Assembly (NCBI RefSeq): GCF_001424705.1
Contig: NZ_LMRA01000023.1
Coordinates: forward strand, 65,004-129,003
From: Methylobacterium sp. Leaf465
GTDB taxonomy: Bacteria; Pseudomonadota; Alphaproteobacteria; Rhizobiales; Beijerinckiaceae
Length of the DNA stretch: 64,000 nucleotides
Reading direction: 5' to 3'
Below are positions 1-64,000 of this stretch, one piece after another; the stretch's first letter is position 1, and every line of letters begins with the position of its first letter. The notes below the pieces were generated by a model, which saw only the letters and a program-made list of their open reading frames with translations, did not search any database and was not told the origin of the DNA. Both the position numbers and the translations under genes were made by a program.

Positions 1-246
1 GGGCGCCTCTCCACTCGGGTCCAGGTGGTGGCTGTGACTCACGCGCCGCAGGTGGCGGCGCGGGCGGAGACGCACTTCCTGATCGCCAAGGACCCCGTGA
101 AGGGCAGCGACCGGGTCGCCACCCGGGTCGCCTCCCTCGAAGCTCCCGCGCGTCGCGAGGAGATCGCCCGGATGCTGGCCGGCGCGACGGTGACCGACGA
201 GGCCCGGGCCGCGGCTGCGCGCCTGCTTCAGGCGGCCGACGTCTGA
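1..246 (+). CDS. recN: DNA repair protein RecN, C-terminal fragment
   Basis: The reading frame is open from the first base, so the gene starts upstream of the window and only the last 81 codons are seen. The fragment begins RLSTRVQVVAVTHAPQ, the end of the SMC-like ATPase head; the VTHAPQVAARA stretch is the D-loop/H-loop region and the tail EEIARMLAGATVTDEAR is typical of RecN. RecN is an SMC-family protein recruited to double-strand breaks, where it helps recombinational repair and is commonly SOS-induced. Its promoter lies outside the window. The call rests on the C-terminus only but the motif is distinctive. Confidence 0.9.
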   Translation, partial: GRLSTRVQVVAVTHAPQVAARAETHFLIAKDPVKGSDRVATRVASLEAPARREEIARMLAGATVTDEARAAAARLLQAADV

Positions 247-366
247 GCGTAACGGCGCGGCGCAGCCTTTAACGGTTCCTTAACCATGTTGGGCGACACT
301 CGTTGAACGGCGAGTGTGCTCCATTTCGGCGCCGGCGTTGGATCGCTCGAACGAGGGACTGAGACG

Positions 367-576
367 TTGGACCAGAGAGTTTGCGACGGCGAGATGCGGG
401 AGGACACGACGCATGCGTGTCAGCCCAACCTGCCCGACGACACGCGGTACCGTCTCGGAACCGCGCTGCGATCGATCTACGAAGAAACCTGCGACACCCT
501 GCCGATCCCGGACAGCCAGATCGATCTCCTCCTGCGCCTGAGGCACAAGGAGCGGGACCTGCGGCGGCTCGACTAG
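367..576 (+). CDS. NepR-like anti-sigma factor
   Basis: A 69-residue protein whose C-terminal half fits the NepR pattern: PDDTRYRLGTALRSIYEE, then PIPDSQIDLLLRLRHKE (compare IGxxLRxxYxxxxxxPVPDRFLDLLxxLExKE). NepR sequesters the alphaproteobacterial general-stress sigma factor EcfG until phosphorylated PhyR takes it away. I chose the TTG at 367 because GAGGGA lies about 8 bases upstream. An ATG at 316 in the same frame would add 17 residues and an ATG at 394 would shorten it, both with weaker ribosome sites. No phyR, ecfG or stress histidine kinase is adjacent, so this may be a second NepR paralogue. Family membership is fairly sure; the partner is unknown. Confidence 0.65.
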   Translation: MDQRVCDGEMREDTTHACQPNLPDDTRYRLGTALRSIYEETCDTLPIPDSQIDLLLRLRHKERDLRRLD

Positions 577-583
577 GGGTCTA

Positions 584-826
584 CTACCAGCGCCGCGCAT
601 TGGGCTGCCGCTTGTACTCGGCGGCGCGGATCTGGGTGAGGACGCGGTCGAGGCTGAGGAGCAACACCTTCTCGTCGTCGGCCGCCTGATCCACGGCCAC
701 TTGGCCCGGGCCGAACTGCCGGCGCAACTGCACCAACGACAATTGGCGTTCCAGATCCTCGCGCTGCGCATGCAGGTCAAGGAAGGCGGCCTCGTCGGCA
801 TCGATGGCAGTCGTCGGCTCCGTCAC
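584..826 (-). CDS. Small hypothetical protein, helical
   Basis: An 80-residue acidic, Leu/Gln/Arg-rich protein with no signal peptide or membrane segment. The stretch AFLDLHAQREDLERQLSLVQ looks like an amphipathic helix that could form a coiled coil. The start is GTG at 826, supported by a ribosome site (GAGAAGG) about 9 bases upstream. It is convergent with the NepR-like gene, only 7 bases apart, and follows gcrA on the same strand. I do not recognise the family; coding is supported by the ribosome site and by tight packing. Confidence 0.55.
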   Translation of the reverse strand: MTEPTTAIDADEAAFLDLHAQREDLERQLSLVQLRRQFGPGQVAVDQAADDEKVLLLSLDRVLTQIRAAEYKRQPNARRW

Positions 827-915
827 GGCTCGTCACCTTCTCTCGCCGGTCGGGGACCGGCGACGAAGATCAACGCGCGAAGTCCCGAAACCGTGCCGCG
901 CTCGCGCGCGACGGA

Positions 916-1437
916 TCAGCGAAAGCCGCCGACGCGCCGGTCTCGCTTGCGCTCGGCGGCCGGCTGGTAGGCGATCTGTGCGTGGGCGGTGCAGTAGGGC
1001 AGGCCGGTGATCGAGCGGTCGCCGCAGTAGTGGAAGTCGGGCGAGGTCGGATCGCCGATGGGCCACCGGCACATCGATTCCCGCAGGTCCATGATCGTCA
1101 CGCGACGGGAGATCGTCAGGGCCACGGGCTGCACCACGGCCGGTGCGGCTGCGGGAGCCGCGAAGGCAACGGGAGCTTCGTCGAGGTCCGGGGCCACGAT
1201 CGCGGGCGCCACGACCTCCAGCTCCGGCTCGCGCACGACCTTGCGGGGCGATACGCCGGGCGTCTCGGCCGCCTTGACGCGGCCCGACAGGCCGAGCCGG
1301 TGGACCTTGCCGATCACTGCGTTGCGGGTCACGCCGCCGAGCTGCGTCGCGATCTGGCTGGCGCTCAGGCCATCCTCCCACAGCCGGCGCAGGAGATCGA
1401 CCCGCTCGTCCGACCAACCCGGGACCGTTTCCGTCAT
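916..1437 (-). CDS. gcrA: GcrA cell-cycle regulator
   Basis: A 173-residue protein. Residues 1-50 carry the GcrA helix-turn-helix (GWSDERVDLLRRLWEDGLSA, then TRNAVIGKVHRLGL). A central Ala/Pro/Val-rich linker follows, and the C-terminal module contains CRWPIGDP and YCxxH-type residues (FHYCGDRSITGLPYC). In Caulobacter GcrA binds sigma-70 RNA polymerase and activates promoters holding CcrM-methylated GANTC sites, controlling S-phase genes. It is confined to alphaproteobacteria, which helps place the organism. The start is ATG at 1437 with a strong ribosome site (GGAGGGGG). Length and both ends match the family. Confidence 0.95.
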   Translation of the reverse strand: MTETVPGWSDERVDLLRRLWEDGLSASQIATQLGGVTRNAVIGKVHRLGLSGRVKAAETPGVSPRKVVREPELEVVAPAIVAPDLDEAPVAFAAPAAAPAVVQPVALTISRRVTIMDLRESMCRWPIGDPTSPDFHYCGDRSITGLPYCTAHAQIAYQPAAERKRDRRVGGFR

Positions 1438-1748
1438 AGCCCCCTCCGAAATCGCCCGCTTCCGTCCGTTCGGCTCACGTGACGCCCCTGCACCGGGCCT
1501 GCGGCGCCGAGATCAAGACCGTCATCGCAGGAAGGACAGCGGCCCCCCGGCCGTCGATGTGCGAACCGTACAGGACGCCGAGACGCCGAGGCAAGTGCGG
1601 GCAGGATCAGGCCCCGGCACCCCGCTCACCTGTCCACCGGCAAAGGCCGAGCTGCCGCGCGCCGGCCGGCCTCGCCCGTGCGGCCCGGATAAGCTAGAGC
1701 GGCGGCTCCGTGCCCTCCCGTCCGCCCCCTGACCCCCTGCGAGTGTTC
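1438..1748. other. Intergenic region between gcrA and gph
   Basis: About 310 bases separating two divergent genes. It contains the gcrA ribosome site next to 1437 and presumably both promoters. It is GC-rich, and I see no hairpin, repeat or small coding sequence that I can support. A GTG at 1710 in frame with gph is a possible longer start for that gene. Confidence 0.5.
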
Positions 1749-2429
1749 ATGACCGCCCTGCCGCCCATCGCCGTCTTCGACCTCGACGGAACCCTGGCCG
1801 AGACCGCCGGCGACCTGATCGGCACCCTGAACGTGATCCTGCGCCGCGAGGGCCTCCAGGCCCTGCCCCTCGAACAGGCCCGGGACATGATCGGGGCAGG
1901 CGCCAAGGCCCTGATCCAGCGTGGCTTCACCACGGCCGGCGAGCCGCTGTCGACCGAGCGGCTGGAGGCGCTGTTCTCGGACTTCATCGCCCATTACGGC
2001 GACCATCTCTGCGAGCAGTCGCACCTGTTCCCCGGCGTGGTCGAGGCTCTGGACGCCCTGCGCGCCCGCGGCTTCCTTCTCGCCGTCTGCACCAACAAGT
2101 ACGAGGGCCAGGCCGTGCGCCTCCTCGAACTCCTCGGGGTGGCCGACCGCTTCGCGACCATCTGCGGCCGCGAGACCTTCCCGTACTTCAAGCCGGATCC
2201 GCGCCACATCACCCTGACCGTCGAGCGTGCCGGCGGCGATCCGGCCCGGGCCGTGATGGTGGGGGATTCCCGCGCCGACATCGATGCCGCCAAGGCTGCC
2301 GGGATCCCGGTGGTGGCGGTGCCCTTCGGCTACACCGACCTGCCCGTGACGGAGCTCGGCCCGGACCGGGTTATCGCCCATTTCGACGATCTCGGCGCCG
2401 CCGTGGAGGCCCTTCTCCCCGCCGCCTGA
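1749..2429 (+). CDS. gph: Phosphoglycolate phosphatase, HAD family
   Basis: A 226-residue HAD hydrolase. Motif I is VFDLDGTLAET (nucleophile and acid aspartates at residues 11 and 13), motif II is the Thr in VCTNK, the Lys in FKPDP is motif III, and motif IV is VMVGDSRADIDAAKAAG. The alpha-helical cap lies at about residues 20-90, as in Gph. It would hydrolyse 2-phosphoglycolate from oxygenase activity or from repair of 3'-phosphoglycolate DNA ends. I took the ATG at 1749; a GTG at 1710 would add 13 residues of low-complexity sequence. Substrate is inferred from overall similarity; related HAD enzymes act on other sugar phosphates. Confidence 0.85.
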   Translation: MTALPPIAVFDLDGTLAETAGDLIGTLNVILRREGLQALPLEQARDMIGAGAKALIQRGFTTAGEPLSTERLEALFSDFIAHYGDHLCEQSHLFPGVVEALDALRARGFLLAVCTNKYEGQAVRLLELLGVADRFATICGRETFPYFKPDPRHITLTVERAGGDPARAVMVGDSRADIDAAKAAGIPVVAVPFGYTDLPVTELGPDRVIAHFDDLGAAVEALLPAA

Positions 2430-2452
2430 TGCGAGCGACGGTTGCGGACCAC

Positions 2453-2481
2453 GAAAAAGGGCCGCCCCACGGGGCGGCCCT
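2453..2481 (-). terminator. Intrinsic terminator of the DUF4142 gene
   Basis: A perfect 11-bp stem (AGGGCCGCCCC at 2458-2468, GGGGCGGCCCT at 2471-2481) closes on a 2-base loop. On the minus strand it is followed by TTTTT (complement of 2453-2457), the usual layout of a rho-independent terminator. It lies 26 bases past the stop of the minus-strand gene at 2507. From the plus strand it could also end gph, but there the U-tract is missing. Confidence 0.85.
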
Positions 2482-2506
2482 CTCTCATTCCGACGTGGCG
2501 TGCCGG

Positions 2507-3223
2507 TCAGTTGATCCGGTCGGCGAGGTTGGCCGAGTGGGCGTGCTCGCCGGCGATGTACGGCAGCGCCTGGTTGGCGAACTCACGACCCTGCGCGTTG
2601 TCGCCGTTGCGGGCGTAGGAGGCGTAGAGGCCGAGGGTGCGGGCGTCCGAGTTGGCCTGCTGGTCGACGTAGGTGCGGTCGAAGTCGCGGCCCGCGCGGG
2701 CGGACTTCAGACGGTCGATGCGGCCCTGGCCCTCGGCGCCGATGGCGACGCGGCGGCCCGGCTCCGAGGGGCTGTTGTCGACGAGGCCGACGCCGCCGAG
2801 GACGCCGCCCACGACGCGTTGGGCGATGGTGGCCGAGATCGTCACCGGGGCGAGGACGACGCCGATCGGGTTGTCGAGGCGGGTCTCGAAGGGCTGGGTG
2901 TCGGACACGACGGTGCCGCCGGCGGTCAGCGAGGTGCCCTCGGGCAGCAGCGCCTGGGTGGTGGCCTTACGCTCGACCAGAACGTTGTGGGCGTACTGAC
3001 GGACGCGCGGGTTGCGCGAGCGCTCCAGGGCGATGCGGCTCGACTCGATGCTGACGGCATCCGAGCGCAGCGCCGCGGCGCGGAAGTCGGAGGTGTCGGT
3101 CACGGTCGGCTGGTTGTCGCCGAATTGCGGCGCGACGCGGAACGACAGGGGCTCCTGGGCGAGCGCCGGAGTGGCGAGGGCGGCGACCGACAGGCCGAGG
3201 GCGGCGAGGAGGGACTTGGTCAT
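2507..3223 (-). CDS. Secreted DUF4142 (ferritin-like) protein
   Basis: A 238-residue protein starting MTKSLLAALGLSVAALA with a signal peptide probably cut after ALAQ (near residue 23). The mature part has the helical DUF4142 arrangement: RNPRVRQYAHNVLVERKATT, then a later helix pair with YVDQQ and FANQALPYIAGEH. DUF4142 proteins are predicted four-helix bundles of the cell envelope; many are stress-associated, but no reaction is known. I chose ATG 3223 because the signal peptide begins there; the frame stays open upstream without protein-like sequence. It is a single-gene unit ending in the terminator at 2453-2481. Confidence 0.75.
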   Translation of the reverse strand: MTKSLLAALGLSVAALATPALAQEPLSFRVAPQFGDNQPTVTDTSDFRAAALRSDAVSIESSRIALERSRNPRVRQYAHNVLVERKATTQALLPEGTSLTAGGTVVSDTQPFETRLDNPIGVVLAPVTISATIAQRVVGGVLGGVGLVDNSPSEPGRRVAIGAEGQGRIDRLKSARAGRDFDRTYVDQQANSDARTLGLYASYARNGDNAQGREFANQALPYIAGEHAHSANLADRIN

Positions 3224-3651
3224 GGCAGGGTCTCTTTCCGGGGCGCCCGCACGGCGCCGTTCTTGTTGATCGTTTGCGGTGCGGCAACACGCGGCCCAAG
3301 CGGGCGTTCCACCCTGCGTCGCATTGGAGCATTGCGTTCGGAGGGGTGTCATTCCGCCGGCCCGACTCCAAAGCGGCGCCGTTCCCCGAGGGGGGATGCC
3401 GGTGCGCCCGTCGGATGTCGCGTCCGCCGGCGCGGGGCACCGCAGCGCGCCGCCCTCCGCGATCAAGACCGGCGACCCGGACGCCATGGTCCACTACCGG
3501 TTCGACGGACCGACCGTCGCGCGGCAGCTGCGGATCAACCGGGGGGCCTGGCCCGTCGTACGGATCGCCGCCGAACCGGCTCCTGGTCCGTGTCGCCGAT
3601 CTCGCCGCCGGGCTCGGCCGGACCCGAGGCGGAGGCGGCGCGAGGCACCTC
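3224..3651. other. Intergenic region, no gene seen
   Basis: About 430 bases between the DUF4142 gene and the 3' end of polA. The sequence is GC-rich and open in several frames, but none has a ribosome site or protein-like composition. The promoter of the DUF4142 gene should lie near 3240-3330. I see no repeat or convincing terminator for polA here. Confidence 0.5.
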
Positions 3652-6600
3652 TCAGTGCGCTTCCTCCCAGTTCAGGGCGGCCCGGGCCTCGACCACCAGG
3701 GGCACCCGCAGGGTCAGGGCGGGGGCGGGGGCGTCGACCATGATGCGGGTGATCACCGGCAGGGCCTTCTCGACCTCGTCCTCGGGCGCCTCGAACACGA
3801 GTTCGTCGTGCACCTGCAGGAGCATGCGCACGTTGAGGCGCTCGGCCCGGAGCGCTTCCTCCATGCGGATCATCGCCCGGCGGATGATGTCGGCGGCCGA
3901 GCCCTGGATCGGGGCGTTGATGGCCTGACGCTCGACGGAGGCGCGCTCGTTGGGATTGTTCGAGCGGATCTGCGGGTAGTGGCAGACCCGGCCGAACAGG
4001 GTGGTGACGTAGCCGAGATCCCGGCAGCGGCGCTTGGTGTCGTCGATATAGGCGCGGATGCCGGGGAAGCGTTCGAAATACTGCTTGATGAAGGCCCCGG
4101 CCTCCTCGCGGCCGATGCCGAGGCGGTCGGCGAGGCCGAAGGCCGAGATGCCGTAGATGATGCCGAAATTGATGGTCTTGGCGCGCCGGCGCAGGTCCGG
4201 CGTCATCTCGGCGAGCGGCACACCGAACATCGCGCTGGCGGTGGCCGCGTGGATGTCGATGCCGTCCGCGAAAGCCTGGCGCAGCTGCGGGATGTCGGCG
4301 ATGTGGGCGAGGAGGCGCAGTTCGATCTGGCTGTAATCGGCCGAGATCAGGCGGTTGCCCTCCGCCGCCACGAAGGCGCGGCGGATGCGGCGCCCTTCTT
4401 CCGTGCGGATCGGGATGTTCTGCAGGTTCGGCTCGGAGGAGGAGAGCCGGCCGGTGGTGGTGGCGGCCAACGAGAACGAGGTGTGGACCCGGTCGGTCTC
4501 GCGGTCCGCATGCTGCTGCAGCGAGTCCGTGTAGGTGGATTTCAGCTTGGCGAGCTGGCGCCATTCGAGGATCTTCTTCGGCAGGGGGTGCCCGGCCTGG
4601 GCCAGCTCCTCGAGCAGGGTCGCGGGCGTCGCCCACTGGCCCGAGGGCGTCTTCTTGGCGCCGGGCAAGCCCATCTTGCCGAACAGGATGTCGCCGATCT
4701 GCTTGGGCGAGGAGACCTGGAATCTCTCGCCCGCATCCTCCTGGATCTCCTCCTCCAGGCGCACCAGGATCTGGGAGAAGTCGCCGGACAGGCGGCTCAG
4801 CATGTTGCGGTCGACGCGGATGCCCTGCCCCTCCATCCGGGCGATCACCGGCACCAGCGGGCGCTCCAGGGTCTCGTAGACGGCGACGCGCTTCTCGGCC
4901 ACGAGCCGCGGCTTCATCATGCGCCAGAGGCGCAGGGTGACGTCGGCATCCTCGGCCGCGTAGGCGGTGGCCTTGTCCAGCGCCACCCGGTCGAAGGTGA
5001 TCTTGGCCCGGCCGGTGCCGGCCACGTCCGAGAAGGTGATGGGCTGGTGTCCGAGGTGGCGGCGGGCGAGCTCGTCCATGCCATGTCCGCCCTTGCCGGC
5101 ATCGAGCACGTAGGAGATCAGCATGGTGTCGTCGAAGGGCGTCACGCGGATGTCGTAGCGGGACAGGACGGCGAGATCGTATTTCAGGTTCTGGCCGACC
5201 TTCAGCACGCCGGGATTTTCAAGGAGCGGCTTCAGGCGCTCGATCACCACCTTCGCGTCGATCTGGCCCGCCGCCGGCTGGAACGCCTCCGAGGCCGCCT
5301 TGGCGTCGCCGAACAGGTCTCCGTCCGCGCCCTTGACGGGCTCCTGGTGCCGGAGCGGGATGTAGGCCGCCCGTCCCGGCGCGACGCAGAGGGAGACGCC
5401 CACGAGGTTGGCGTGGTTGGCGTCCAGCGAATCCGTCTCGGTGTCGACGGCGATGACGCCGGCCTCCTCGGCCTCGGCGATCCAGGCGTCGAGTTGCTCG
5501 ACGGACTGAATCGTCTCGTAGGCGGCCGTGTCGAAGGGCTTCACCGCCTCCGCCGCCCGCGCCGCCACGAGGCCGGCGGGGGTCGGCTCGGAGGGGCCGC
5601 GGGGCTTGGGCGCGACGTCGGGCAGGCCGAGATCGGCGAAGGGATCGACCTCGCCGCTCGGCGCGCCGGACGCGGTCTCGGGATCGACCGGCACGGGATC
5701 ACCGTGGGCATCGGGGAAGAACGGGGCGTCGGGCGCGGGCTTGCGGTTCGGCAGCAGCGCCGGGTCGGGCTGCACCGCCTCCGGGTCCACGTGGAGCATC
5801 TGGGCGATGCGCCGGGTCAGGGTGTTGAACTCCATCGCCTTGAGGAAGCCGACGAGTTTCTGCGGATCGGGCTTGGGCAGGCGCAGGTCGTCCAGCGGCA
5901 CCGGGAGGGGCACATTCTCCTCCAGCGCCACCAGCTTTCGCGAGAGCCGAGCCTGATCGATGCTGGCGAGCAGGGTTTCGCGGCGCTTGGGCTGCTTGAT
6001 CTCGGCGGCGCGATCGAGCAACGCGTCGAGGCTGCCGTATTCCTTGATGAGCGCGGCCGCCGTCTTCAGGCCGATGCCGGGCACGCCCGGCACGTTGTCC
6101 GAGGTGTCGCCGATCAGCGCCAGGGCGTCGCCGATCTGCTCGGGGGTGAGGCCCTCCCACTTGGCGATGATCGCATCGCGGTCGAGGTTGCGCTCGGGCC
6201 GGTAGCCGGGCTTGCCCTTGGCGCCGGACTCGAAGTCGTAGAACCGCACCAGGGGGCCGACGAGCTGCATCAGGTCCTTGTCGGAGGACACGATGATGAC
6301 GCCGGCGCCCCGCGCCTCGGCCTGGCGCGAATAGGTGGCGATGAGGTCGTCGGCCTCGTAGCGGATGAGCTCGATCGGCTGCAGGCCGAAGGCCCGCACG
6401 GCGTCGCGCATCAGCGGCATCTGCCGCTTGAGGTCGTCCGGCGCGTCCGGCCGGTGGCCCTTGTAGTCGGGAAACAGCTCCTTGCGGAACGAGCCCTCCG
6501 ACTTGTCGAACACGATGGCCAGATGCGTCGGCATCACCCCGGCCGCGCCCTCCTGCACGAACTGGGCGATCTTGGTGCAGAACAGCCGCACCGCCCCGGT

Positions 6601-6744
6601 GGGCAGGCCGTCCGACGGCCGGGTGTTGTACTTCTGGTCCTGGTTGATCGACTGGAAGTAGGCGCGAAAAATGAACGAAGAGCCGTCGACCAGGATGAGC
6701 TGATCGCCGGGGCCGACGGGCTTTTCGGAGGAGGAAGCGGTCAT
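3652..6744 (-). CDS. polA: DNA polymerase I
   Basis: A 1030-residue enzyme with all three domains. The N-terminal 5'-nuclease starts LILVDGSSFIFRAYFQ. The central 3'-5' exonuclease keeps its acidic residues (AVDTETDSLD, GQNLKYDLAVL, YAAEDADVTLRL), so proofreading should be intact. The C-terminal polymerase has motif A (SADYSQIELRLLAHI), motif B (RRRAKTINFGIIYG) and motif C (LLQVHDELVFE). It fills gaps in excision repair and removes Okazaki primers. I chose ATG 6744; an in-frame TTG at 6771 would add nine residues. The linker between 5'-nuclease and exonuclease (about residues 310-410) is long and Pro/Ala-rich, as is common in alphaproteobacteria. Confidence 0.97.
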   Translation of the reverse strand: MTASSSEKPVGPGDQLILVDGSSFIFRAYFQSINQDQKYNTRPSDGLPTGAVRLFCTKIAQFVQEGAAGVMPTHLAIVFDKSEGSFRKELFPDYKGHRPDAPDDLKRQMPLMRDAVRAFGLQPIELIRYEADDLIATYSRQAEARGAGVIIVSSDKDLMQLVGPLVRFYDFESGAKGKPGYRPERNLDRDAIIAKWEGLTPEQIGDALALIGDTSDNVPGVPGIGLKTAAALIKEYGSLDALLDRAAEIKQPKRRETLLASIDQARLSRKLVALEENVPLPVPLDDLRLPKPDPQKLVGFLKAMEFNTLTRRIAQMLHVDPEAVQPDPALLPNRKPAPDAPFFPDAHGDPVPVDPETASGAPSGEVDPFADLGLPDVAPKPRGPSEPTPAGLVAARAAEAVKPFDTAAYETIQSVEQLDAWIAEAEEAGVIAVDTETDSLDANHANLVGVSLCVAPGRAAYIPLRHQEPVKGADGDLFGDAKAASEAFQPAAGQIDAKVVIERLKPLLENPGVLKVGQNLKYDLAVLSRYDIRVTPFDDTMLISYVLDAGKGGHGMDELARRHLGHQPITFSDVAGTGRAKITFDRVALDKATAYAAEDADVTLRLWRMMKPRLVAEKRVAVYETLERPLVPVIARMEGQGIRVDRNMLSRLSGDFSQILVRLEEEIQEDAGERFQVSSPKQIGDILFGKMGLPGAKKTPSGQWATPATLLEELAQAGHPLPKKILEWRQLAKLKSTYTDSLQQHADRETDRVHTSFSLAATTTGRLSSSEPNLQNIPIRTEEGRRIRRAFVAAEGNRLISADYSQIELRLLAHIADIPQLRQAFADGIDIHAATASAMFGVPLAEMTPDLRRRAKTINFGIIYGISAFGLADRLGIGREEAGAFIKQYFERFPGIRAYIDDTKRRCRDLGYVTTLFGRVCHYPQIRSNNPNERASVERQAINAPIQGSAADIIRRAMIRMEEALRAERLNVRMLLQVHDELVFEAPEDEVEKALPVITRIMVDAPAPALTLRVPLVVEARAALNWEEAH

Positions 6745-6792
6745 CGATCGATCAACGAAAGGAGGGGGCAAATGGCGACGTCGCCGCGAAGA

Positions 6793-7137
6793 TCATTGGT
6801 CGGACCGTAGTTCGTTCCGGCATACCGTGAGTAGGTCAGGCAATGCCTCATGGACGGTCCCGCACAGAAGCTTTGCCGAGACACGCTCATATCGATGCCG
6901 ATAGACGTTCCCCGAGTCCGCGATCTGCCGCCATGGGATATGGACGTTCCGGAGTCGGGTTTCCTCGTCGACGCGCCGACTCGCCTCCGAGATGATATCC
7001 AGGCAGCGCGTCACGCCGTAGAGTAGAAGCCGGTTGCTGGCGAAATCTTCGAAGCTCAGGTCCGCAGTGAAATCCTGAGCCGCTTCAACATTTTCGATGA
7101 TGCCGAGCAGGGCGCGGCGGCCCCGCTCAGAAAGCAT
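6793..7137 (-). CDS. HepT-like HEPN ribonuclease toxin (DUF86), variant motif
   Basis: A 114-residue all-helical protein of the HEPN/DUF86 family, the toxin half of HepT-MntA systems. The usual catalytic motif is RX4-6H followed by XY. Here the region reads WRQIADSGNVYRHRYERV: His81 and Tyr83 are kept but Gly76 stands where the Arg is expected. Other DUF86 members with G-N-x-x-R-H seem to exist, so this may be a subfamily rather than a dead copy. The gene overlaps the nucleotidyltransferase upstream by 11 bases (7127-7137), so the two are translated together. Base composition is lower in GC than the flanks, which fits a mobile module. Confidence 0.8.
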   Translation of the reverse strand: MLSERGRRALLGIIENVEAAQDFTADLSFEDFASNRLLLYGVTRCLDIISEASRRVDEETRLRNVHIPWRQIADSGNVYRHRYERVSAKLLCGTVHEALPDLLTVCRNELRSDQ

Positions 7138-7423
7138 GGATCGCGTCGCGCTCGGCTCCGGGGCGTACGTGAGGCTTCAGCACCGAGCGGGTTGCGACAT
7201 CCACTTCGACAGGGAACAGATCGGCGATGAACCCGACGACGCCGACGTACCCGTAGACATCCCGGATGGTGGTCTCGTCGATGTCGATCATGACATCGAG
7301 GTCGCTTGCCGCATGCGCCTCGCCACGCGCGACGGAACCGAATAGGGCGGCATGCAGAACGCCCCGTTCGCGCAACTCGGCCTCGTGCGCGCGAAGAATC
7401 TCAAGGGCGGTGCTGCGATCCAT
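7127..7423 (-). CDS. MntA-like minimal nucleotidyltransferase antitoxin
   Basis: A 98-residue minimal nucleotidyltransferase. The active-site motif GSVARGEAHAASDLDVMID is an exact GSX10DXD; a further Asp in EVDVATRSVL is the expected third acid. In the characterised systems MntA uses ATP to AMPylate the Tyr of the HepT RX4HXY motif, silencing the RNase. That Tyr is present in the partner. It is the first gene of the two-gene unit and the start codon of hepT lies inside its end. The role as antitoxin is by family and context. Confidence 0.82.
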   Translation of the reverse strand: MDRSTALEILRAHEAELRERGVLHAALFGSVARGEAHAASDLDVMIDIDETTIRDVYGYVGVVGFIADLFPVEVDVATRSVLKPHVRPGAERDAIHAF

Positions 7424-7468
7424 ACCGCGACCGTACTGGAAATCAGACCTGAGCTGAAGGGCTCCCCC

Positions 7469-8626
7469 TCACGTCGCCGCCCCCACCGTATCGGCCATCC
7501 GGGCGTCGCGGGTGCCGAGCGGCTGCTCGGGGCCGCGGGTGGTATCGGCCTCGGTCTGGTGCTCCATCTCGGCGTTGATCTCGGCGCCGATGAGCACGAT
7601 CGTGGTGGAGATCCAGATCCAGGTCATGAAGCCGATCACGGCACCCAGCGAGCCGTAGGTCTCGTTGTACTTGCCGAAATTGGCCACGTACCAGGAGAAG
7701 CCCAGCGAGGTGATGAGCCAGGCCACGGCGGCCAGGGCGCTGCCCCAGGTCACCCAGCGCCAGCGCGGGGCGTCGCGGCTCGGGCCGTAGCGGTAGAGAA
7801 GGGCGAGGCCGCCGAGCACCGCGGCGAGGAGCACCGGCCAGCGCAGCAGGGCGATGTACCAGGCCTCCGAACTCAGCCCGATGATGTTGATCGCCGCCGG
7901 CACCACCACGATCCCGACCAGCGCCAGGATGATGAACAGCAGCGCGCCGCCCGTGAAGGCCAGCGAGCGCAGGTTGAGCCAGACGAAGCTGCGCGTCTCG
8001 CGTTCCTCGTAGACGATGTTCAGGGCGGAGAAGACCGCCTTCATGCCGCCGTTGGCGCTCCACAGCGACAGCACGATGCCAGTGAAGAAGGTCAAGCCGA
8101 GGGTGGTGTCGCCCTTGGCGGCGATGCGTTTGACCTGCTCGCCGACGATGTCGAGGGCCCCGGAGGGGATGACACCCTGCAGGCTCTGCAGGTGCTCGTT
8201 GATGGTGGCCACGTCCGCCACGAGCCCGTAGCACGAGACCAGGGCGGCGATGGCGGGGAAGATCGCCAGGAGCACGTAGAAGGTCACGCCGGCTGCGACC
8301 GAAACGATGTTGTTCTCCGAGACGTCGTGGAATGCCCGCATCCCGATATCCTTCCAGCCCTTCGCCGGGATGTCGGACGGCGTGCGCGCGCCGCGGCCGC
8401 GCTCGGGCTCGGCGCTGGCCACCCGGCGGGCCTCGGTGCCGGCATGGGACGGGGAGGGCTGGCGGGTCGGATCCTTCGGCATCGCCTGGGCCGGTGCCGT
8501 CCCTCCGGCCCGACGCGGGAGCGCGACGAAGCCGAGAAGTGCGGTGGCGAGGGCCACGGTCCAGAGGGTCGAGTTTCGGGTCTCGACTGCATTGGGTGCA
8601 GTCGAATGCTCGTTCGGTGAGGTCAT
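7469..8626 (-). CDS. YihY/BrkB-family inner-membrane protein
   Basis: A 385-residue membrane protein. The N-terminal 95 residues are a single hydrophobic segment (WTVALATALLGFVAL) and a long Pro/Arg/Ala-rich linker; then the YihY core begins KGWKDIGMRAFHDVSENNIV, with GVTFYVLLAIFPAIAALVSC and about five more membrane helices to residue 350. YihY proteins are widespread polytopic proteins; they are not RNase BN as once proposed, and the transport role is unsettled. The start ATG 8626 is the first giving a sensible N-terminus; longer frames upstream read as noise. Divergent from the antiporter gene at 8973. Confidence 0.85.
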   Translation of the reverse strand: MTSPNEHSTAPNAVETRNSTLWTVALATALLGFVALPRRAGGTAPAQAMPKDPTRQPSPSHAGTEARRVASAEPERGRGARTPSDIPAKGWKDIGMRAFHDVSENNIVSVAAGVTFYVLLAIFPAIAALVSCYGLVADVATINEHLQSLQGVIPSGALDIVGEQVKRIAAKGDTTLGLTFFTGIVLSLWSANGGMKAVFSALNIVYEERETRSFVWLNLRSLAFTGGALLFIILALVGIVVVPAAINIIGLSSEAWYIALLRWPVLLAAVLGGLALLYRYGPSRDAPRWRWVTWGSALAAVAWLITSLGFSWYVANFGKYNETYGSLGAVIGFMTWIWISTTIVLIGAEINAEMEHQTEADTTRGPEQPLGTRDARMADTVGAAT

Positions 8627-8972
8627 CGATCGTCCGTTCCGCCGAAGGAATCGTAATCGCAAGGTGATGCTGGCGTTGCTCGACGCAACAAACGTTGGTT
8701 CGACAACGGGAGGTGACGGCCAAGAGTTTCCTTCCGGTTCACGGAAAAGCGAGCGCGGGCGACGCGGCGGCCCAGCCGGATTTATTCCGCGAAACCCCCG
8801 TCCGAGGGCCGACGTTGTGCGTCGGGGCACGCGAAGCGACGCGCGGTGCGGAATTTCGGGGCCAGCCTGGACGTGAGGGCCGATCGCGGCTTGCCCTCGC
8901 GGGCGCCACGCGGCACGGCCGAGGGAGCCCCAGACCTCGACCCCAAAACCTCGACCCGGAGACTCCCGACCC
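8627..8972. other. Divergent promoter region between yihY-like gene and antiporter
   Basis: About 345 bases with both promoters. It contains two adjacent short inverted repeats at 8675-8708 (listed separately). The last 90 bases before 8973 run open in the antiporter frame but are Arg/Pro/Thr-rich and not protein-like. No small gene seen. Confidence 0.5.
8675..8708. promoter_or_regulatory. Pair of GTTG/CAAC inverted repeats
   Basis: GTTG-N7-CAAC at 8675-8689 is followed by CGTTG-N6-CAACG at 8693-8708. The two sites share arms and lie 18 bases apart, suiting a dimeric repressor bound side by side. They sit about 50 bases before the yihY-like start and 265 before the antiporter start. No regulator can be named. 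Confidence 0.35.
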
Positions 8973-10787
8973 GTGCCGCACGCGACAGAGCTGATCGCCA
9001 TCATCGCCCTCGGCCTCGTGCTGGCCTTCGTGTGCGGAATGCTGGCGCAGCGCCTGCGCCTGCCGCCCCTCGTGGGCTACCTCCTCGCGGGCGTCCTCGT
9101 CGGCCCCTACACGCCGGGCTTCGTGGGCAACAGCCAGCTCGCCGGCCAACTCGCCGAGATCGGCGTGATCCTGCTGATGTTCGGCGTCGGCCTGCATTTC
9201 TCGATCAAGGACCTGATGGCGGTGCGCACCATCGCGCTGCCGGGCGCCATCGTGCAGATCCTGGCGGCCACCGCCATGGGCGGCGCGCTGGCGCTGGCCT
9301 GGGGCTGGGGCCTCGGGGCGGGGCTCGTCTTCGGCCTTGCCCTGTCGGTGGCGAGCACGGTGGTGCTGCTGCGGGCGCTCGAGGAGCGTCGGCTCCTCGA
9401 CAGCGACAAGGGACGCATCGCGGTGGGCTGGCTGATCGTCGAGGATCTGGCCATGGTGCTGGCCCTCGTGCTGCTGCCGGCGCTGGCCCCCTCCCTCGGG
9501 GGCGACGGGGCGGGCGTCGCGCACCATGCCGGGGACGGCAATATCTGGCTGACCCTGGGGCTGACGCTGGCCAAGGTCGGGATCTTCGCCGCCGTGATGC
9601 TGGTGGGCGGGCGCCGCTTCGTGCCCTGGCTCCTCGACCAGGCGGCACGCACGGGCTCGCGCGAGCTCTTCACCCTGGCGGTGCTGGCCCTGGCGCTCGG
9701 CATCGCCTTCGGTTCGGCGGAGCTCTTCGGCGTCTCGTTCGCGCTCGGCGCCTTCTTCGCCGGCATGGTGCTCGCCGAATCCGACCTCAGCCATCAGGCG
9801 GCGGCCGATTCCCTGCCGCTGCAGGACGCCTTCGCGGTGCTGTTCTTCGTCTCGGTCGGCATGCTGTTCGACCCCGGCATCCTGATCCGCGAGCCGCTCT
9901 CGGTGCTGGCGGTGCTCGGCGTCATCCTCATCGGTAAGTCCCTGGCGGCGGTGGCGATCGTGCTGGCCTTCCGGCATCCGCTGGGCACCGCCCTCACCAT
10001 CGCGGCGAGCCTCGCCCAGATCGGCGAGTTCTCGTTCATCCTCGTCAGCCTCGGCCTGTCCCTGAAGCTCCTGCCGGAGGAGGGGCGCGACCTCATCCTC
10101 GGCGGCGCCATCCTGTCGATCACCCTCAACCCGCTGTTCTTCGCGCTCACCGACTGGGTCGGCCGCAAGGTCGCCGAGCGTCCGGCCCTGGCCGCCCGCT
10201 TCGAGCGCCAGGGCGCCGCGGCCCTGGCGGTCACCAGCGAGAGCCCGCCGCATCGGGGCCACGCGATCCTCATCGGCTATGGTCGGGTCGGCAGTACCAT
10301 CGGCCAGGCGCTCAAGGCCTGGGACCTTCCCTACATCGTCCTCGACCGCGACCGCCGCCGGGTCCTGGAGTTGCGCCAGGAGGGCATCGAGGCGGTGTTC
10401 GGCGACGCCACGGCGCCGGGCATCCTGCAGGCCGCCGACATCGCCCAGGCCCGCCTGATCGTGGTCGCGACCCCGGAGGCCCACACGACGCGGCGCATCG
10501 TCGAGCTCGCCCGGGAGATCCATCCCGGCATCGACACCCTGGTGCGCACCCACAACGACGGCGAGCGCCGCCACTTCGAGGAGCAGGGCGTCGGACTCGT
10601 GCTGATGGCCGAACGCGAACTGGCCTTCGGCATGACCCTCTACGCCCTGCGCAGCCTCGGCCTGAAGGAGGGCGAGGCCCGCATCTTCGTCGACAGCACC
10701 CGGGTCGAGAGCCGCTCCGCCCCCATCGAGACCGCGATCGACCAGGTCACGCCGGAGCTGCGCCCCCACAAGGAGGAGGGGGCGTGA
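8973..10787 (+). CDS. Cation:proton antiporter, YbaL/KefB type
   Basis: A 604-residue CPA2-family antiporter. Residues 1-390 hold about 12 membrane helices with PPLVGYLLAGVLVGP, VASTVVLLRALEE and the conserved LAQIGEFSFIL. Residues 425-545 form a TrkA-N Rossmann domain (HAILIGYGRVGSTIGQAL, then VVFGDAT-like GDATAPGIL), which binds NAD(H) or a nucleotide and gates the channel. This is the YbaL/RosB/KefB architecture: K+ or Na+ efflux in exchange for protons. The C-terminal TrkA-C domain is absent, as in YbaL. Start is GTG 8973. Convergent with udgX, 4 bases apart. Confidence 0.88.
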   Translation: MPHATELIAIIALGLVLAFVCGMLAQRLRLPPLVGYLLAGVLVGPYTPGFVGNSQLAGQLAEIGVILLMFGVGLHFSIKDLMAVRTIALPGAIVQILAATAMGGALALAWGWGLGAGLVFGLALSVASTVVLLRALEERRLLDSDKGRIAVGWLIVEDLAMVLALVLLPALAPSLGGDGAGVAHHAGDGNIWLTLGLTLAKVGIFAAVMLVGGRRFVPWLLDQAARTGSRELFTLAVLALALGIAFGSAELFGVSFALGAFFAGMVLAESDLSHQAAADSLPLQDAFAVLFFVSVGMLFDPGILIREPLSVLAVLGVILIGKSLAAVAIVLAFRHPLGTALTIAASLAQIGEFSFILVSLGLSLKLLPEEGRDLILGGAILSITLNPLFFALTDWVGRKVAERPALAARFERQGAAALAVTSESPPHRGHAILIGYGRVGSTIGQALKAWDLPYIVLDRDRRRVLELRQEGIEAVFGDATAPGILQAADIAQARLIVVATPEAHTTRRIVELAREIHPGIDTLVRTHNDGERRHFEEQGVGLVLMAERELAFGMTLYALRSLGLKEGEARIFVDSTRVESRSAPIETAIDQVTPELRPHKEEGA

Positions 10788-10791
10788 GGCG

Positions 10792-12273
10792 TCAGGCGGC
10801 CAGGGAGCGCCCGAGGTCGTGGACGCGGCGGAGATCGGCCACGAAGGCCGCGTAGGCCTCCGCCTTCGCCTCGTCCGGCAGGCGCAGCAGGTAGGACGGG
10901 TGCACGGTGATGAACCCCGCATAGGGTTTTTCGAAATCCGCCGGGCCGCGCGCCCGGGTGATCGGGATCTGTTTGCCCGTCAGCGCCAGCACGGCGGTGG
11001 CGCCGAGCGCCACCACGAGCTTCGGCGCGACGAAATCGAGCTCCCGGTCGAGCCACCAGCGATAGTGGCTGACCTCGCCGGCGGTGGGCTTCTGGTGGAT
11101 GCGGCGCTTGCCCCGCTCCTCGAATTTGAAGTGCTTGACCGCATTGGTGAGGTAGGCCTCGCCTCGCGCGATCCCGGCCTCGGCCATCGCCCGTGAGAGC
11201 AGTTGCCCGGCTGGGCCGACGAAGGGGCGCCCCTGGCGGTCCTCCTGGTCGCCCGGCTGCTCACCCACGAAGGCGATGGACGCGCCCAGCGGTCCTTCGC
11301 CGAGGACGGCCTGGGTCGCGCCGGGGACCAGCGGCTCCGAGCGCCGGATGAGGGCGTTGAGCGCCTCCAGCGAATCCGGGGCCTGGTCCGCCATGGCCGC
11401 GACGGCCCGGGCGGGATTGCGCTTGACCGGCATCTGCGGCGTCCTCTCGATCATGGCGCCGGTCCGCGCCGCCGCCTGCCGGACGAGGCCCGGAATGGCG
11501 GCGGTCTCGGGCATGTTGCGCCAGTACTTCTTCGGCATCTCCGCCCGCATCGCGGCGAGGTTCGTCCGGGCGGGGTTGAACGTGCTCTCGTAGTAATCGC
11601 GCCAGCCGGCCTCGAATCCGTCCTGTGCCGGTGCGTCCTCGCGTCGCCCTGGCGGTCCGAACGCGAGGACATCGCCGTCCCAGCGGGCGGAGGCCTCCGG
11701 CGTCAGGATGGTCCAGTCCAGTCCGCGGAAGCGATCGACGAAGAACGGGGCGGCGGCCCCCAGGATGTGGTGGTCCGGCTCGAACCAGGCGACGAAGCGC
11801 TCCGGCCCATCGCCCTCCACGCGGCGGAAGCGCAGGAAGGCGTGCATCTTGTGCAGGTCGCGGGCGATGGCCTTGCGCATCCGCTCCAGGCGATGGACCA
11901 GCGGGTCGCTCGAGATCTCCAGCAAACGCCGCTCGCCGCGCTGGATGCGCCAGATCAGATCGTAGAGCAGGGCGTAGCGCTCAGGGTCGCGGTGCAGCAC
12001 CACCCGGGCGACCATCTCGCCCACCCCGCGCGGCAGGCTCAAGGGAGCTTCCTCCGAGGGCGCGGGGGGCGGCGCCCCGAACAGCCCGGACGCTTCGCCG
12101 ATGGACCACAGCACCCGCTCCGGCGGGATGCCCCGGCCGGCGAGGCGACGGGCCGCGGCCCGGAAGCCCTCGAGGTCGGCGCCCGGGGAGAGGTCGACGG
12201 CTTCGAGCGCGCCGCGCCCGAACCCTGTCCCCTCCGCGGGGGAGGGAGGAGCCGATCGGTGTGCGCCCGCCAT
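10792..12273 (-). CDS. udgX: DUF4130-UdgX fusion, covalent uracil-DNA glycosylase
   Basis: A 493-residue two-domain protein. Residues about 20-265 match DUF4130 (LLYDLIWRIQRGERRLLE, HKMHAFLRFRRV, WRDYYESTFNPART), the domain usually fused to this enzyme. Residues about 300-493 are a family-4-like glycosylase: GEQPGDQEDRQGRPFVGPAG with the Fe-S-type loop, KRRIHQKP at 389-396, and motif HPSYLLR. The KRRIH loop defines UdgX, which excises uracil and stays covalently attached to the abasic site through the His (here His393). The start ATG 12273 lies one base after the stop of the radical SAM gene, so the pair is co-translated. The first 20 residues are encoded by a repeat-like palindrome. Confidence 0.9.
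   Translation of the reverse strand: MAGAHRSAPPSPAEGTGFGRGALEAVDLSPGADLEGFRAAARRLAGRGIPPERVLWSIGEASGLFGAPPPAPSEEAPLSLPRGVGEMVARVVLHRDPERYALLYDLIWRIQRGERRLLEISSDPLVHRLERMRKAIARDLHKMHAFLRFRRVEGDGPERFVAWFEPDHHILGAAAPFFVDRFRGLDWTILTPEASARWDGDVLAFGPPGRREDAPAQDGFEAGWRDYYESTFNPARTNLAAMRAEMPKKYWRNMPETAAIPGLVRQAAARTGAMIERTPQMPVKRNPARAVAAMADQAPDSLEALNALIRRSEPLVPGATQAVLGEGPLGASIAFVGEQPGDQEDRQGRPFVGPAGQLLSRAMAEAGIARGEAYLTNAVKHFKFEERGKRRIHQKPTAGEVSHYRWWLDRELDFVAPKLVVALGATAVLALTGKQIPITRARGPADFEKPYAGFITVHPSYLLRLPDEAKAEAYAAFVADLRRVHDLGRSLAA
12223..12253. repeat. Small GC-rich palindromic repeat, copy inside udgX start
   Basis: The segment holds CCCCTCCGCGGGGGAGGG. Its reverse complement resembles the hairpins at 25528-25556 and 31407-31437 (stem CCCCTCC, loop CGC, stem GGAGGGG, then AGAGGGA). 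It encodes part of the first 20 residues of UdgX, which lie before the family homology begins. The similarity was judged by eye; in a 70% GC genome short matches of this type need checking. Confidence 0.45.
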
Positions 12274-12274
12274 C

Positions 12275-13489
12275 CTAGAACAGCGACAATTGCTTGGGCG
12301 GGTCGGCGAGCCGTGCCCGCAGGTCGAGCCGGTCGGTGAGGCCGCCCGCCGGATGGTAGTCGGCGGCGATGAGGAAGGGCCGCGCCCGCTTCAGGGCCGA
12401 GGTCAGGCGGGCGACGTCGTCGAGGCGCAGGCGGGTGTGCCGGCGGGCCCGGATGATCTTGTCCACCGCCCGGGCGCCGAGGCCTGGCACCCGAAGCAGC
12501 ATCTCGCGGTCGGCGGCGTTCACGTCGACGGGAAAGCGCGCCCGGTGCTTCAGGGCCCAGGCCAGCTTCGGGTCGATGTCGAGGGAGAGCATCCCGTCCT
12601 CGGTGGCATCGGCCACGTCGTCGGGGGTGAAGGCGTAGTACCGCAGCAGCCAGTCGCCCTGGTACAGGCGGTGCTCGCGCTGGAGCGGCGGCGCAGTCAG
12701 CGGCAGGATGGTGGACCCGTCCGGGATCGGACTGAAGGCCGAGTAGTAGACCCGCTTGAGGTTGTAGGAGCCGTAGAGCAGGGCGCTCTTGCGGATCAGC
12801 GCCTCGTCCGTGGTGGCGTCGGCCCCGACGATGACCTGCGTCGACTGCCCGGCCGGCGAGAACCGGCGCTTCTCGGATTTCGCCTCGGCGATGCGCTCGC
12901 CGATCTGCGCGATGGCGTTCTGGATGACGGCGCCGTCCTTCTCGGGGGCCAGGCGCTCCAGGCTCGCCTCGGTGGGCAGCTCGACGTTGATCGACAGACG
13001 GTCGGCGTAGAGGCCCGCCTCCTCGATCAGCCAGGGGCTCGCCTCCGGGATCGATTTCAGGTGGATGTAGCCGCGAAAGCCGTGGTCGCGCCGCAGCGAT
13101 TTCGCCACCCGCGTCAGCAGCTCCATGGTGTGATCGGGCGACTTGATGATGCCCGACGAGAGGAACAGGCCCTCGATGTAGTTGCGCTTGTAGAACTCCA
13201 CCGTGAGGGTCACGACCTCCTCGACGGAGAACTTCGCCCGCTGCACGTTGGAGGAGCGCCGGTTCACGCAGTAGGCGCAGTCGAACAGGCAGTAATTCGT
13301 CAGCAGGATCTTCAGGAGCGAGATGCAGCGCCCGTCCGGCGTATAGGCGTGGCAGATGCCGGCGCCGGTGGTCGAGCCGAGCTCGCCCTTGCCGGCCGTG
13401 CGCTTGGGCGCCCCGGACGACGAGCACGAGGCGTCGTACTTGGCGGCATCGGCGAGGATGCGCAGCTTCTTCGCGAGCATTTCGTCCAT
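12275..13489 (-). CDS. Radical SAM DNA modification/repair protein with clamp-binding tail
   Basis: A 404-residue protein of the family annotated as putative DNA modification/repair radical SAM protein, typically found next to the glycosylase that follows here. The radical SAM cysteines are CLFDCAYC (CX3CX2C) near residues 67-74. Near residues 335-360 there is a helix-hairpin-helix (LLRVPGLGARAVDKIIRAR), a DNA-binding fold. The last five residues are QLSLF, the consensus sliding-clamp-binding peptide. Two further Cys lie near the N-terminus (DASCSSSG). The substrate is unknown. Start ATG 13489; a GTTC-N7-GTTC box lies 19-33 bases upstream. Same strand as recX above and udgX below. Confidence 0.9.
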   Translation of the reverse strand: MDEMLAKKLRILADAAKYDASCSSSGAPKRTAGKGELGSTTGAGICHAYTPDGRCISLLKILLTNYCLFDCAYCVNRRSSNVQRAKFSVEEVVTLTVEFYKRNYIEGLFLSSGIIKSPDHTMELLTRVAKSLRRDHGFRGYIHLKSIPEASPWLIEEAGLYADRLSINVELPTEASLERLAPEKDGAVIQNAIAQIGERIAEAKSEKRRFSPAGQSTQVIVGADATTDEALIRKSALLYGSYNLKRVYYSAFSPIPDGSTILPLTAPPLQREHRLYQGDWLLRYYAFTPDDVADATEDGMLSLDIDPKLAWALKHRARFPVDVNAADREMLLRVPGLGARAVDKIIRARRHTRLRLDDVARLTSALKRARPFLIAADYHPAGGLTDRLDLRARLADPPKQLSLF

Positions 13490-13507
13490 CGACGAGAAAT
13501 GCGCCTC

Positions 13508-13522
13508 GTTCGCGCTTCGTTC
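13508..13522 (-). promoter_or_regulatory. LexA-type SOS box before radical SAM-udgX
   Basis: GTTCGCGCTTCGTTC is an exact match to GTTC-N7-GTTC, the direct-repeat LexA site of alphaproteobacteria. It ends 19 bases before the start codon at 13489, where a bound repressor would block transcription. About two exact matches are expected by chance in 64 kb on both strands, so position next to a repair operon is what makes it convincing. Confidence 0.65.
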
Positions 13523-13612
13523 AAGTTTTCGCGCACGGATTCGGGCTTTCTCCGCCGCCGCGATGTCGCAGCCTTATAGCTGGGAACCAAAGCCCGGAGC
13601 CCGGTCCCGGAG

Positions 13613-14230
13613 CTAAGCCTCGTGGTCGAGGGGCTCGGCGTCGGGATCGGCCTCGATCACCCGTCGGCCGAGGCCGTACGGGAAGCCGGCGCGGGCCATG
13701 GCGGCGAGATCCCGGTCGCGATGGGCCTCGCGCGTCCCGGGCCGGCGCCAGGGTCCGAGGCGCCGCCGCTTGGCATAGGCCCGGGCCGCTTCCGCCTCAA
13801 GGTCGACGCCCGCCTCCGCCGTCTCGCGCTCGGCCTCCATCGCGCTCGCCACCTGCTCGCGCGACACGCCCTTGGCGGCGAGCTTGGCCGACAGGGCCCG
13901 GGCGGAGGCACCGCGCCGGCGCAGGGCCGCGAGGCGCCCGGCGGTGAAGCGGGCGTCGTCGACGAGGCCGGCGCCGACCGCGCGGGCGACCGTGGCCTCG
14001 ATCGCCTCGGCGAAGGCGCTCGCCTCCTCCCCGCGCAGGCGGCAGCGCTTGTCGACCCGGCGCTTCAGGGTCTGCCGCAGCATCGCCACGGAGGCGCTGT
14101 AGCGTTCGAGGTAATGCAGGGCCGCCCGCTCGAGATAGGCGGGGGTGACGGGCGGGGGCGGTTTGACCTCGGCCCGGTCATCCGGTGCGGCTCCGGTGGG
14201 GCGGCGGGACGCAACGTTTCGCGGTGTCAT
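13613..14230 (-). CDS. recX: Regulatory protein RecX
   Basis: A 205-residue, Arg/Ala/Glu-rich helical protein with the RecX three-helix repeats: AALHYLERYSASVAMLRQTL, the VGAGLVDDARFTAGRLAALR segment (the conserved DDxxFA-like site) and RRGASARALSAKLAAKGV, ending with GFPYGLGRRVIE. RecX caps RecA filaments and modulates recombination and the SOS response. Start ATG 14230 with a GAAG ribosome site. recA is not adjacent in this window; instead recX heads the minus-strand repair block with the radical SAM gene and udgX, 123 bases away. The N-terminal 30 residues are low-complexity. Confidence 0.85.
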   Translation of the reverse strand: MTPRNVASRRPTGAAPDDRAEVKPPPPVTPAYLERAALHYLERYSASVAMLRQTLKRRVDKRCRLRGEEASAFAEAIEATVARAVGAGLVDDARFTAGRLAALRRRGASARALSAKLAAKGVSREQVASAMEAERETAEAGVDLEAEAARAYAKRRRLGPWRRPGTREAHRDRDLAAMARAGFPYGLGRRVIEADPDAEPLDHEA

Positions 14231-14311
14231 CGGTTCTTCACGATCCGGACGGGGTTCGGGGGTCGGTCTCGCAGATATGGTGATCCCGCTGGACAAAGGC
14301 TCGTTCCTGCC

Positions 14312-15742
14312 ATGCCGGCATTTCTCGTGAGACGCGAGTGGCTTCTCGTCCTTCTGGCGCTCGGCTTCGCCGTCGTGGCGGGGATGCTGGTCTACCTGTC
14401 GCGTCCCACCACCCTGACCGTGGCGGTCGGTCCCCGGGACGGCGCCGAGGCGACCCTGCTTCAGACCTACGCCCAGGCTCTGGCCCGCGGTCGCGAGGAT
14501 GTCCGCCTCAAGCTGAACTTCTACGATGACGTGCGCGACAGCGCCGAGGCGCTCCAGCGCAACAAGGCCGACCTCGCCGTGGTCCGGCCCGACGTCCTCC
14601 TGCCCGAGAACGGGCTCACCCTGGCGATCCTGCACGACGAGGCCCTGCTGATCGCCGCGCCGGAAGCGGCGGGCATCGAGAACTTCCCCGACCTCGCGCG
14701 CAAGCGCCTCGGCGTGGTCGAGCGGCACGCCGCCGACATGCCGTTCCTGACGAACCTCCTCGCCTTCTACGACTTCTCCGCCCAGCCGGCGGCCGAGCCG
14801 GTCCCCGAAACCGGGCTCGGCCCGGCCCGGATCGCCCTCGTGCCGCTCACTCCCCAGGAGGTCACCAGCGCCATCGCGGAGGGCCGCGTCGACGCGGTGG
14901 CGGTCATCGCCGCTCCGGCCTCGAAGGCGGCGATCTCGACGGTGCGTGCCGTCGAGGCGGCCTCGGCCGAGAAGAAGATCAATTTCGTCTCCGTGCCGGA
15001 TGGCGGGGCGATCATCCAGCGGATGCCCGAGTTGCAATCCGTGACGATCCCGGCCGGCACCTTCGGCGGTCGCCCGAAGCGCCCGGACGAGGACGTGAAG
15101 ACGGTGGGCGCCTCCTACCGGCTGATGGCCCGCGGCGGCGTCAGCCGCTTCACGGTCGCCTCGGTGACCCAGCACCTGTTCGAGTGGCGCTCGAAGCTGG
15201 CGCCCCTGGCGCCGATCGCCAACCTGATGAAGGCGCCGGACTTCGATTCCACCGTCGCGGCCACGAGCGCTCGCCTGCCGAATCATCCCGGCGCGGTGGA
15301 CTACTTCGAGCGCGAACAGCAGACGATGTTCGAGCGCTACGAGGACTACATCTACCTGCTGGCGTTCTTCGGCGGCACCGTCGGCTCTGGTGTCGCCTGG
15401 GTCGCCCAGCGCCTCGCCCGAAAGCGGCGCGAGCGCATCGACATCGTCCTCGACCGGCTCCTCGACATCCTGCGCGAGGTGCGCGCCGCCACCGGCAAGG
15501 CCGACCTCGACGGCCTCGTGCGCGAGACCGACGACCTTGTGGCCGACGTCGTCCAGCATGCCCGCGAGCGCAACATCGACAACCGCACCGTGAGCGCCCT
15601 CATCCTGGCCATCGACGCGGTCCATGCGGCGATCAACGACGAGCGCCGCAATCTCGGCGCGGGTGACATCGAGAGCGGGCGGGCGGTGGACCATGCCCGC
15701 ACGGCCCGCCTCCTCTCGCTCCACACGCCGGCGGCGGAGTAG
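14312..15742 (+). CDS. Membrane-anchored TAXI-type solute-binding domain protein
   Basis: A 476-residue protein. An N-terminal helix (LLVLLALGFAVVAGMLVYL) precedes a periplasmic TAXI/TRAP-type binding domain at about residues 30-340 (LTVAVGPRDGAEATLLQTYA, NKADLAVVRPDVL, VKTVGASYRLMARG). Unlike a free binding protein it has a second membrane helix near residue 355 (YLLAFFGGTVGSGVAWVAQR) and a charged helical C-terminal domain of about 105 residues (RERIDIVLDRLLDILREV), which should be cytoplasmic. No TRAP permease genes are near. This layout suggests a ligand sensor or a membrane-tethered binder rather than a transporter subunit. Start ATG 14312. Confidence 0.75.
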   Translation: MPAFLVRREWLLVLLALGFAVVAGMLVYLSRPTTLTVAVGPRDGAEATLLQTYAQALARGREDVRLKLNFYDDVRDSAEALQRNKADLAVVRPDVLLPENGLTLAILHDEALLIAAPEAAGIENFPDLARKRLGVVERHAADMPFLTNLLAFYDFSAQPAAEPVPETGLGPARIALVPLTPQEVTSAIAEGRVDAVAVIAAPASKAAISTVRAVEAASAEKKINFVSVPDGGAIIQRMPELQSVTIPAGTFGGRPKRPDEDVKTVGASYRLMARGGVSRFTVASVTQHLFEWRSKLAPLAPIANLMKAPDFDSTVAATSARLPNHPGAVDYFEREQQTMFERYEDYIYLLAFFGGTVGSGVAWVAQRLARKRRERIDIVLDRLLDILREVRAATGKADLDGLVRETDDLVADVVQHARERNIDNRTVSALILAIDAVHAAINDERRNLGAGDIESGRAVDHARTARLLSLHTPAAE

Positions 15743-15781
15743 TCGGCCGAGACCCGATCGCGACGCGGCGGACGCCCGGGA

Positions 15782-17092
15782 TCAGCCCGCCGCGTCGAGT
15801 TCGGGGCCGCGGGTGACGTCGAGGCCGCTCGGTGCGCCCGGCGGCGGGCCGACCGTGACGGGCCGGCCCGTGCGGGCCGCCTCATAGATCGCCTCCATCA
15901 GCACCTGGTCCTGCAGGCCCTCCTCGCCGGGGGTGCGCGGGCGCCGATCCTCCTGGATGCAGCGCGCCATGTGGTCGATCTCCAGGGCGAACTGGTTCTT
16001 CTGCGCGAGGATGCGGGTGTCCTGCGATTCCGCCTGCCCGTCCGGTCGCGCGATCACCAGGCGCTGGCCGCGATACGCGAAGGCGTTCTGCAGGTCGATG
16101 GCGGCCCGGTCGGTATGGACCTGGAGCCGGCGCGACTCGTGAACCCCGTAGCTCGTCAGGCACTGCGCGATGACCTGCGAGGGGAAGCGCAGGGTGAAGG
16201 AGACCGACTCCTCGACCTCGGCGAATTTCGGATCGCCTTCCGGCGAATGGATCTGTGCCTCCACCGAGACGGGCTCCTCGCCGGTGAGGGCGCGCACGCC
16301 GTTCAGGCAGTAGAGCCCGATATCCGGCAGGGCACCGCCGCCGGCCAGGGCCTTCTTCAGGCGCCATTGCTGGGGCAGGCCGGTGGTCTGGCCGTTGAAG
16401 GCCTGGATCAGGCGCGTCCGGCCGACCTCACCGGAGCGGGCGAGACGCGCCACCTCGCGGTTGTAGGGCTCGTACTGGCAGCGATAGGCGATCATCAGCT
16501 TGACCTTGGCCGCCGCGCAGGCCGCGATCATGTCCCGGGCCTCGGCGGAGGAATTCGCCATCGGCTTCTCGCAGAGCACGTGCTTGCCGGCCTTGGCCGC
16601 GGCCAGCACGTCCCCGCGATGGACGGCGTTCGGCGTCACCACGTACACGGCCTGGACCGCGGGGTTTTGCGCGAGGCGGTCCCACTCGTCGTAGCCGTAG
16701 ACCGCCTCCGGCGCGATCCCGTACTGCTCGGCCACGAGCTTCGCCTTGGCGGGGGTGCCCGACATCAGAGCGACCACGCGGGCCCGCTTCGTCTCGCCGA
16801 AGGCCGGCAGGATCTCTTCCAGGCTGAGGCGTCCGAGGCCCACGATGGCGAAGCCAACGCGCTGGCCCGGCGGCATCGGGGCGGGGGGCGGCGGGGGCGC
16901 CCGGTCCCCGGGGCCGCGCCAGTTCGGGAACATGACCTTGCCGCCCTGCACCGCGCCGGTATCGGCCGGGACCGAGGGGCCGGGCGGGCCCGATTGCGCG
17001 CCCGCGCCCGTCGCCCCGAGGGCGAGGCCGGTCAGGGTCGCACTGCCCGCGCGCAGGACGTTGCGGCGGGAGAGGGGGATGTCATCCGTCAT
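15782..17092 (-). CDS. Tat-exported Gfo/Idh/MocA oxidoreductase
   Basis: A 436-residue protein that begins with a twin-arginine signal (SRRNVLRAG followed by a hydrophobic stretch and AGAQ), so it should be folded with its cofactor and exported. After a Pro-rich linker the NAD(P)-binding domain starts VGFAIVGLGRLSLEEILPAF, with CEKPMAN as the family EKP motif. The C-terminal domain is the usual Gfo/Idh/MocA beta-sheet. The closest known arrangement is periplasmic glucose-fructose oxidoreductase, which keeps NADP tightly bound. The sugar substrate cannot be told. Start ATG 17092 gives the Tat signal at residue 9; a longer frame adds non-signal sequence. Confidence 0.85.
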   Translation of the reverse strand: MTDDIPLSRRNVLRAGSATLTGLALGATGAGAQSGPPGPSVPADTGAVQGGKVMFPNWRGPGDRAPPPPPAPMPPGQRVGFAIVGLGRLSLEEILPAFGETKRARVVALMSGTPAKAKLVAEQYGIAPEAVYGYDEWDRLAQNPAVQAVYVVTPNAVHRGDVLAAAKAGKHVLCEKPMANSSAEARDMIAACAAAKVKLMIAYRCQYEPYNREVARLARSGEVGRTRLIQAFNGQTTGLPQQWRLKKALAGGGALPDIGLYCLNGVRALTGEEPVSVEAQIHSPEGDPKFAEVEESVSFTLRFPSQVIAQCLTSYGVHESRRLQVHTDRAAIDLQNAFAYRGQRLVIARPDGQAESQDTRILAQKNQFALEIDHMARCIQEDRRPRTPGEEGLQDQVLMEAIYEAARTGRPVTVGPPPGAPSGLDVTRGPELDAAG

Positions 17093-17224
17093 GAAGCTCG
17101 CTGTCGGTTCCGGCGGGACAGGGGCCGCGGATGGAGAACCGCAGGCCTGCTTCTTCGGGAACGTCACGGCGAGAAACGCGGTTCCGGCGATCCGACGGCC
17201 TGCGCCACCGGACCGCTGCCGCCC

Positions 17225-17596
17225 TCAGGCCTCGTCGCCCCGCGCGGCCAGGCGGGCCCGCAGGGACGCGATCTCCGAGCGCGCCGCCCGAAGATCGTGC
17301 ATCAGGCCGATGGGGATGGGCACCGCGGCGGGCGGGTCCGGCACGAACTGGACGCCGACGCAATCGTCGCCCCGCCAGATCAGGCGTACCGGCCGCGTCT
17401 GCCGGGTCTTGCGGATATGGAGGGTGAAAATCTCCGGCAGGGGCACGCCGTCGCTGAGCGCGAGGCGCAAGCCATCGGGACCGCAGTCCCGGATCAGGCA
17501 GGCCGTGTCGGAGGTGTGCGGGGCGATGCGGATCTCGGCGCCGAGAAGGCTCCGCAGCCGGTTGCCCTGTCGACGCTCGCGGGTGATCGAACCCAT
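17225..17596 (-). CDS. PilZ-domain protein, altered motif
   Basis: A 123-residue protein with a PilZ fold. The first c-di-GMP motif RxxxR can be read in ERRQGNRLR. The second, normally (D/N)xSxxG, reads RDCGPDG, with Gly where Ser is expected, so binding may be weakened. The rest (FTLHIRKTRQTRPVRLIWRG, CVGVQFV) is typical. The C-terminal 30 residues form a helix (LRAARSEIASLRARLAARG). Start ATG 17596 has an AGAGGG ribosome site. Single gene; target unknown. Confidence 0.8.
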   Translation of the reverse strand: MGSITRERRQGNRLRSLLGAEIRIAPHTSDTACLIRDCGPDGLRLALSDGVPLPEIFTLHIRKTRQTRPVRLIWRGDDCVGVQFVPDPPAAVPIPIGLMHDLRAARSEIASLRARLAARGDEA

Positions 17597-17691
17597 GTGA
17601 CCCTCTTCAGTAAGTCGCCTGGGGGTAACAGGGTTGTGGCCTCCCGGTGCCGGTGGGCGAAAGCGCCGGAGCGATTCATTGTCCGGTAGGG

Positions 17692-18465
17692 TTAAGGCGT
17701 CCGCTCCGGCTCTCCGTGACGGGTCGGGGCCTCGACGTCGCCGCGCTGCTGCAGAACCAGGGCGACGAACCAGCAGAGGGCGGCCCAGGCGGCTCCGACG
17801 CACCAGCCGGCGACCACGTCGCTCGGCCAGTGCACCCCGAGATAGATGCGGCTGAGCCCCACCAGCAGCGTCATCGACACCCCGACGATGAGCACCAGGA
17901 TCTTCACCCCGCGCTGGCGGTCCACCCGGGCGATCAGGCTCGCCAGGGTCAGGTAGGCGATGGCCGACATCATGGCGTGGCCGCTGGGGAAGCTCGCGGT
18001 GAACACCTCCATCCCGTGGGGCACGAGGTCCGGGCGGGGGCGCTGGTAGAACATCTTGAGCACCGTCGAGGCGATCTCGCCGCCGCCGATCGCCGCGACC
18101 ACGAAGACGGCGATGCGCCGGCGCCCCGTCATCGCCAGATAGGCGCAGGCCGCTGCCGTCACGAACACGATGGTGAAGACGCTGCCGAGCCCGGTGATGT
18201 CGCGCATGGTCTCTTCGAGCCAGCGCGGCCCGATCGGGTCGGAGAGATCGGCGGGATTGCGCAGGGCGAGGAGGATCTTGCGGTCGAGGGCGGCGGTCGA
18301 GCCCTCGCCGACCTCGTTGGCCAGGGCGAAGAATCCGTAGCCGAGGAGACTCACCGCCAGCAGCGCCAGGACCGGGCCGACCTCGTTCAGGCGCAGGGCC
18401 AGGCGCAGGGCGTTCGCCCGGGTGACGAGCGGATTGTTGCGGTAGCCGGAGGGCAGGGCTTTCAT
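17692..18465 (-). CDS. PAP2-family membrane phosphatase
   Basis: A 257-residue polytopic protein with the three PAP2 phosphatase motifs in order: KMFYQRPRP (KX6RP, near residue 135), FPSGHAMM (PSGH) and SRIYLGVHWPSD (SRX5HX3D). Six membrane helices place the active site at the periplasmic face. Likely substrates are phosphatidic acid, undecaprenyl diphosphate or related lipid phosphates; sequence alone does not decide. Start ATG 18465. Same strand as the PilZ gene, 95 bases apart. Confidence 0.9.
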   Translation of the reverse strand: MKALPSGYRNNPLVTRANALRLALRLNEVGPVLALLAVSLLGYGFFALANEVGEGSTAALDRKILLALRNPADLSDPIGPRWLEETMRDITGLGSVFTIVFVTAAACAYLAMTGRRRIAVFVVAAIGGGEIASTVLKMFYQRPRPDLVPHGMEVFTASFPSGHAMMSAIAYLTLASLIARVDRQRGVKILVLIVGVSMTLLVGLSRIYLGVHWPSDVVAGWCVGAAWAALCWFVALVLQQRGDVEAPTRHGEPERTP

Positions 18466-18555
18466 GCGGGCGTCTTCGCGAACTGGTCGATGGGGGGCTG
18501 GGGGCTCCCGGCATAGCGGATCGGCGGGGCGTCCTCCATCCGGGCGGACGCGGCG

Positions 18556-19086
18556 TTACCCGAACGCGAAGCTGGCGCGACGCTCCCAGGGACCGCCGAG
18601 GTAGCGCCAGAGCAGAAGGCCCGGCGCCGTGAACCGGAAGGGCGTGAAATCCGCCTCCAGCTCGGCGTGCAGCGTCCGGGCGGTGCCGGGATCGACCTTG
18701 TTCTGCACCGTGACGTGCGGGCGCCAGCCCTGCCGATCCTGCACGGTCAGGCCCTCGCCCAAAGCCTCGAACGGGTCGGCGAGCCGCGCCCGGAAGGCCG
18801 AGAGGGCGTCGGAGGCGAGCACGTAGGCGACGCCGCGCCCGGTGAAGCGCAGGCCGGTCACCGCCACCTCCGGCGGCGCCTGGGTCCGGGTCATCGCCGA
18901 CAGGGTCTCGACGATGCCCGGCTCGCTCGGGCCCGGCAGGTGGTGGAACAGGGTCGCGTGGGCCGGGATGTGGTTCAGCGCCTTCGGGAAGTGCCGGCGG
19001 CGCAGGCCGTCGAACCGCGCGAAGGTGTCGGGATCCATCCCCAGGGTGAGGATCAGCGGGTCGGGCGTGGGGGTGTGGTCTGTCAT
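18556..19086 (-). CDS. 2H phosphoesterase (2'-5' RNA ligase-like)
   Basis: A 176-residue protein with the two HxT motifs of the 2H phosphoesterase fold: HATLFHHLPG near residue 43 and HVTVQNKV near residue 128. The domain spans the whole length, beginning LILTLGMDPDTFARFDGLRR. Bacterial members hydrolyse or ligate 2'-5' or cyclic phosphodiester bonds in RNA or nucleotides; the true substrate is generally unknown. Start ATG 19086. It diverges from the AlgX/AlgJ-like gene, and precedes the PAP2 gene on the same strand. Confidence 0.8.
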   Translation of the reverse strand: MTDHTPTPDPLILTLGMDPDTFARFDGLRRRHFPKALNHIPAHATLFHHLPGPSEPGIVETLSAMTRTQAPPEVAVTGLRFTGRGVAYVLASDALSAFRARLADPFEALGEGLTVQDRQGWRPHVTVQNKVDPGTARTLHAELEADFTPFRFTAPGLLLWRYLGGPWERRASFAFG

Positions 19087-19215
19087 GGTCCGATCCGGCG
19101 TGAGGCAGGGAGATGGCGCGGGCGGGGGCTGCGTCCAGGGCCGCCGCCACGGTCCGCGGCGTGGCCGCCGCCGCCCGGCCTGTTCAGGGCGGTCCGGGCC
19201 GGGTAGAGAGCCCCG

Positions 19216-20196
19216 ATGCGGCGCAAACACCGGGAAATCGTCCATGTGGGGCGCGAGGGCTGGCTCTTCCTGATCGGAGGCACGAACGGTGTCCTCGAGC
19301 AGTATCGCGCCAGCCTGTCCCGGTGGTGGCGCCTGCGCGGCTGGGTCAAGCTCGTCACGGCGCGGGCCGCCCGGGCCCAGGCGCTTGGCATCCGCTACGT
19401 GCACGTCGTCGTGCCCGAGAAGCTGTCGGTCTACGACGACCGGACCCAGGATCTGCGCTTCGATCCGCGCCAGGCGCCCACCCGCGTGCTGGCGCGGCGG
19501 CTGATCAACAATCCCCACTACGTCGACCTGCTGGCGCCGATGCGGGCGGCGCGCGACGGCGCGGTGCCGCTCTACTACCGCACCGACACGCACTGGAACT
19601 ACGAGGGCTGCCGGCTGGCCTACGGCGTGCTGATGCGGGCCTGCGGCGCGGTGCCCCCGGCCGATCTCGATGCCCGCGAGCGCTACGAGACCACCCGGGT
19701 GCGCGATCTGGGCGAGAAGATTCCGGAGAAGCCGATCGAGACGGCGAGCCATGCGGTGCTCGACCGCGACGCCCGTCGGACCTACGCGAGCCCGCTCGTG
19801 GCCGCCTACGAGGCCGCCGGCCGCGCCCCGGATCTCCATGTGGGCGCCCATGTCTGCTTCCGGAACGACCGGCCGGACGTCGATCCGCGCACCCTGGTGC
19901 TGTTCGGCGATTCCTACGCGCATTTCGCGCCGATCATGCTCACCGGCATCCTGGCGGAGAGCTTCCGCGAGGTGCACTTCGTCTGGTCGTCGAGCATCGA
20001 CTGGGGCTACGTCGAGCGGGTGCGGCCCGACCTCCTGGTCTTCGAGATGGCCGAGCGCTTCGTCACGCGCCTGCCGGACGACACCTTCGACATCGCGACC
20101 TACCAGAAGGGCGAGCACCTCGCGGCCGCCGCGCCCGCCGTCGCGGCCCCCCCGGCCGAGGTCCCCGCACCGGAGGGGCTGTCCGCCGAGGCCTGA
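19216..20196 (+). CDS. AlgX/AlgJ-like O-acetyltransferase (SGNH-like)
   Basis: A 326-residue protein without a clear signal peptide. It begins HVGREGWLFLIGGTNGVLEQ, the GRDGWLFL-type opening of AlgX/AlgJ proteins. The catalytic pieces are DTHWN (Asp/His, in YYRTDTHWNYEG near residue 125) and LFGDSYAHF (the GDS serine, near residue 232). AlgX/AlgJ proteins move acetyl groups onto exopolysaccharide. Here there is no alginate cluster or MBOAT partner in view, so the acceptor is unknown. The C-terminal 25 residues are Ala/Pro-rich. Start ATG 19216; it runs in the same direction as the next gene, 44 bases away. Confidence 0.72.
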   Translation: MRRKHREIVHVGREGWLFLIGGTNGVLEQYRASLSRWWRLRGWVKLVTARAARAQALGIRYVHVVVPEKLSVYDDRTQDLRFDPRQAPTRVLARRLINNPHYVDLLAPMRAARDGAVPLYYRTDTHWNYEGCRLAYGVLMRACGAVPPADLDARERYETTRVRDLGEKIPEKPIETASHAVLDRDARRTYASPLVAAYEAAGRAPDLHVGAHVCFRNDRPDVDPRTLVLFGDSYAHFAPIMLTGILAESFREVHFVWSSSIDWGYVERVRPDLLVFEMAERFVTRLPDDTFDIATYQKGEHLAAAAPAVAAPPAEVPAPEGLSAEA

Positions 20197-20240
20197 GCGC
20201 CCATCTTTCCGCGGACACGCAAACGCGGGAGGGAACGATC

Positions 20241-21218
20241 ATGGGGCTGCTCGTCGACGGCGTCTGGCAGGATACCTGGTACGACACCAAGGAGACCGGC
20301 GGCCGCTTCAAGCGTACCGACGCCAAGTTCCGGAACTGGATCACCGCCGACGGATCCCCCGGTCCCAGCGGGGAGGGCGGGTTCCCGGCGGAGGCCGGGC
20401 GCTACCACCTCTACGTGTCGCTGGCCTGCCCCTGGGCCCACCGCACCCTGATCGTGCGGGCCCTGAAGGGCCTGGAGGCGGCGATCTCGGTCTCTGTGGT
20501 CGATCCGCACATGGGCCCGGAGGGCTGGGTCTTCGGCGATTCGCCCGGCGCCACGCCCGACACGGTCAACGGCGCGACCCGCCTCTACGAGGTCTACCTG
20601 AAGAACGATCCCGGCTTCACCGGCCGCGTCACCGTGCCGGTGCTGTGGGACAAGCAGCGCGCCGCCATCGTGTCGAACGAGTCGGCCGAGATCATCCGGA
20701 TGCTGAACGGCGCCTTCGGGACCGCCGGGCCGGACCTCTACCCGGCCGACCTCGCGGGCACGATCGACGCGGTCAACGCCCGGGTCTACGACGCCGTCAA
20801 CAACGGGGTGTACAAGGCGGGCTTCGCCACCGAGCAGGCCGCCTACGCGGAGGCCTTCACCGCGCTGTTCGCCGAACTCGACGCCCTGGAGGCCCGCCTC
20901 GACACGGCGCGCTACCTCTGCGGCGACCGGCTGACCGAGGCGGATCTCCGCCTCTTCACCACCCTGGTGCGGTTCGACGCCGTCTATGTCGGGCATTTCA
21001 AGTGCAACCGCCATCGCATCGCCGACTATCCCAATCTGTCGAACTATCTGCGCGACCTCTACGCCCTGCCGGGGGTCGCCGGCACGGTGAACCTCGCCCA
21101 TATCAAGCGGCACTATTACGAGAGCCACCCGACCATCAATCCGACCCGGATCGTGCCCCTCGGGCCGGCCCTCGACTTCGACGGCCCGAACGACCGCGCC
21201 GCCCGCTTTCCCGCCTGA
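20241..21218 (+). CDS. Glutathionyl-hydroquinone reductase
   Basis: A 325-residue Xi-class glutathione transferase (YqjG/ECM4 type). The catalytic signature is ACPWAHRTLI (Cys near residue 61), followed by the family loop DPHMGPEGWVF and VPVLWDKQ; the C-terminal helical domain has CGDRLTEADLRLFTTLVRFD and YPNLSNYLRDLYALPG. These enzymes reduce glutathionylated hydroquinones with GSH, helping recycle quinones and chlorinated aromatics. Start ATG 20241 with a GGGAGGGAA ribosome site. Every expected motif is present. Confidence 0.95.
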   Translation: MGLLVDGVWQDTWYDTKETGGRFKRTDAKFRNWITADGSPGPSGEGGFPAEAGRYHLYVSLACPWAHRTLIVRALKGLEAAISVSVVDPHMGPEGWVFGDSPGATPDTVNGATRLYEVYLKNDPGFTGRVTVPVLWDKQRAAIVSNESAEIIRMLNGAFGTAGPDLYPADLAGTIDAVNARVYDAVNNGVYKAGFATEQAAYAEAFTALFAELDALEARLDTARYLCGDRLTEADLRLFTTLVRFDAVYVGHFKCNRHRIADYPNLSNYLRDLYALPGVAGTVNLAHIKRHYYESHPTINPTRIVPLGPALDFDGPNDRAARFPA

Positions 21219-21280
21219 GCCCGGAGCCCTGCGCGCCCGCAGCCCCTCGACGAACCGACCCGCAGCCTTACATCGGAATC

Positions 21281-21769
21281 ATGATGCGCCTCTCGACCAC
21301 CCGCCTCGTCCTTCTCGCCGCCCCGCTGCTCACGGCCGCGCCCGCCTTCGCCCAGACGGCCGTCAAGCTCGAGGGGCGCTGCGAGAAGCTCGTGATCGCC
21401 GGCCAGGACGTCTCGGCCACCTGCAAGAACACCCTGATGAACACGGTCTCGCGCAACCGCACGAGCTTCGACTTCGCCGCCGAGGGCCGGTCCCTGAGCT
21501 TCAGCGGCAACGGCGCCCAGCAGGAGCGGACGGAGGAGACCGACCCGCTTCAGCCGATCAACCTCGTGATCCCGAGCGAGACCACCAAGGACGGCGTGGT
21601 CCAGGGCCCTCTGGTCGCCGTCGGCTCCTGCGCCTTTAGCACCCCGGAGCCGGGCAAGACGACGATCACCTGCGAGGCGAACGCCGCCAAGGGAACCTAC
21701 CAGGGTGTCTTCGTGACCGATGCCAAGGCACCGGATGCGGGCAAGGCCGGCGGCAGCGCCCCCCGCTAG
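21281..21769 (+). CDS. Secreted hypothetical protein
   Basis: A 162-residue protein with a signal peptide (MMRLSTTRLVLLAAPLLTAA, cleavage probably after AFAQ). The mature part has three or four Cys (GRCEKLV, ATCKNTL, GSCAF, TCEAN) that could form two disulfides, and a beta-rich, polar sequence. I do not recognise a family. Two consecutive ATGs at 21281 and 21284 are equally possible starts. It follows the glutathionyl-hydroquinone reductase by 62 bases on the same strand. Confidence 0.7.
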   Translation: MMRLSTTRLVLLAAPLLTAAPAFAQTAVKLEGRCEKLVIAGQDVSATCKNTLMNTVSRNRTSFDFAAEGRSLSFSGNGAQQERTEETDPLQPINLVIPSETTKDGVVQGPLVAVGSCAFSTPEPGKTTITCEANAAKGTYQGVFVTDAKAPDAGKAGGSAPR

Positions 21770-21953
21770 GAGCGCGGGTTTCCTCCGGTGGGTGGGTCGT
21801 GTCGAAGCGGGATCCGCCGATGACCCGGGGGCGATTGCGTGTGGACGTCCGCTCTGGTCCGAGCGAGCGGAGTTCCCATCTCTTGACGCAGGACGGAACG
21901 GGTGGACAGACCCGGACCCTCCGACGGATCCAAACGAAGGCCTCGAGGACGTT

Positions 21954-22853
21954 ATGCTGAACGATGCGCCGGTGCCGGGCGGCCCCACCCCCACCAAGGA
22001 CGTGACCACGGCGAGCTTCCGCCAGGACGTCATCGCCGAGTCGATGCAGCAGCCCGTGCTCGTCGACTTCTGGGCCCCGTGGTGCGGCCCGTGCAAGCAG
22101 CTCGCCCCCGTGCTGGAGAAGGTGGTCGCGGGTTCCGCCGGCAAGGTGAAGCTCGTCAAGATGAACATCGACGAGCATCCCTCCATCGCCGGCCAGCTCG
22201 GCATCCAGTCGATCCCCGCCGTGATCGCGTTCGACAAGGGGCAGCCGGTCGACGGGTTCATGGGCGCGGTGCCCGAGGCCCAGATCAAGGACTTCATCAC
22301 GCGCCTGGCCGGCCCCGCCGGTCCGACGCCGATCGAGGAGGCCCTGTCCGAGGCCGAGGCCCTCCTCGGGGTCGGCGACGTGGCGCAGGCCGCGCAGCTC
22401 TACGCCGCCGTGCTCGCCGAGGAGCCCGCGAACGTCGACGCGATCGCGGCCCTGGCCAAGATCCAGCTCGACGCCGGCGACATCGAGAACGCCAAGGAGC
22501 TCGTCGCCATGGCGCCGCCCGAGACGGCGTCCCATGCCGGCCTCGCCAGCGTGCGCGCGGCGATCGAGCTCGCCGAGCAGGCGGCGGCCCTGGGCGACCT
22601 CGGTACCTTTCAGGCCCGGATCGAGGCAGACCCGAACGATTTCCAGGCTCGCTTCGACCTCGCGCTCGGTCTCAACGGCCGCAACCTGCGCGACGAGGCG
22701 GTGGACCAGCTCATCGAGATCGAGCGCCGGGACCGCACCTGGAACGAGGGCGCGGCGCGCAAGCAGCTCCTCACCTTCTTCGAGGCCTGGGGCCTGATGG
22801 ACAAGGCCTCGATCCGCGGGCGGCGACGCCTGTCGACGCTCGTCTTCGCGTGA
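21954..22853 (+). CDS. Thioredoxin-TPR protein (CnoX/YbbN type)
   Basis: A 299-residue protein. Residues 15-125 are a thioredoxin domain with the active site FWAPWCGPCKQ, here a true redox CGPC (E. coli CnoX has lost it). Residues 130-299 are TPR-like helices (AEALLGVGDVAQAAQLYAAV; FDLALGLNGRNLRDEAVDQL). The layout matches CnoX/YbbN, a chaperone-like holdase that hands clients to DnaK and GroEL and protects cysteines in oxidative stress. Start ATG 21954. First gene of a likely four-gene run ending with the asparaginase. Confidence 0.88.
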   Translation: MLNDAPVPGGPTPTKDVTTASFRQDVIAESMQQPVLVDFWAPWCGPCKQLAPVLEKVVAGSAGKVKLVKMNIDEHPSIAGQLGIQSIPAVIAFDKGQPVDGFMGAVPEAQIKDFITRLAGPAGPTPIEEALSEAEALLGVGDVAQAAQLYAAVLAEEPANVDAIAALAKIQLDAGDIENAKELVAMAPPETASHAGLASVRAAIELAEQAAALGDLGTFQARIEADPNDFQARFDLALGLNGRNLRDEAVDQLIEIERRDRTWNEGAARKQLLTFFEAWGLMDKASIRGRRRLSTLVFA

Positions 22854-22881
22854 GGCCGCGAACGAACCGCAGGGGAACACG

Positions 22882-23550
22882 ATGAGCACGCATGCGGGCT
22901 ACAAGGGACCGGCCGACTGCCCCGGAGTGATTCCGGTCTTCCCGCTGCCCGGTGCGCTGCTGCTGCCGCGCGGACAGATGCCGCTGAACATCTTCGAGCC
23001 GCGCTACCTCGCCATGATCGACGATGCCCTGCGGAACGACCGGATCATCGGCATGATCCAGCCCGACGTGGAGGCGGGCTCGTCGCCGATGACGCCGAAA
23101 CTCTTCCGCGTCGGCTGCGCCGGGCGGATCACCCAGTTCGCCGAGACCGGTGACGGGCGCTACCTCATCTCGCTCACCGGCATCGCCCGGTTCCGGGTGG
23201 AGAGCGAGCTCGCCACCACCACCCGCTACCGCCGCTGCCAGGTCTCCTACGACGACTTCGCCACGGATTTCGAGGCGCGGGCGGGTGAGGCGGCGGTGGA
23301 CCGGGAGGGCGTGCTCAAGGCCCTGCGCGACTTCGTCGAGGTCAACGACCTCAAGGTCGATTGGGCCGGCATCGAGGAGGCGCCCAACGAGGCCCTCGTC
23401 AACGCCCTCTGCATGATGAGTCCCTTCGGCGCCCGCGAGAAGCAGGCCATGCTGGAGGCGCCGGACCTCAAGACGCGGGCCGAGGTCTTGATTGCGGTGA
23501 CCGAAATGGAGTTGGTGCGCGGGTCGGGCTCCGAGCCCACGCTGCAATAG
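22882..23550 (+). CDS. Lon N-terminal (substrate-binding) domain protein
   Basis: A 222-residue stand-alone LON N domain: IPVFPLPGALLLPRGQMPLN opens the domain, then IFEPRYLAMIDDALRNDRIIG and GRITQFAETGDGRYLISLTG. There is no ATPase or protease domain. Such proteins are common in alphaproteobacteria; a role as adaptor for protein quality control is guessed from the domain. The gene follows the thioredoxin-TPR gene by 28 bases with an AGGGG ribosome site, a steady pairing in related genomes as I recall. Confidence 0.88.
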   Translation: MSTHAGYKGPADCPGVIPVFPLPGALLLPRGQMPLNIFEPRYLAMIDDALRNDRIIGMIQPDVEAGSSPMTPKLFRVGCAGRITQFAETGDGRYLISLTGIARFRVESELATTTRYRRCQVSYDDFATDFEARAGEAAVDREGVLKALRDFVEVNDLKVDWAGIEEAPNEALVNALCMMSPFGAREKQAMLEAPDLKTRAEVLIAVTEMELVRGSGSEPTLQ

Positions 23551-23577
23551 TTTTTTCCCGCGAAGGATACGCCCCAG

Positions 23578-23784
23578 ATGGCCGATGACACCCCGGGCCC
23601 CGTCGAGGCCACCCGCGTCGACCCCAAGCTCCTCGAGCTCCTCGTCTGCCCGTTGACGAAGGACACCCTCGAATACGATGCCGGCCGCCAGGAGCTGGTG
23701 AGCCGCTCCGCCCGCCTCGCCTATCCGATCCGCGACGGCATCCCGATCATGCTGCCGGAAGAGGCGCGGGCGCTCACCGACTGA
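23578..23784 (+). CDS. Trm112-family small protein (UPF0434)
   Basis: A 68-residue protein with the Trm112 pattern: [16 protein letters not shown] at the start and [17 protein letters not shown] at the end. Only one Cys remains of the zinc-binding set, as in many bacterial UPF0434 members. The eukaryotic relative activates methyltransferases; the bacterial function is unsettled. GAAGGA ribosome site; 27 bases after the Lon-N gene and 14 before the asparaginase gene. Confidence 0.88.
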
Positions 23785-23798
23785 TCGGCCGCGCCGGC

Positions 23799-24794
23799 AT
23801 GACCGATCGCCCGACCATCGCCCTCGTCGCCACCGGCGGCACCATCGCGATGAAGCACGATCCCGTCACGGGGGCCCCGGTGCCCGCCCTGACGGGGGCC
23901 GACCTCGCCGCCGCGGTGCCGCGCTTGGCCGACCTCGCCCGGATCGCGGTGGTGGAGTTCGCCAACGTGCCGAGCGCCTATATGGGCCCGGACCTCTGGC
24001 CCGGCCTCAGCCGCACGGTGGCGGACCTGCTGGCGCGGTCGGACATCGCGGGCGCCATCGTCCTGCACGGCACCGACACCCTCGACCAGACCGCCTATTT
24101 CCTCGATCTGACGCTGGCGAGCGACAAGCCGGTGGTGATGGTGGGCGCCCAGCGCAACGCCTCCGAGGCGGATGCCGACGGCGCGCGCAACCTCCTCAAT
24201 GCGGTCCGCCAGATCCTGGCCCAGGGCGCGCGCGAAGATCTGCGTGGGCTGGGGGTGACGGTGACGCTGAACCACAACATCAACGCCGCCCGCGCGGTGC
24301 GGAAGTCCCACACCAACAACGTCGAGACCTTCAATTCCGGCGAGGCCGGCTTCCTCGGGCAGGTGGACGAGGACCGGGTCGTGTTCGCCCGCAAGCCCCT
24401 GCGGCGCCAGACCCTGCCGCTCCCCGAGCGGCTCGCCCGGGTCGCGCTCGTGGCGATGGCGGCCGGTGACGACGGGCGCCAGCTCCGCCACGCGGTGGCG
24501 GATGGGGCCGAGGGCGTGGTGATCGCCGCCTACGGCTTCGGCAACGTCAGCGAGGCCCTCTACGACGCGGTGGTCGAGGCCATCGCCGCCGGCGTCACCA
24601 TCGTGGTGGCGAGCCAGGTCCCGCATGGCCGGGCGCTGCCCGTCTACGGCTTCAAGGGCGGCGGCAGCACGCTGCGGGCGGCCGGCGCGGTCTTCGCCGA
24701 CGACCTCTCGCCGGACAAGGCCAGGGTCCTGGCGCTCCTCGCCCTGCCGATCACCCGGGACCGCCAAGCATTGCAAGCGTATTACGACCGGTAA
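23799..24794 (+). CDS. L-asparaginase
   Basis: A 331-residue asparaginase of the bacterial type I/II fold. The two catalytic threonine motifs are ATGGTIAMK (Thr12 or Thr15) and ILHGTDTLDQTAYFLDLTL (near residue 90, TDT). No signal peptide is present, so the enzyme should be cytoplasmic. It hydrolyses asparagine to aspartate and ammonia. Start ATG 23799, 14 bases after the Trm112-like gene, suggesting co-transcription with the thioredoxin-Lon-Trm112 run. A hairpin follows the stop. Confidence 0.9.
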   Translation: MTDRPTIALVATGGTIAMKHDPVTGAPVPALTGADLAAAVPRLADLARIAVVEFANVPSAYMGPDLWPGLSRTVADLLARSDIAGAIVLHGTDTLDQTAYFLDLTLASDKPVVMVGAQRNASEADADGARNLLNAVRQILAQGAREDLRGLGVTVTLNHNINAARAVRKSHTNNVETFNSGEAGFLGQVDEDRVVFARKPLRRQTLPLPERLARVALVAMAAGDDGRQLRHAVADGAEGVVIAAYGFGNVSEALYDAVVEAIAAGVTIVVASQVPHGRALPVYGFKGGGSTLRAAGAVFADDLSPDKARVLALLALPITRDRQALQAYYDR

Positions 24795-24796
24795 CG

Positions 24797-24833
24797 CCAA
24801 GCTTCGGCTTGGTCCTGGGCCATGGTCATGGCC
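24797..24833 (+). terminator. Hairpins after the asparaginase gene
   Basis: CCAAGC-TTCG-GCTTGG (24797-24812) is a stable tetraloop hairpin two bases past the stop codon. A second near-palindrome, GGCCATG-GT-CATGGCC (24818-24833), follows at once. Neither is followed by a run of T, so this is a possible rho-type or 3'-end-protecting structure rather than a classic terminator. Confidence 0.5.
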
Positions 24834-25005
24834 TGTTCAGACACGTTCGGCAATAAGTCTCATCCATCGATTGCGGCGCTTGTCACAATCCTGCCGCTTC
24901 GGCGGGTATGCTCAGCGCACTCTCACTTGATCGTCTGCTTGAACCGCCGGTGCGCCATCCTGTGGCCGCGGCTCGGACGGACGCTGTTTTGCCGAAGGAT
25001 GATGC

Positions 25006-25401
25006 ATGTCCAAAGTTGCGGTGGTTCTGGCGCTCGGAGCCGGCCTGTCCTCGCCCGCGATGATCCCGGCCGCGGCCCGCGACGGCGGAAACTTCAACGG
25101 GACCTGGTCGGTGGAACTGGTCACCGAGAGCGGCATGGTCTGCGACAGCCGCTACACCTATGCGGTGTCGGTGCAGGAGGGGCAGGTGCGCCTCACCTCC
25201 GCGGCGGCCGGCGCCACCCTGAACGGCCGCGTCGGGCCGGACGGCACGGTCGGCCTCAACGTCTCGAACGGCACCGCCTCGGGTGCGGTCTCGGGCCGCC
25301 TCCAGGCCCAGAGCGGCGGCGGCACCTGGAAGGTCTCCTCCCTGTGCTCGGGCCGCTGGACGGCCCGACGCCACACCACCCGGACCGCCCAGGCGGAGTA
25401 G
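25006..25401 (+). CDS. Secreted hypothetical protein, beta-rich
   Basis: A 131-residue protein with an N-terminal signal (MSKVAVVLALGAGLSS, cleavage near AAARD). The mature part is beta-rich with a regular pattern (NGTWSVELVTESGMVCD, YAVSVQEGQVRL, GRVGPDGTVGLNV, GSGxW-like GGGTWKV, CSGRWTARR) and two Cys that may pair. This looks like the conserved Rhizobiales secreted family with a W-x6-C and a C-x-G-x-W end; no function is known. Start ATG 25006. It has its own upstream region of 210 bases. Confidence 0.7.
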   Translation: MSKVAVVLALGAGLSSPAMIPAAARDGGNFNGTWSVELVTESGMVCDSRYTYAVSVQEGQVRLTSAAAGATLNGRVGPDGTVGLNVSNGTASGAVSGRLQAQSGGGTWKVSSLCSGRWTARRHTTRTAQAE

Positions 25402-25527
25402 GGTTCGAGCCGGACGCGGCCCGCTTCCCTGGCGGATCGCGGGCCTGAAGGGACTCTCGTCGCGCTTGTGGACGACCGCGACCGGCGGTCGATCCGCGGT
25501 GGACGGGGCCCCAGGGCCCCCGCGCCT

Positions 25528-25556
25528 CACCCCTCCCCACAGGGGGAGAGGGACGA
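25528..25556. repeat. Small GC-rich palindromic repeat, intergenic copy
   Basis: CACCCCTCCCCACAGGGGGA continues with GAGGGACGA. It folds as a CTCCCC/GGGGAG hairpin and shares the block GGGGAGAGGGACG with the copy at 31407-31437. It lies in the 190-base gap between the hypothetical gene and the SpoIIAA-like gene. Confidence 0.5.
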
Positions 25557-25594
25557 GCCGGCCGGATGCGTGTCCCGGCCGTCGGGTCAGGGCC

Positions 25595-25954
25595 TCAGGC
25601 GGCCGCGAGCCATTGGCGCGCTTCCTCGATATGCGCGCGGTCGAAGGTCTTGATCTGGGCCGGCGAGACCTTGCCGAAGGTGTCGGCGATCATCCGCAGC
25701 CACGAGGCGTCGGTCACCAGGGCGACGTGGCTGACGCCCTTCATCATGGCAAGGCCGAAGCGCGGGTCCTTGAAGAACGCGGCCGGCTCCATGCCCTTGA
25801 AGTCGCGCACGTCTTCCAGGAGCTTGATCTTGCCGCCCTTGTCGAGGTCGGCCTGCATGGCGGTGATGACGGTGTTCATGTCCGCATCGGTGATCTGTCC
25901 GTCGACCACGATCTCGGCGACGCTCGAATCCGGCTTCTTGGTGTAGGTCAGCAC
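25595..25954 (-). CDS. SpoIIAA-like (STAS-fold) protein
   Basis: A 119-residue protein of the SpoIIAA-like family: MLTYTKKPDSSVAEIVVDGQ, then KIKLLEDVRDFKGMEPAAFF and GVSHVALVTDASWLRMIAD. Members have a STAS-like alpha/beta fold; the role is unknown and may be lipid or partner binding. A GTG at 25963 is also in frame, but the ribosome site GAGGAG abuts it; GTG 25954 has the same GAGGAG at a spacing of 8, so I chose 25954. Single-gene unit. Confidence 0.75.
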   Translation of the reverse strand: MLTYTKKPDSSVAEIVVDGQITDADMNTVITAMQADLDKGGKIKLLEDVRDFKGMEPAAFFKDPRFGLAMMKGVSHVALVTDASWLRMIADTFGKVSPAQIKTFDRAHIEEARQWLAAA

Positions 25955-26007
25955 GTGGGGCACTCCTCAGGGGATCGAACGCTACCCAAGCGAACGTCGG
26001 GCCAGCG

Positions 26008-28254
26008 TTATAGGAAACTCTGCGGGTCCACGTCGATGGCGACCTTCACGTTGCCGCGAACCTTCGGGCCCCGCGCCAGCCACTCGCGCAGGTAGGTCTG
26101 CAGGTCGACGGTGCGCTCGGTCTTCACCAGTAGCCGGAAGCGGTAGCGCCCGCGGATCAGCGCGAGCGGCGCCTCGGCCGGCCCCAGCACCATCACGCCC
26201 TCCGGCGGCTCGGCGGCCCGCGCCAGGGCCTGCCCGTGGGCCTCGGCCACCTCGCGCTCGTTCGCCGAGACGATGAGGGCGGCCAACCGGCCGAAGGGCG
26301 GGAGGCCGGCGGCCTCGCGGGCGCCGATTTCCTCCTCGTAGAAGCGCTCCGAATCCCCCGAGAGCAGCGCCGCGATCACCGGATGGTCGGGCTGGTAGGT
26401 CTGGAGCAGGGCGCGGCCCGGTTTCTCGCCGCGTCCGGCCCGGCCGGTGACCTGCTGCAGCAGCTGGAAGGTGCGCTCGGCGGCGCGGGGATCGCCGGAG
26501 GTCAGGCCGATATCGGCGTCGAGGACGCCCACCAGGGTCAGGTGCGGGAAGTTGTGGCCCTTGGCCACGAGCTGCGTGCCGATGACGATGTCGCAGCCGC
26601 CCTCCGCCACGGTCTGGAGCTCGGCCCGCAGGCGCTCGGCCCCGCCGGGAAAATCGCTCGACAGCACGATGACGCGCTTGTCCGGGAAGAGCTCGGCCAC
26701 CTCCTCGGCGATGCGCTCCACCCCGGGGCCGCAGGGGGTGAGGTTGTCGAAGGTGCCGCATTCCGAGCAGGAATCCGGGCGCCGCTCGGCATAGCCGCAC
26801 TGGTGGCAGACCAGGGCCCGGCGGAAGCGGTGCTCAACCAGCCAGGTCGAGCAGTTGCGGCACTGGTAGCGGTGGCCGCAGGCCCGGCACAGGGTCAGGG
26901 GCGCGTAGCCGCGCCGGTTGAGGAACAGCAGGGCCTGGTCGCCGGACTCCACGGTCTCGCGCACCGCCGCCACCAGGGCCGGGGCGATGAAGCGGCCCCG
27001 CTCGGGCTTGTCGGCGCGCATGTCGATGGCGGCGATGTCGGGCAGGCGCCGGCCGCCGAAGCGCTCGGGCAGGGCGACCCGGAGGTAGCGCCCGCGCTCG
27101 GCATTGACCCGCGTCTCGATCGAGGGGGTGGCCGAGGCCAGCACCACCGGGCAGTTCTCGATCCGCCCGCGCACCACCGCCATGTCGCGGGCGTGGTAGT
27201 GCACCCCGTCCTCCTGCTTGTAGGCGGCCTCGTGCTCCTCATCGACCACGATGAGCCCCAGATCCGCGAAGGGCAGGAACAGGGCCGAGCGGGCGCCCAC
27301 CACCACGGCGATCTCGCCCGCCGTGACCCCGGCGCGGATGCGCTCGCGGCGCTTGCCCCCGACGCCCGAGTGCCAGGTCGCCGGACGCACGCCGAAGCGC
27401 TCGGCGAAGCGATCGAGGAACTGCGCCGTCAGGGCGATCTCGGGCATCAGGATCAGCGCCTGGTGGCCGCGCCGGACGCAATCGGCCACTGCCTCGAAAT
27501 ACACCTCGGTCTTGCCCGAGCCGGTGACGCCCTCCAGCAGCACGGTCGGCGCCTTGTGCGCCACGCCGGGCGGCGCGACCTTGCCGTCGGCCGGCAGGGG
27601 ATCGCCGATCGCGTCCGTCGGCGCGGGCTCGGCGGGGCCGGGGTTCATCAGCGCGACGAGCTCCCGCACCGCCGCCTCCTGCGCCTCCGAGAGGGGCACG
27701 CGGGCGTGGTCCGGGTCCGGCGGCAGGGCGACCGGCTCGGGCGCCAGGGCCAGGGCCTCGAGGGCGCCGTCGTCGATCAGGCCGTCGACCACGCTCAACG
27801 AAACGCCCGCCTCCTTGGCGAGCGCGCTCTTGCCCCGCATCGCCCCGTCCGCCGCCACGGCCAGCACCTTGGTGCGGGCGGCGGTCGGCCGGGACGGCGC
27901 CTTGCCGGAGGCCCGCACCCCGACCCGCACGGTCTCGCTCAGGGCCGATTCGTCGGGCAGCCGCAGGGCCATGGCCAGGGCCGAGCCCTTCGGCGCCAGG
28001 GTGTAGCGGGCGAGCCAGTCGACGAGTTCGCGCAAGGCGTCCGGCAGGGCCGGCACGTCGACCCGGCCGGTCACCGGCCGCAGGTTCGAGCCGCCGGGGC
28101 TCTGGCGCACGCCCCACACCACCCCCACCGTCTCGCGCGGCCCGAGGGGGATCTGCACGACCTCGCCGACCGAGAGGTCGAGCCCGGCCGGCACGGCGTA
28201 GCTGTAGGCGCTGTCCAGCGCCAGCGGGATCAGGATCTCGGCGACGCAGGGCAT
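26008..28254 (-). CDS. priA: Primosomal protein N' (replication restart helicase)
   Basis: A 748-residue PriA. The N-terminal 3'-end DNA-binding domain starts AEILIPLALDSAYSYAVPAG. The helicase core has Walker A GVTGSGKTEVYF, motif II VVDEEHEAAYKQ, and ATPSIETRV. Two zinc sites follow (CRACGHRYQCRNC and CHQCGYAERRPDSCSEC), then motif V-VI GTQLVAKGHNFPHL and QQVTGRAGRG. PriA reloads the replicative helicase at stalled forks. Start ATG 28254. Divergent from the hydrolase gene at 28351. Confidence 0.97.
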   Translation of the reverse strand: MPCVAEILIPLALDSAYSYAVPAGLDLSVGEVVQIPLGPRETVGVVWGVRQSPGGSNLRPVTGRVDVPALPDALRELVDWLARYTLAPKGSALAMALRLPDESALSETVRVGVRASGKAPSRPTAARTKVLAVAADGAMRGKSALAKEAGVSLSVVDGLIDDGALEALALAPEPVALPPDPDHARVPLSEAQEAAVRELVALMNPGPAEPAPTDAIGDPLPADGKVAPPGVAHKAPTVLLEGVTGSGKTEVYFEAVADCVRRGHQALILMPEIALTAQFLDRFAERFGVRPATWHSGVGGKRRERIRAGVTAGEIAVVVGARSALFLPFADLGLIVVDEEHEAAYKQEDGVHYHARDMAVVRGRIENCPVVLASATPSIETRVNAERGRYLRVALPERFGGRRLPDIAAIDMRADKPERGRFIAPALVAAVRETVESGDQALLFLNRRGYAPLTLCRACGHRYQCRNCSTWLVEHRFRRALVCHQCGYAERRPDSCSECGTFDNLTPCGPGVERIAEEVAELFPDKRVIVLSSDFPGGAERLRAELQTVAEGGCDIVIGTQLVAKGHNFPHLTLVGVLDADIGLTSGDPRAAERTFQLLQQVTGRAGRGEKPGRALLQTYQPDHPVIAALLSGDSERFYEEEIGAREAAGLPPFGRLAALIVSANEREVAEAHGQALARAAEPPEGVMVLGPAEAPLALIRGRYRFRLLVKTERTVDLQTYLREWLARGPKVRGNVKVAIDVDPQSFL

Positions 28255-28350
28255 CGGGCGGGGCTTTGACGGAACATAACCGGAATATAAGCATGCCGGA
28301 GGCAATGCGCGACCGCCGTTCCGCCGATCGTCGCCCGGAGGCGCCCCAGG

Positions 28351-29067
28351 ATGGACGGACCCGAACCCCCGGCCTCCGGCACGGCCGGCGATCCGGCCCC
28401 CGAGGGGGTGCTGCTCCTGCATGGCCTCGCCCGGCGGGCCGCGTCCCTGGCCCGGCTGGAGCGCGCCGTCCGGGCCGCCGGGTTCGCGGCGCTGAACCTC
28501 GATTATCCCTCCCGCAAGGCGGATCTCGCGGATCTCGCAGGCATCATCGGACCGCCCGTCGCCGCCTTCGCGGCCCGGGTACGGACCCTCCACGTGGTCA
28601 CCCACTCGATGGGCGGGCTGCTCGCCCGGGCCTGGCTTCGCGAAGACCGGCCGGCCAATCTCGGACGGGTGGTGATGCTGGGGCCGCCGAATGGTGGCAG
28701 CGAGGTCGCCGACCGCCTTCACACCCTGCGCGCCTATCGCCGGGTCTTCGGCCCGGCCGGCGCCCAGTTGACCACCAAACCGGACGAAAGCCTGCGCAAC
28801 TGCCTCGGCCCCGTCGATTTTCCCCTCGGGATCATCGCGGGCGACCGCACGCTCTATCCCCTGGAATCCTGGCTGATGCTGCCGGGTCCCGATGACGGCC
28901 GGGTCACCGTCGCGCGCACCCGGGTCGCCGGGATGGCCGACCACATCACCCTGCCGACCAGCCACGGCCTGATGATGCGCAATCCCTCGGTCATCGCCGA
29001 GACCCTGCGCTTCCTGCGCACCGGAGGGTTTTCGCCGTCCGCCCGCGGTGACACAAGGCGCGCATGA
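28351..29067 (+). CDS. Lipase-like alpha/beta hydrolase
   Basis: A 238-residue alpha/beta hydrolase. The oxyanion-hole region is VLLLHGLARRAASLARLERA, the nucleophile elbow is VVTHSMGGLLARAW (Ser near residue 90), and a late His lies in GMADHITLPTSHG. The short cap resembles triacylglycerol lipase/PGAP1-type proteins that act on membrane-derived lipids. No signal peptide. Start ATG 28351 with CGGAGG. Its stop overlaps the start of fbpC in ATGA (29064-29067), so the two are translated together, although a link to iron uptake is not obvious. Confidence 0.85.
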   Translation: MDGPEPPASGTAGDPAPEGVLLLHGLARRAASLARLERAVRAAGFAALNLDYPSRKADLADLAGIIGPPVAAFAARVRTLHVVTHSMGGLLARAWLREDRPANLGRVVMLGPPNGGSEVADRLHTLRAYRRVFGPAGAQLTTKPDESLRNCLGPVDFPLGIIAGDRTLYPLESWLMLPGPDDGRVTVARTRVAGMADHITLPTSHGLMMRNPSVIAETLRFLRTGGFSPSARGDTRRA

Positions 29068-30155
29068 GCCTCGACGCGCCCCCGCCCGACCCCGTGCCGC
29101 CGCGCCTTGAGCTGCGTGGCATCGGCCTGCGCTTCGGCGCGGTGCAGGCCCTCGCCGACATCGCCTTCCAGGTCCGGCCCGGCGAGATCCTGGCCCTTCT
29201 CGGTGATTCCGGCTGCGGCAAGAGCACGCTCCTGCGGGCCATCGCCGGCCTCGAGCAGCCGGAGACCGGGACGATCCGCCTCGACGGCGCCCTGCTGAGT
29301 GAGAACGGCCGCGGCGTCGCGCCAGAGGCGCGCGGCGTCGGGCTGATGTTCCAGGACTACGCCCTGTTTCCGCATCTCACCGTGGCGGAGAACGTCCGCT
29401 TCGGCCTTCACGGCAAAAGCCTCCAGGGCAGGTCCGCCGCCGAGGCCCGCGCCCTGGTGCAGGCGCGGCTGGAGCAGGTCGGCCTCGCCGACCGGGCCAA
29501 GAGCTATCCCGGCACCCTCTCGGGCGGCGAGAGCCAGCGCGTGGCCCTGGCCCGCGCCCTGGCCCCGGGGCCGCGCGTCCTCCTTCTCGACGAACCCTTC
29601 TCGAACCTCGACCGGCGCACCCGCGACCGGGTCCGCGACGACACCCTGGCGGTCCTGCGCGCCAGCGGCGCCACGACGCTCCTCGTCACCCACGACCCCG
29701 AGGAGGCCCTGGGCTTCGCCGACCGCATCGCCCTGATGCGGCGGGGGCGCATCGTGCAGGTCGGCACCGGGCCGGACCTGTATTGCCGCCCTGCCACGCG
29801 TTTCGCCGCCCGCTTCTTCGGCGACCTCGTCGAGATCGACGGGACCTGCCGCTCCGGCACCGTGGCGACGCCGTTCGGCCTGGTTCCCGCGCCGGGCCAC
29901 GCCGAGGGGGCCGCCGTGACCCTGTGCCTGCGCCCGGAGGCGATCCGCCTCGGCGCGGCGGGGGCGTCCCTCCGGGCCGTGGTGCGGGCGCGCCGCTTCC
30001 TCGGGGCCGCCGCCCTCCTGAGCCTGTCGGCGGACGGGTTGCCCGAGCCCCTGCACCTGCCCGTGCCGGCGGACGACCCGCGCGAGCCGGGGGATGCGGT
30101 CGGCCTGAGCCTCGATCCGGACCGCGGGTTTATTTTTGCGAACGAGATGGATTAA
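29064..30155 (+). CDS. fbpC: Fe(III) ABC transporter ATP-binding protein
   Basis: A 363-residue ABC ATPase of the FbpC/PotA class. Walker A is GDSGCGKSTLL, Q-loop FQDYALFPHL, signature LSGGESQRVALARAL, Walker B VLLLDEPF, H-loop VTHDPEEAL. Residues 245-363 form the TOBE-type regulatory domain. With fbpA and fbpB just downstream it should power periplasmic Fe3+ uptake. It starts within the hydrolase stop codon. About 136 bases with an ICE-like box separate it from fbpA. Confidence 0.88.
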   Translation: MSLDAPPPDPVPPRLELRGIGLRFGAVQALADIAFQVRPGEILALLGDSGCGKSTLLRAIAGLEQPETGTIRLDGALLSENGRGVAPEARGVGLMFQDYALFPHLTVAENVRFGLHGKSLQGRSAAEARALVQARLEQVGLADRAKSYPGTLSGGESQRVALARALAPGPRVLLLDEPFSNLDRRTRDRVRDDTLAVLRASGATTLLVTHDPEEALGFADRIALMRRGRIVQVGTGPDLYCRPATRFAARFFGDLVEIDGTCRSGTVATPFGLVPAPGHAEGAAVTLCLRPEAIRLGAAGASLRAVVRARRFLGAAALLSLSADGLPEPLHLPVPADDPREPGDAVGLSLDPDRGFIFANEMD

Positions 30156-30198
30156 AACACAGGCCCGGGCCAAGCTTGCGCTCGATCCGGGGTAATAG

Positions 30199-30215
30199 TT
30201 TCGAATTGTTTTAAG
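30199..30215. promoter_or_regulatory. Irr/ICE-like iron box before fbpA
   Basis: TTTCGAATTGTTTTAAG is an imperfect palindrome that matches the Irr box (ICE) TTTAGAANNNTTCTAAA at most positions and stands out in a 70% GC genome. It lies 77 bases before the fbpA start codon. Irr binds such sites under iron shortage in Rhizobiales. No regulator gene is in the window. Confidence 0.5.
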
Positions 30216-30291
30216 TCCAAAACATCGCGCTTGTGTTTTTCTCGCCGATGCTTCTGAACACCCGCCACGTTCTGACGGAAGGGTGTCGGCC

Positions 30292-31329
30292 ATGGCGGGT
30301 GGGATCAAGGCAATCGGGTTCGCTGGCTGCGCGTTGACGGGTTTGGCCCTCGCGGCCCTCGTCGGGACGGCGTCGGCCGCCGAGGTCAACCTCTACACCA
30401 CCCGCGAACCCGGCCTGATCCGGCCCCTGCTCGACGCCTTCACCGCCAAGAGCGGCGTCACCGTCAATACGGTGTTCGTCGAGAAGGGCCTCGCCGAGCG
30501 CGTGGCGGCCGAGGGCGCCCGTGCCAAGGCCGACGTGCTGATGACCGTGGATGTCGGCAACCTCATCGACCTCGTCGACCGCGACCTCGCCCAGCCGGTG
30601 CGCTCGGGCGTGCTGGAGGCGGCGGTGCCCGCTACCCTGCGCGACGCCGAGGGCCGCTGGTTCGCCCTCTCCATGCGGGCCCGGGTGCTCTACGCCGACA
30701 AGGACCTCGCCGACCTCACGGCCATCACCTACGAGGGGCTGGCCGACCCGACCTGGAAGGGCGGCCTCTGCCTGCGCGCGGGCCAGCACCCCTACAACAC
30801 GGCGCTCATCGCCCATTATCTCGTCAAGCACGGCCCGGAGAAGACCGAGGCCTGGCTGCGGGCCCTGAAGGCCAACCTCGCCCGCAAGCCCGCCGGCGGC
30901 GACCGGGACGTCGCCCGCGACATCCTCGCCGACACCTGCAGGATCGGCCTCGGCAATTCCTACTATGTCGGCCTGATGCGCTCCGGCCGCGGCGGCCCCG
31001 AGCAGCGGACGTGGGGCGAGGGCATCAAGGTGGTGATGCCGACCTTCGCGGGCGGCGGCACCCACGTGAACATCTCCGGCGCGGTGGTGGCCAGGAACGC
31101 CCCCAACCGCGACGAGGCGGTCAAGCTCCTCGAATACCTCGTCTCCGACGAGGCCCAGGGGCTCTACGCCAAGGCCGATTACGAGTATCCGGTGAAGGCC
31201 GGCGCGCCGATCGACCCGCTCCTCACGGCGCTGGGCCCCCTGACCATCGATTCCGTGCCGCTCGTCGAGATCGCCCGCAACCGCAAGGCGGCGAGCCTCC
31301 TCCTCGACACGGTGGGTTTCGACAACTGA
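30292..31329 (+). CDS. fbpA: Fe(III) ABC transporter periplasmic binding protein
   Basis: A 345-residue binding protein with a signal peptide (ALAALVGTASAAEVN, cleavage near residue 30). The mature protein begins with the FutA/FbpA strand VNLYTTREPGLIRPLLDAF. The iron-binding tyrosines are expected in GLGNSYYVGLM and near ADYEYP. It captures ferric iron in the periplasm and passes it to FbpB. I chose ATG 30292 because GGAAGGG lies upstream at good spacing; GTG 30283 is also in frame. An ICE-like box lies upstream. Confidence 0.92.
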   Translation: MAGGIKAIGFAGCALTGLALAALVGTASAAEVNLYTTREPGLIRPLLDAFTAKSGVTVNTVFVEKGLAERVAAEGARAKADVLMTVDVGNLIDLVDRDLAQPVRSGVLEAAVPATLRDAEGRWFALSMRARVLYADKDLADLTAITYEGLADPTWKGGLCLRAGQHPYNTALIAHYLVKHGPEKTEAWLRALKANLARKPAGGDRDVARDILADTCRIGLGNSYYVGLMRSGRGGPEQRTWGEGIKVVMPTFAGGGTHVNISGAVVARNAPNRDEAVKLLEYLVSDEAQGLYAKADYEYPVKAGAPIDPLLTALGPLTIDSVPLVEIARNRKAASLLLDTVGFDN

Positions 31330-31332
31330 GGA

Positions 31333-31347
31333 GCCTGCGGCGCAGGC
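31333..31347 (+). terminator. Hairpin between fbpA and fbpB
   Basis: GCCTGCG-G-CGCAGGC lies 4 bases past the fbpA stop. It lacks a T-run. A hairpin here would suit partial termination, leaving more binding protein than permease, which is common in ABC operons. Confidence 0.4.
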
Positions 31348-31406
31348 GGGTGAGGGGGCGCCCCCTCCGGAGCGGTCGCTCCCCCACTCGACCCGCCGAC
31401 GCGAAC

Positions 31407-31437
31407 CACCCCCTCCCGCGGAGGGGAGAGGGACGCG
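31407..31437. repeat. Small GC-rich palindromic repeat, fbpA-fbpB gap
   Basis: CCCCTCC-CGC-GGAGGGG (31410-31426) is followed by AGAGGGACG. It shares this core with the copy at 25528-25556 and, inverted, with 12223-12253. It sits in the 200-base gap before fbpB. Confidence 0.5.
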
Positions 31438-31531
31438 CGCATGACCGCTACGGCGCGTGAGCCGGTCGGTCCTTGCGGGAGGAGCGCCCACACCGTCGGC
31501 CGATCCAACGGAAAACGTCCTTGAGACCAGC

Positions 31532-33250
31532 ATGACCGGGGTCGCCCCCGCCCTCCCGCCCATCGCCCATCCCCGCGGCCTCGCCTGGGGCGTCGCCGCC
31601 CTGCTGCTCTGCGCCCTGGTGCTGAGCCCGGTCGTCGCCCTCGTGTTCGCGGCGGGCGACGGAAGCGGAGCGGGTGCGGGCGGCGCCGCGCTCTGGCCCC
31701 ACCTCGTCGCTCACGTGCTGCCCCAGGCCCTGCGCGACACCGCCCTGCTGCTCGCCGGGGTGGGCGTGCTGGTGGTGGTGCTGGGGGCGGGCTCCGCCTG
31801 GCTCGTGGCGGCCTACGACTTCCCCGGCCGGCGCCTGCTGGAGGCCGGGCTGCTCCTGCCCATGGCGGTGCCGACCTACATCGTCGCCTTCGCGTATCTC
31901 GACCTGATGCACCCGATCGGCCCGGTGCAGACCACCCTGCGCGACCTCCTCGGTTATGCCCGCCCGCGCGATTTCGTGCTGCCGGAGATCCGCTCGCTGC
32001 CCGGCTGCATCCTGCTCCTCGGCTTCGTGCTCTACCCCTACGTCTACCTGCCGACCCGGGCCCTGTTCCTGATGCAGGCCGCCAACCTCATCGAGGCGGC
32101 GCGGATGCTCGGGCGTCGGCCCTCCGCCACCTTCCTGCGGGTCGCCCTGCCGATGGCGCGGCCGGCCATCGCCCTGGGCGCGAGCCTCGCCCTGATGGAG
32201 GCCCTGAACGACATCGGTGCGGCGGAATTCCTCGGGGTGCGCACCCTGACGGTCCAGGTCTACGCTACCTGGGTGAACCGCTCGGATCTCGCCGGTGCGG
32301 CCCAGATCGCCCTCGTCATGCTGGTAGCCGTCGTCGCCCTGGTGGCCCTGGAGCGCTGGGCCCGGGCCGGGCGCGGCTTCTCGAGCGGCGCCCAGCGCCC
32401 GCGCCGCCTCGCCCGGCAGCGGCTGAGGGGCCTGCGCGCCGCGTCCGCCCTGGCCCTCGGCCTCGTGCCCGTGGCCGTCGGCTTCGCGATTCCCGCGACC
32501 TACCTCGTGCAGGCCGCCCTGCGTCGGGTGTGGCGCAGCGGGCTGCCGGAGACGATCCTGGCGGAGATCGGCCACACCCTGCTGTATGCGGGCGCCGCGA
32601 CCGTGATCGCCGCCGCCCTGGGCTTCGTGGTGGCGGCGGGGCCGCGCCTCGTCGCCCGGCGCTGGGGCGAGGCGCTGATCCGGGTGGCGAGCCTCGGCTA
32701 CGCGCTCCCCGGCGCGATCCTGGCCATCGGTCTCCTCGGGCCCCTGGCCTGGGCCGACGCCACTCTGTCGGCGGGGACGACGCGGCTCTTCGGCGTCGCC
32801 CCGGCGCTGATCGGCCTCGGCACCGGCGGGGCCCTCGTCACCGCCTACCTCGTCCGCTTCCTCGCGGTCAGCATCGGCACCTGCGAGGCCGGGCTGGCCC
32901 GCGTGCCCCGCAGCCTGCCCGATGCCGGGCGGATGCTGGGGCGCGGGCCGGGCGCGACCCTGTGGCGGGTCCAATTGCCCTTGGCCTGGCCGGCGGTGCT
33001 CAGCGGCGCGCTCTTGGTCTTCGTGGACTGCGTCAAGGAACTGCCCGCGACCCTGCTGCTGCGGCCCCTCAACGTCGAGACCCTGGCGACCCATCTCTAC
33101 GGCGAGGCCGCGCGCGGCACCTACGAGGACGGTACGGTGGCGGCCCTCCTCATCGTCGCCGTCGGGCTCGTGCCGGTGGTGATCCTGCTCCGCCTCGGGA
33201 CCCCGCGCCGCGAAGCCGACGCAGAACCTGCCGATCAGCGCTTGACGTAG
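31532..33250 (+). CDS. fbpB: Fe(III) ABC transporter permease
   Basis: A 572-residue polytopic permease with two fused binding-protein-dependent transport domains, the FbpB architecture (about 12 helices). Each half has an EAA-like loop that contacts the ATPase: EAARMLGRRPSATFLRVALP near residue 190 and PDAGRMLGRGPGATLWRVQL near residue 470. Together with FbpA and FbpC it moves ferric iron into the cytoplasm. Start ATG 31532. The tRNA gene follows 32 bases later. Confidence 0.93.
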   Translation: MTGVAPALPPIAHPRGLAWGVAALLLCALVLSPVVALVFAAGDGSGAGAGGAALWPHLVAHVLPQALRDTALLLAGVGVLVVVLGAGSAWLVAAYDFPGRRLLEAGLLLPMAVPTYIVAFAYLDLMHPIGPVQTTLRDLLGYARPRDFVLPEIRSLPGCILLLGFVLYPYVYLPTRALFLMQAANLIEAARMLGRRPSATFLRVALPMARPAIALGASLALMEALNDIGAAEFLGVRTLTVQVYATWVNRSDLAGAAQIALVMLVAVVALVALERWARAGRGFSSGAQRPRRLARQRLRGLRAASALALGLVPVAVGFAIPATYLVQAALRRVWRSGLPETILAEIGHTLLYAGAATVIAAALGFVVAAGPRLVARRWGEALIRVASLGYALPGAILAIGLLGPLAWADATLSAGTTRLFGVAPALIGLGTGGALVTAYLVRFLAVSIGTCEAGLARVPRSLPDAGRMLGRGPGATLWRVQLPLAWPAVLSGALLVFVDCVKELPATLLLRPLNVETLATHLYGEAARGTYEDGTVAALLIVAVGLVPVVILLRLGTPRREADAEPADQRLT

Positions 33251-33282
33251 CCGCGCCCCTCGCCCTAGAAGGCCCTCGGTCC

Positions 33283-33357
33283 GGGTGCGTAGCTCAGCGG
33301 GAGAGCATTCGCTTCACACGCGAAGGGTCACAGGTTCGATCCCTGTCGCGCCCACCA
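33283..33357 (+). tRNA. tRNA-Val(CAC)
   Basis: A complete cloverleaf. The acceptor stem GGGTGCG pairs with CGCGCCC (one G-T pair), the D-loop is AGCTCAGCGGGAGAGC, the anticodon loop is TTCACAC with anticodon CAC, and the T-loop is GGTTCGATCC. The 3' CCA is encoded. CAC reads the valine codon GTG, common in this GC-rich genome. Confidence 0.97.
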
Positions 33358-33632
33358 TTTCCCTCGAAGCCTCCCCGCTGCTTCGTCGACCCAATCCCAA
33401 ACACCGACACGAGTCCGAGGCCGCCCATGGCGCCGCCGGTCCAGGACACGCCCGCGACGGAGGGCTCGCCCCCGCCTGGACCATATTCGGGACGCCCGCG
33501 GCGACGAGGACGGGCATGGCTGGCTCCTCTCTTCCTCAGGCCGCCCCCAGGGGCGACGACCGGGACGGGGGCCGACGCTTTCCGCGCGCCTTGCGGCGCT
33601 CGGGTGCGGGATCCGGGAGCGCTCGGGGCGTC

Positions 33633-34847
33633 TCAGGCGACCTCGACGGATCGGGTCTTCGGAGCTCCGACCCGGCGGCGGGGCGCGACCAGCAGGACGA
33701 GGGCGCCGGCCGCCATGCAGACGATCGATCCGGCCAGCACGCCGACCTTGGTCTCGGCCTCGAGGTCCGGTGCGTCGGCGAAGGCCAGGAGGCCGATGAA
33801 CAGGCTCATGGTGAAGCCGATGCCGCAGAGGAGCGAGACCCCGTAGACCTGCATCCATCCGGCCCCCGCCGGCCGCTGGGCGAGCCCGAGCTTCACCGCC
33901 GCGAGGACGAAGCCGAACACGCCGAGCTGCTTGCCGACGACCAGACCGAGGGCGACCCCGAGGGTCACGGGGTCGAGCAGCGTCGCGGGCGTGAAGCCCG
34001 CCAGCGACACGCCCGCATTGGCGAAGCCGAAGATCGGCAGGATCAGGTAGGCCGACCAGGGATGGAGCGCTTGTTCCAGCCGGTGCAGGGGCGAGGTCGG
34101 ATCGTCCGGCCGGCCGATGCTGAGCCGCAGGGGGATCGTCAGGGCCAGGAGCACGCCCGCCACCGTGGCGTGCACCCCGGATTTCAGGACGAAGACCCAC
34201 AGCACCGCGCCGAGGACGAGGTAGGGCGCGAGGCGGCTGATGCCGGCCCGGTTCAGGCCGTAGAGCACCGCCAGGGTCGCGGCCGCCCCGCCCAGCATCG
34301 GCAGGGACAGGTCGGCGGTGTAGAACAGCGCGATGATGAGCACCGCGCCGAGGTCGTCGAGGATCGCCAGGGCGGTGAGGAACACCTTGAGCGAGACCGG
34401 CACCCGGGAGCCGAGCAGGGCCAGGATGCCGAGGGCGAAGGCGATGTCGGTGGCGGCGGGAATCGCCCAGCCGCGGAGGGTCTCCGGCGAGTGCCGGTTC
34501 ACCGCCACGTAGACCAGGGCCGGCGCCGCCATGCCGCCGAGGGCGGCGAGGCCGGGCAGGATCCGGTCCGGCCAGGTCCGCAGGCGCCCATCCAGCATCT
34601 CGCGCTTGATCTCCAGACCGACGAGCAGGAAGAACAGCGCCATCAGGGCGTCGTTGATCCAGTGCAGGACGCTCAAGCCCCCGACCTTGGTCTGCAGGAC
34701 CGCGAAGTAGCGCTCTGCCAGGGGCGAATTCGCCACCACGAGGGCGAGCACCGCGCTCGCCATCAGGACGAGGCCGCCGCCCGCCTCGGAGGTGAGCATC
34801 GACCGGAAGGCCGAGAACGGCCGGCGGAGCGGGGCAGGAGCTTGCAT
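33633..34847 (-). CDS. nhaA: Na+/H+ antiporter NhaA
   Basis: A 404-residue NhaA with its conserved helices: [40 protein letters not shown] and [18 protein letters not shown], the last holding the Asp-Asp pair that binds and exchanges Na+ for protons. The end [16 protein letters not shown] is also typical. It exports Na+ at alkaline pH. Start ATG 34847 with AAGGA. Convergent with the tRNA, 275 bases away; that gap holds no gene I can support. Confidence 0.96.
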
Positions 34848-35266
34848 GGTCCTTTCCTTACGACACCTGGGCCGGGACACAACCGCGGCCGCCGGTGAAC
34901 CGATGAACGCCTCGGCGCCCCCGTCCCCCTGCGCCGAGGCTCGTGGGGCGCGAGCATGCCGGATCCCCCGAACGGCCCTCGGCCACGCCCCATCGCTCCA
35001 AGCCTCCTCGGCTCTGTCTCCCGGGTCCTTGAGCTCCGGGATACTTGGAATGCACGTATTCATCCCTGGCGCTTGTCCTGTGCTGGGTCCCCGAAGACAG
35101 TTGCGTTCAGAGAAAGCATGGGTCGTCCGCAATCTCTCCCGGACGCAGGACCCCGCCAAGACGCGCCGTGCGTTTACCAAGGGGCGCGAAGGACCTTGTC
35201 GAAACGGACGCCACCTGCAATCCCTGCAGGGCCCTCGATGATCGGGGCGCAACACCGACTGTCGCC
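34848..35266. other. Divergent region between nhaA and acyltransferase
   Basis: About 420 bases, somewhat lower in GC than the flanks. It carries a nested inverted repeat at 35038-35066. An open frame begins at 35045 in the acyltransferase frame, but the residues before 35267 are not protein-like. Promoters of both genes must lie here. Confidence 0.5.
35038..35066. promoter_or_regulatory. Nested inverted repeat
   Basis: GGGAT at 35038-35042 pairs with ATCCC at 35062-35066, and inside it GAAT pairs with ATTC around GCACGT. This could be an operator or a small hairpin in the leader of the acyltransferase gene, 200 bases upstream of its start. Confidence 0.3.
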
Positions 35267-36394
35267 ATGCGCCGCCTGCACAGCATCGACTCGATCCGTG
35301 GTCTGGCCGCCCTGGCGGTCATCTACGCCCATACCGTCGAGTTCGGGTTGAAGACGCAGCTCGGTCCGTTTCCCCTCGAGCGCCTCGTCCTGTCCGGGCT
35401 GACCGAGTACATCGATGTCGGGAAGATCGCCGTGACGCTGTTCTTCGCGGTGTCGGGCTTCGTGGTGCCCTTCTCGCTGTTCAAGGGGGGAGACCGGCCG
35501 ATCCTCGCCTTCGCCGTGTCGCGGTTCTTCCGCCTCTACCCCGCCTACTGGCTCTCGATCCCCTGCGGGCTGCTGGTCCTGTTCGTGTGGCCGGGCCGTG
35601 ACATCCCCGCCGTGCTCGTGCCCGCCAACATCACGATGCTCCAGCAGTTCCTCGGCGTGGAGAACATCATCGCCCTGTACTGGACCCTGCAGATCGAGCT
35701 GATCTTCTACGGCCTCTGCGTCGGGCTCTTCGTCCTCGGGCGTCTCGACGATGCCGTCGGCGTCGTGCTGTCGGCCCTGGCCCTGATCGCGGCCGCCCTC
35801 GGCCTCGCCGCCCTGCGCTTCGTCCTCGAGCGGAAATTCCCGGTGGCCGTGCCCCTGTCCCTGGCGGTGATGTTCTGGGGACTGTGCCTGCGCTACCACG
35901 TCCTCGAGCGCCGGCCGGGCTGGGGCACCGCGCTCGCCGTGGTCACCGGCGCCCTCGTCTGTGCGATCCCGCTGGCGTCCGTGCTGGCCTACGGGCGCGA
36001 CATGGGCTTTCACGAGAACTGGGTGAAGTACCTCGTCACCTACTGGGCCGCGATGGCGCTGTTCGCCCTGCTGTCCCTGACGCTGCGCATCGAGGGGCGG
36101 CTGTTCACCTACCTGGGCGCCATCAGTTACTCGATCTACCTGTTCGGGCCGGTGGTCCAAGGGGTGCTCGAGCATGCGCTGGCCGGGTACGCGCCGGTCG
36201 TCCCGATCCACCTGTTCGCGGCCACGACGGCACTCGCGACCGTCGCGGTCGCGGCGCTGGTCTATCGCTGGATCGAAGCGCCCGCCATCGCGCTGGGCCG
36301 CCACGTCATCCGTCGCCGCCTCCTGTCGACCTCCGACGCAGGGCGGGACGCGCGCCCCCCGGTCGCTCCGCTGGTCGGACGCTCCGAGATCTGA
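35267..36394 (+). CDS. Acyltransferase-3 family membrane protein (OafA-like)
   Basis: A 375-residue protein of the acyltransferase 3 family. It begins [20 protein letters not shown], whose R-x10-H pair is the family hallmark, and continues with about ten membrane helices ([52 protein letters not shown]). Such enzymes O-acetylate sugars of lipopolysaccharide, exopolysaccharide or lipids. No SGNH domain is fused. The substrate is unknown. Start ATG 35267. The ribosome site is weak. Confidence 0.88.
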
Positions 36395-36522
36395 GCCCGC
36401 CGCCGGGGCGACGCAACGAGGCCCTCTGCCCTGTCCGTCAGCGGGACGATCCCTCCCGGAGAACGGTTGCGCCGGGGAGGCGCGCCCCGGGTGATGGCGC
36501 TCGGCCTGCCCGACGGGCCATC

Positions 36523-37434
36523 TCAGGCATGCGAGTAGGACAGGTCGTAGACATCCGCGACCTCCGCGTTCCACTCCACCCGTGCGGGACCAGTTCGCCG
36601 GATGATGCATCCGCTGAGGAGGTAGGTCGGCCCAAGACTCATCTGTTGGAAATTCGTATCGTTGATGTAGTCCGGCACGATGGAGGCAGGATAGCGATAC
36701 TGCGCGTCCACGACCTCGAAGCCGGTATGTGCGTTGAAGATACCCCGCCAACTCTCCTTCGAGAAGCGGAAGAAGTCCCAGGGCTCCTCGTGCAGGGGCC
36801 ACGCGGCGTGCGAGATGATGAGCCCCAGGGCGCCCTGACGAAGCACCTTGTTCATCTCCAATGCCACTTTCCACGGCATGAGGAGATGTTCGAACACCGC
36901 CATGGAGAAAGCGAAGTCGAAGGTTCGGTCGACGCGCCGACTGAGATGATGCGCATCGCAGACGGTGTCGACATTCGGCCCATCCGTGATGTCGATTCCC
37001 AGGTGTTCGATGTCGGCCGGAAACCAGGAACGGTAGCTGACGCCGCTGCGCGCCCGACTGCCGATCTCCAGCATGCTTCCCCGACGCTCGGCAACTTCCC
37101 CGCAGAAGCGATCCACCATCACCTGGAAAAGCCGATCGCCAGGGTTGGAGAACCCTCCGGACGGGTCTTTCAAGACGAAGCCTTCGCTGAATCGCAGCGT
37201 GAACTTCGTCCGATCGACGTGTAGGTGGGGGACGATGGCCACGAGGACGAAGCCCCAATTGACGGAGTCCGGTCCGAACACGGTCACAAGGTCCGGCCGC
37301 AGGACGGTCTGATGCTCGGTCTTCAGTAACGCGCCATCATAATACAGTTCCGGCTGAAAGCTGTTGGCCCAGCCCTCGGCATACAGGCATCGTCCGACGA
37401 CCGCGAATTTGTCCAGGTAGCCGTGATAGTTCAT
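36523..37434 (-). CDS. SAM-dependent methyltransferase, lower-GC gene
   Basis: A 303-residue protein. The N-terminal 75 residues (YHGYLDKFAVVGRCLYAEGW) resemble the beta-sheet domain attached to many cell-surface glycan enzymes. The second half is a methyltransferase of the type-11 class: SMLEIGSRARSGVSYRSWF (motif I), IDITDGPNVDTVCDAHHL (motif II), FDFAFSMAVFEHLLMPWK (motif IV). I chose ATG 37434 because the domain starts there and GAGG precedes it; in-frame starts at 37497 and 37521 are possible. The gene is clearly poorer in GC than its neighbours, which suggests transfer. The substrate may be a surface sugar or lipid. Confidence 0.75.
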   Translation of the reverse strand: MNYHGYLDKFAVVGRCLYAEGWANSFQPELYYDGALLKTEHQTVLRPDLVTVFGPDSVNWGFVLVAIVPHLHVDRTKFTLRFSEGFVLKDPSGGFSNPGDRLFQVMVDRFCGEVAERRGSMLEIGSRARSGVSYRSWFPADIEHLGIDITDGPNVDTVCDAHHLSRRVDRTFDFAFSMAVFEHLLMPWKVALEMNKVLRQGALGLIISHAAWPLHEEPWDFFRFSKESWRGIFNAHTGFEVVDAQYRYPASIVPDYINDTNFQQMSLGPTYLLSGCIIRRTGPARVEWNAEVADVYDLSYSHA

Positions 37435-37793
37435 GGTGCCTCGGTCCACTTGGGAGAATCGCGCTACCGCCGGAGCGGCCTGATTCCGGCTGACCATGAA
37501 CCCGTCCGCGATCTCGCACAACCTGCGCTGAGCGTTCTGGCTGAAGACATGAATCAGGGTTGTGTCAGCGATCGGCGCCCTTGCTGGAGGGCCCGTTTCC
37601 CGTCCCGCATCCGGTCGCAGGGAGGTCGGAGCATCAGGGGCCCAACATCACGGACCGGTCGATGCCGGACCTTCCGATCGGCACGAGGCCGCGGACGGGA
37701 GCATCCGGACCTTGTCCGCCCGCCCCCGTCCTGGCATGGACCCCGCGACGGGCGGTCTCCCGTCCGTCCAGCCGCCGTCAGGACCGAATCGCC
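37435..37793. other. Intergenic region, no gene seen
   Basis: About 360 bases between the methyltransferase and the tautomerase, diverging. It holds both promoters. The part nearest the methyltransferase is lower in GC. Several short open frames lack ribosome sites. If the methyltransferase starts at 37521 the gap is 272 bases. Confidence 0.45.
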
Positions 37794-38024
37794 ATGCCGC
37801 ACGTGACCGTGAAGATGTACCCGGGCAAGACCGACGCCGAGAAGACGGAGATGGCCGAGGCCATCGCGGCCGCCCTGATGGCCAGTGCCGGAACCGCCGA
37901 GCGGGCGATCTCGGTGTCGATCGAGGACGTGGCCCAGGCGGATTGGGAGGCGCAGGTCTACCGCCCCGAGATCGTCGGCCGGCCCGAGACCCTGTTCAAG
38001 AAGCCGGGCTACACCCTGCCCTGA
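37794..38024 (+). CDS. Tautomerase, PptA/4-oxalocrotonate type
   Basis: A 76-residue enzyme of the tautomerase superfamily. After Met removal the catalytic Pro is the N-terminus (MPHVTVKMYPGKTDAEK). The pattern SVSIEDVAQADWEAQVYRPE and FKKPGYTLP matches the PptA branch. It would interconvert keto and enol forms of small acids; substrate unknown. Start ATG 37794 with an AGGA site. Convergent with the next gene. Confidence 0.88.
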   Translation: MPHVTVKMYPGKTDAEKTEMAEAIAAALMASAGTAERAISVSIEDVAQADWEAQVYRPEIVGRPETLFKKPGYTLP

Positions 38025-38034
38025 GCCCCGGCCC

Positions 38035-38478
38035 TCATCCTTTCGATCCCTGGAACGGGCGCAGCAGCCACGCGAGGCGGCCGGCATCGTCGTCCCGGGC
38101 GTCCGGCGCCGGCCGGTCGGCCGACGGCTCGGAGGCCTTCGGCGCGCTGGCATCCTGCATGATCTGATCGAGGGGAGAGGGCAGCTCGGCGCCGTACTCG
38201 TTCAAGAGCAGGGCCGCATCGAGCAGGAAGCGGATCTGGTCGTCCGGGACGGGACGGCCCTGGATCTGCGCGTCGAGCACGGTCCGCGCGAAGAGGGCGG
38301 CCAGCCGCGACAGCTCGGGCAGCCGGTCGGGGGGCGCCCCGGCCCGGATCGATGACGCTGGAGCGGCACTCACCCGCAATCTCCCTGTCTGGATCGCGCG
38401 ACCTCGACGCGCGTCGCGCATGTCAGGCCCTGTATACCGCGCGTTTCTCACCAGTTCGTTGAGTTCCGACGGCGGCAT
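38035..38478 (-). CDS. Hypothetical protein
   Basis: A protein of up to 147 residues without membrane segments. The central part (LPELSRLAALFARTVLDAQI, DQIRFLLDAALLLNEYGAEL) looks helical and folded; the ends are polar and Ala/Pro-rich. The start is unsure: ATG 38478 gives 147 residues, ATG 38421 gives 128. I do not recognise the family. Convergent with the tautomerase gene, 10 bases apart. Confidence 0.55.
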   Translation of the reverse strand: MPPSELNELVRNARYTGPDMRDARRGRAIQTGRLRVSAAPASSIRAGAPPDRLPELSRLAALFARTVLDAQIQGRPVPDDQIRFLLDAALLLNEYGAELPSPLDQIMQDASAPKASEPSADRPAPDARDDDAGRLAWLLRPFQGSKG

Positions 38479-38571
38479 TTCCGCCGCGCCGGGCGACGAA
38501 GGCCCGAACCCAGGGGCCGGGTTCAGGCTCGCGCAGCGTCCGACCCAGGCCCGCCGGCCGGGGGACGTGTC

Positions 38572-38730
38572 CTAGCCGCCGCCAGGATCGGTCTCGCCGT
38601 CCGGCTGCGCACCGCCCTTCGGACCCTTTCCGGGCTTGCCGTCGGTCTTCTCGTTGGGATCCATCACCGCGTCCGGCGCCGTGTTGGCCGGCTTGTCCTT
38701 GGGCGGATCCTTGTCGTCGGAGCCTGTCAT
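38572..38730 (-). CDS. Small hydrophilic protein, 52 residues
   Basis: MTGSDDKDPPKDKPANTAPD begins a 52-residue protein rich in Asp, Lys, Pro and Gly, with no hydrophobic core; it should be disordered. A very good ribosome site, GAGGAG with 7-base spacing, lies inside the end of the preceding gene, so I am confident it is translated. It is the last gene of the DUF2254 run. Confidence 0.65.
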   Translation of the reverse strand: MTGSDDKDPPKDKPANTAPDAVMDPNEKTDGKPGKGPKGGAQPDGETDPGGG

Positions 38731-38734
38731 CGCG

Positions 38735-38998
38735 TCACTCCTCGGGGGTGGCAGGGGGGGAACGGGGCCGGTCGGACTGTCCGTCGGACGAACCGCCGGC
38801 CGGCGTGGGATTGCGCCCCTTCGGAGCGCCGTCCCAGGCGGCGTTGCGGGCCGTATCCGTCTGACCGCCGGGGCCCTGCCGGGTGATCGCGGCCTGATCG
38901 GCCGACTGGCCGCCGCCGGCGACGGCCGGGTCGCCGGGCTTTCCGACATCGGAATCGGGCTTGCGCGTGCCCACGATGGGGATGTGATCGTTCGGCAT
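38735..38998 (-). CDS. Small hydrophilic protein, 87 residues
   Basis: An 87-residue, Gly/Asp/Pro/Gln-rich protein (MPNDHIPIVGTRKPDSDVGK, later GGQTDTARNAAWDG). No membrane segment, no Cys. The composition resembles hydrophilins or desiccation-type proteins, but no family is recognised. It starts 2 bases after the stop of the 78-residue gene and ends 4 bases before the 52-residue gene, so the three form one transcript. Confidence 0.65.
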   Translation of the reverse strand: MPNDHIPIVGTRKPDSDVGKPGDPAVAGGGQSADQAAITRQGPGGQTDTARNAAWDGAPKGRNPTPAGGSSDGQSDRPRSPPATPEE

Positions 38999-39000
38999 GC

Positions 39001-39237
39001 CTACGCCCCCGCATCCTGGCCGTTGGGCGCGGTGGCGCGGTCGATGGCCTCGCGGGCCGCGCCCGAGGTTTCGGTCTTCCGCGCGGCCGCGCCGATCTCC
39101 TCCAGGGTCGCGGGGGGCGCCTCGCCGCCCTGCACCGCAGGCTCGGATCCGGGGGGGGCGCCCTGCGTCGGCGTCCCGGCGTGGCGGTCGGCGTCCATCT
39201 CCTTCGGCGCGCTGCCCGCGCGCGGCTCGTCGGTCAT
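39001..39237 (-). CDS. Small hydrophilic protein, 78 residues
   Basis: A 78-residue acidic, Ala/Gly/Glu-rich protein (MTDEPRAGSAPKEMDADRHA; TLEEIGAAARKTETSGAARE). A perfect ribosome site (GGAGG, 5-base spacing) sets the start at 39237. No hydrophobic segment. Begins 23 bases after the DUF2254 gene. Function unknown. Confidence 0.7.
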   Translation of the reverse strand: MTDEPRAGSAPKEMDADRHAGTPTQGAPPGSEPAVQGGEAPPATLEEIGAAARKTETSGAAREAIDRATAPNGQDAGA

Positions 39238-39260
39238 GATGTCCTCCTGCTGTTGCAGGC

Positions 39261-40529
39261 TCAACCCGGCGCCGGCCCCGAGGTTGCTTCGCTCCAGGCG
39301 GCGCGGGCCTCGCGAAGGCGGGCCCGGTCGGCCTCGAGCGGCAGCGCCGCCTCGGCGCGCAGGAGAGCCAGGTCGGCCTGCGCGTGGGCGGCCGCCCGGA
39401 CGGCCGGACTCCCGAGATCCGCGAGGGCGGCGAGGGCCTTCTGCAGCCGCAGGCCGATCGTCACGTCCGACGCGCCGTCGCGGGCGATGGGGTCGAAGGC
39501 ATCCGCGAGAAGGTCGTCGGCGCCGAGGCCGGGCACGCGCAGATGCGGATAGACCCGCGCCTCGGGCGCGAGGGCGCGGCGCGCGTCCCAGAGGCCGAGC
39601 ACGCGCACCAGGGTGCCGATGACAGCGACGGCCGTCCCGGGATCGTTGACCGCCGGCGACAGGGCGCGCTGGGCCACCTCCGCGAGGACGATGAGCCCGA
39701 AGCGCGGATCGTCGTCGAAGCTGCGCCGGTCGCCGACGACGAAGGCCTCGGTGATCCGGTCCCGCAGGCCGTCGTCGACGGCGCCATCGACCGCCACCAG
39801 GAGGCGTCCGGGGTGGACGAAGGCGCCCGGCAGGGCCGCCAGGTGGAGGGTGAGGCCGTGGGCCCCGGCCAGCGCGTCGAGCCGGGCCGCATCGACGTGC
39901 TGGACGTAGCCCGTCGCTGCGGCGGCGATCCGGGTCGCGCCGGGCGGTGCCGGCTGCCAGGGCAGGCCGCCGAGATGGGGCGCCGCGGCGCGCCGCCCCA
40001 GGGCATCGCCGGCCGCGGCCTCGATGGCGCCGATGGTCTCGCCGACCCGGCCGAGATGCGACAGGGTGTCGATCCAGCGCACCAGCGTCGCCACCACGCT
40101 GACGAGGACCAGCAGGGTCAGGCCGAACAGGATCACCCGTCCCTGGCTGCCGTAGACATGGGTCTTGAGGGCGATGAGGCCGACGACGCTGTAGACGAAG
40201 GCGCCGATGAAGCTCGCGACGGCCGTTTGCGCACGGGTGTCGCGCATCAGCAGGGTCACGGCGCGGGGCGTCACGGTGTTGGTGGCCCCGCCATAGGCCT
40301 GCACGATGGTGGAGAGCGAGAACGTCGCCACCGGCAGCATGCTGGTCGCCAGGACGGAGAGGATCTGGTCGACGGCGTCCGCACCGATCGAGGCGCCGAG
40401 GTCCGCCGGCACCATCGGCGCCAGGACGGCCGAGACCAGGGCGGCCCCGACGCCGCCGACGCTGAAGGCGCCGACGCGGATGAAGGGGCGCCGCCCCCAG
40501 CGGCGGAGGGCATAGAGGGCGGTGGACAT
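39261..40529 (-). CDS. DUF2254 membrane protein
   Basis: A 422-residue protein of the DUF2254 family. Four membrane helices lie in the first 150 residues (FSVGGVGAALVSAVLAP, ILSVLATSMLPVATFSLSTI, FIGAFVYSVVGLIALKT, VILFGLTLLVLVSVVATLVRW). The cytoplasmic part keeps the family region SPAVNDPGTAVAVIGTLVRV near residue 305. DUF2254 proteins are unassigned membrane proteins. First gene of a run with three tiny hydrophilic genes. Start ATG 40529 fits the N-terminus of the family. Confidence 0.85.
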   Translation of the reverse strand: MSTALYALRRWGRRPFIRVGAFSVGGVGAALVSAVLAPMVPADLGASIGADAVDQILSVLATSMLPVATFSLSTIVQAYGGATNTVTPRAVTLLMRDTRAQTAVASFIGAFVYSVVGLIALKTHVYGSQGRVILFGLTLLVLVSVVATLVRWIDTLSHLGRVGETIGAIEAAAGDALGRRAAAPHLGGLPWQPAPPGATRIAAAATGYVQHVDAARLDALAGAHGLTLHLAALPGAFVHPGRLLVAVDGAVDDGLRDRITEAFVVGDRRSFDDDPRFGLIVLAEVAQRALSPAVNDPGTAVAVIGTLVRVLGLWDARRALAPEARVYPHLRVPGLGADDLLADAFDPIARDGASDVTIGLRLQKALAALADLGSPAVRAAAHAQADLALLRAEAALPLEADRARLREARAAWSEATSGPAPG

Positions 40530-40630
40530 GACGGCGGCTCTCGGGCGAGCCTCGCGGGGCAGGGCTCGCGAGCCGGATACGCGACCTTCGGGCGCTCCGG
40601 GAGCGAGGCCCGGAGCGCCCGTGCGGTTCT

Positions 40631-40738
40631 GATCCCAAATCCGCTTGATCCCCACGGGATGGCGGACTTGGGCTCCGATCAAGCGCCGCGCCGGTTCGAC
40701 GATCCGGGCACCGCTTCGATCGAGCGGACCCCGTATCA
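40631..40738 (-). repeat. 110-bp dispersed repeat, copy 1 (overlaps cysK stop)
   Basis: This segment is about 80% identical to 58391-58499 by eye. Read on the minus strand it begins TGATACGGGGTCCGCTCGA and its first three bases are the cysK stop codon. It contains two hairpins: CCGCT/AGCGG around TCGATCG, and CCAAATCCGC (40635-40644) with GCGGACTTGG. Transcribed, it forms the 3' end of cysK mRNA. Confidence 0.8.
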
Positions 40739-41713
40739 GAGGCCGTCGAACAGGGCCGAGGAGATGTACCGCTCGGCGAAGGAGCAGGCGACGGTGACGA
40801 TGCGCTTGCCGCGGAAATCGGGGCGTGCGGCGAGCTTCAGGGCCGCGGCCACGTTGCCGCCGGTGGAGATGCCGCCGGGAATGCCCTCGAGACGCGACAG
40901 CTGACGCGCGGTGTCGAAGGCCTCCTGGTTCGAGACCGTGATGACCTCGTCGATGATCGATTTGTCGAGGTTGTCGGGGATGAAGCCGGCGCCGATGCCC
41001 TGGATCTTGTGGGGCCCGGGCTGGCCGCCGGAGATGACCGGCGAGTCGGTGGGCTCGACGGCGACGATCTTCAGGCCGGGCAGGCGCGGCTTCAGGACCG
41101 AGCCGACACCCGTGATGGTGCCGCCCGTGCCGACGCCGGCAACGAAGGCGTCGAGATGGCCCTGGGTGTCGTTCCAGATCTCCTCGGCCGTCGTCTTGCG
41201 GTGGATCTCGGGGTTGGCCGGGTTCGAGAACTGCTGGGGCATGATCGCGCCCGGGATCTCGTTGAGGAGTTCCTCGGCCTTGGCGATGGCGCCCTTCATG
41301 CCCTGCGGGCCGGGGGTCAGGGCGAGCTCGGCGCCCAGGAAGGCCAGCATCTTGCGGCGCTCCAGCGACATGGTCTCGGGCATGACCAGGATGAGGCGGT
41401 AGCCGCGCGCGGCCGCCACGAAGGCGAGGGCGATGCCGGTGTTGCCGGAGGTCGGCTCCACCAGCGTGCCGCCGGGCTTCAGCTTGCCGGAGGCCTCGAG
41501 GGCGTCGATCATGTTGACGCCGATGCGGTCCTTCACGCTCGCGATCGGGTTGAAGAACTCGAGCTTGAGCAGGATCTCGGCATCGACCCCGTGCTCCTTG
41601 GTGATCCGGTTGAGACGGACCAGGGGCGTGTTGCCGATGGTCTCGGTGATCGAGCCGAAGATGTGGCCGTGGCCCGGCGTGCGGGGCGAGGCGGGGCTCT
41701 GGGACTCGGCCAT
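40736..41713 (-). CDS. cysK: Cysteine synthase A
   Basis: A 325-residue PLP enzyme. The PLP lysine is in [14 protein letters not shown], the substrate loop is [15 protein letters not shown], and the phosphate loop is [12 protein letters not shown]. It makes cysteine from O-acetylserine and sulfide. The end ([15 protein letters not shown]) is normal for CysK. Start ATG 41713 with AGGAGAG. Its stop codon is the first three bases of the dispersed repeat. About 255 bases upstream, before the 57-residue gene, hold its promoter. Confidence 0.95.
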
Positions 41714-41968
41714 AGATCTCTCCTGAACAGCGTGCGGATTGCGTCCCGGAGGCCGGCGCAAGGGCGTGCCGGATCCCGCCTGGAACGAACTCAGGGCCGG
41801 GAGATATCGTGTCGTTTCTGTCGAGGCAATCGACAAAGACCCGAGATCAAAGACAATCCTTCTCCGTCGGCAACGAAGCTGCCGACTTGGAGTAGTCTTC
41901 ACCTGCGGTGGTCGAGAAATGGAGAAGTTATTTCTTCGTCCGGCGATCTGACGGGCGCGCGGCCGGGA

Positions 41969-42142
41969 TCAGTGCGTCAACAGCGCGGCGCAGAGCATCA
42001 CCATCGTGGCGACGACCGGGCTGGCGGTGACGATCATCGCGGCGCCCGCATGGAGCCCCTGGGGCCAGGTGTAGCGGGTCTCCTCGCGCAGCCCGGGCCG
42101 GAGGCCGTTGCTGCCGGTGGTCCATTCCACCCTGGTGCCCAT
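41969..42142 (-). CDS. Small membrane protein, 57 residues
   Basis: MGTRVEWTTGSNGLRPGLRE begins a 57-residue protein whose C-terminal third (GAAMIVTASPVVATMVMLCA) is a single membrane helix. A ribosome site, GGGGAG with 6-base spacing, sets the start at 42142. The arrangement is N-terminal soluble, C-terminal anchor. It is too short for usual gene callers. Family unknown. Lies between cysK and the META-domain gene, all on the minus strand. Confidence 0.6.
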   Translation of the reverse strand: MGTRVEWTTGSNGLRPGLREETRYTWPQGLHAGAAMIVTASPVVATMVMLCAALLTH

Positions 42143-42271
42143 CGCGTTCTCCCCATCCGCCGAAACGCTCGGCGGCCGGGCTCAGGAGGCACGGTGGGGC
42201 TTGAAGGGCGGGTAAATCCGCGGCCGCGACCGCGGATCGTCGTCAATGGAAGCTTAAAACCGTCGGACGGC

Positions 42272-42781
42272 TCAGAGGGCGCGGTCGAAGCGCAGCTCGC
42301 CCTTCTGGCTCTTGATCACCAGCTGAGATCCGACCAGGTCCCACTGCCCGGCGGTGCGCAGGGCGATGAAGAAGTCCTGCTCGCTGGCGCCGAGGCCCTT
42401 GTCGCAGGGCTTCTTGGTCAGGGCGAGCGGGCCGACCGCGAGGTGCTGCTCCTTGAGCGGGAAGGCGGTGGCCGCGAAGGTGTTGCAGCCGCCGTAGCCG
42501 CGGGCCCGGTACTGCTTGTCGATGGTGAAGCTCGGGCGGTCGTTGCCGCCGAAGGGCTTGCCGTTCAGGCTCACCGCCGTCCAGGTGGCATCGAGGGGGA
42601 AGATCTTTTCCTGGGGCTTGGCCGCCGGAACGTACTGCTTCTTCTCGGGCTTCTCGCGGCCCTCGCGGCCGAAGCCCGTGACGTTGTTCCCCATCTGGGC
42701 GGTCGCCGCCGTGGTCATGGCTCCCGTCATGGCCCCGGCCGCGATGGCGCCGGCCACCATGGCGATTCGGATCGCTCTCAT
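42272..42781 (-). CDS. META-domain (HslJ-like) secreted protein
   Basis: A 169-residue protein with a signal peptide (RIAMVAGAIAAGAMTGAMTT, cleavage near TAQM). Residues 60-169 are a META domain: WTAVSLNGKPFGGNDRPSFT, GYGGCNTFAATAF and a closing strand KGELRFDRAL. Two Cys (GGCNTF, KKPCDKG) may pair. E. coli HslJ is a related outer-membrane lipoprotein induced by heat and novobiocin. The precise role is unknown. Confidence 0.82.
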   Translation of the reverse strand: MRAIRIAMVAGAIAAGAMTGAMTTAATAQMGNNVTGFGREGREKPEKKQYVPAAKPQEKIFPLDATWTAVSLNGKPFGGNDRPSFTIDKQYRARGYGGCNTFAATAFPLKEQHLAVGPLALTKKPCDKGLGASEQDFFIALRTAGQWDLVGSQLVIKSQKGELRFDRAL

Positions 42782-42983
42782 CGTCTGGCCCCCTCACAAG
42801 CGCGCTTCGCGTCGCGTCGAACGTTGCAACCCTGCCGGCCTGTCTCGGCGCTCGGCGCGGCTGTTGCGCACGGAACCGCTCAGAACAGGACGGGCCCTGC
42901 GGCCAATCGGATAAGATTCCAGCACAAATATGGTCAAGGCCGCGGGCCCGGGATTCGACGGGACGCCGCCGCGATCCCCCGTT

Positions 42984-43036
42984 AACCGGCCGGCGGACCG
43001 GTTTGCGTTGAACGAACCGGCCGGGTTTCCGTTGAC
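42984..43036 (+). promoter_or_regulatory. Double direct repeat before the HTH gene
   Basis: AACCGGCCGG occurs at 42984-42993 and 43015-43024, and GTTTGCGTTGA / GTTTCCGTTGA at 43001-43011 and 43025-43035. The pairs lie 31 to 66 bases before the divergent-region HTH gene, an expected place for autoregulation. The binding factor is unknown. Confidence 0.4.
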
Positions 43037-43066
43037 CGGCAGAGCATAGAGCAGGGAGTTGATGCG

Positions 43067-43405
43067 GTGACGGGATCGGACGAGGGAACCCCAAGCGGAT
43101 TGCAGCCCGAGGCCGCGGGTCCGAACACCATCACCCCGGCGCAGTCGCGGGCGGCCCGCGCCCTTCTGAACTGGTCGGAGGCCGATCTCGCGGGCCGGCT
43201 CGGGCTCGGAGCGGATTTCGTGCGCGACTTCGAATCGGGCGGCCGGGAGCAGCCCTCCGGCCAGATCGAGGCCCTGCGCAGCACGTTCATGACCCATGGC
43301 GTGGTGTTCAGCCAGGAGGGTGGGTCGGACGGGGTCCGCCTCAGCGGGCAGGGACGCGGCGAGGGTACGCGGCTGGACGCCCTCAACACCGAGAACGACC
43401 GTTAG
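43067..43405 (+). CDS. HTH (XRE-like) regulator
   Basis: A 112-residue protein with a Cro/CI-type helix-turn-helix at about residues 22-62 (TPAQSRAARALLNWSEADLA, then GLGADFVRDFESGGRE). This opening is common in short XRE proteins of Rhizobiales. The C-terminal 40 residues are Gly/Arg/Asp-rich and may be disordered. Start GTG 43067 with GGGAG. Its stop (43403-43405) overlaps the stop of the convergent FAD reductase gene. Target unknown; the upstream direct repeats are candidate sites. Confidence 0.75.
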   Translation: MTGSDEGTPSGLQPEAAGPNTITPAQSRAARALLNWSEADLAGRLGLGADFVRDFESGGREQPSGQIEALRSTFMTHGVVFSQEGGSDGVRLSGQGRGEGTRLDALNTENDR

Positions 43406-44625
43406 GCGCCCTTGACGAGCGCCTTGAGGTCCCGGGCCGGATCGGCGGCCGCCTCCGGCGTCAGCGGAAGGCCGAGGCCCAGGATGCGCCGGGCCGCCAT
43501 GTGGTCGGCGGGCCGGTCCACGGTCTCGACGCCGCTCAAGTGCCCGTCGCGGAAGCGGAACACCGACAGGCCGCCCTCGGTGGGGCGGACGACGCTGGCA
43601 TCGTCGGGCCGGGTCAGGCCGGCGATCTGCAGCTTGTGCGGGCCCTGGTCGCTCCAGAACCAGGGCACGGCCGCGTAGGCGACCGGGCGTCCGTTGAGCC
43701 GGGCGGCGAGGCACCGGCCCTGATCCACGGCGTTCTGCACCGATTCGATGCGCACGGGCTGCCCGTCCGCGAAGCGGCTCGGCACGCGGGCGCAGTCGCC
43801 CAGGGCCGAGATCGCCGGATCGGAGGTCGCCAGGAAGGGGTCGGCGTGGATCCCGTCGCCGACGGCGAGGCCCGCCGCTTCGGCGAGGTCCTGGTTCGGG
43901 ACGACGCCGATGCCGACGAGGACGAGATCGGCATCGATCGCCGATCCGTCGGCGAGCCGGACCCGGGCCACGCGGCCCGCCTCGGCCTCCAGCGCCTGGA
44001 CCCCGGCCCCGAACGCGAAGGTGACGCCGGCAGCGGTGTGCGCCTGCGTGAAGAACCCGGCGGTCTCGGCCGAGACCGCCCGGGCCATGGGCCGGTCCGC
44101 GGCCTCGATCACCGTCACGGGGCGGCCGGATCCGGCGCAGAGGCCGGCAAATTCCAGCCCGATGAAACCGGCGCCCACGATGGCGATGGCGCGCGCGGCC
44201 CCGCGGGCGGCCTTCAGCGCATCGGCGTCGGCCAGGGAGCGCAACTGGTGCACCCCCGGCAGGTCGGCGCCCGGCACCGGCAGCCTCCGGTTGCGTGCGC
44301 CGGTGGCCAGGACGAGGTGATCGTAGGCCAGGGTGGCGCCGTCGCTGAGGCGCACCTGCCGGGCCGCCCGGTCGATCGCCGTGGCGGACACGCCGGATCG
44401 GCGCTCGATGCGGTGCTCGTCGAAGTAGGCGGCGGGTCGCAGGCACAGGCCGACCGCATCGGTCTTGCCGGCGAGGTAGGCCTTCGACAGGGGCGGCCGC
44501 TGATAGGGCAGGCCCTCGTCGCCCAGGAGCGTGACGGGATCGGTGAAGCCCGCCTCGCGCAGGGAGGCCGCGACCTGGAAGCCGGCCTGGCCGGCGCCGA
44601 CGATGACGACACCGGCCGCGCTCAT
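43402..44625 (-). CDS. FAD-dependent ferredoxin reductase
   Basis: A 407-residue pyridine nucleotide-disulfide oxidoreductase without the disulfide Cys. FAD-binding VVIVGAGQAGFQVAASLREA opens the protein, NAD-binding IAIVGAGFIGLEFAGLCAG is near residue 145, and ISALGDCARVP holds the FAD ribityl motif. The LPYQRPPLSKAYL loop is typical of rubredoxin/ferredoxin reductases of oxygenase systems. No ferredoxin or oxygenase gene is near. Its ATG overlaps the stop of the LysR regulator (ATGA, 44622-44625), so the two are translated together. Confidence 0.88.
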   Translation of the reverse strand: MSAAGVVIVGAGQAGFQVAASLREAGFTDPVTLLGDEGLPYQRPPLSKAYLAGKTDAVGLCLRPAAYFDEHRIERRSGVSATAIDRAARQVRLSDGATLAYDHLVLATGARNRRLPVPGADLPGVHQLRSLADADALKAARGAARAIAIVGAGFIGLEFAGLCAGSGRPVTVIEAADRPMARAVSAETAGFFTQAHTAAGVTFAFGAGVQALEAEAGRVARVRLADGSAIDADLVLVGIGVVPNQDLAEAAGLAVGDGIHADPFLATSDPAISALGDCARVPSRFADGQPVRIESVQNAVDQGRCLAARLNGRPVAYAAVPWFWSDQGPHKLQIAGLTRPDDASVVRPTEGGLSVFRFRDGHLSGVETVDRPADHMAARRILGLGLPLTPEAAADPARDLKALVKGA

Positions 44626-45578
44626 GCCTCGAACTCCGCGGTGACGGGGGAGGGGTTCGGCGACAGCCGGAGCTGGGGCAGCCAGCGCCCGCCATCCTGG
44701 GCGATGTAGTCCCAGAAGGCCGCCGCCGCCGGCCCGAGCACCTTGTCGGCCCGGCGCACCGCGTACCAGTCGCGCCGGATCGGAAGGCCCTGGACGTCGA
44801 GGACCGCGAGGCGCCCGCTCTCGAGCTCGGCCGCCACCGTGTGGGCGGAGATGAGGGCGATGCCGAGCCCCGCCATCACCGCCTGCTTGATGGTCTCGTT
44901 CGAGCCGGAATCGATGCCGAGCCGCGCCCGCTTGATCATGACCCCGGCCATGAACTCCTCGAACACCGTGCGCGTGCCCGAGCCCTCCTCGCGGACCAGG
45001 AACGATTCCTGGGCGAGTTCGGCCCGGGTCAGCCCGGTTCGGCCCACGAGGGGGTGATGCGGACCGGCGATGATCACGATGGGGTGCGGGCCGAAGATCT
45101 CGGCCTCGATGGCGAAATCCCGGGGCGGACGCCCCATGATGGCGAAATCGATCTCGTAGTTGCGCAGCGCCTCGACCATGTTGCCGCGGTTTCCCACCGT
45201 GAGGTTAATCTCCACCGCCGGGTGCAGCCCGATGAAGCCCGCGATCACGCCCGGGGCGAAGTACTTGGCCGTGGAGACCACGCCCATCGCCACGCGACCG
45301 CTGCTGCCGCCCTTCAGGGTTTCCAGGCGGTCGGCACAGGTCTCCAGCACCGTGTTGATGCTGTTGATCGCCCAGAGCATTTCGCGGCCCGCATCCGTGG
45401 GTTTCAGCCCGGTGGGCGTCCGGTCGAACAGCATGAGGCCCGCCTCCTCCTCCAATTGGCGGATGCGGGCGTAGAGCGCGGCCGAAGTGACGTTGAGCTC
45501 CTGGGCGGCGCGCGTCATGGTGCCGAGGCGGGCGACGGCGGCGACCGCCTGGAGCTGTTTGAGAGAGAGGTTGCGCAT
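44622..45578 (-). CDS. cbbR: LysR regulator, CbbR/QscR type
   Basis: A 318-residue LysR protein. The helix-turn-helix fills residues 1-62 (LSLKQLQAVAAVARLGTMTR, ELNVTSAALYARIRQLEEE). The effector domain begins GRVAMGVVSTAKYFAPGVIA, as in CbbR, with FPxHPxV-like GLHPAVEINLTVGN. CbbR senses ribulose bisphosphate or related metabolites and activates the Calvin operon; in M. extorquens the relative QscR controls the serine cycle and needs ribulose bisphosphate. It is divergent from fbp-prk-rpe-cbbY. Whether this is CbbR or QscR cannot be settled here. Confidence 0.85.
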   Translation of the reverse strand: MRNLSLKQLQAVAAVARLGTMTRAAQELNVTSAALYARIRQLEEEAGLMLFDRTPTGLKPTDAGREMLWAINSINTVLETCADRLETLKGGSSGRVAMGVVSTAKYFAPGVIAGFIGLHPAVEINLTVGNRGNMVEALRNYEIDFAIMGRPPRDFAIEAEIFGPHPIVIIAGPHHPLVGRTGLTRAELAQESFLVREEGSGTRTVFEEFMAGVMIKRARLGIDSGSNETIKQAVMAGLGIALISAHTVAAELESGRLAVLDVQGLPIRRDWYAVRRADKVLGPAAAAFWDYIAQDGGRWLPQLRLSPNPSPVTAEFEA

Positions 45579-45590
45579 CAGGCTTTTCTA

Positions 45591-45627
45591 GTTTTTTTGG
45601 AATCGCTCGCAAGTTTTTTCAGAATTC
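45591..45627. promoter_or_regulatory. Direct repeats, candidate LysR sites
   Basis: GTTTTTTTGGAATC (45591-45604) and GTTTTTTCAGAATTC (45613-45627) begin 22 bases apart, two helical turns, so the repeats face the same side of the helix. They lie 13-49 bases before the cbbR start and could be the binding site of the regulator controlling both directions. LysR proteins bind T-N11-A sites; I only claim the repeat. Confidence 0.45.
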
Positions 45628-45666
45628 TTTCGGTGATACCATAGGGGCCTGCGCGGCATGGATGCG

Positions 45667-45701
45667 CCGCGGGCACTGGTGCCCGCGGGGGCACTCGTGC
45701 C
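45667..45701 (+). promoter_or_regulatory. Tandem palindromes before fbp
   Basis: CCGCGGGCAC-TG-GTGCCCGCGG (45667-45688) is a perfect 10-bp stem. A second palindrome, GGCAC-TC-GTGCC (45690-45701), shares the 12-base core GGCACTSGTGCC and lies 18 bases away. They could be operator sites or hairpins in the fbp leader, 185 bases before its start. Confidence 0.45.
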
Positions 45702-45885
45702 AAGGGCAGGATGCGAGGGCGGGTCGGTCCCGGGCGGCGCTCCGACCTGAGACGTCACGGTCGGGCAGGCCGAACCTCCGGGACGGCAAGGCGGCCGGCA
45801 GCCGAGACGGCTCGGGCAATCAAGTCGACCCGGGCAGTCAAGTCGGCCGGACCCCCGGCCAGGAATGGAAGAAGGACGGACATTC

Positions 45886-46947
45886 ATGTCGACGGTGTCT
45901 CTGGAGTTCGGGTCCACCCTGGCGGACTGCCTCGCGAAGACCGTGGCGGCCGATGGGCGGCTCGCCGACGCGGCGGCCGTGATCGCGGCCTGCGCCGAAG
46001 CGGCGGTCGATGTCAGCGAGGTGATCGGCCGGGGCATGCTCGGCGGTGCCGACCTCGCCGCCACCGGCGACCACAACAGCGACGGCGACGTCCAGAAGGC
46101 CCTCGACGTCCTCGCGCACGAGCGCTTCACGGAAGCCCTGCGCGGCGCCCCCGTGGCGGTGGTGGCCTCGGAGGAGGCCGAGGGCATGATGCCGCTCAAT
46201 CCCGGCGCCCCCCTCGCGGTGGCGATCGATCCCCTCGACGGCTCGTCGAACATCGGCGTGAACATGGCGGTGGGCTCGATCTTCGGCATCCGCCCGGTCG
46301 TGGCCGGTGCCGCGGACTCGATCGCCGCCTTCACCACCCCGGGCTCCGAGCAGATCGCCGCCGGCTTCGTCACCTACGGGCCCGCCACCTCCCTGGTGAT
46401 CACCCTCGGCCACGGCACCCAGATCTACACCCTGGACCGGGCGACGCGGACCTTCCGCCTCACGCATCCGCGCATCGAGGTGGTGGCCGCGGCCAAGGAA
46501 TACGCGATCAACGCCTCGAACGCCCGGAACTGGGACGGCCCGGTGAAGGCCTATATCGAGGATTGCCTGCGCGGCTCCGAAGGCCCGCTGGACAAGGACT
46601 TCAACATGCGCTGGCTCGGCTCGCTGGTGGCGGACGCCCAGCGCGTGCTCCTGCGCGGCGGCGTGTTCCTCTATCCGGGAGACAACCGGAAGGGCTACGC
46701 GCAGGGCCGCCTGCGCCTCCTCTACGAGGCCGCCCCGATCGCCATGCTGATGGAGCAGGCGGGGGCCGGGGCCATCGACGGCGAGCGTCGGATCCTCGAC
46801 ATCCGCGCCACCGGCATCCACGAGCGCGTGCCGCTGATCTTCGGCTCCCTCGACGAGGTCGCCTGCGTGGCCAAGTACTTCGATGGCCGCAACGCCGCCG
46901 CCGGTCGCTCGCCCCTGTTCGGGCAGCGCGGCCTGATGCGCAGCTAG
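45886..46947 (+). CDS. fbp: Fructose-1,6-bisphosphatase class I
   Basis: A 353-residue class I FBPase. The metal and phosphate site is AIDPLDGSSNIGVNMAVGSI, with the acid pair in VVASEEAEG and YAQGRLRLLYEAAPIAMLME near the end. The tail is typical of the CbbF branch. It hydrolyses fructose (and likely sedoheptulose) bisphosphate. I chose ATG 45886 because the AAGGACGG site fits it; ATG 45865 is also in frame. First gene of the fbp-prk-rpe-cbbY operon. Confidence 0.95.
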   Translation: MSTVSLEFGSTLADCLAKTVAADGRLADAAAVIAACAEAAVDVSEVIGRGMLGGADLAATGDHNSDGDVQKALDVLAHERFTEALRGAPVAVVASEEAEGMMPLNPGAPLAVAIDPLDGSSNIGVNMAVGSIFGIRPVVAGAADSIAAFTTPGSEQIAAGFVTYGPATSLVITLGHGTQIYTLDRATRTFRLTHPRIEVVAAAKEYAINASNARNWDGPVKAYIEDCLRGSEGPLDKDFNMRWLGSLVADAQRVLLRGGVFLYPGDNRKGYAQGRLRLLYEAAPIAMLMEQAGAGAIDGERRILDIRATGIHERVPLIFGSLDEVACVAKYFDGRNAAAGRSPLFGQRGLMRS

Positions 46948-46976
46948 CGCGCCCGCACGGGACAGCACGCACACAG

Positions 46977-47837
46977 ATGTCGGCGCGTCACCCCATCATC
47001 TCGGTCACCGGCTCCTCGGGGGCCGGGACCACCTCGGTCCGCAACACCTTCGAGCAGATCTTCCGCCGCGAGGACGTGAGCGCGGTCTACATCGAGGGCG
47101 ATGCGTTTCACGCCTACGATCGCGACACCATGCGCCGCATGATGGTCGCGGAGCCGAACCTCAGCCACTTCGCGCCGCGCGCCAATCTCCTGCCGGAGCT
47201 GGAGGAGGTCTTCCGCACCTACGGCGAATCCGGGGGCGGCCGCACCCGGCACTACGCCCACGATGCGGCGGACGCGGCGCTCTACGGCACCGAGCCCGGC
47301 ACCTTCACGGACTGGGAGGCGTTCGCGCCGGGATCCGACCTGCTGTTCTACGAGGGCCTGCACGGCTGCGTCGTCGACGACAACGTCGACATGGCCCGCT
47401 ACGCCGACCTGAAGATCGGCGTGGTGCCGGTGATCAATCTCGAGTGGATCCAGAAGCTGCACCGGGACCGCTCGTTCCGGGGCTATTCCACCGAGGCCGT
47501 CACCGACGTGATCCTGCGGCGGATGCCCGACTACGTGCAGACCATCTGCCCGCAATTCACCTGGACCGACATCAACTTCCAGCGGGTGCCGACGGTGGAC
47601 ACCTCGAACCCCTTCATCGCCCGCTGGATCCCGACGGCCGACGAATCGCTGGTGGTGATCCGCTTCAAGGACCCCAAGGGCATCGACTTCTCCTACCTGA
47701 TCTCGATGATCCAGGGCTCCTTCATGAGCCGCGCCAATTCGATCGTCATCCCGGGCGGCAAGCTCGACCTTGCCATGCAGCTCATCCTGACCCCGATCAT
47801 CATGCAGCTCGTCGAGCGCAAGCGCCGCATGGCCTGA
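46977..47837 (+). CDS. prk: Phosphoribulokinase
   Basis: A 286-residue class I (bacterial, octameric-type) phosphoribulokinase. The P-loop is [17 protein letters not shown], the ribulose phosphate site includes [15 protein letters not shown] and [12 protein letters not shown], and [12 protein letters not shown] is a conserved acidic loop. It uses ATP to form ribulose 1,5-bisphosphate. There is no RuBisCO gene in the window, so the product may be a signal rather than a CO2 acceptor. 29 bases after fbp, 31 before rpe. Confidence 0.96.
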
Positions 47838-47868
47838 GCGCGGTCACGAGGCTCCGGAGGAACCCACC

Positions 47869-48555
47869 ATGAACGGCCCGATCATCTCGCCCTCGATCCT
47901 CTCGGCGGATTTCGCCGCGCTCGGCGAGGAGGTGCGCGCGGTGTCCGAGGCCGGGGCCGACTGGATCCACCTCGACGTGATGGACGGACACTTCGTGCCC
48001 AACCTCACCTTCGGCCCGGCGGTGATCAAGGCCCTGCGGCCGCACTCGACCAAGCCCTTCGACGTGCACCTGATGATCGCCCCGGCCGATCCCTACCTCG
48101 CGGCCTTCGCGGAGGCCGGCGCCGATGCGATCTCGGTGCATGTGGAGGCCGGCCCGCACATCCACCGCTCGCTCCAGGCGATCCGGGATCTGGGCAAGCG
48201 CGCCGGCATCGCCCTCAATCCGGGGACGCCGGCCTCGGCGATCGAGCCGCTCCTCGACCTCGTCGACCTCGTCCTGGTGATGACGGTCAATCCGGGCTTC
48301 GGCGGCCAGAGCTTCATTCCCTCGACCCTGGAGACCATCCGGCGGATCCGGGCGATGACCGCCGGCCGCGCGATCGACATCGAGGTCGACGGCGGCATCG
48401 GCCCCGAGACCGTGGCCCTGGCCGCCCGCGCGGGCGCCAACGCCTTCGTGGCCGGCAATGCCGTGTTCAAGGGCGGGCCGGCCGGCTACGCGGACCGGAT
48501 CGCGGCGATCCGCGCGGGCGCTGCGGCGGTCGGGGGCGGTCCCCTCTCATGCTGA
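47869..48555 (+). CDS. rpe: Ribulose-phosphate 3-epimerase
   Basis: A 228-residue TIM barrel. Metal-binding motifs are [30 protein letters not shown] and FDVHLM; the phosphate loop is [15 protein letters not shown] and the catalytic Asp is in DIEVDGGI. It interconverts ribulose 5-phosphate and xylulose 5-phosphate, feeding prk. Start ATG 47869 with GGAGGAA. Its last 7 bases overlap cbbY. Confidence 0.96.
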
Positions 48556-49301
48556 GGGCGCTGATCTTCGACGTCGACGGGACGCTCGCCGAGACGGAGG
48601 ACCTCCACCGGCAGGCCTTCAACGGCGCCTTCGCGGATCTCGGCCTGCCCTGGTCCTGGTCCCCGGCCCGCTACGCCGATCTTCTGACGGTGATGGGCGG
48701 CAAGGAACGCCTGCGCCACTACGTCGAGACCGAGCACGCCGACGCGGTCGAGACCCTGCGCCCGCGCCTGGGCGACATCCACGACCGCAAGACCCGGCGC
48801 TATGGCGACCTCGTGGAGGGCGGCAGCCTCGCCCTGCGCCCCGGGGTGGGCCGCCTGATCGCGGAGGCGCGGGCGGCCGGGCTCAAGCTCGCGGTGGCCA
48901 GCACGACGAGCCGACCCAACGTCGACACCCTGCTGCGGATCAACTTTCCCGCGGGCGACGTCCCCTTCGACGTCATCGCCTGCGGCGACGAGGCGCCGCG
49001 CAAGAAGCCGGCCCCCGACGTCTTCGATCTCGCGCTCGCGCGCCTCGAGGTCTCGGCCTCGGAGGCGATCGCCTTCGAGGATTCCGCCGCCGGCATCCGC
49101 TCTGCCCTCGATGCCGGATTGCCGGTGATCGCCACGCGCAGCCGCTACACCGAGAGCCACCGCCTCGACGGGGCGTTCTCGGCGGTCTCCGATCTCGGCG
49201 AGCCCGGCGCACCCCACCGGCACCTGTCCGGATATGCCTGGCCGGACGGCGTCGTGACCGTGGCCGCCCTGCGCGACTGGCACGCGCGGGTCACCGGCTG
49301 A
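48549..49301 (+). CDS. cbbY: CbbY-type xylulose/ribulose bisphosphate phosphatase
   Basis: A 250-residue HAD phosphatase. The catalytic motif [20 protein letters not shown] is that of CbbY, followed by [16 protein letters not shown]; motif II is VASTTSRPN, motif [11 protein letters not shown] and motif [13 protein letters not shown]. In Rhodobacter, CbbY removes xylulose 1,5-bisphosphate, a RuBisCO poison. Here without RuBisCO it could remove a bisphosphate signal. It overlaps the end of rpe by 7 bases. Confidence 0.88.
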
Positions 49302-49310
49302 GAGCGGACG

Positions 49311-49538
49311 TCAGGGCCCGGGGCGCCGCGTCCCGCCGCGTCCGGGCGGCGCGCCCTCGGCGCGGGTCGGAAACAGCATCGCGCCGGCGACGATCCCGAG
49401 CGCGCCCGCGAGGCCGAGCTTGAGCCAGCGCTGTGTCGTCGGCGCGTCCCGATGGGTCTGCGCGTCCGGCCCGGGCCGGGCGCGGAAATCCCTGCCGGAG
49501 CTTTCGGGCCGTGCCCGATCGATGGCCTGCTGTGTCAT
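49311..49538 (-). CDS. Small hypothetical membrane protein
   Basis: A 75-residue protein with one membrane helix (WLKLGLAGALGIVAGAMLFP, near residues 38-57), a polar N-terminus and a Gly/Pro/Arg tail. No family recognised. Start ATG 49538. Convergent with cbbY, 9 bases apart. Confidence 0.6.
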   Translation of the reverse strand: MTQQAIDRARPESSGRDFRARPGPDAQTHRDAPTTQRWLKLGLAGALGIVAGAMLFPTRAEGAPPGRGGTRRPGP

Positions 49539-49752
49539 CGCCCCAGGATAGTCCCTGTCCGCCGGATAGCCATGGGGGATACCGCCCGCGGTCGCGCACG
49601 CTGCGGCGCAGCGTTGTCAGGGGTGCGGCCCGCGGCCTATAAGCCGGCCAACCCCGTTTCCGTCCGGCATCGCGGACCCGCCGCCCCGGCACATGGCCCC
49701 GGCACCTGGCCCCCGCGATCCGGTCTCGTTCCTACCAGTCTAGGGTCACGTC

Positions 49753-50499
49753 ATGGCCGGCCATTCCCAGTTCAAGAACATCATGCACCGGAAGGGCCGC
49801 GTCGACGCGGTCCGCTCGAAGCTGTTCGGCAAGCTCGCCCGCGAGATCACCGTCGCGGCCAAGCTCGGGCTGCCGGACCCGGCGATGAATGCGCGTCTGC
49901 GCGCCGCCATCATCGCGGCCCGCGCCGAGAACGTGCCCAAGGACAACATCGAGCGCGCGATCAAGAAGGCGCAGGGGGCCGATGCGGAGAGCTACGACGA
50001 GATCCGCTACGAGGGCTACGGCCCCGGCGGCGCCGCCCTGATCGTCGAGGCGCAGACCGACAACCGCAACCGCACGGCCAGCGACGTGCGCTCGGCCTTC
50101 ACGAAGTCGGGCGGCAGCCTGGCGGAGACGGGCGCCGTCTCCTTCATGTTCGACCATGTCGGCGTGGTGGAGTTCGACGCCAAGGTGGCGGATGCCGACA
50201 CCATGCTGGAGGCCGCCATCGAGGCCGGCGCCGACGACGTGCGCTCGGACGAATCCGGCCACGAGATCACCTGCGCGCAGGAGGCCTACGGCGAGGTCTC
50301 GAAGGCCCTGGAGGCCCGCTTCGGCGAGCCGCGCCGCACGGCCCTCGTGTGGAAGGCGCAGAACACCATCGAGGTCGACGACGAGACCGGCGAGAAGCTG
50401 ATCCGCCTCGTCGAGGTGATCGAGGACCAGGACGACGTCCAGAACGTCTTCGTGAACTTCGCGCTCTCGGACGCCCTGATGGAGAAGCTCCAGGGCTGA
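49753..50499 (+). CDS. yebC: YebC/PmpR-family regulator
   Basis: A 248-residue protein with the YebC opening [20 protein letters not shown], the helical domain [20 protein letters not shown], and the middle domain [19 protein letters not shown] and [20 protein letters not shown]. YebC proteins were called transcription factors; recent work shows ribosome-associated roles for difficult peptide bonds. It starts the yebC-ruvCAB cluster. Start ATG 49753. Confidence 0.95.
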
Positions 50500-50513
50500 T
50501 CGAAGCCGGCCCG

Positions 50514-51980
50514 TCAGGCGGCCTTCAGGGTTTCGAGGATGCGGTTCACCTCGGTGCCGAGCTGATCGGCCTCCTGCGCCAGCGCGGAGGCCGAGACGAG
50601 AACCGAGGCGGCCGCGGCACTCGTCGCTTCGGCCGACTGGGCGACGCCCCCGATGGTGTCGGTGATCGCCCCCGTGCCGGTCGCCGCCGCGCCCACGTTG
50701 CGGATGATCTCCCGGGTCGCGGAGCCCTGCTGGTCCACCGCCGCCGCGATGGCGTCCGCGGTCCGGCTCATGGTGCGGATCTGCGCGGCGATGGCCTCGA
50801 TGGCCGTCACCGCCTCGCCGGTCGTCCCCTGGATCGCGTGGATCTGCTGCGTGATCTCCTCTGTCGCCCGGGCGGTCTGGCTGGCGAGTTCCTTGACCTC
50901 GGCCGCCACAACGGCGAAGCCGCGACCGGCCTCGCCGGCCCGCGCCGCCTCGATCGTCGCGTTGAGGGCGAGCAGGTTGGTCTGGCCGGCGATGCCCGAG
51001 ATCAGGCCGACGACGTCCCCGATCCGGGCCGCGCCCGTGCTCAGGGCGTGAACCAGGCGGCCGGTGGCATCGGCCTGCCCCACCGCCCCCTGGGCCATCC
51101 GGGCCGAATCCGCGACCTGCCGGCCGATCTCCGCGACGGTGGCGCCGAGTTCCTCGGCCGCACCGGCCACCCGACCGACATTCTGCGCGGCCATCTCGGC
51201 GGCGCCGACCACGGACCCGGCGCGCCCCGCCGTGCCCTCTGCCGTTCCCGTCATGGTCTGCGCGCTGCCCTGCAGCGCCCCCGCCGCCTGCGTGACCCGG
51301 CTCAGGATGCCGCTCACCGTCGACTCGAAGGACCGGGCGGTCTGCCGCAGGGCGGCCCTGCGCTGCGCATCGGCGCCCGCCCGCGCCAGCGCGGTCTCCG
51401 ATTCCAGAGCCTGCATGCGCTCCATCTGGGCGCGGATGGCGCCCTCGGAGGCCGCCTGCGCCGCGAAGGCCGTCGCGAGGGTGCGGGCGACCCAGGCCAG
51501 CACGCCCGTTTCGAGGATCAGGATGACCGCGTGCAGCATCACGCGGGCGAGGTCCGAGCGCTGGGCGGCGCCGGAGAAGATCAGGGCCGGCATCGCGAGG
51601 TTCAGGGTGAGGTGGTGCCCGGCGACGGCGGCGGCGCAGGCCACCAGGATGGTCCAGTCGCACCAGGCGACGCTCACCGCCAGGCCGGCGAAGAAATACA
51701 TGTGCAGGTCGACCTGCCACGGATGCCCGGCGAAGGCCGAGAGCAGGATCGCGGCCATGCCGATCAGGGACAGGCTGCTCACCAGCCGGGTCGCCGGGCC
51801 GATGGCGGAGCGCCGCCACATCAGCGTGCTGAGGCCGGCGAGGCCGCCGGCGACCGACACCGGCACCAGCATCGGATTCCCGGCGATCCAGGCCGCGAGC
51901 ACGACGATCGGCAGGTGCAGCCAGAGGAGGCCGATGAGGAAGCGGCCGAAACGCTGCCGAAGGGTGTCGAGGGTCGTCAT
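50514..51980 (-). CDS. Methyl-accepting chemotaxis protein, polytopic sensor
   Basis: A 488-residue chemoreceptor. The N-terminal 190 residues hold about six membrane helices ([48 protein letters not shown]-like [15 protein letters not shown]) instead of a periplasmic domain. The signalling tip is [20 protein letters not shown], followed by [20 protein letters not shown]. No HAMP is obvious. It senses from within the membrane. Start ATG 51980. Convergent with yebC, 14 bases apart. Confidence 0.92.
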
Positions 51981-52569
51981 CGCCGGGTCGGATCCAGAGG
52001 GGAGCGTCGGGGTCTTCGGGTCGGAGCGATCAGGTTCGCGAGGCGGGCGTGCAGCCCGTCGCGAACCGGGCGTCGGGGACGAGCCGGGCTCCGGACGCGT
52101 CGAGCCGGGAGACGCGGTCGGAGGATCCGGCGCGCGCCGCCAGGCCGGCCGGCAGGATCGGGGTCGCGAGGATCGCCACGGGTCCGCGGAGCCGGTTCGG
52201 GCGATGGGCCTGGGCGTCGATCACGAGGAAACCCGTCCGCCTGAATGGTGTCCTGTGAGAATACGGGCGAACAGTCTAAGGAGCGGTTACAGGTCCGTCT
52301 GGGATCGGGGAGGTCCCCGCGCCGGTCTGCCTGTCTCGTCCGATCGATCCGCGTCCTTCGTAACGACCGCCCCGCGCGGACGCATCGCGTCCGTTTGGTC
52401 CGACGCGAGGTCCGGATTTCCTTGCGACGGGTTTGTTCGGTCCGTCGCGCCACCGCGGCCGCCATCGCCGCGGCGCGGATTGGCATAACGCTCCGTTCAC
52501 GGTATGTCCCTAACGCTCGAACGGCGCGATCTTCGCGCCCGGAGCCGCGCCAGCCATGACCCAGTCCGC
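51981..52569. other. Intergenic region between chemoreceptor and ruvC
   Basis: About 590 bases with divergent promoters. A stretch near 52240-52300 is lower in GC. A LexA-like box with one mismatch is at 52495-52509. A 64-codon open frame on the minus strand (52030-52224) has a GTG start but no ribosome site, so I left it out. Confidence 0.5.
52495..52509. promoter_or_regulatory. Imperfect LexA-type box before ruvC
   Basis: GTTCACGGTATGTCC matches GTTC-N7-GTTC except for one base, 61 bases before the ruvC start. ruv genes are SOS-controlled in many bacteria. One-mismatch sites occur often by chance, so this is tentative. Confidence 0.35.
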
Positions 52570-53136
52570 ATGACCGTTCCCGTTCGCATCCTCGGCATCG
52601 ATCCGGGCCTGCGGCGCACCGGCTGGGGCGTCGTCACGGCCACGGGGACCAAGCTCGCCTACGTCGATTGCGGCGTCGTCACCTCGGACGGGGACCTGCC
52701 GCTCGCCCTGCGCCTGCGCGAGCTCTACGAGGGCATCACCCGCATCGTCGGGGCCTTCCAGCCGGACGAGGTCTCGGTCGAGGAGACCTTCGTCAACAAG
52801 GACGCGCAGGCGACGCTGAAGCTCGGCCATGCCCGCGCGGTGGCGCTGCTGGTCCCGGCGCTCGCCGGCATGCCGGTGTTCGAGTATTCCGCCAACCTGA
52901 TCAAGAAGACGGTCGCGGGCTCGGGACATGCCGACAAGGTCCAGATCCAGGCCATGGTGAAGTTCCTGCTGCCGAAGGCCGAGTTCAAGGTGGCCGACGC
53001 GGCGGATGCGCTCGCCATCGCCATCACCCACAACAGCCACCGGGGCGCCCATGCCCTCAAGCGCCAGCACGCCCCCGTGGCCGGGACGAGCAGCCTGGCG
53101 GCGGCCCGCATCGCGGCGGCCCTGGCGCGCACCTGA
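52570..53136 (+). CDS. ruvC: Crossover junction endonuclease RuvC
   Basis: A 188-residue resolvase. Catalytic acids are in [15 protein letters not shown] (Asp11), [20 protein letters not shown] (Glu), and [14 protein letters not shown] (two Asp). The DNA-binding loop [16 protein letters not shown] is intact. RuvC cuts Holliday junctions held by RuvAB. Start ATG 52570. Two unrelated genes separate it from ruvA. Confidence 0.96.
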
Positions 53137-53218
53137 CCGCGCCGCGCCCTGGACTCCGCCCGGGCGCTTGTGCAGTGCCTCCGTGCGCGACGCGCGCGCG
53201 GGGCGGAGATCGAACGGA

Positions 53219-53989
53219 ATGGCCCACCAGGGAACGACGCGGCCGGCGCTGCCGGTCGGCGAGACGCTGCGGGAAGGCGTGCGGTCCGCGCTTCCGGCGA
53301 TCCGCGCCCTCGGCTCGGCGACCACCGCGGCGTTCCTCGTCGTCCTGGCCAAGGAGGCGGCCCACACGCTGATGGGCGACCCGACGCGGCCCGCGCGCTT
53401 CCAGGACGACCTCTTCCTGGTCGACGGCCTCTGCACGATCCTGCTCGCCCCCTACTGGATGGCGATGTTCCGGCTCCTCCTCGGGGCCGACGGCTCCGTG
53501 CGGGCGGTCGTGGCGGGCCGGGCGGGGCCGTTCCAGGACTTCCTCGCCCTCGAGCTGTTCTGGCTCCTGGTCAGCGGGGTGCTGGACCGGGGCCTCGCGC
53601 CGGAGCGGCTCGGTCCGGGTCCGCTGATCGTCGGCCTGCTCGCCTGGATCGCCCTCCTGCTCCTGCAGATCTGGACCAGCCTGCTCGCGCCGGCCCTGGC
53701 GGTCGGCGCCCCCGAGGCGACCCTGCGCGGCGTGCTCGCGATGACCCGCGGATCGGCCGCCCGGATCGGCGTGATCCTCGTGGCCACGATCCTGCCGCTC
53801 GGCCTCGTGGACCGGATGCTGCACGCGCCCGAGCGCTCCGGGGCCGACCTGCCCCCCGTCGTCCTGGCCGTCCGGATCCTCGCCTCCAGCCTGATCGACA
53901 TGGCGCTGCTCGTCCTGGTGACGGCCCTCCTCGCCGCGATCTACCGGCGCCTGGGGCCGTCGGGGCGCGGCCTCACTCCACAGCCTTGA
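53219..53989 (+). CDS. Polytopic membrane protein, unknown
   Basis: A 256-residue protein with about five membrane helices (TTAAFLVVLAKEAA, DGLCTILLAPYWMAMFRLLL, FLALELFWLLVSGVLD, LIVGLLAWIALLLLQIW, LIDMALLVLVTALLAAIY). No charged motif of a known transporter. Start ATG 53219 with GGAG. The end overlaps the convergent YceI gene by 17 bases. I do not recognise it. Confidence 0.72.
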   Translation: MAHQGTTRPALPVGETLREGVRSALPAIRALGSATTAAFLVVLAKEAAHTLMGDPTRPARFQDDLFLVDGLCTILLAPYWMAMFRLLLGADGSVRAVVAGRAGPFQDFLALELFWLLVSGVLDRGLAPERLGPGPLIVGLLAWIALLLLQIWTSLLAPALAVGAPEATLRGVLAMTRGSAARIGVILVATILPLGLVDRMLHAPERSGADLPPVVLAVRILASSLIDMALLVLVTALLAAIYRRLGPSGRGLTPQP

Positions 53990-54632
53990 ACTCGCCCTCG
54001 AGCCGCAGGGACACCTCGTCGCCGAGGAGCGGCAGGAAGGCGTTGATGCCGAAATCCGAGCGCTTGATCACCGCCCGTCCGTCGAAGCCGACCGTGTAGG
54101 CCTGGTTCACCGGGTTGATCCCGGCCTGGTTGAAGGTGGCGTCGAAGGCCACCGGCCGCGTCACCCCCTTGAGCGTCAGGTCGCCGTTGACCCGCGCGGT
54201 GGCGGGGCTCGTCGGCTCGATGCTGGTCGCGGTGAACGTGGCCTTGGGGAACTTTGCGGTGTCGAAGAAGTCCGGCGCCTTGAGGTGCTGGTTGAGCCGG
54301 TCGTCGAGGCCGTTGACGCTGTCGGTGCCGATGGTGACCGTGAGGGTGGATTTGGCCGGCTCCTTCGGGTCGAGCACCGCCTGCGCGGTCACGTCGGTGA
54401 TCTGGCCGTAATAGGTCGAGAAACCGAGGTGGCTCACCGACCAGGTGATCTTGCCGTGGGCGGAATCGAGCACGTAGTCGCCCGGACGCACCTGGGTCGG
54501 ATCGCTGGAGGGCGCGGCCGGTGCCGGCGTGGCCGGTGCCGGTGCCGGCGTCTCGGCCGCCCGGGCCGCGCCGGCGGTGAACAGGAGCCCGGAGGCGAGG
54601 AGCAGCGCGGTCTGGCGCATCGAGACGGTCAT
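53973..54632 (-). CDS. yceI: YceI-family periplasmic protein
   Basis: A 219-residue protein. The signal peptide (TALLLASGLLFTAGAARA) is followed by a Pro/Ala-rich linker and the YceI lipocalin-like barrel: YVLDSAHGKITWSVSHLGFS, DFFDTAKFPKATFTATSIEP, and DLTLKGVTRPVAFDATF. YceI binds isoprenoids such as ubiquinone precursors and is alkali-induced in E. coli. Start ATG 54632 or 54620; both give the signal peptide. It overlaps the end of the preceding convergent gene by 17 bases. Confidence 0.9.
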   Translation of the reverse strand: MTVSMRQTALLLASGLLFTAGAARAAETPAPAPATPAPAAPSSDPTQVRPGDYVLDSAHGKITWSVSHLGFSTYYGQITDVTAQAVLDPKEPAKSTLTVTIGTDSVNGLDDRLNQHLKAPDFFDTAKFPKATFTATSIEPTSPATARVNGDLTLKGVTRPVAFDATFNQAGINPVNQAYTVGFDGRAVIKRSDFGINAFLPLLGDEVSLRLEGEFKAVE

Positions 54633-54792
54633 CCGTGTGTGTCGGGCAGGGCGCCTTTGATTTCACGAACGCCGCGCGGCCTCAAGGCGGGCCGGCCGCC
54701 GTCGCGACGGAGCACATGGCGCTCGGGCGCGCCGGCCTGTAGGCAATCCGCCGACGGATGGGCATCCGGCGGCGCGAGGGATGGGCGAGGCG

Positions 54793-55410
54793 ATGATCGG
54801 CAAGCTGAAGGGCGTGGTGGATTCCTATGGCGAGGATTTCGTGATCCTCGACGTGCAGGGCGTCGGCTACGTGGTCCACTGCTCCGCCCGGACGCTCCAG
54901 CGCCTGCCCGGCATCGGCGAGGCGGCGGACCTCGCCATCGAGACCCATGTCCGGGAGGACATGATCCGGCTCTACGGCTTCCGCTCGGATGCCGAGCGCG
55001 AGTGGTTCCGCCTGCTCCAGACCGTGCAGGGCGTGGGCAGCAAGGTCGCCCTCGGCCTGCTCTCGGTGCTCGAGCCCGGGGCTCTCGCCTCGGCCATCGC
55101 CATGGGCGACAAGGGCGCGGTGGCGCGGGCCCCCGGCGTCGGCCCGCGCCTCGCCGCCCGCCTCGTGGCGGAACTCAAGGACAAGGCCCCGGCCTTCGCG
55201 CCCATCGATCCCGCGGTGATCGCGCTGTCCGGCGCGGTCGAGGCCCGCACGGCGCCGCAGCCCGTCGCCGACGCCATCTCGGCCCTGGTCAATCTCGGCT
55301 ACGCCCCGGTCCAGGCCTCCGCGGCGATCGCCGAGGCCCTCAAGAACGCGGGCGAGGGCGCCGAGGCCAAGACCCTCATCCGGCTGGGATTGCGCGAACT
55401 CGCCCGGTGA
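54793..55410 (+). CDS. ruvA: Holliday junction protein RuvA
   Basis: A 205-residue RuvA. The OB fold starts [20 protein letters not shown]; two helix-hairpin-helix motifs follow ([17 protein letters not shown] and [20 protein letters not shown]); the C-terminal domain III ([20 protein letters not shown]) contacts RuvB. I chose ATG 54793 because RuvA begins MIGK; ATG 54781 would add four residues. Two iron genes and a nuclease separate it from ruvB. Confidence 0.96.
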
Positions 55411-55512
55411 CGGCTCGTCGATCGTTGGGGCGCGACGGAATTGTGCCCTTGACGCTCGCCATTCCCGTTGCCAGTTTGGAAGGAGACAGCTAACCTGCTG
55501 AAAGTAAAGCAG

Positions 55513-55529
55513 TTTTCAATTATTCTAAT
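55513..55529. promoter_or_regulatory. Irr/ICE-like iron box before bfd-bfr
   Basis: TTTTCAATTATTCTAAT matches the ICE palindrome TTTAGAATTATTCTAAA at 14 of 17 positions. It is the most AT-rich spot nearby, 141 bases before bfd. Irr controls bfd/bfr in several Rhizobiales. Together with the site before fbpA it suggests one iron regulon. Confidence 0.55.
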
Positions 55530-55669
55530 CTACGCGCCAATCCGATGCACGGGCTCAGCTTTTGCGCTCTGGCGTCAACACCGCCTCAGATTCGACGAAG
55601 TGGCCGGGTGAAACCCTCACCCGGCGGCCTCTACCCGACACGCGAGCCACGCACGAGTCACGGTCCCGC

Positions 55670-55939
55670 ATGATCGTCTGTTCCTGCAACGTCCTGTCCG
55701 ATCGCGCGGTGCGCGCCTGCCTGCATCGCGGCCCGGATTGTCCGCGCACGCCGGCCCAGGTCCAGGCCTGCCTCGGGTGCAGCCCGAAATGCGGGCGCTG
55801 CGCCCGGACCATCCGCGGCATCCTGCAGAACGCCCTCGAAAATGCCCGCGATGAGGCCGCGCATGCGTGCACGGCGACTTGCGCGAGCTCCTGTAGTTTG
55901 GTCAAGGTCCAGGCTGCGGAGGAGGGGATCGCCGCCTGA
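55670..55939 (+). CDS. bfd: Bacterioferritin-associated ferredoxin (BFD-type)
   Basis: An 89-residue [2Fe-2S] protein. The cysteine pattern of Bfd is CSC at residues 4-6 and CGRC later (CLGCSPKCGRC), with typical MIVCSCNVLSDRAVRACL. Bfd gives an electron to bacterioferritin to free stored iron. The C-terminal tail is Ala-rich with extra Cys (HACTATCASSC). Start ATG 55670; 62 bases before bfr. Confidence 0.88.
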   Translation: MIVCSCNVLSDRAVRACLHRGPDCPRTPAQVQACLGCSPKCGRCARTIRGILQNALENARDEAAHACTATCASSCSLVKVQAAEEGIAA

Positions 55940-56001
55940 GCGCCCATTCCGGGTGCTGAAGCTCCCCTCCGGCTGAACGTGCCTCAAGGGAGATTGGGCG
56001 G

Positions 56002-56499
56002 ATGAAGGGTGATGCGAAGGTCGTCGAGTACCTCAATCGGGGACTGCGCAGCGAGCTCACGGCGGTCAGCCAGTACTGGCTCCATTTCCGCATGCTCAAC
56101 GACTGGGGTTACATCGAGCTCGCCAAGTTCTGGCGCAAGGAATCCATCGAGGAGATGAACCACGCGGATCGGTTCGTCGACCGGATCCTGTTCCTCGACG
56201 GCTTCCCGAACCTGCAGGAACTCGATCCCCTGCGGATCGGTCAGAATGTCCAGGAGATCATCGAGTGCGATCTCGCCGCCGAGAACGAGGCGCGCGCGCT
56301 GTACCTCGAGGCGGCCAAGTACTGTGATTCGATCAACGACCGGGTGTCGAAGCGCCTGTTCGAGGATCTGGCCGAGGACGAGGAGGGCCATATCGACTTC
56401 CTCGAGACGCAGCTGGAGCTGATCGGCCAGATCGGCCTGCCGCTCTACGCCCAGAAGCACATCGGCGGCCTGGAGCCGATCGCTCCCGAAGCCGAATAA
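56002..56499 (+). CDS. bfr: Bacterioferritin
   Basis: A 165-residue bacterioferritin. All ferroxidase ligands are kept: Glu18, Glu51, His54, Glu94, Glu127 and His130. Met52 is the haem ligand. It stores iron in a 24-mer. Start ATG 56002 with AAGGGAG. Pairing with bfd upstream and the ICE-like box points to control by iron. A hairpin ends the unit. Confidence 0.96.
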
Positions 56500-56515
56500 A
56501 GCTAGGAATGATGGG

Positions 56516-56539
56516 GCGCCGGGCTTCGAGGCCCGGCGC
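56516..56539. terminator. Bidirectional terminator between bfr and Uma2 gene
   Basis: GCGCCGGGC-TTCGAG-GCCCGGCGC is a 9-bp perfect stem lying between the ends of two convergent genes. No T-run on either side. It could end both transcripts. Confidence 0.65.
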
Positions 56540-57094
56540 TCAAACGGATAGGACCCGAAAGTAGATATCGCGCAGGGACAGCACCGCCTGGATCGTCGAA
56601 AGATCGAGGACCTCATCGAGGCCATCGATCACCCGATACCCGCTCCAGCGTCCTTCGATGCGGTCGAAGACCTCGAGATGCGGCCGGTCCCGCGCCACCA
56701 GCACATAGTGCTGAAGTGAGGCGAGCTGCTGATAGACGGCCCACTTCTCGAAGCGATCCCGGGCTTCGGTCCCAGGTGAGAGCACCTCGACCAGGACCGT
56801 GGGATTCTCAACAGACGTTGCGCCTGGTTCGATGTCGCCGCAGACGACGAGCACATCCGGAAGCATCGCGGCCTCCAGGGTTTTGCTCTTCATGTAGAAT
56901 GTTTCGGTGAAGGTCTGGCAGGACGATTCCTTCGCGCGAAAACCGACTTCCAGGCCCAGGGCGATGTTCTGGACGATCCGCGCATGCTCCCAGCGCGCGC
57001 CGACCATCATCCGGACCACGCGTCCCCCGATCAGCTCCCAGCGCTCGTTACGGGGCTTATCGGCCAGCAACTCCTCGAAGTCGTCGAGGGCCAT
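56540..57094 (-). CDS. Uma2-family (DUF820) endonuclease
   Basis: A 184-residue protein of the Uma2 family. The opening ALDDFEELLADKPRNERWEL is typical. The PD-(D/E)XK core is AAMLPDVLVVCGD, LVEVLSPGTEARDRFEKWAV (Glu, later Lys). These nucleases are abundant in cyanobacteria and some methylobacteria; role unknown, sometimes toxin-like. Start ATG 57094 with AGGA about 10 bases upstream. Codon and base use is less GC than flanks, so it may be acquired. Confidence 0.85.
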   Translation of the reverse strand: MALDDFEELLADKPRNERWELIGGRVVRMMVGARWEHARIVQNIALGLEVGFRAKESSCQTFTETFYMKSKTLEAAMLPDVLVVCGDIEPGATSVENPTVLVEVLSPGTEARDRFEKWAVYQQLASLQHYVLVARDRPHLEVFDRIEGRWSGYRVIDGLDEVLDLSTIQAVLSLRDIYFRVLSV

Positions 57095-57265
57095 CCGTTC
57101 GAATTCCTGCGACGCACCGCCCACGGGAAGCTCTCCGGCTGCGACGAACCCGCGCCCCACACGCCCTGCGCCGCGACGGGAATGTAGCGCGAACGGCGCC
57201 GTTATGCGACATCCGCCAGGAGAACAGATGATGGACGCTGGCCCCGGCCCCCACCGAGAATCCGT

Positions 57266-58372
57266 GTGAGCAAACCTGCGAGACCCACCTCGAAGGCATC
57301 GGCGCCCAAATCGCCGACCCTCCATCCGCTTCCCGAATCGCTCCTCACGCCCGAGCGGCGCGAGGACGACCTGGAGCAGTCGATCCGGCCCTTGAGCCTG
57401 TCCGAATTCATCGGACAGCGGGCGGCGCGCGCCAACATGAGCATCTTCATCGAGTCGGCCAAGAAGACCGGTTCGGCCCTGGACCACGTGCTGTTCGTCG
57501 GGCCGCCCGGCCTCGGCAAGACGACGCTGGCGCAGATCGTCGCCCGCGAACTCGGGGTGAACTTCCGCTCCACCTCCGGCCCGGTCATCGCCAAGGCGGG
57601 CGACCTCGCCGCCCAGCTGACGAACCTGGAAGAGCGCGACGTGCTCTTCATCGACGAGATCCACCGCCTCAATCCGGCGGTGGAGGAGATCCTCTATCCG
57701 GCGATGGAGGATTACCAGCTCGACCTCATCATCGGCGAGGGGCCGGCCGCCCGCTCGGTGAAGATCGAGCTGCCCAAGTTCACCCTGGTCGGGGCCACCA
57801 CCCGCGCCGGCCTGCTGACCACGCCCCTGCGCGACCGGTTCGGCATTCCGATCCGGCTGGAATTCTACGACGTCGACGAGCTCGAGCTCATCGTCAGCCG
57901 GGGCGCCCGGGTGCTCGGCCTCGGCATGTCGCCGGAGGGCGCCAACGAGATCGCCAAGCGCGCCCGGGGGACGCCCCGCATCGCCGGGCGGCTGCTGCGC
58001 CGGGTGCGCGACTTCGCCATCGTGGCCGATGCGCCCACGGTGACCCGCGCCATCGCCGACCGGGCGCTGCAACTCCTCGACGTCGATCCGGCGGGCCTCG
58101 ACGTGATGGACCGCAAGTACCTGACGATGATCGCGAGCTCCTTCAACGGCGGGCCGGTCGGGATCGAGACCATCGCGGCCGCGCTGTCGGAGCCCCGCGA
58201 CGCGATCGAGGACATCATCGAGCCGTTCCTGATCCAGAAGGGGTTTGTCCAGCGCACCCCGCGCGGGCGCATGCTCACGCCCCACGCCTTCCGCCACATG
58301 GGCTTTCCCGAGCCCCGGCGCGAACCGAGCGGGCAGTTCGGCCTGTTCAACGCCGGCGACCCGGACGCCTGA
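57266..58372 (+). CDS. ruvB: Holliday junction helicase RuvB
   Basis: A 368-residue AAA+ motor. Walker A is [20 protein letters not shown], Walker [21 protein letters not shown], sensor 1 [12 protein letters not shown], and the Arg finger in LRDRFGI. The winged-helix domain ends with [17 protein letters not shown]. It drives branch migration with RuvA. Start GTG 57266. Separated from ruvA by the iron genes and Uma2. Confidence 0.97.
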
Positions 58373-58390
58373 ACGGCGTGCGGCCGAGGG

Positions 58391-58499
58391 ATCGTACCAA
58401 ATCCTTCCGATCCCTACGGGATGGCGGATTTGGGCTTCGCTCGAGCGCCGCGCGGGCTTGCCGATCCGGGCCCGCTTCGCTCGAGCGGACCCCGTATCA
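58391..58499 (-). repeat. 110-bp dispersed repeat, copy 2 (overlaps GGDEF-EAL stop)
   Basis: Homologous by eye to 40631-40738. On the minus strand it opens with TGATACGGGGTCCGCTCGAG; the first three bases are the stop of the GGDEF-EAL gene. Hairpins: CCAAATCC (58397-58404) with GGATTTGG, and CCGCT/AGCGG around TCGCTCG. It lies at the end of convergent ruvB, possibly ending both. Confidence 0.8.
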
Positions 58500-61250
58500 G
58501 GCCGCGTCGCGCTGGTGCGTCCGGTCGGACCGCGCGTCCGCGCGATCCGGCAGGGCGAAGGTCCGGCGGGTCAGGATGTCCGTGAGGTCGGGCGCCGGCC
58601 GGGCCCGACTGAAGAGGAAGCCCTGCAGCGCGTCGCAGCCTTCCGCCTCGAGGAGGGCGGCCTGCTCGGCCGTCTCGACGCCCTCGGCGACGACGCCCAT
58701 GTTGCAGGCCTTGCCGAGGCCCACCAGGGCCCGGACGATGGCGATGGCGCCCCCGTCCTGCCCGAGGGTGCGGACGAAGGACTGATCGATCTTGAGCGTG
58801 TCGAAGGGAAACCGGCGCAGGTAGCTGACGCTCGAATAGCCCGTGCCGAAATCGTCCATCGCGATCCGGACACCGAGGCTCTTCAGGCGATGCAGGATCC
58901 GGAAGGTGTCGGCGTGGTCGCGCAGGAGCACGGATTCGGTGATCTCCAGTTCCAGCCGGCTCGCCACGAGTCCGGCGCCGATCAGCGCCCGCGTCACGTC
59001 CTCGACGAGGTCGCCGCGGAGGAACTGCACGGAGGAGAGGTTGACGGCGATCGTGAGCGTGTCCGGCCAGGTCGCCGCGTCGCGGCAGGCCTGGGCCAGG
59101 ACCCAGGCGCCGATCGACCGGATCAGGCCCATCTCCTCGGCCAGGGGAATGAAGGTCGCCGGACCGATCAGGCCCTCCTGGGGATGGCGCCAGCGCAGCA
59201 GCGCCTCGAAGCCCTTGAGGGTCCGGGTCCCGGCCGCGACGAGGGGCTGGTAGTGCAGCTCGAACTGCCCGGCCGCCAAGGCGCGCCGCAGCTCGGTCCC
59301 GAGCTGGTGCCGGCGCTGGATGTCCACGTCCATGTCGGTCTCGAAGAAGCGCCAGGTGCCCCGGCCCGCCGCCTTGGCCTGGTACAGGGCCACGTCGGCA
59401 CGGCGCAGGACGGCGTCGCTCTCGGTGTCCGTCGGCTCCACGAGGGCGATGCCGATGCTGGTGCCGATGACGATCTCCCGGTCCTGGACCGCGAAGGGCA
59501 TCTGGAGCATCGCGACGAGGCGCGCGGCGAGATCGGCCGCCTCCCCGGGCGCGACGATCCCGGACTGCACGATGGCGAACTCGTCGCCCCCCAGGCGCGC
59601 GACGAAATCGGACGGGCGCAGGCATTCCCGCAGGCGCTGCCCCGCCAGGCACAGGAGGGCATCCCCGGCCGGATGACCCAGGGTGTCGTTGACCCCCTTG
59701 AAGCCGTCGAGGTCGAGGTAGAGCACCGCCGTCCGCCTGCCGCCGCGGCCGGCGAGCACGCCCGCCATGTGCTCGCGCAGGAAGGCCCGGTTGGGCAATC
59801 CGGTCAGCGCATCGTGGCGCGCCATCCGGACGATCTGCGCCTCGCTCCGGCGGCGCTCCGTGACGTCCTCGTGCGTGCATTGCCAGCCGCCCCGGATCGG
59901 AACGTGCTTGACGGCGATGGCCCGCCCATCGGCGAGATCCCAGGTGAAGGAGGCCGGCGATCGCGCGGCCTCCTCCGGGGCGGGCCAGGGCGGAGCGCGA
60001 TCGCCGTTGCTCGCCGTGAGATAGGACCGGATGGCCGCCAGCGTCGTGCCGGGCTGGCGCAGGTCCGGCGGGACGCCGTGCAGCGCGACGTAGCGCGCGT
60101 TCATCACGATCAGCCGGTTGTCCTGGTCGAACAGGCAGAGCCCTTGGGTCATGGTGTCGAGGGCGACCCCGAAGCGGGCATATTGCGTGCGCAGCGCGTG
60201 CTCGCTGCGGGCCCGCTCCTCCGCGCGCAGGAGCCGTTCCTGGCCGCCGGCCTGGCGCCGGCCGAGCACGAAGAGCCCGACGAGCCCGAGGTCGAGGAGG
60301 CCGGCGGCCGCGCCCAGCACCGTGGCCTGGCGGCGCCAGGGCGCCAGGGCCGCCGCGGTGGTGCGGCTGACGCTCAGGGTCGCCGGATAGGTCGAGAGGG
60401 CCCGGGTCGCGATGAGCCGGTCCTGCTGGTCGATCGGGCTGACGGTCCGGGTGACGCCGCCGGCCTTGTTCTGCAGGGCGATCAGGGCGGCCCCGGTCGT
60501 GGTGTACCCGCGTCCGATCGCGTTGTCCCGGTGCGGATGGCGCACCAGCAGCACGCCGTCGGTGCGGAACAGCGAGATCACGTAATCGGGCTGCGGCGCG
60601 ATCTGGCCGTAGAGGCCGGCGAAGTACTCCAGCTCCACCGCGCCGAGCACGAGCCCGAGGAACGTCCCGTCCGGGGCGGAGATCTTGCGGGCGATGTACA
60701 GGGTCCAGGTTCCGTTGCCGCGGTTCTGCACCGGCTCGCTGACGAAGCGCTGGAGCAGCGGGTCCGAGGCCAGGGCCTTGAAGTAGGCCCGGTCGGCGAT
60801 GTTCACGTCCGGGATGGGCCAGAACCGGGTGAAGTTGCGCAGGGTCCCGGTGTGATCGACCACCGTGACGGCGTTGACCTGGGGCAGGGCCGCCGTGCGG
60901 GCGCGCAGGGACTCGTGCATGGCGCGCGTCGAGACCTGGGCCGCGAAGGCCGCGGGCGTGGCGATCTCGGCGGCGCGGATCTCGTCGATGAGGGCGTCCT
61001 GCACGAGCTCGATCGCCTGCAGGGCCCGGTCGGCCTGATCCGCCAGGACGGTGGCGAGGCTGACGAGGTTCTGCTCGGTATCGGCGACGGCCCGGCCGTG
61101 CAGGTCCGCGATGAAGAGCCCCGCCCCCGCGGCGATCGCCAGGCCGAGAACGCCACCCGCGGATGCGAGCAGCACGATGGAGCCGGCGTGAAGGGTTTTC
61201 GCCAGGGCGATCAGATGAGCCGATCGCTTCCGAACGCTGGCCGTAAGCAT
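58497..61250 (-). CDS. Cache-PAS-GGDEF-EAL c-di-GMP enzyme
   Basis: A 917-residue protein. Two membrane helices (residues about 20-45 and 320-345) bracket a periplasmic Cache-type sensor (NADRAYFKALAS-like ADRAYFKALASDPLLQ). A PAS domain follows (DTMTQGLCLFDQDNRLIVMN), then GGDEF (LGGDEFA, near residue 553) with an intact RxxD inhibitory site five residues upstream (RPSD), then EAL (GFEALLRW near 679, with DDFGTGYSS and AEGVET). Both synthase and phosphodiesterase look intact. Start ATG 61250 with AAGGATAGGA. Stop codon lies in the dispersed repeat. Confidence 0.94.
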   Translation of the reverse strand: MLTASVRKRSAHLIALAKTLHAGSIVLLASAGGVLGLAIAAGAGLFIADLHGRAVADTEQNLVSLATVLADQADRALQAIELVQDALIDEIRAAEIATPAAFAAQVSTRAMHESLRARTAALPQVNAVTVVDHTGTLRNFTRFWPIPDVNIADRAYFKALASDPLLQRFVSEPVQNRGNGTWTLYIARKISAPDGTFLGLVLGAVELEYFAGLYGQIAPQPDYVISLFRTDGVLLVRHPHRDNAIGRGYTTTGAALIALQNKAGGVTRTVSPIDQQDRLIATRALSTYPATLSVSRTTAAALAPWRRQATVLGAAAGLLDLGLVGLFVLGRRQAGGQERLLRAEERARSEHALRTQYARFGVALDTMTQGLCLFDQDNRLIVMNARYVALHGVPPDLRQPGTTLAAIRSYLTASNGDRAPPWPAPEEAARSPASFTWDLADGRAIAVKHVPIRGGWQCTHEDVTERRRSEAQIVRMARHDALTGLPNRAFLREHMAGVLAGRGGRRTAVLYLDLDGFKGVNDTLGHPAGDALLCLAGQRLRECLRPSDFVARLGGDEFAIVQSGIVAPGEAADLAARLVAMLQMPFAVQDREIVIGTSIGIALVEPTDTESDAVLRRADVALYQAKAAGRGTWRFFETDMDVDIQRRHQLGTELRRALAAGQFELHYQPLVAAGTRTLKGFEALLRWRHPQEGLIGPATFIPLAEEMGLIRSIGAWVLAQACRDAATWPDTLTIAVNLSSVQFLRGDLVEDVTRALIGAGLVASRLELEITESVLLRDHADTFRILHRLKSLGVRIAMDDFGTGYSSVSYLRRFPFDTLKIDQSFVRTLGQDGGAIAIVRALVGLGKACNMGVVAEGVETAEQAALLEAEGCDALQGFLFSRARPAPDLTDILTRRTFALPDRADARSDRTHQRDAA

Positions 61251-61591
61251 GTTCCTATCCTTGTACCGCCACGGCGGCACAGACATCGCCCCGGAGCGAC
61301 TCGGCGTTGCTTCCCGGGGGGCGCCAAGTGCTCGGCGCTCCAGCGCCTTCCGGTGGATCAACGTGGGAACGCCTTAATTTTCCGTCCGTGCTTTCCGGCG
61401 GAATCTTTGCTCCGCCCGCGCCGAAACCCGCGCCGTCGACGCGCGGCCTCCCGCGGGACCGCGTTGCTCGCCCCTCGGAATCTGCTAGAGCGGCCCACCG
61501 CTCGCGGACGCTGCGCACCCCGTCGCGGAGGCCTCGGCGGGCGGTCTGCGGGCCGCGGGGGGCGTTCATCACGAATCCGGGAGCCGCCACG

Positions 61592-62038
61592 TTGACCCAG
61601 CCCGAACCCGGCGTGCACGCCCTCGCGGTGCGCGTCTATTACGAGGACACCGACTTCTCGGGCTTCGTCTACCACGCGAGCTACCTGCGCTTCATGGAGC
61701 GGGGACGCACCGAACTCCTGCGCGGGCTCGCGGGCGACCAGTCCGACCTGCACCGGGACGCGGCCGGCCTGCACTTCGTCGTGCGCCGCATGGTGATCGA
61801 CTATGCCAAGCCGGCGCGGATGGACGACCTCCTCGAGGTCCGGACCTGGACGACCGCGATGAAGGGCGCCTCGATGCACCTCGCCCAGGAGGTCCGGCGG
61901 GACGGCGCGGTGCTGGTGAAGGCCGAGGTCGTCGTCGCCTGCGTGCGCGACGGTCGCGCGATCCGCCTGCCCGACAGCCTGCGGCGGCTCCTGTCCCCGG
62001 AGCGCGACGACACCGATCCCACGCCCCGGTCATCGTAG
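61592..62038 (+). CDS. ybgC: Acyl-CoA thioesterase YbgC (Tol-Pal cluster)
   Basis: A 148-residue hotdog thioesterase. The catalytic segment YYEDTDFSGFVYHASYLRFM is typical of YbgC (Asp in DTD). It belongs to the Tol-Pal operon by position. The start is TTG 61592, with GGGAG 8 bases upstream; no ATG gives the right N-terminus. It normally runs directly into tolQ, but here a minus-strand chemoreceptor lies between. Confidence 0.92.
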   Translation: MTQPEPGVHALAVRVYYEDTDFSGFVYHASYLRFMERGRTELLRGLAGDQSDLHRDAAGLHFVVRRMVIDYAKPARMDDLLEVRTWTTAMKGASMHLAQEVRRDGAVLVKAEVVVACVRDGRAIRLPDSLRRLLSPERDDTDPTPRSS

Positions 62039-62089
62039 CGGGGCCTGTGCCGACGTCCGGTCCCGCGCCCGGAGGTGGCCGCGTCCGCG

Positions 62090-63343
62090 TCAGATCTTGC
62101 GGACTTCGCCCAGGAAGAGCTTGACCGCGCCCGCCACCGCCTCGATCTCGCGATTGAGATCCGCGGTCGCGCGCAGCATGCTCTGGGCCGCGTCGGCCGA
62201 ATCCGTCGCGCTCGTGGCGACGGCGGCGACGCTGGAACTCACCGTCTCGGTCCGGCCCGAGGCCTCCTCGACGCTGCGGCGGATCTCGGTGGCGGTGGCC
62301 GACTGCTCCTCGACGGCCGAGCCGATGGAGATGGCGCTCTCGTCGATCCTCCCGATGATGCCGGCGATGCGCTCGATGGTGGACGCCGTGGACGTCGTCG
62401 CGGCCTGGATCATCGCGACCTGACGGGACACGTCGTCCGTCGCCCGGGCGGTCTGGGCCGCGAGCTCCTTGACCTCGCTGGCCACGACGGCGAAGCCGCG
62501 TCCGGCCGGCCCGGCGCGGGCCGCCTCGATGGTCGCGTTGAGGGCGAGGAGGTTGGTCTGGCTGGCGATCTGCCCGATCATCCCGACGACCTGGCCGATA
62601 TGGCCGGAATTCTCGCTGAGGGCGCGCACGCGCGTCACCGCCTCGCGGGCCTCCTCCACCGCCTCGCCCGTCACGGACCGGGAGCGGTCCATCTGCTGCG
62701 TGATCTCGGCATTGGCGGTGTTGAGTTCCTCGACGGCGCGGGCCACCGTCCGGACGTTGGCCGAGGTGCCGGACGCGCCGCGCGACGCCGTCGCGGCGGC
62801 CTCGGAGGTTTCGCCCGTCTTCTCCAGGACCTGGTTGGCCGCGTGGCGCAGGGTGTCGGTGGCATCGCCGGCGCCGTCGAGGGCCGCCCGGATGGCCCCG
62901 TCGAAGGCCGTGATCGCGTCGGCGAACGGCGTCACGTCGGCCCAGGACAGGACGGCGGCGATGTAGGCGCCCTGCGCCATCACCGCCGAGACATGCAGGT
63001 CGAGCGTCTTGGGGCCGAGGCGGATCTTCGTGTGCCAGGGCAGGCGCGACGGGTCCGCCACGATGCTGCGCTGGTGCTGGGGGTTCTTGTGAAACACATC
63101 CATCGAGGTTCCGACCATGCGGTCGGGATCGACGTCCTGGGGCAGGTCTTGCCGCAGCGCGTGCATGGTCTCGATGCTGCGCCGGTTGGCGAACGTGATG
63201 TTCGCGCTCACGGGATCGACGACGAGCACGTTGACCGGCAGCGCATCGAGGACCGCTTCCAGATCCATCTGCGGCGAGACCTTGGCCCGGTTCTCGGCGT
63301 GGGGGCGGCGCCATGCGTCCAGTATCGTTCTCTGGGTTTTCAT
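62090..63343 (-). CDS. PAS-containing cytoplasmic chemoreceptor
   Basis: A 417-residue methyl-accepting protein without membrane helices. A PAS-like domain is at about residues 25-145 ([20 protein letters not shown], then [20 protein letters not shown]). The signalling tip is [20 protein letters not shown], then [20 protein letters not shown]. It should sense a cytoplasmic signal such as redox or a ligand. I chose ATG 63343 ([11 protein letters not shown]) with GGCGGG upstream; TTG 63379 is also in frame. It splits ybgC from tolQ. Confidence 0.92.
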
Positions 63344-63737
63344 CGTAGCGACCCGCCGGAATTTGGTCTTCGATAGCAATGATCTAGTTTTATCTGTGAT
63401 GATGCTTAAAATTTCGTTAAAGCGCAGTTGAGCCGTTCGTGTTCAGCCTCTGGACAAATGTTGTTCTCCGGCGGCGTTCGCCGAGGACGCGCGGCGGACA
63501 TCCCGATCCCTCGGCCCCCTCCGGGGCTCTGCCCGCGCGGGCCGCAAGGGAATGTTAACCCTGCCGGGTGCTTAACTTCCCTCGGGCCGGACGGGTGCAC
63601 TGCACACGGCCGGCTCATACTTTCGACAGATTCGCGGGCCATTGAGCCTTGAAATCGCTCAAAGTTCCGGTTGAAGCGCGCAGGACGGACCACCGGTTCC
63701 GTGACGGCTCCGCGCGGGGTTTTTCGAGGATCATGTC
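63344..63737. other. Divergent region between chemoreceptor and tolQ
   Basis: About 390 bases. An AT-rich patch at 63357-63430 probably holds the chemoreceptor promoter. TTGAGC-N9-GCTCAA (63642-63662) is an inverted repeat with a CTTGAAA core, about 75 bases before tolQ. No small gene seen. Confidence 0.5.
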
Positions 63738-64000
63738 ATGAACCCAGCCGATGCCATGCAGGCGATGCCGGCCCCCGACATGACCCTGCTCGGCTTGTTC
63801 CTGCAGGCGCATTTCGTCGTCAAGATCGTGATGCTCGGGCTGATCGGGGCCTCGATCTGGTGCTGGTCGATCATCGTCGACAAGACCCTCCTGTTCCGGC
63901 GCACCAAGGCCGAGATGGACGCCTTCGAGGAGGCCTTCTGGTCCGGCCGCTCCCTGGAGGAGCTCTATCGCTCGTTCAACGACCGGCAGCCGGTGGGGCA
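63738..64000 (+). CDS. tolQ: TolQ, N-terminal fragment
   Basis: The first 87 codons of TolQ; the gene runs past the window end. After a short N-terminus comes the first membrane helix (IVMLGLIGASIWCWSIIVDK) and the cytoplasmic loop FRRTKAEMDAFEEAFWSGRS. TolQ with TolR uses the proton gradient to drive the Tol-Pal system that joins the envelope during division. Start ATG 63738 with GAGGA seven bases upstream. Confidence 0.93.
   Translation, partial: MNPADAMQAMPAPDMTLLGLFLQAHFVVKIVMLGLIGASIWCWSIIVDKTLLFRRTKAEMDAFEEAFWSGRSLEELYRSFNDRQPVG

Follow-up and report, generated by a model that had tools for sequence, protein, structure and literature searches.

The described system closest to the locus analyzed here is a two-gene COG1573-COG4277 operon, which was placed in the SOS network of Bacteroidetes by comparative genomics (Sanchez-Osuna et al. 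2021, PMC8565304). In its passages on this operon, that work reads the gene pair as a uracil-DNA glycosylase system, i.e., as base excision repair (BER), and refers to earlier SOS reports for COG1573-COG4277 in Verrucomicrobia and Alphaproteobacteria (Erill 2016, da Rocha 2008, cited via PMC8565304). Given these prior reports, the SOS module was already known through comparative genomics, and the SOS link proposed in the initial annotation of our locus has its precedents there. Papers on the Caulobacter SOS regulon and on the Dinoroseobacter LexA network yielded nothing usable on an operon of a radical SAM and a UdgX gene.

Proteins of the UdgX type are defined by the motif GEQPG, an R-loop KRRIH with the cross-linking histidine, motif B of the form HPS(S/A)(L/V)(L/V)R and a 4Fe-4S cluster (PMC10359453). 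DUF4130 was linked to SplB-like radical SAM proteins and uracil-DNA glycosylases (UDGs) by Aravind's group in 2013, with the proposal that these might modify thymines.

Organization of the locus

In the window, i.e., the whole 64-kb stretch of DNA that was analyzed, a radical SAM gene and a DUF4130–UdgX fusion gene lie on the minus strand, separated by exactly one base (position 12274). The initial annotation had described this pair together with an exact LexA box at −33 to −19 and recX upstream on the same strand, and this layout was correct throughout.

10792–12273, minus strand: DUF4130–UdgX fusion gene, 493 aa, cysteine-free (TIGR03915, TIGR03914, PF13566)
12275–13489, minus strand: radical SAM gene of the TIGR03916/COG4277 type, 404 aa (TIGR03916 548 bits; AlphaFold pLDDT 84)
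13508–13522, minus strand: LexA box, exact GAAC-N7-GAAC in gene direction, kept in 80/80 and 87/90 relatives
13613–14230, minus strand: recX, 205 aa, directly upstream of the radical SAM gene

In profile searches, the radical SAM product (rSAM) matched TIGR03916 (rSAM_link_UDG) over residues 5–395 with 548.4 bits (cut-off 343.5); COG4277 corresponds to TIGR03916. The rSAM shares 99% identity with its counterpart in Methylobacterium sp. Leaf117, and the window belongs to a Methylobacterium genome. The fusion gene product exceeded the cut-offs for TIGR03915 (194 bits) and TIGR03914 (297 bits), and PF13566 was also matched. Elsewhere in the window, at 3652–6771 on the minus strand, a 1039-aa open reading frame encodes a putative DNA polymerase I (PolA), as judged by recognizable motifs.

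We rejected recX as a member of the module: it is found upstream in 44/80 close relatives versus only 3/119 loci of the wider set, where little upstream DNA was covered.

The rSAM gene is widespread. It exceeded the cut-off in 51 of 249 genomes of an order sample and in 84/398 of a phylum sample, and was present on 158 plasmid records; the listed ones belong mostly to Alphaproteobacteria. A small number of phage records also contain relatives with about 45–54% identity (CAKLQH020000003.1 and CAKLQF020000004.1, both from Acinetobacter phage MD-2021a, as well as contigs of human faecal phages); two of these relatives carry the annotation "putative DNA modification/repair radical SAM protein".

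LexA boxes upstream of the operon

On the plus strand, positions 13508–13522 are GTTCGCGCTTCGTTC, an exact GTTC-N7-GTTC; read in the direction of the operon, the site is GAACGAAGCGCGAAC and spans −33 to −19 relative to the ATG of rSAM. The pattern occurs five times in the window versus 1.04 times expected, and 133 times exactly in the whole genome versus 38 for the reversed pattern. The number of boxes in the window is, taken alone, weak evidence for a real site. We regard the box as real because of its position and its conservation (80/80 and 87/90, versus a background of 0.33%) rather than its count. The other exact matches in the window lie on the minus strand, at 22864–22878, 29592–29606, 47860–47874 and 57548–57562.

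The initial annotation had made conservation of the box in relatives one of two tests of SOS control. An exact box was found near the rSAM start in 80/80 nearest relatives, a mutually non-independent set, as GAAC repeats in 54 and as GTTC repeats in 26. In Methylobacterium and Methylorubrum it lies either at −33 (GAAC) or at −16 (GTTC), which indicates that the site was turned over while a box was retained throughout. In a separate order and phylum sample, an exact box was present within 150 bp upstream in 87/90 alphaproteobacterial genomes, covering 43/44 genera and 22 families; the remaining three have a box with a single mismatch only. Random 170-bp stretches from the same loci contained a box at the background rate of 0.33%. 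Start codons were set by alignment, and in a few loci the start falls at the box edge.

Outside the Alphaproteobacteria, CTGT-N8-ACAG preceded the rSAM gene exactly in 19/29 genomes and with at most one mismatch in 24/29 (background 0.65%), mostly about 30 bp before the start. The exact alphaproteobacterial box was found in none of these 29 genomes, and the regions upstream of the 90 alphaproteobacterial rSAM genes were in turn free of exact CTGT-N8-ACAG. From this swap between classes (GTTC-N7-GTTC versus CTGT-N8-ACAG) we conclude that the regulatory link was preserved while the LexA motif changed. Five of the 29 genomes outside the class showed neither box type. In three loci from one genus of the same phylum (L202, L203, L206), which carry neither the alpha nor the gamma LexA box, a palindrome-like TCTCATCCAATGAGA is conserved directly before the rSAM start and is possibly another LexA-type site.

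In the genome of the window, lexA (G000:C8) is preceded by GAACCCTTGCAGAACACTTACGGAAC, i.e., GAAC-N7-GAAC-N7-GAAC. Its three GAAC at 11-base steps form two overlapping LexA boxes (G000:C8:24933–24958 and just upstream; about 933–959 in L242). The recA gene carries GAACAAAACAGGTAC, a box with one mismatch. A simple scan found no sigma-70-like promoter upstream of the pair.

With a box in essentially all alphaproteobacterial relatives, which flips or shifts from clade to clade and gives way to CTGT-N8-ACAG in other classes, the proposed LexA/SOS control of the pair stood up well, and by its upstream sequences the operon is almost certainly under such control.

Gene partners of the radical SAM gene

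Profiles for both domains placed DUF4130 next to the rSAM gene in 194/199 loci and UdgX in 171/199, usually fused to DUF4130. UdgX is missing beside 28 rSAM genes, 23 of which keep an adjacent DUF4130; some of the missing-partner cases are contig ends. DUF4130 without UdgX accounts for 18/29 non-alphaproteobacterial loci. Neither domain was detected near the rSAM gene in L086, L092, L200 and L204. Conversely, UdgX exceeded the cut-off in 72 genomes of the order sample, several of them without rSAM. The constant unit is hence rSAM plus DUF4130, with UdgX as a frequent addition, and this constancy of DUF4130 is new here. The initial annotation had the pair handling a lesion that neither partner could process alone; rSAM loci without UdgX and genomes with UdgX and without rSAM leave this claim of obligate joint action unsupported.

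These distributions also bear on the published interpretation of the operon, plain SOS-induced uracil BER, in which error-prone polymerases leave uracil or misincorporated nucleotides for UdgX to take out and rSAM serves as a DNA-binding helper (PMC8565304, in its passages on this operon). The UDG domain does retain UdgX motifs, which speaks for this view. However, DUF4130 stands without UdgX beside rSAM in 23/199 loci, so that uracil excision is unlikely as the constant function, and all six rSAM cysteines (see below) are invariant, which would be unneeded in a mere DNA-binding helper. We therefore consider uracil BER an unlikely account of the operon.

The radical SAM protein

12404–12532, minus strand: helix-hairpin-helix region, residues 320–362, probable DNA-binding (PF12836/PF14520, below Pfam gathering scores)
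13268–13291, minus strand: CX3CX2C radical SAM motif, C67/C71/C74 (45/45 homologues)
13325–13426, minus strand: N-terminal region with C22, C46 and C55, candidate auxiliary Fe-S site (invariant in 45/45 diverse homologues)

Six cysteines of rSAM are invariant in 45 diverse homologues, i.e., C67, C71 and C74 of the CX3CX2C motif and, N-terminal to it, C22, C46 and C55. By their conservation, and by analogy with lipoyl synthase (LipA), which has an N-terminal auxiliary three-cysteine cluster, the latter possibly bind a second, auxiliary Fe-S cluster. The AlphaFold model of rSAM has a pLDDT of 84, with residues 23–55 below 50. Because the N-terminal region has this low pLDDT and the model contains no cluster geometry, we infer the ligand role from sequence conservation and the LipA parallel. 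The helix-hairpin-helix region probably binds DNA, as suggested by its profile matches.

The best fold match of the model was lipoyl synthase 4u0o (Z 17.9, rmsd 3.2, 228 aligned residues), tied with HydE, and biotin synthase was also among the best structural matches. The three extra N-terminal cysteines and the lipoyl-synthase-like predicted fold are new here. Spore photoproduct lyase (SPL) was not among the family or fold matches listed for rSAM, an absence from the list that is compatible with kinship.

Direct reversal in the manner of this lyase would have rSAM split a pyrimidine lesion caused by UV, DUF4130/UdgX serving as accessories. For radical SAM DNA repair there is a precedent in SplB, which is SOS regulated in several species according to PMC8565304, and the thymine proposal of Aravind's group points the same way. 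Against it stand the top structural matches (lipoyl synthase, HydE, biotin synthase) and the assignment of rSAM to COG4277 rather than COG1533; we judge this reading improbable.

A clamp-type tail on the radical SAM protein

12278–12292, minus strand: C-terminal QLSLF, canonical beta sliding-clamp-binding motif (Q400 invariant; 169/199 strict matches)

The clamp-binding consensus is QL[S/D]LF, and the C-terminal motif of Bacillus subtilis PolC is QLSLF (PMC12309361). Transposases carry a C-terminal motif of the same clamp-binding type (PMC4549789). The C-terminus of rSAM likewise reads QLSLF, with Q400 invariant in 45 homologues, and lies at the extreme end of a low-pLDDT tail of the model. 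A strict penta- or hexapeptide clamp motif occurred within the last 16 residues of 169/199 rSAM proteins, compared with 0.8 on average when the tails were shuffled; most of the non-strict tails are close variants, e.g., QASLF or QLGFGF. As controls, 0/171 partner C-termini and 1/4427 windows elsewhere in rSAM contained the motif. In the open-access literature we found no report of a clamp-binding motif in a radical SAM protein, and the clamp-type tail on rSAM is new here. On the basis of this short motif, rSAM is likely to dock on the beta sliding clamp via QLSLF.

A UdgX domain without cysteine

10822–11496, minus strand: UdgX domain, residues 260–484 (TIGR03914 297 bits; fold match 6ajo, Z 27.7)
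11095–11109, minus strand: UdgX R-loop KRRIH, residues 389–393, cross-linking His393 (motif definition PMC10359453)
11251–11265, minus strand: UdgX motif A GEQPG, residues 337–341 (55/57 homologues)
11506–11985, minus strand: DUF4130 domain, residues 97–256 (PF13566 128.6 bits)

The UdgX domain superimposed on Mycobacterium smegmatis UdgX (6ajo) with a Z of 27.7, an rmsd of 1.7 and 45% identity over 196 residues. When the fusion protein was used in fold searches, UDG-domain matches took up the lists, and no structural identity for DUF4130 emerged. GEQPG is present here and in 55/57 homologues; the R-loop KRRIH is likewise present here, and its cross-linking histidine is nearly invariant in the 57 homologues. 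Motif B reads HPSYLLR; it has tyrosine, the majority residue of the homologue set, at the S/A position and otherwise fits.

The whole 493-aa protein contains no cysteine and hence cannot hold the Cys-ligated 4Fe-4S cluster of the family. When 98 fusions were placed on a tree, one clade (SH-aLRT 100) took in all but one of the 24 rows without CxxC, i.e., 23, and the remaining row stood apart. Judged by sequence, we classify the protein as a UdgX-like, predicted cluster-less variant, which keeps the catalytic motifs and departs from the UdgX definition in one feature, the 4Fe-4S cluster. The clade of cysteine-free UdgX with retained cross-linking motifs is new here.

Discussion

We propose an SOS operon for a lesion-processing pair whose site of action is probably the replication fork, and give this complete scheme a probability of about 60%. 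RecA would trigger cleavage of LexA upon DNA damage, and the operon would be expressed. The helix-hairpin-helix region would then hold rSAM on DNA, while the C-terminal QLSLF tail would recruit it to the beta sliding clamp. There, SAM-derived radical chemistry by rSAM, in cooperation with DUF4130 and possibly using a C22/C46/C55 cluster, would process a base lesion that blocks the fork. Where UdgX is fused to DUF4130, it might excise uracil-like bases and cap the abasic site covalently through His393.

Since the tail is of the clamp-docking type, rSAM may act on damage at the copying machinery, which would make it a replisome-docked repair enzyme, i.e., SOS-induced, clamp-loaded and equipped with an N-terminal Fe-S cluster and DUF4130 to attack, by radical chemistry, a lesion that the fork runs into. 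We put this more specific picture forward tentatively, as less likely than not; to our knowledge, there is no example of a radical SAM repair enzyme coupled to replication.

A further reading has the operon write or remove a DNA modification instead of repairing damage, with LexA merely as a switch. It agrees with the NCBI name (modification/repair), with the three extra invariant cysteines of rSAM, and with the LipA/MiaB/RlmN-like matches, among them enzymes that add sulfur or methyl to RNA or to lipoyl groups. Cross-class SOS control and the clamp tail, however, are more in keeping with repair or tolerance than with a constitutive mark, and we regard this reading as the least probable one, very unlikely overall.

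For this widespread operon the regulatory assignment is firm. With its clamp tail and its pattern of cysteines, an obscure SOS radical SAM protein now offers hypotheses open to tests by single-residue mutants. The cysteine-free clade suggests that the cross-linking machinery of UdgX can persist without a Cys-ligated iron-sulfur cluster, which would be of use for mechanism studies and uracil-labelling tools.

Comparison with known systems

The locus shares with the published COG1573-COG4277 operon the pair of a UDG and a COG4277 gene, and LexA control inferred by comparative genomics. The account in PMC8565304, in its passages on this operon, is given without the clamp tail, the N-terminal cysteines, the constant DUF4130 partner or the cysteine-free UdgX. 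M. smegmatis UdgX (PMC10359453, PMC10776899) has the same GEQPG, KRRIH R-loop with the cross-linking histidine and HPS motif B; in contrast, the UdgX described here is fused to DUF4130, is encoded beside an rSAM gene, has HPSYLLR as motif B and is free of cysteine.

SplB resembles rSAM in being a radical SAM enzyme connected with DNA repair and, for some species, with the SOS response; it belongs to COG1533, whereas rSAM belongs to COG4277, and the listed structural matches do not include it. LipA, HydE and biotin synthase share the radical SAM barrel with rSAM (Z about 17–18), at 10–17% identity and with other cysteine spacing, and only rSAM has the helix-hairpin-helix region and the clamp-binding tail. 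SOS polymerases are under LexA control. PolC, Pol IV and ImuB carry a QLxLF-type clamp-binding motif as rSAM does; they are clamp-bound replication and SOS factors, whereas rSAM is a radical SAM enzyme and a putative clamp client.
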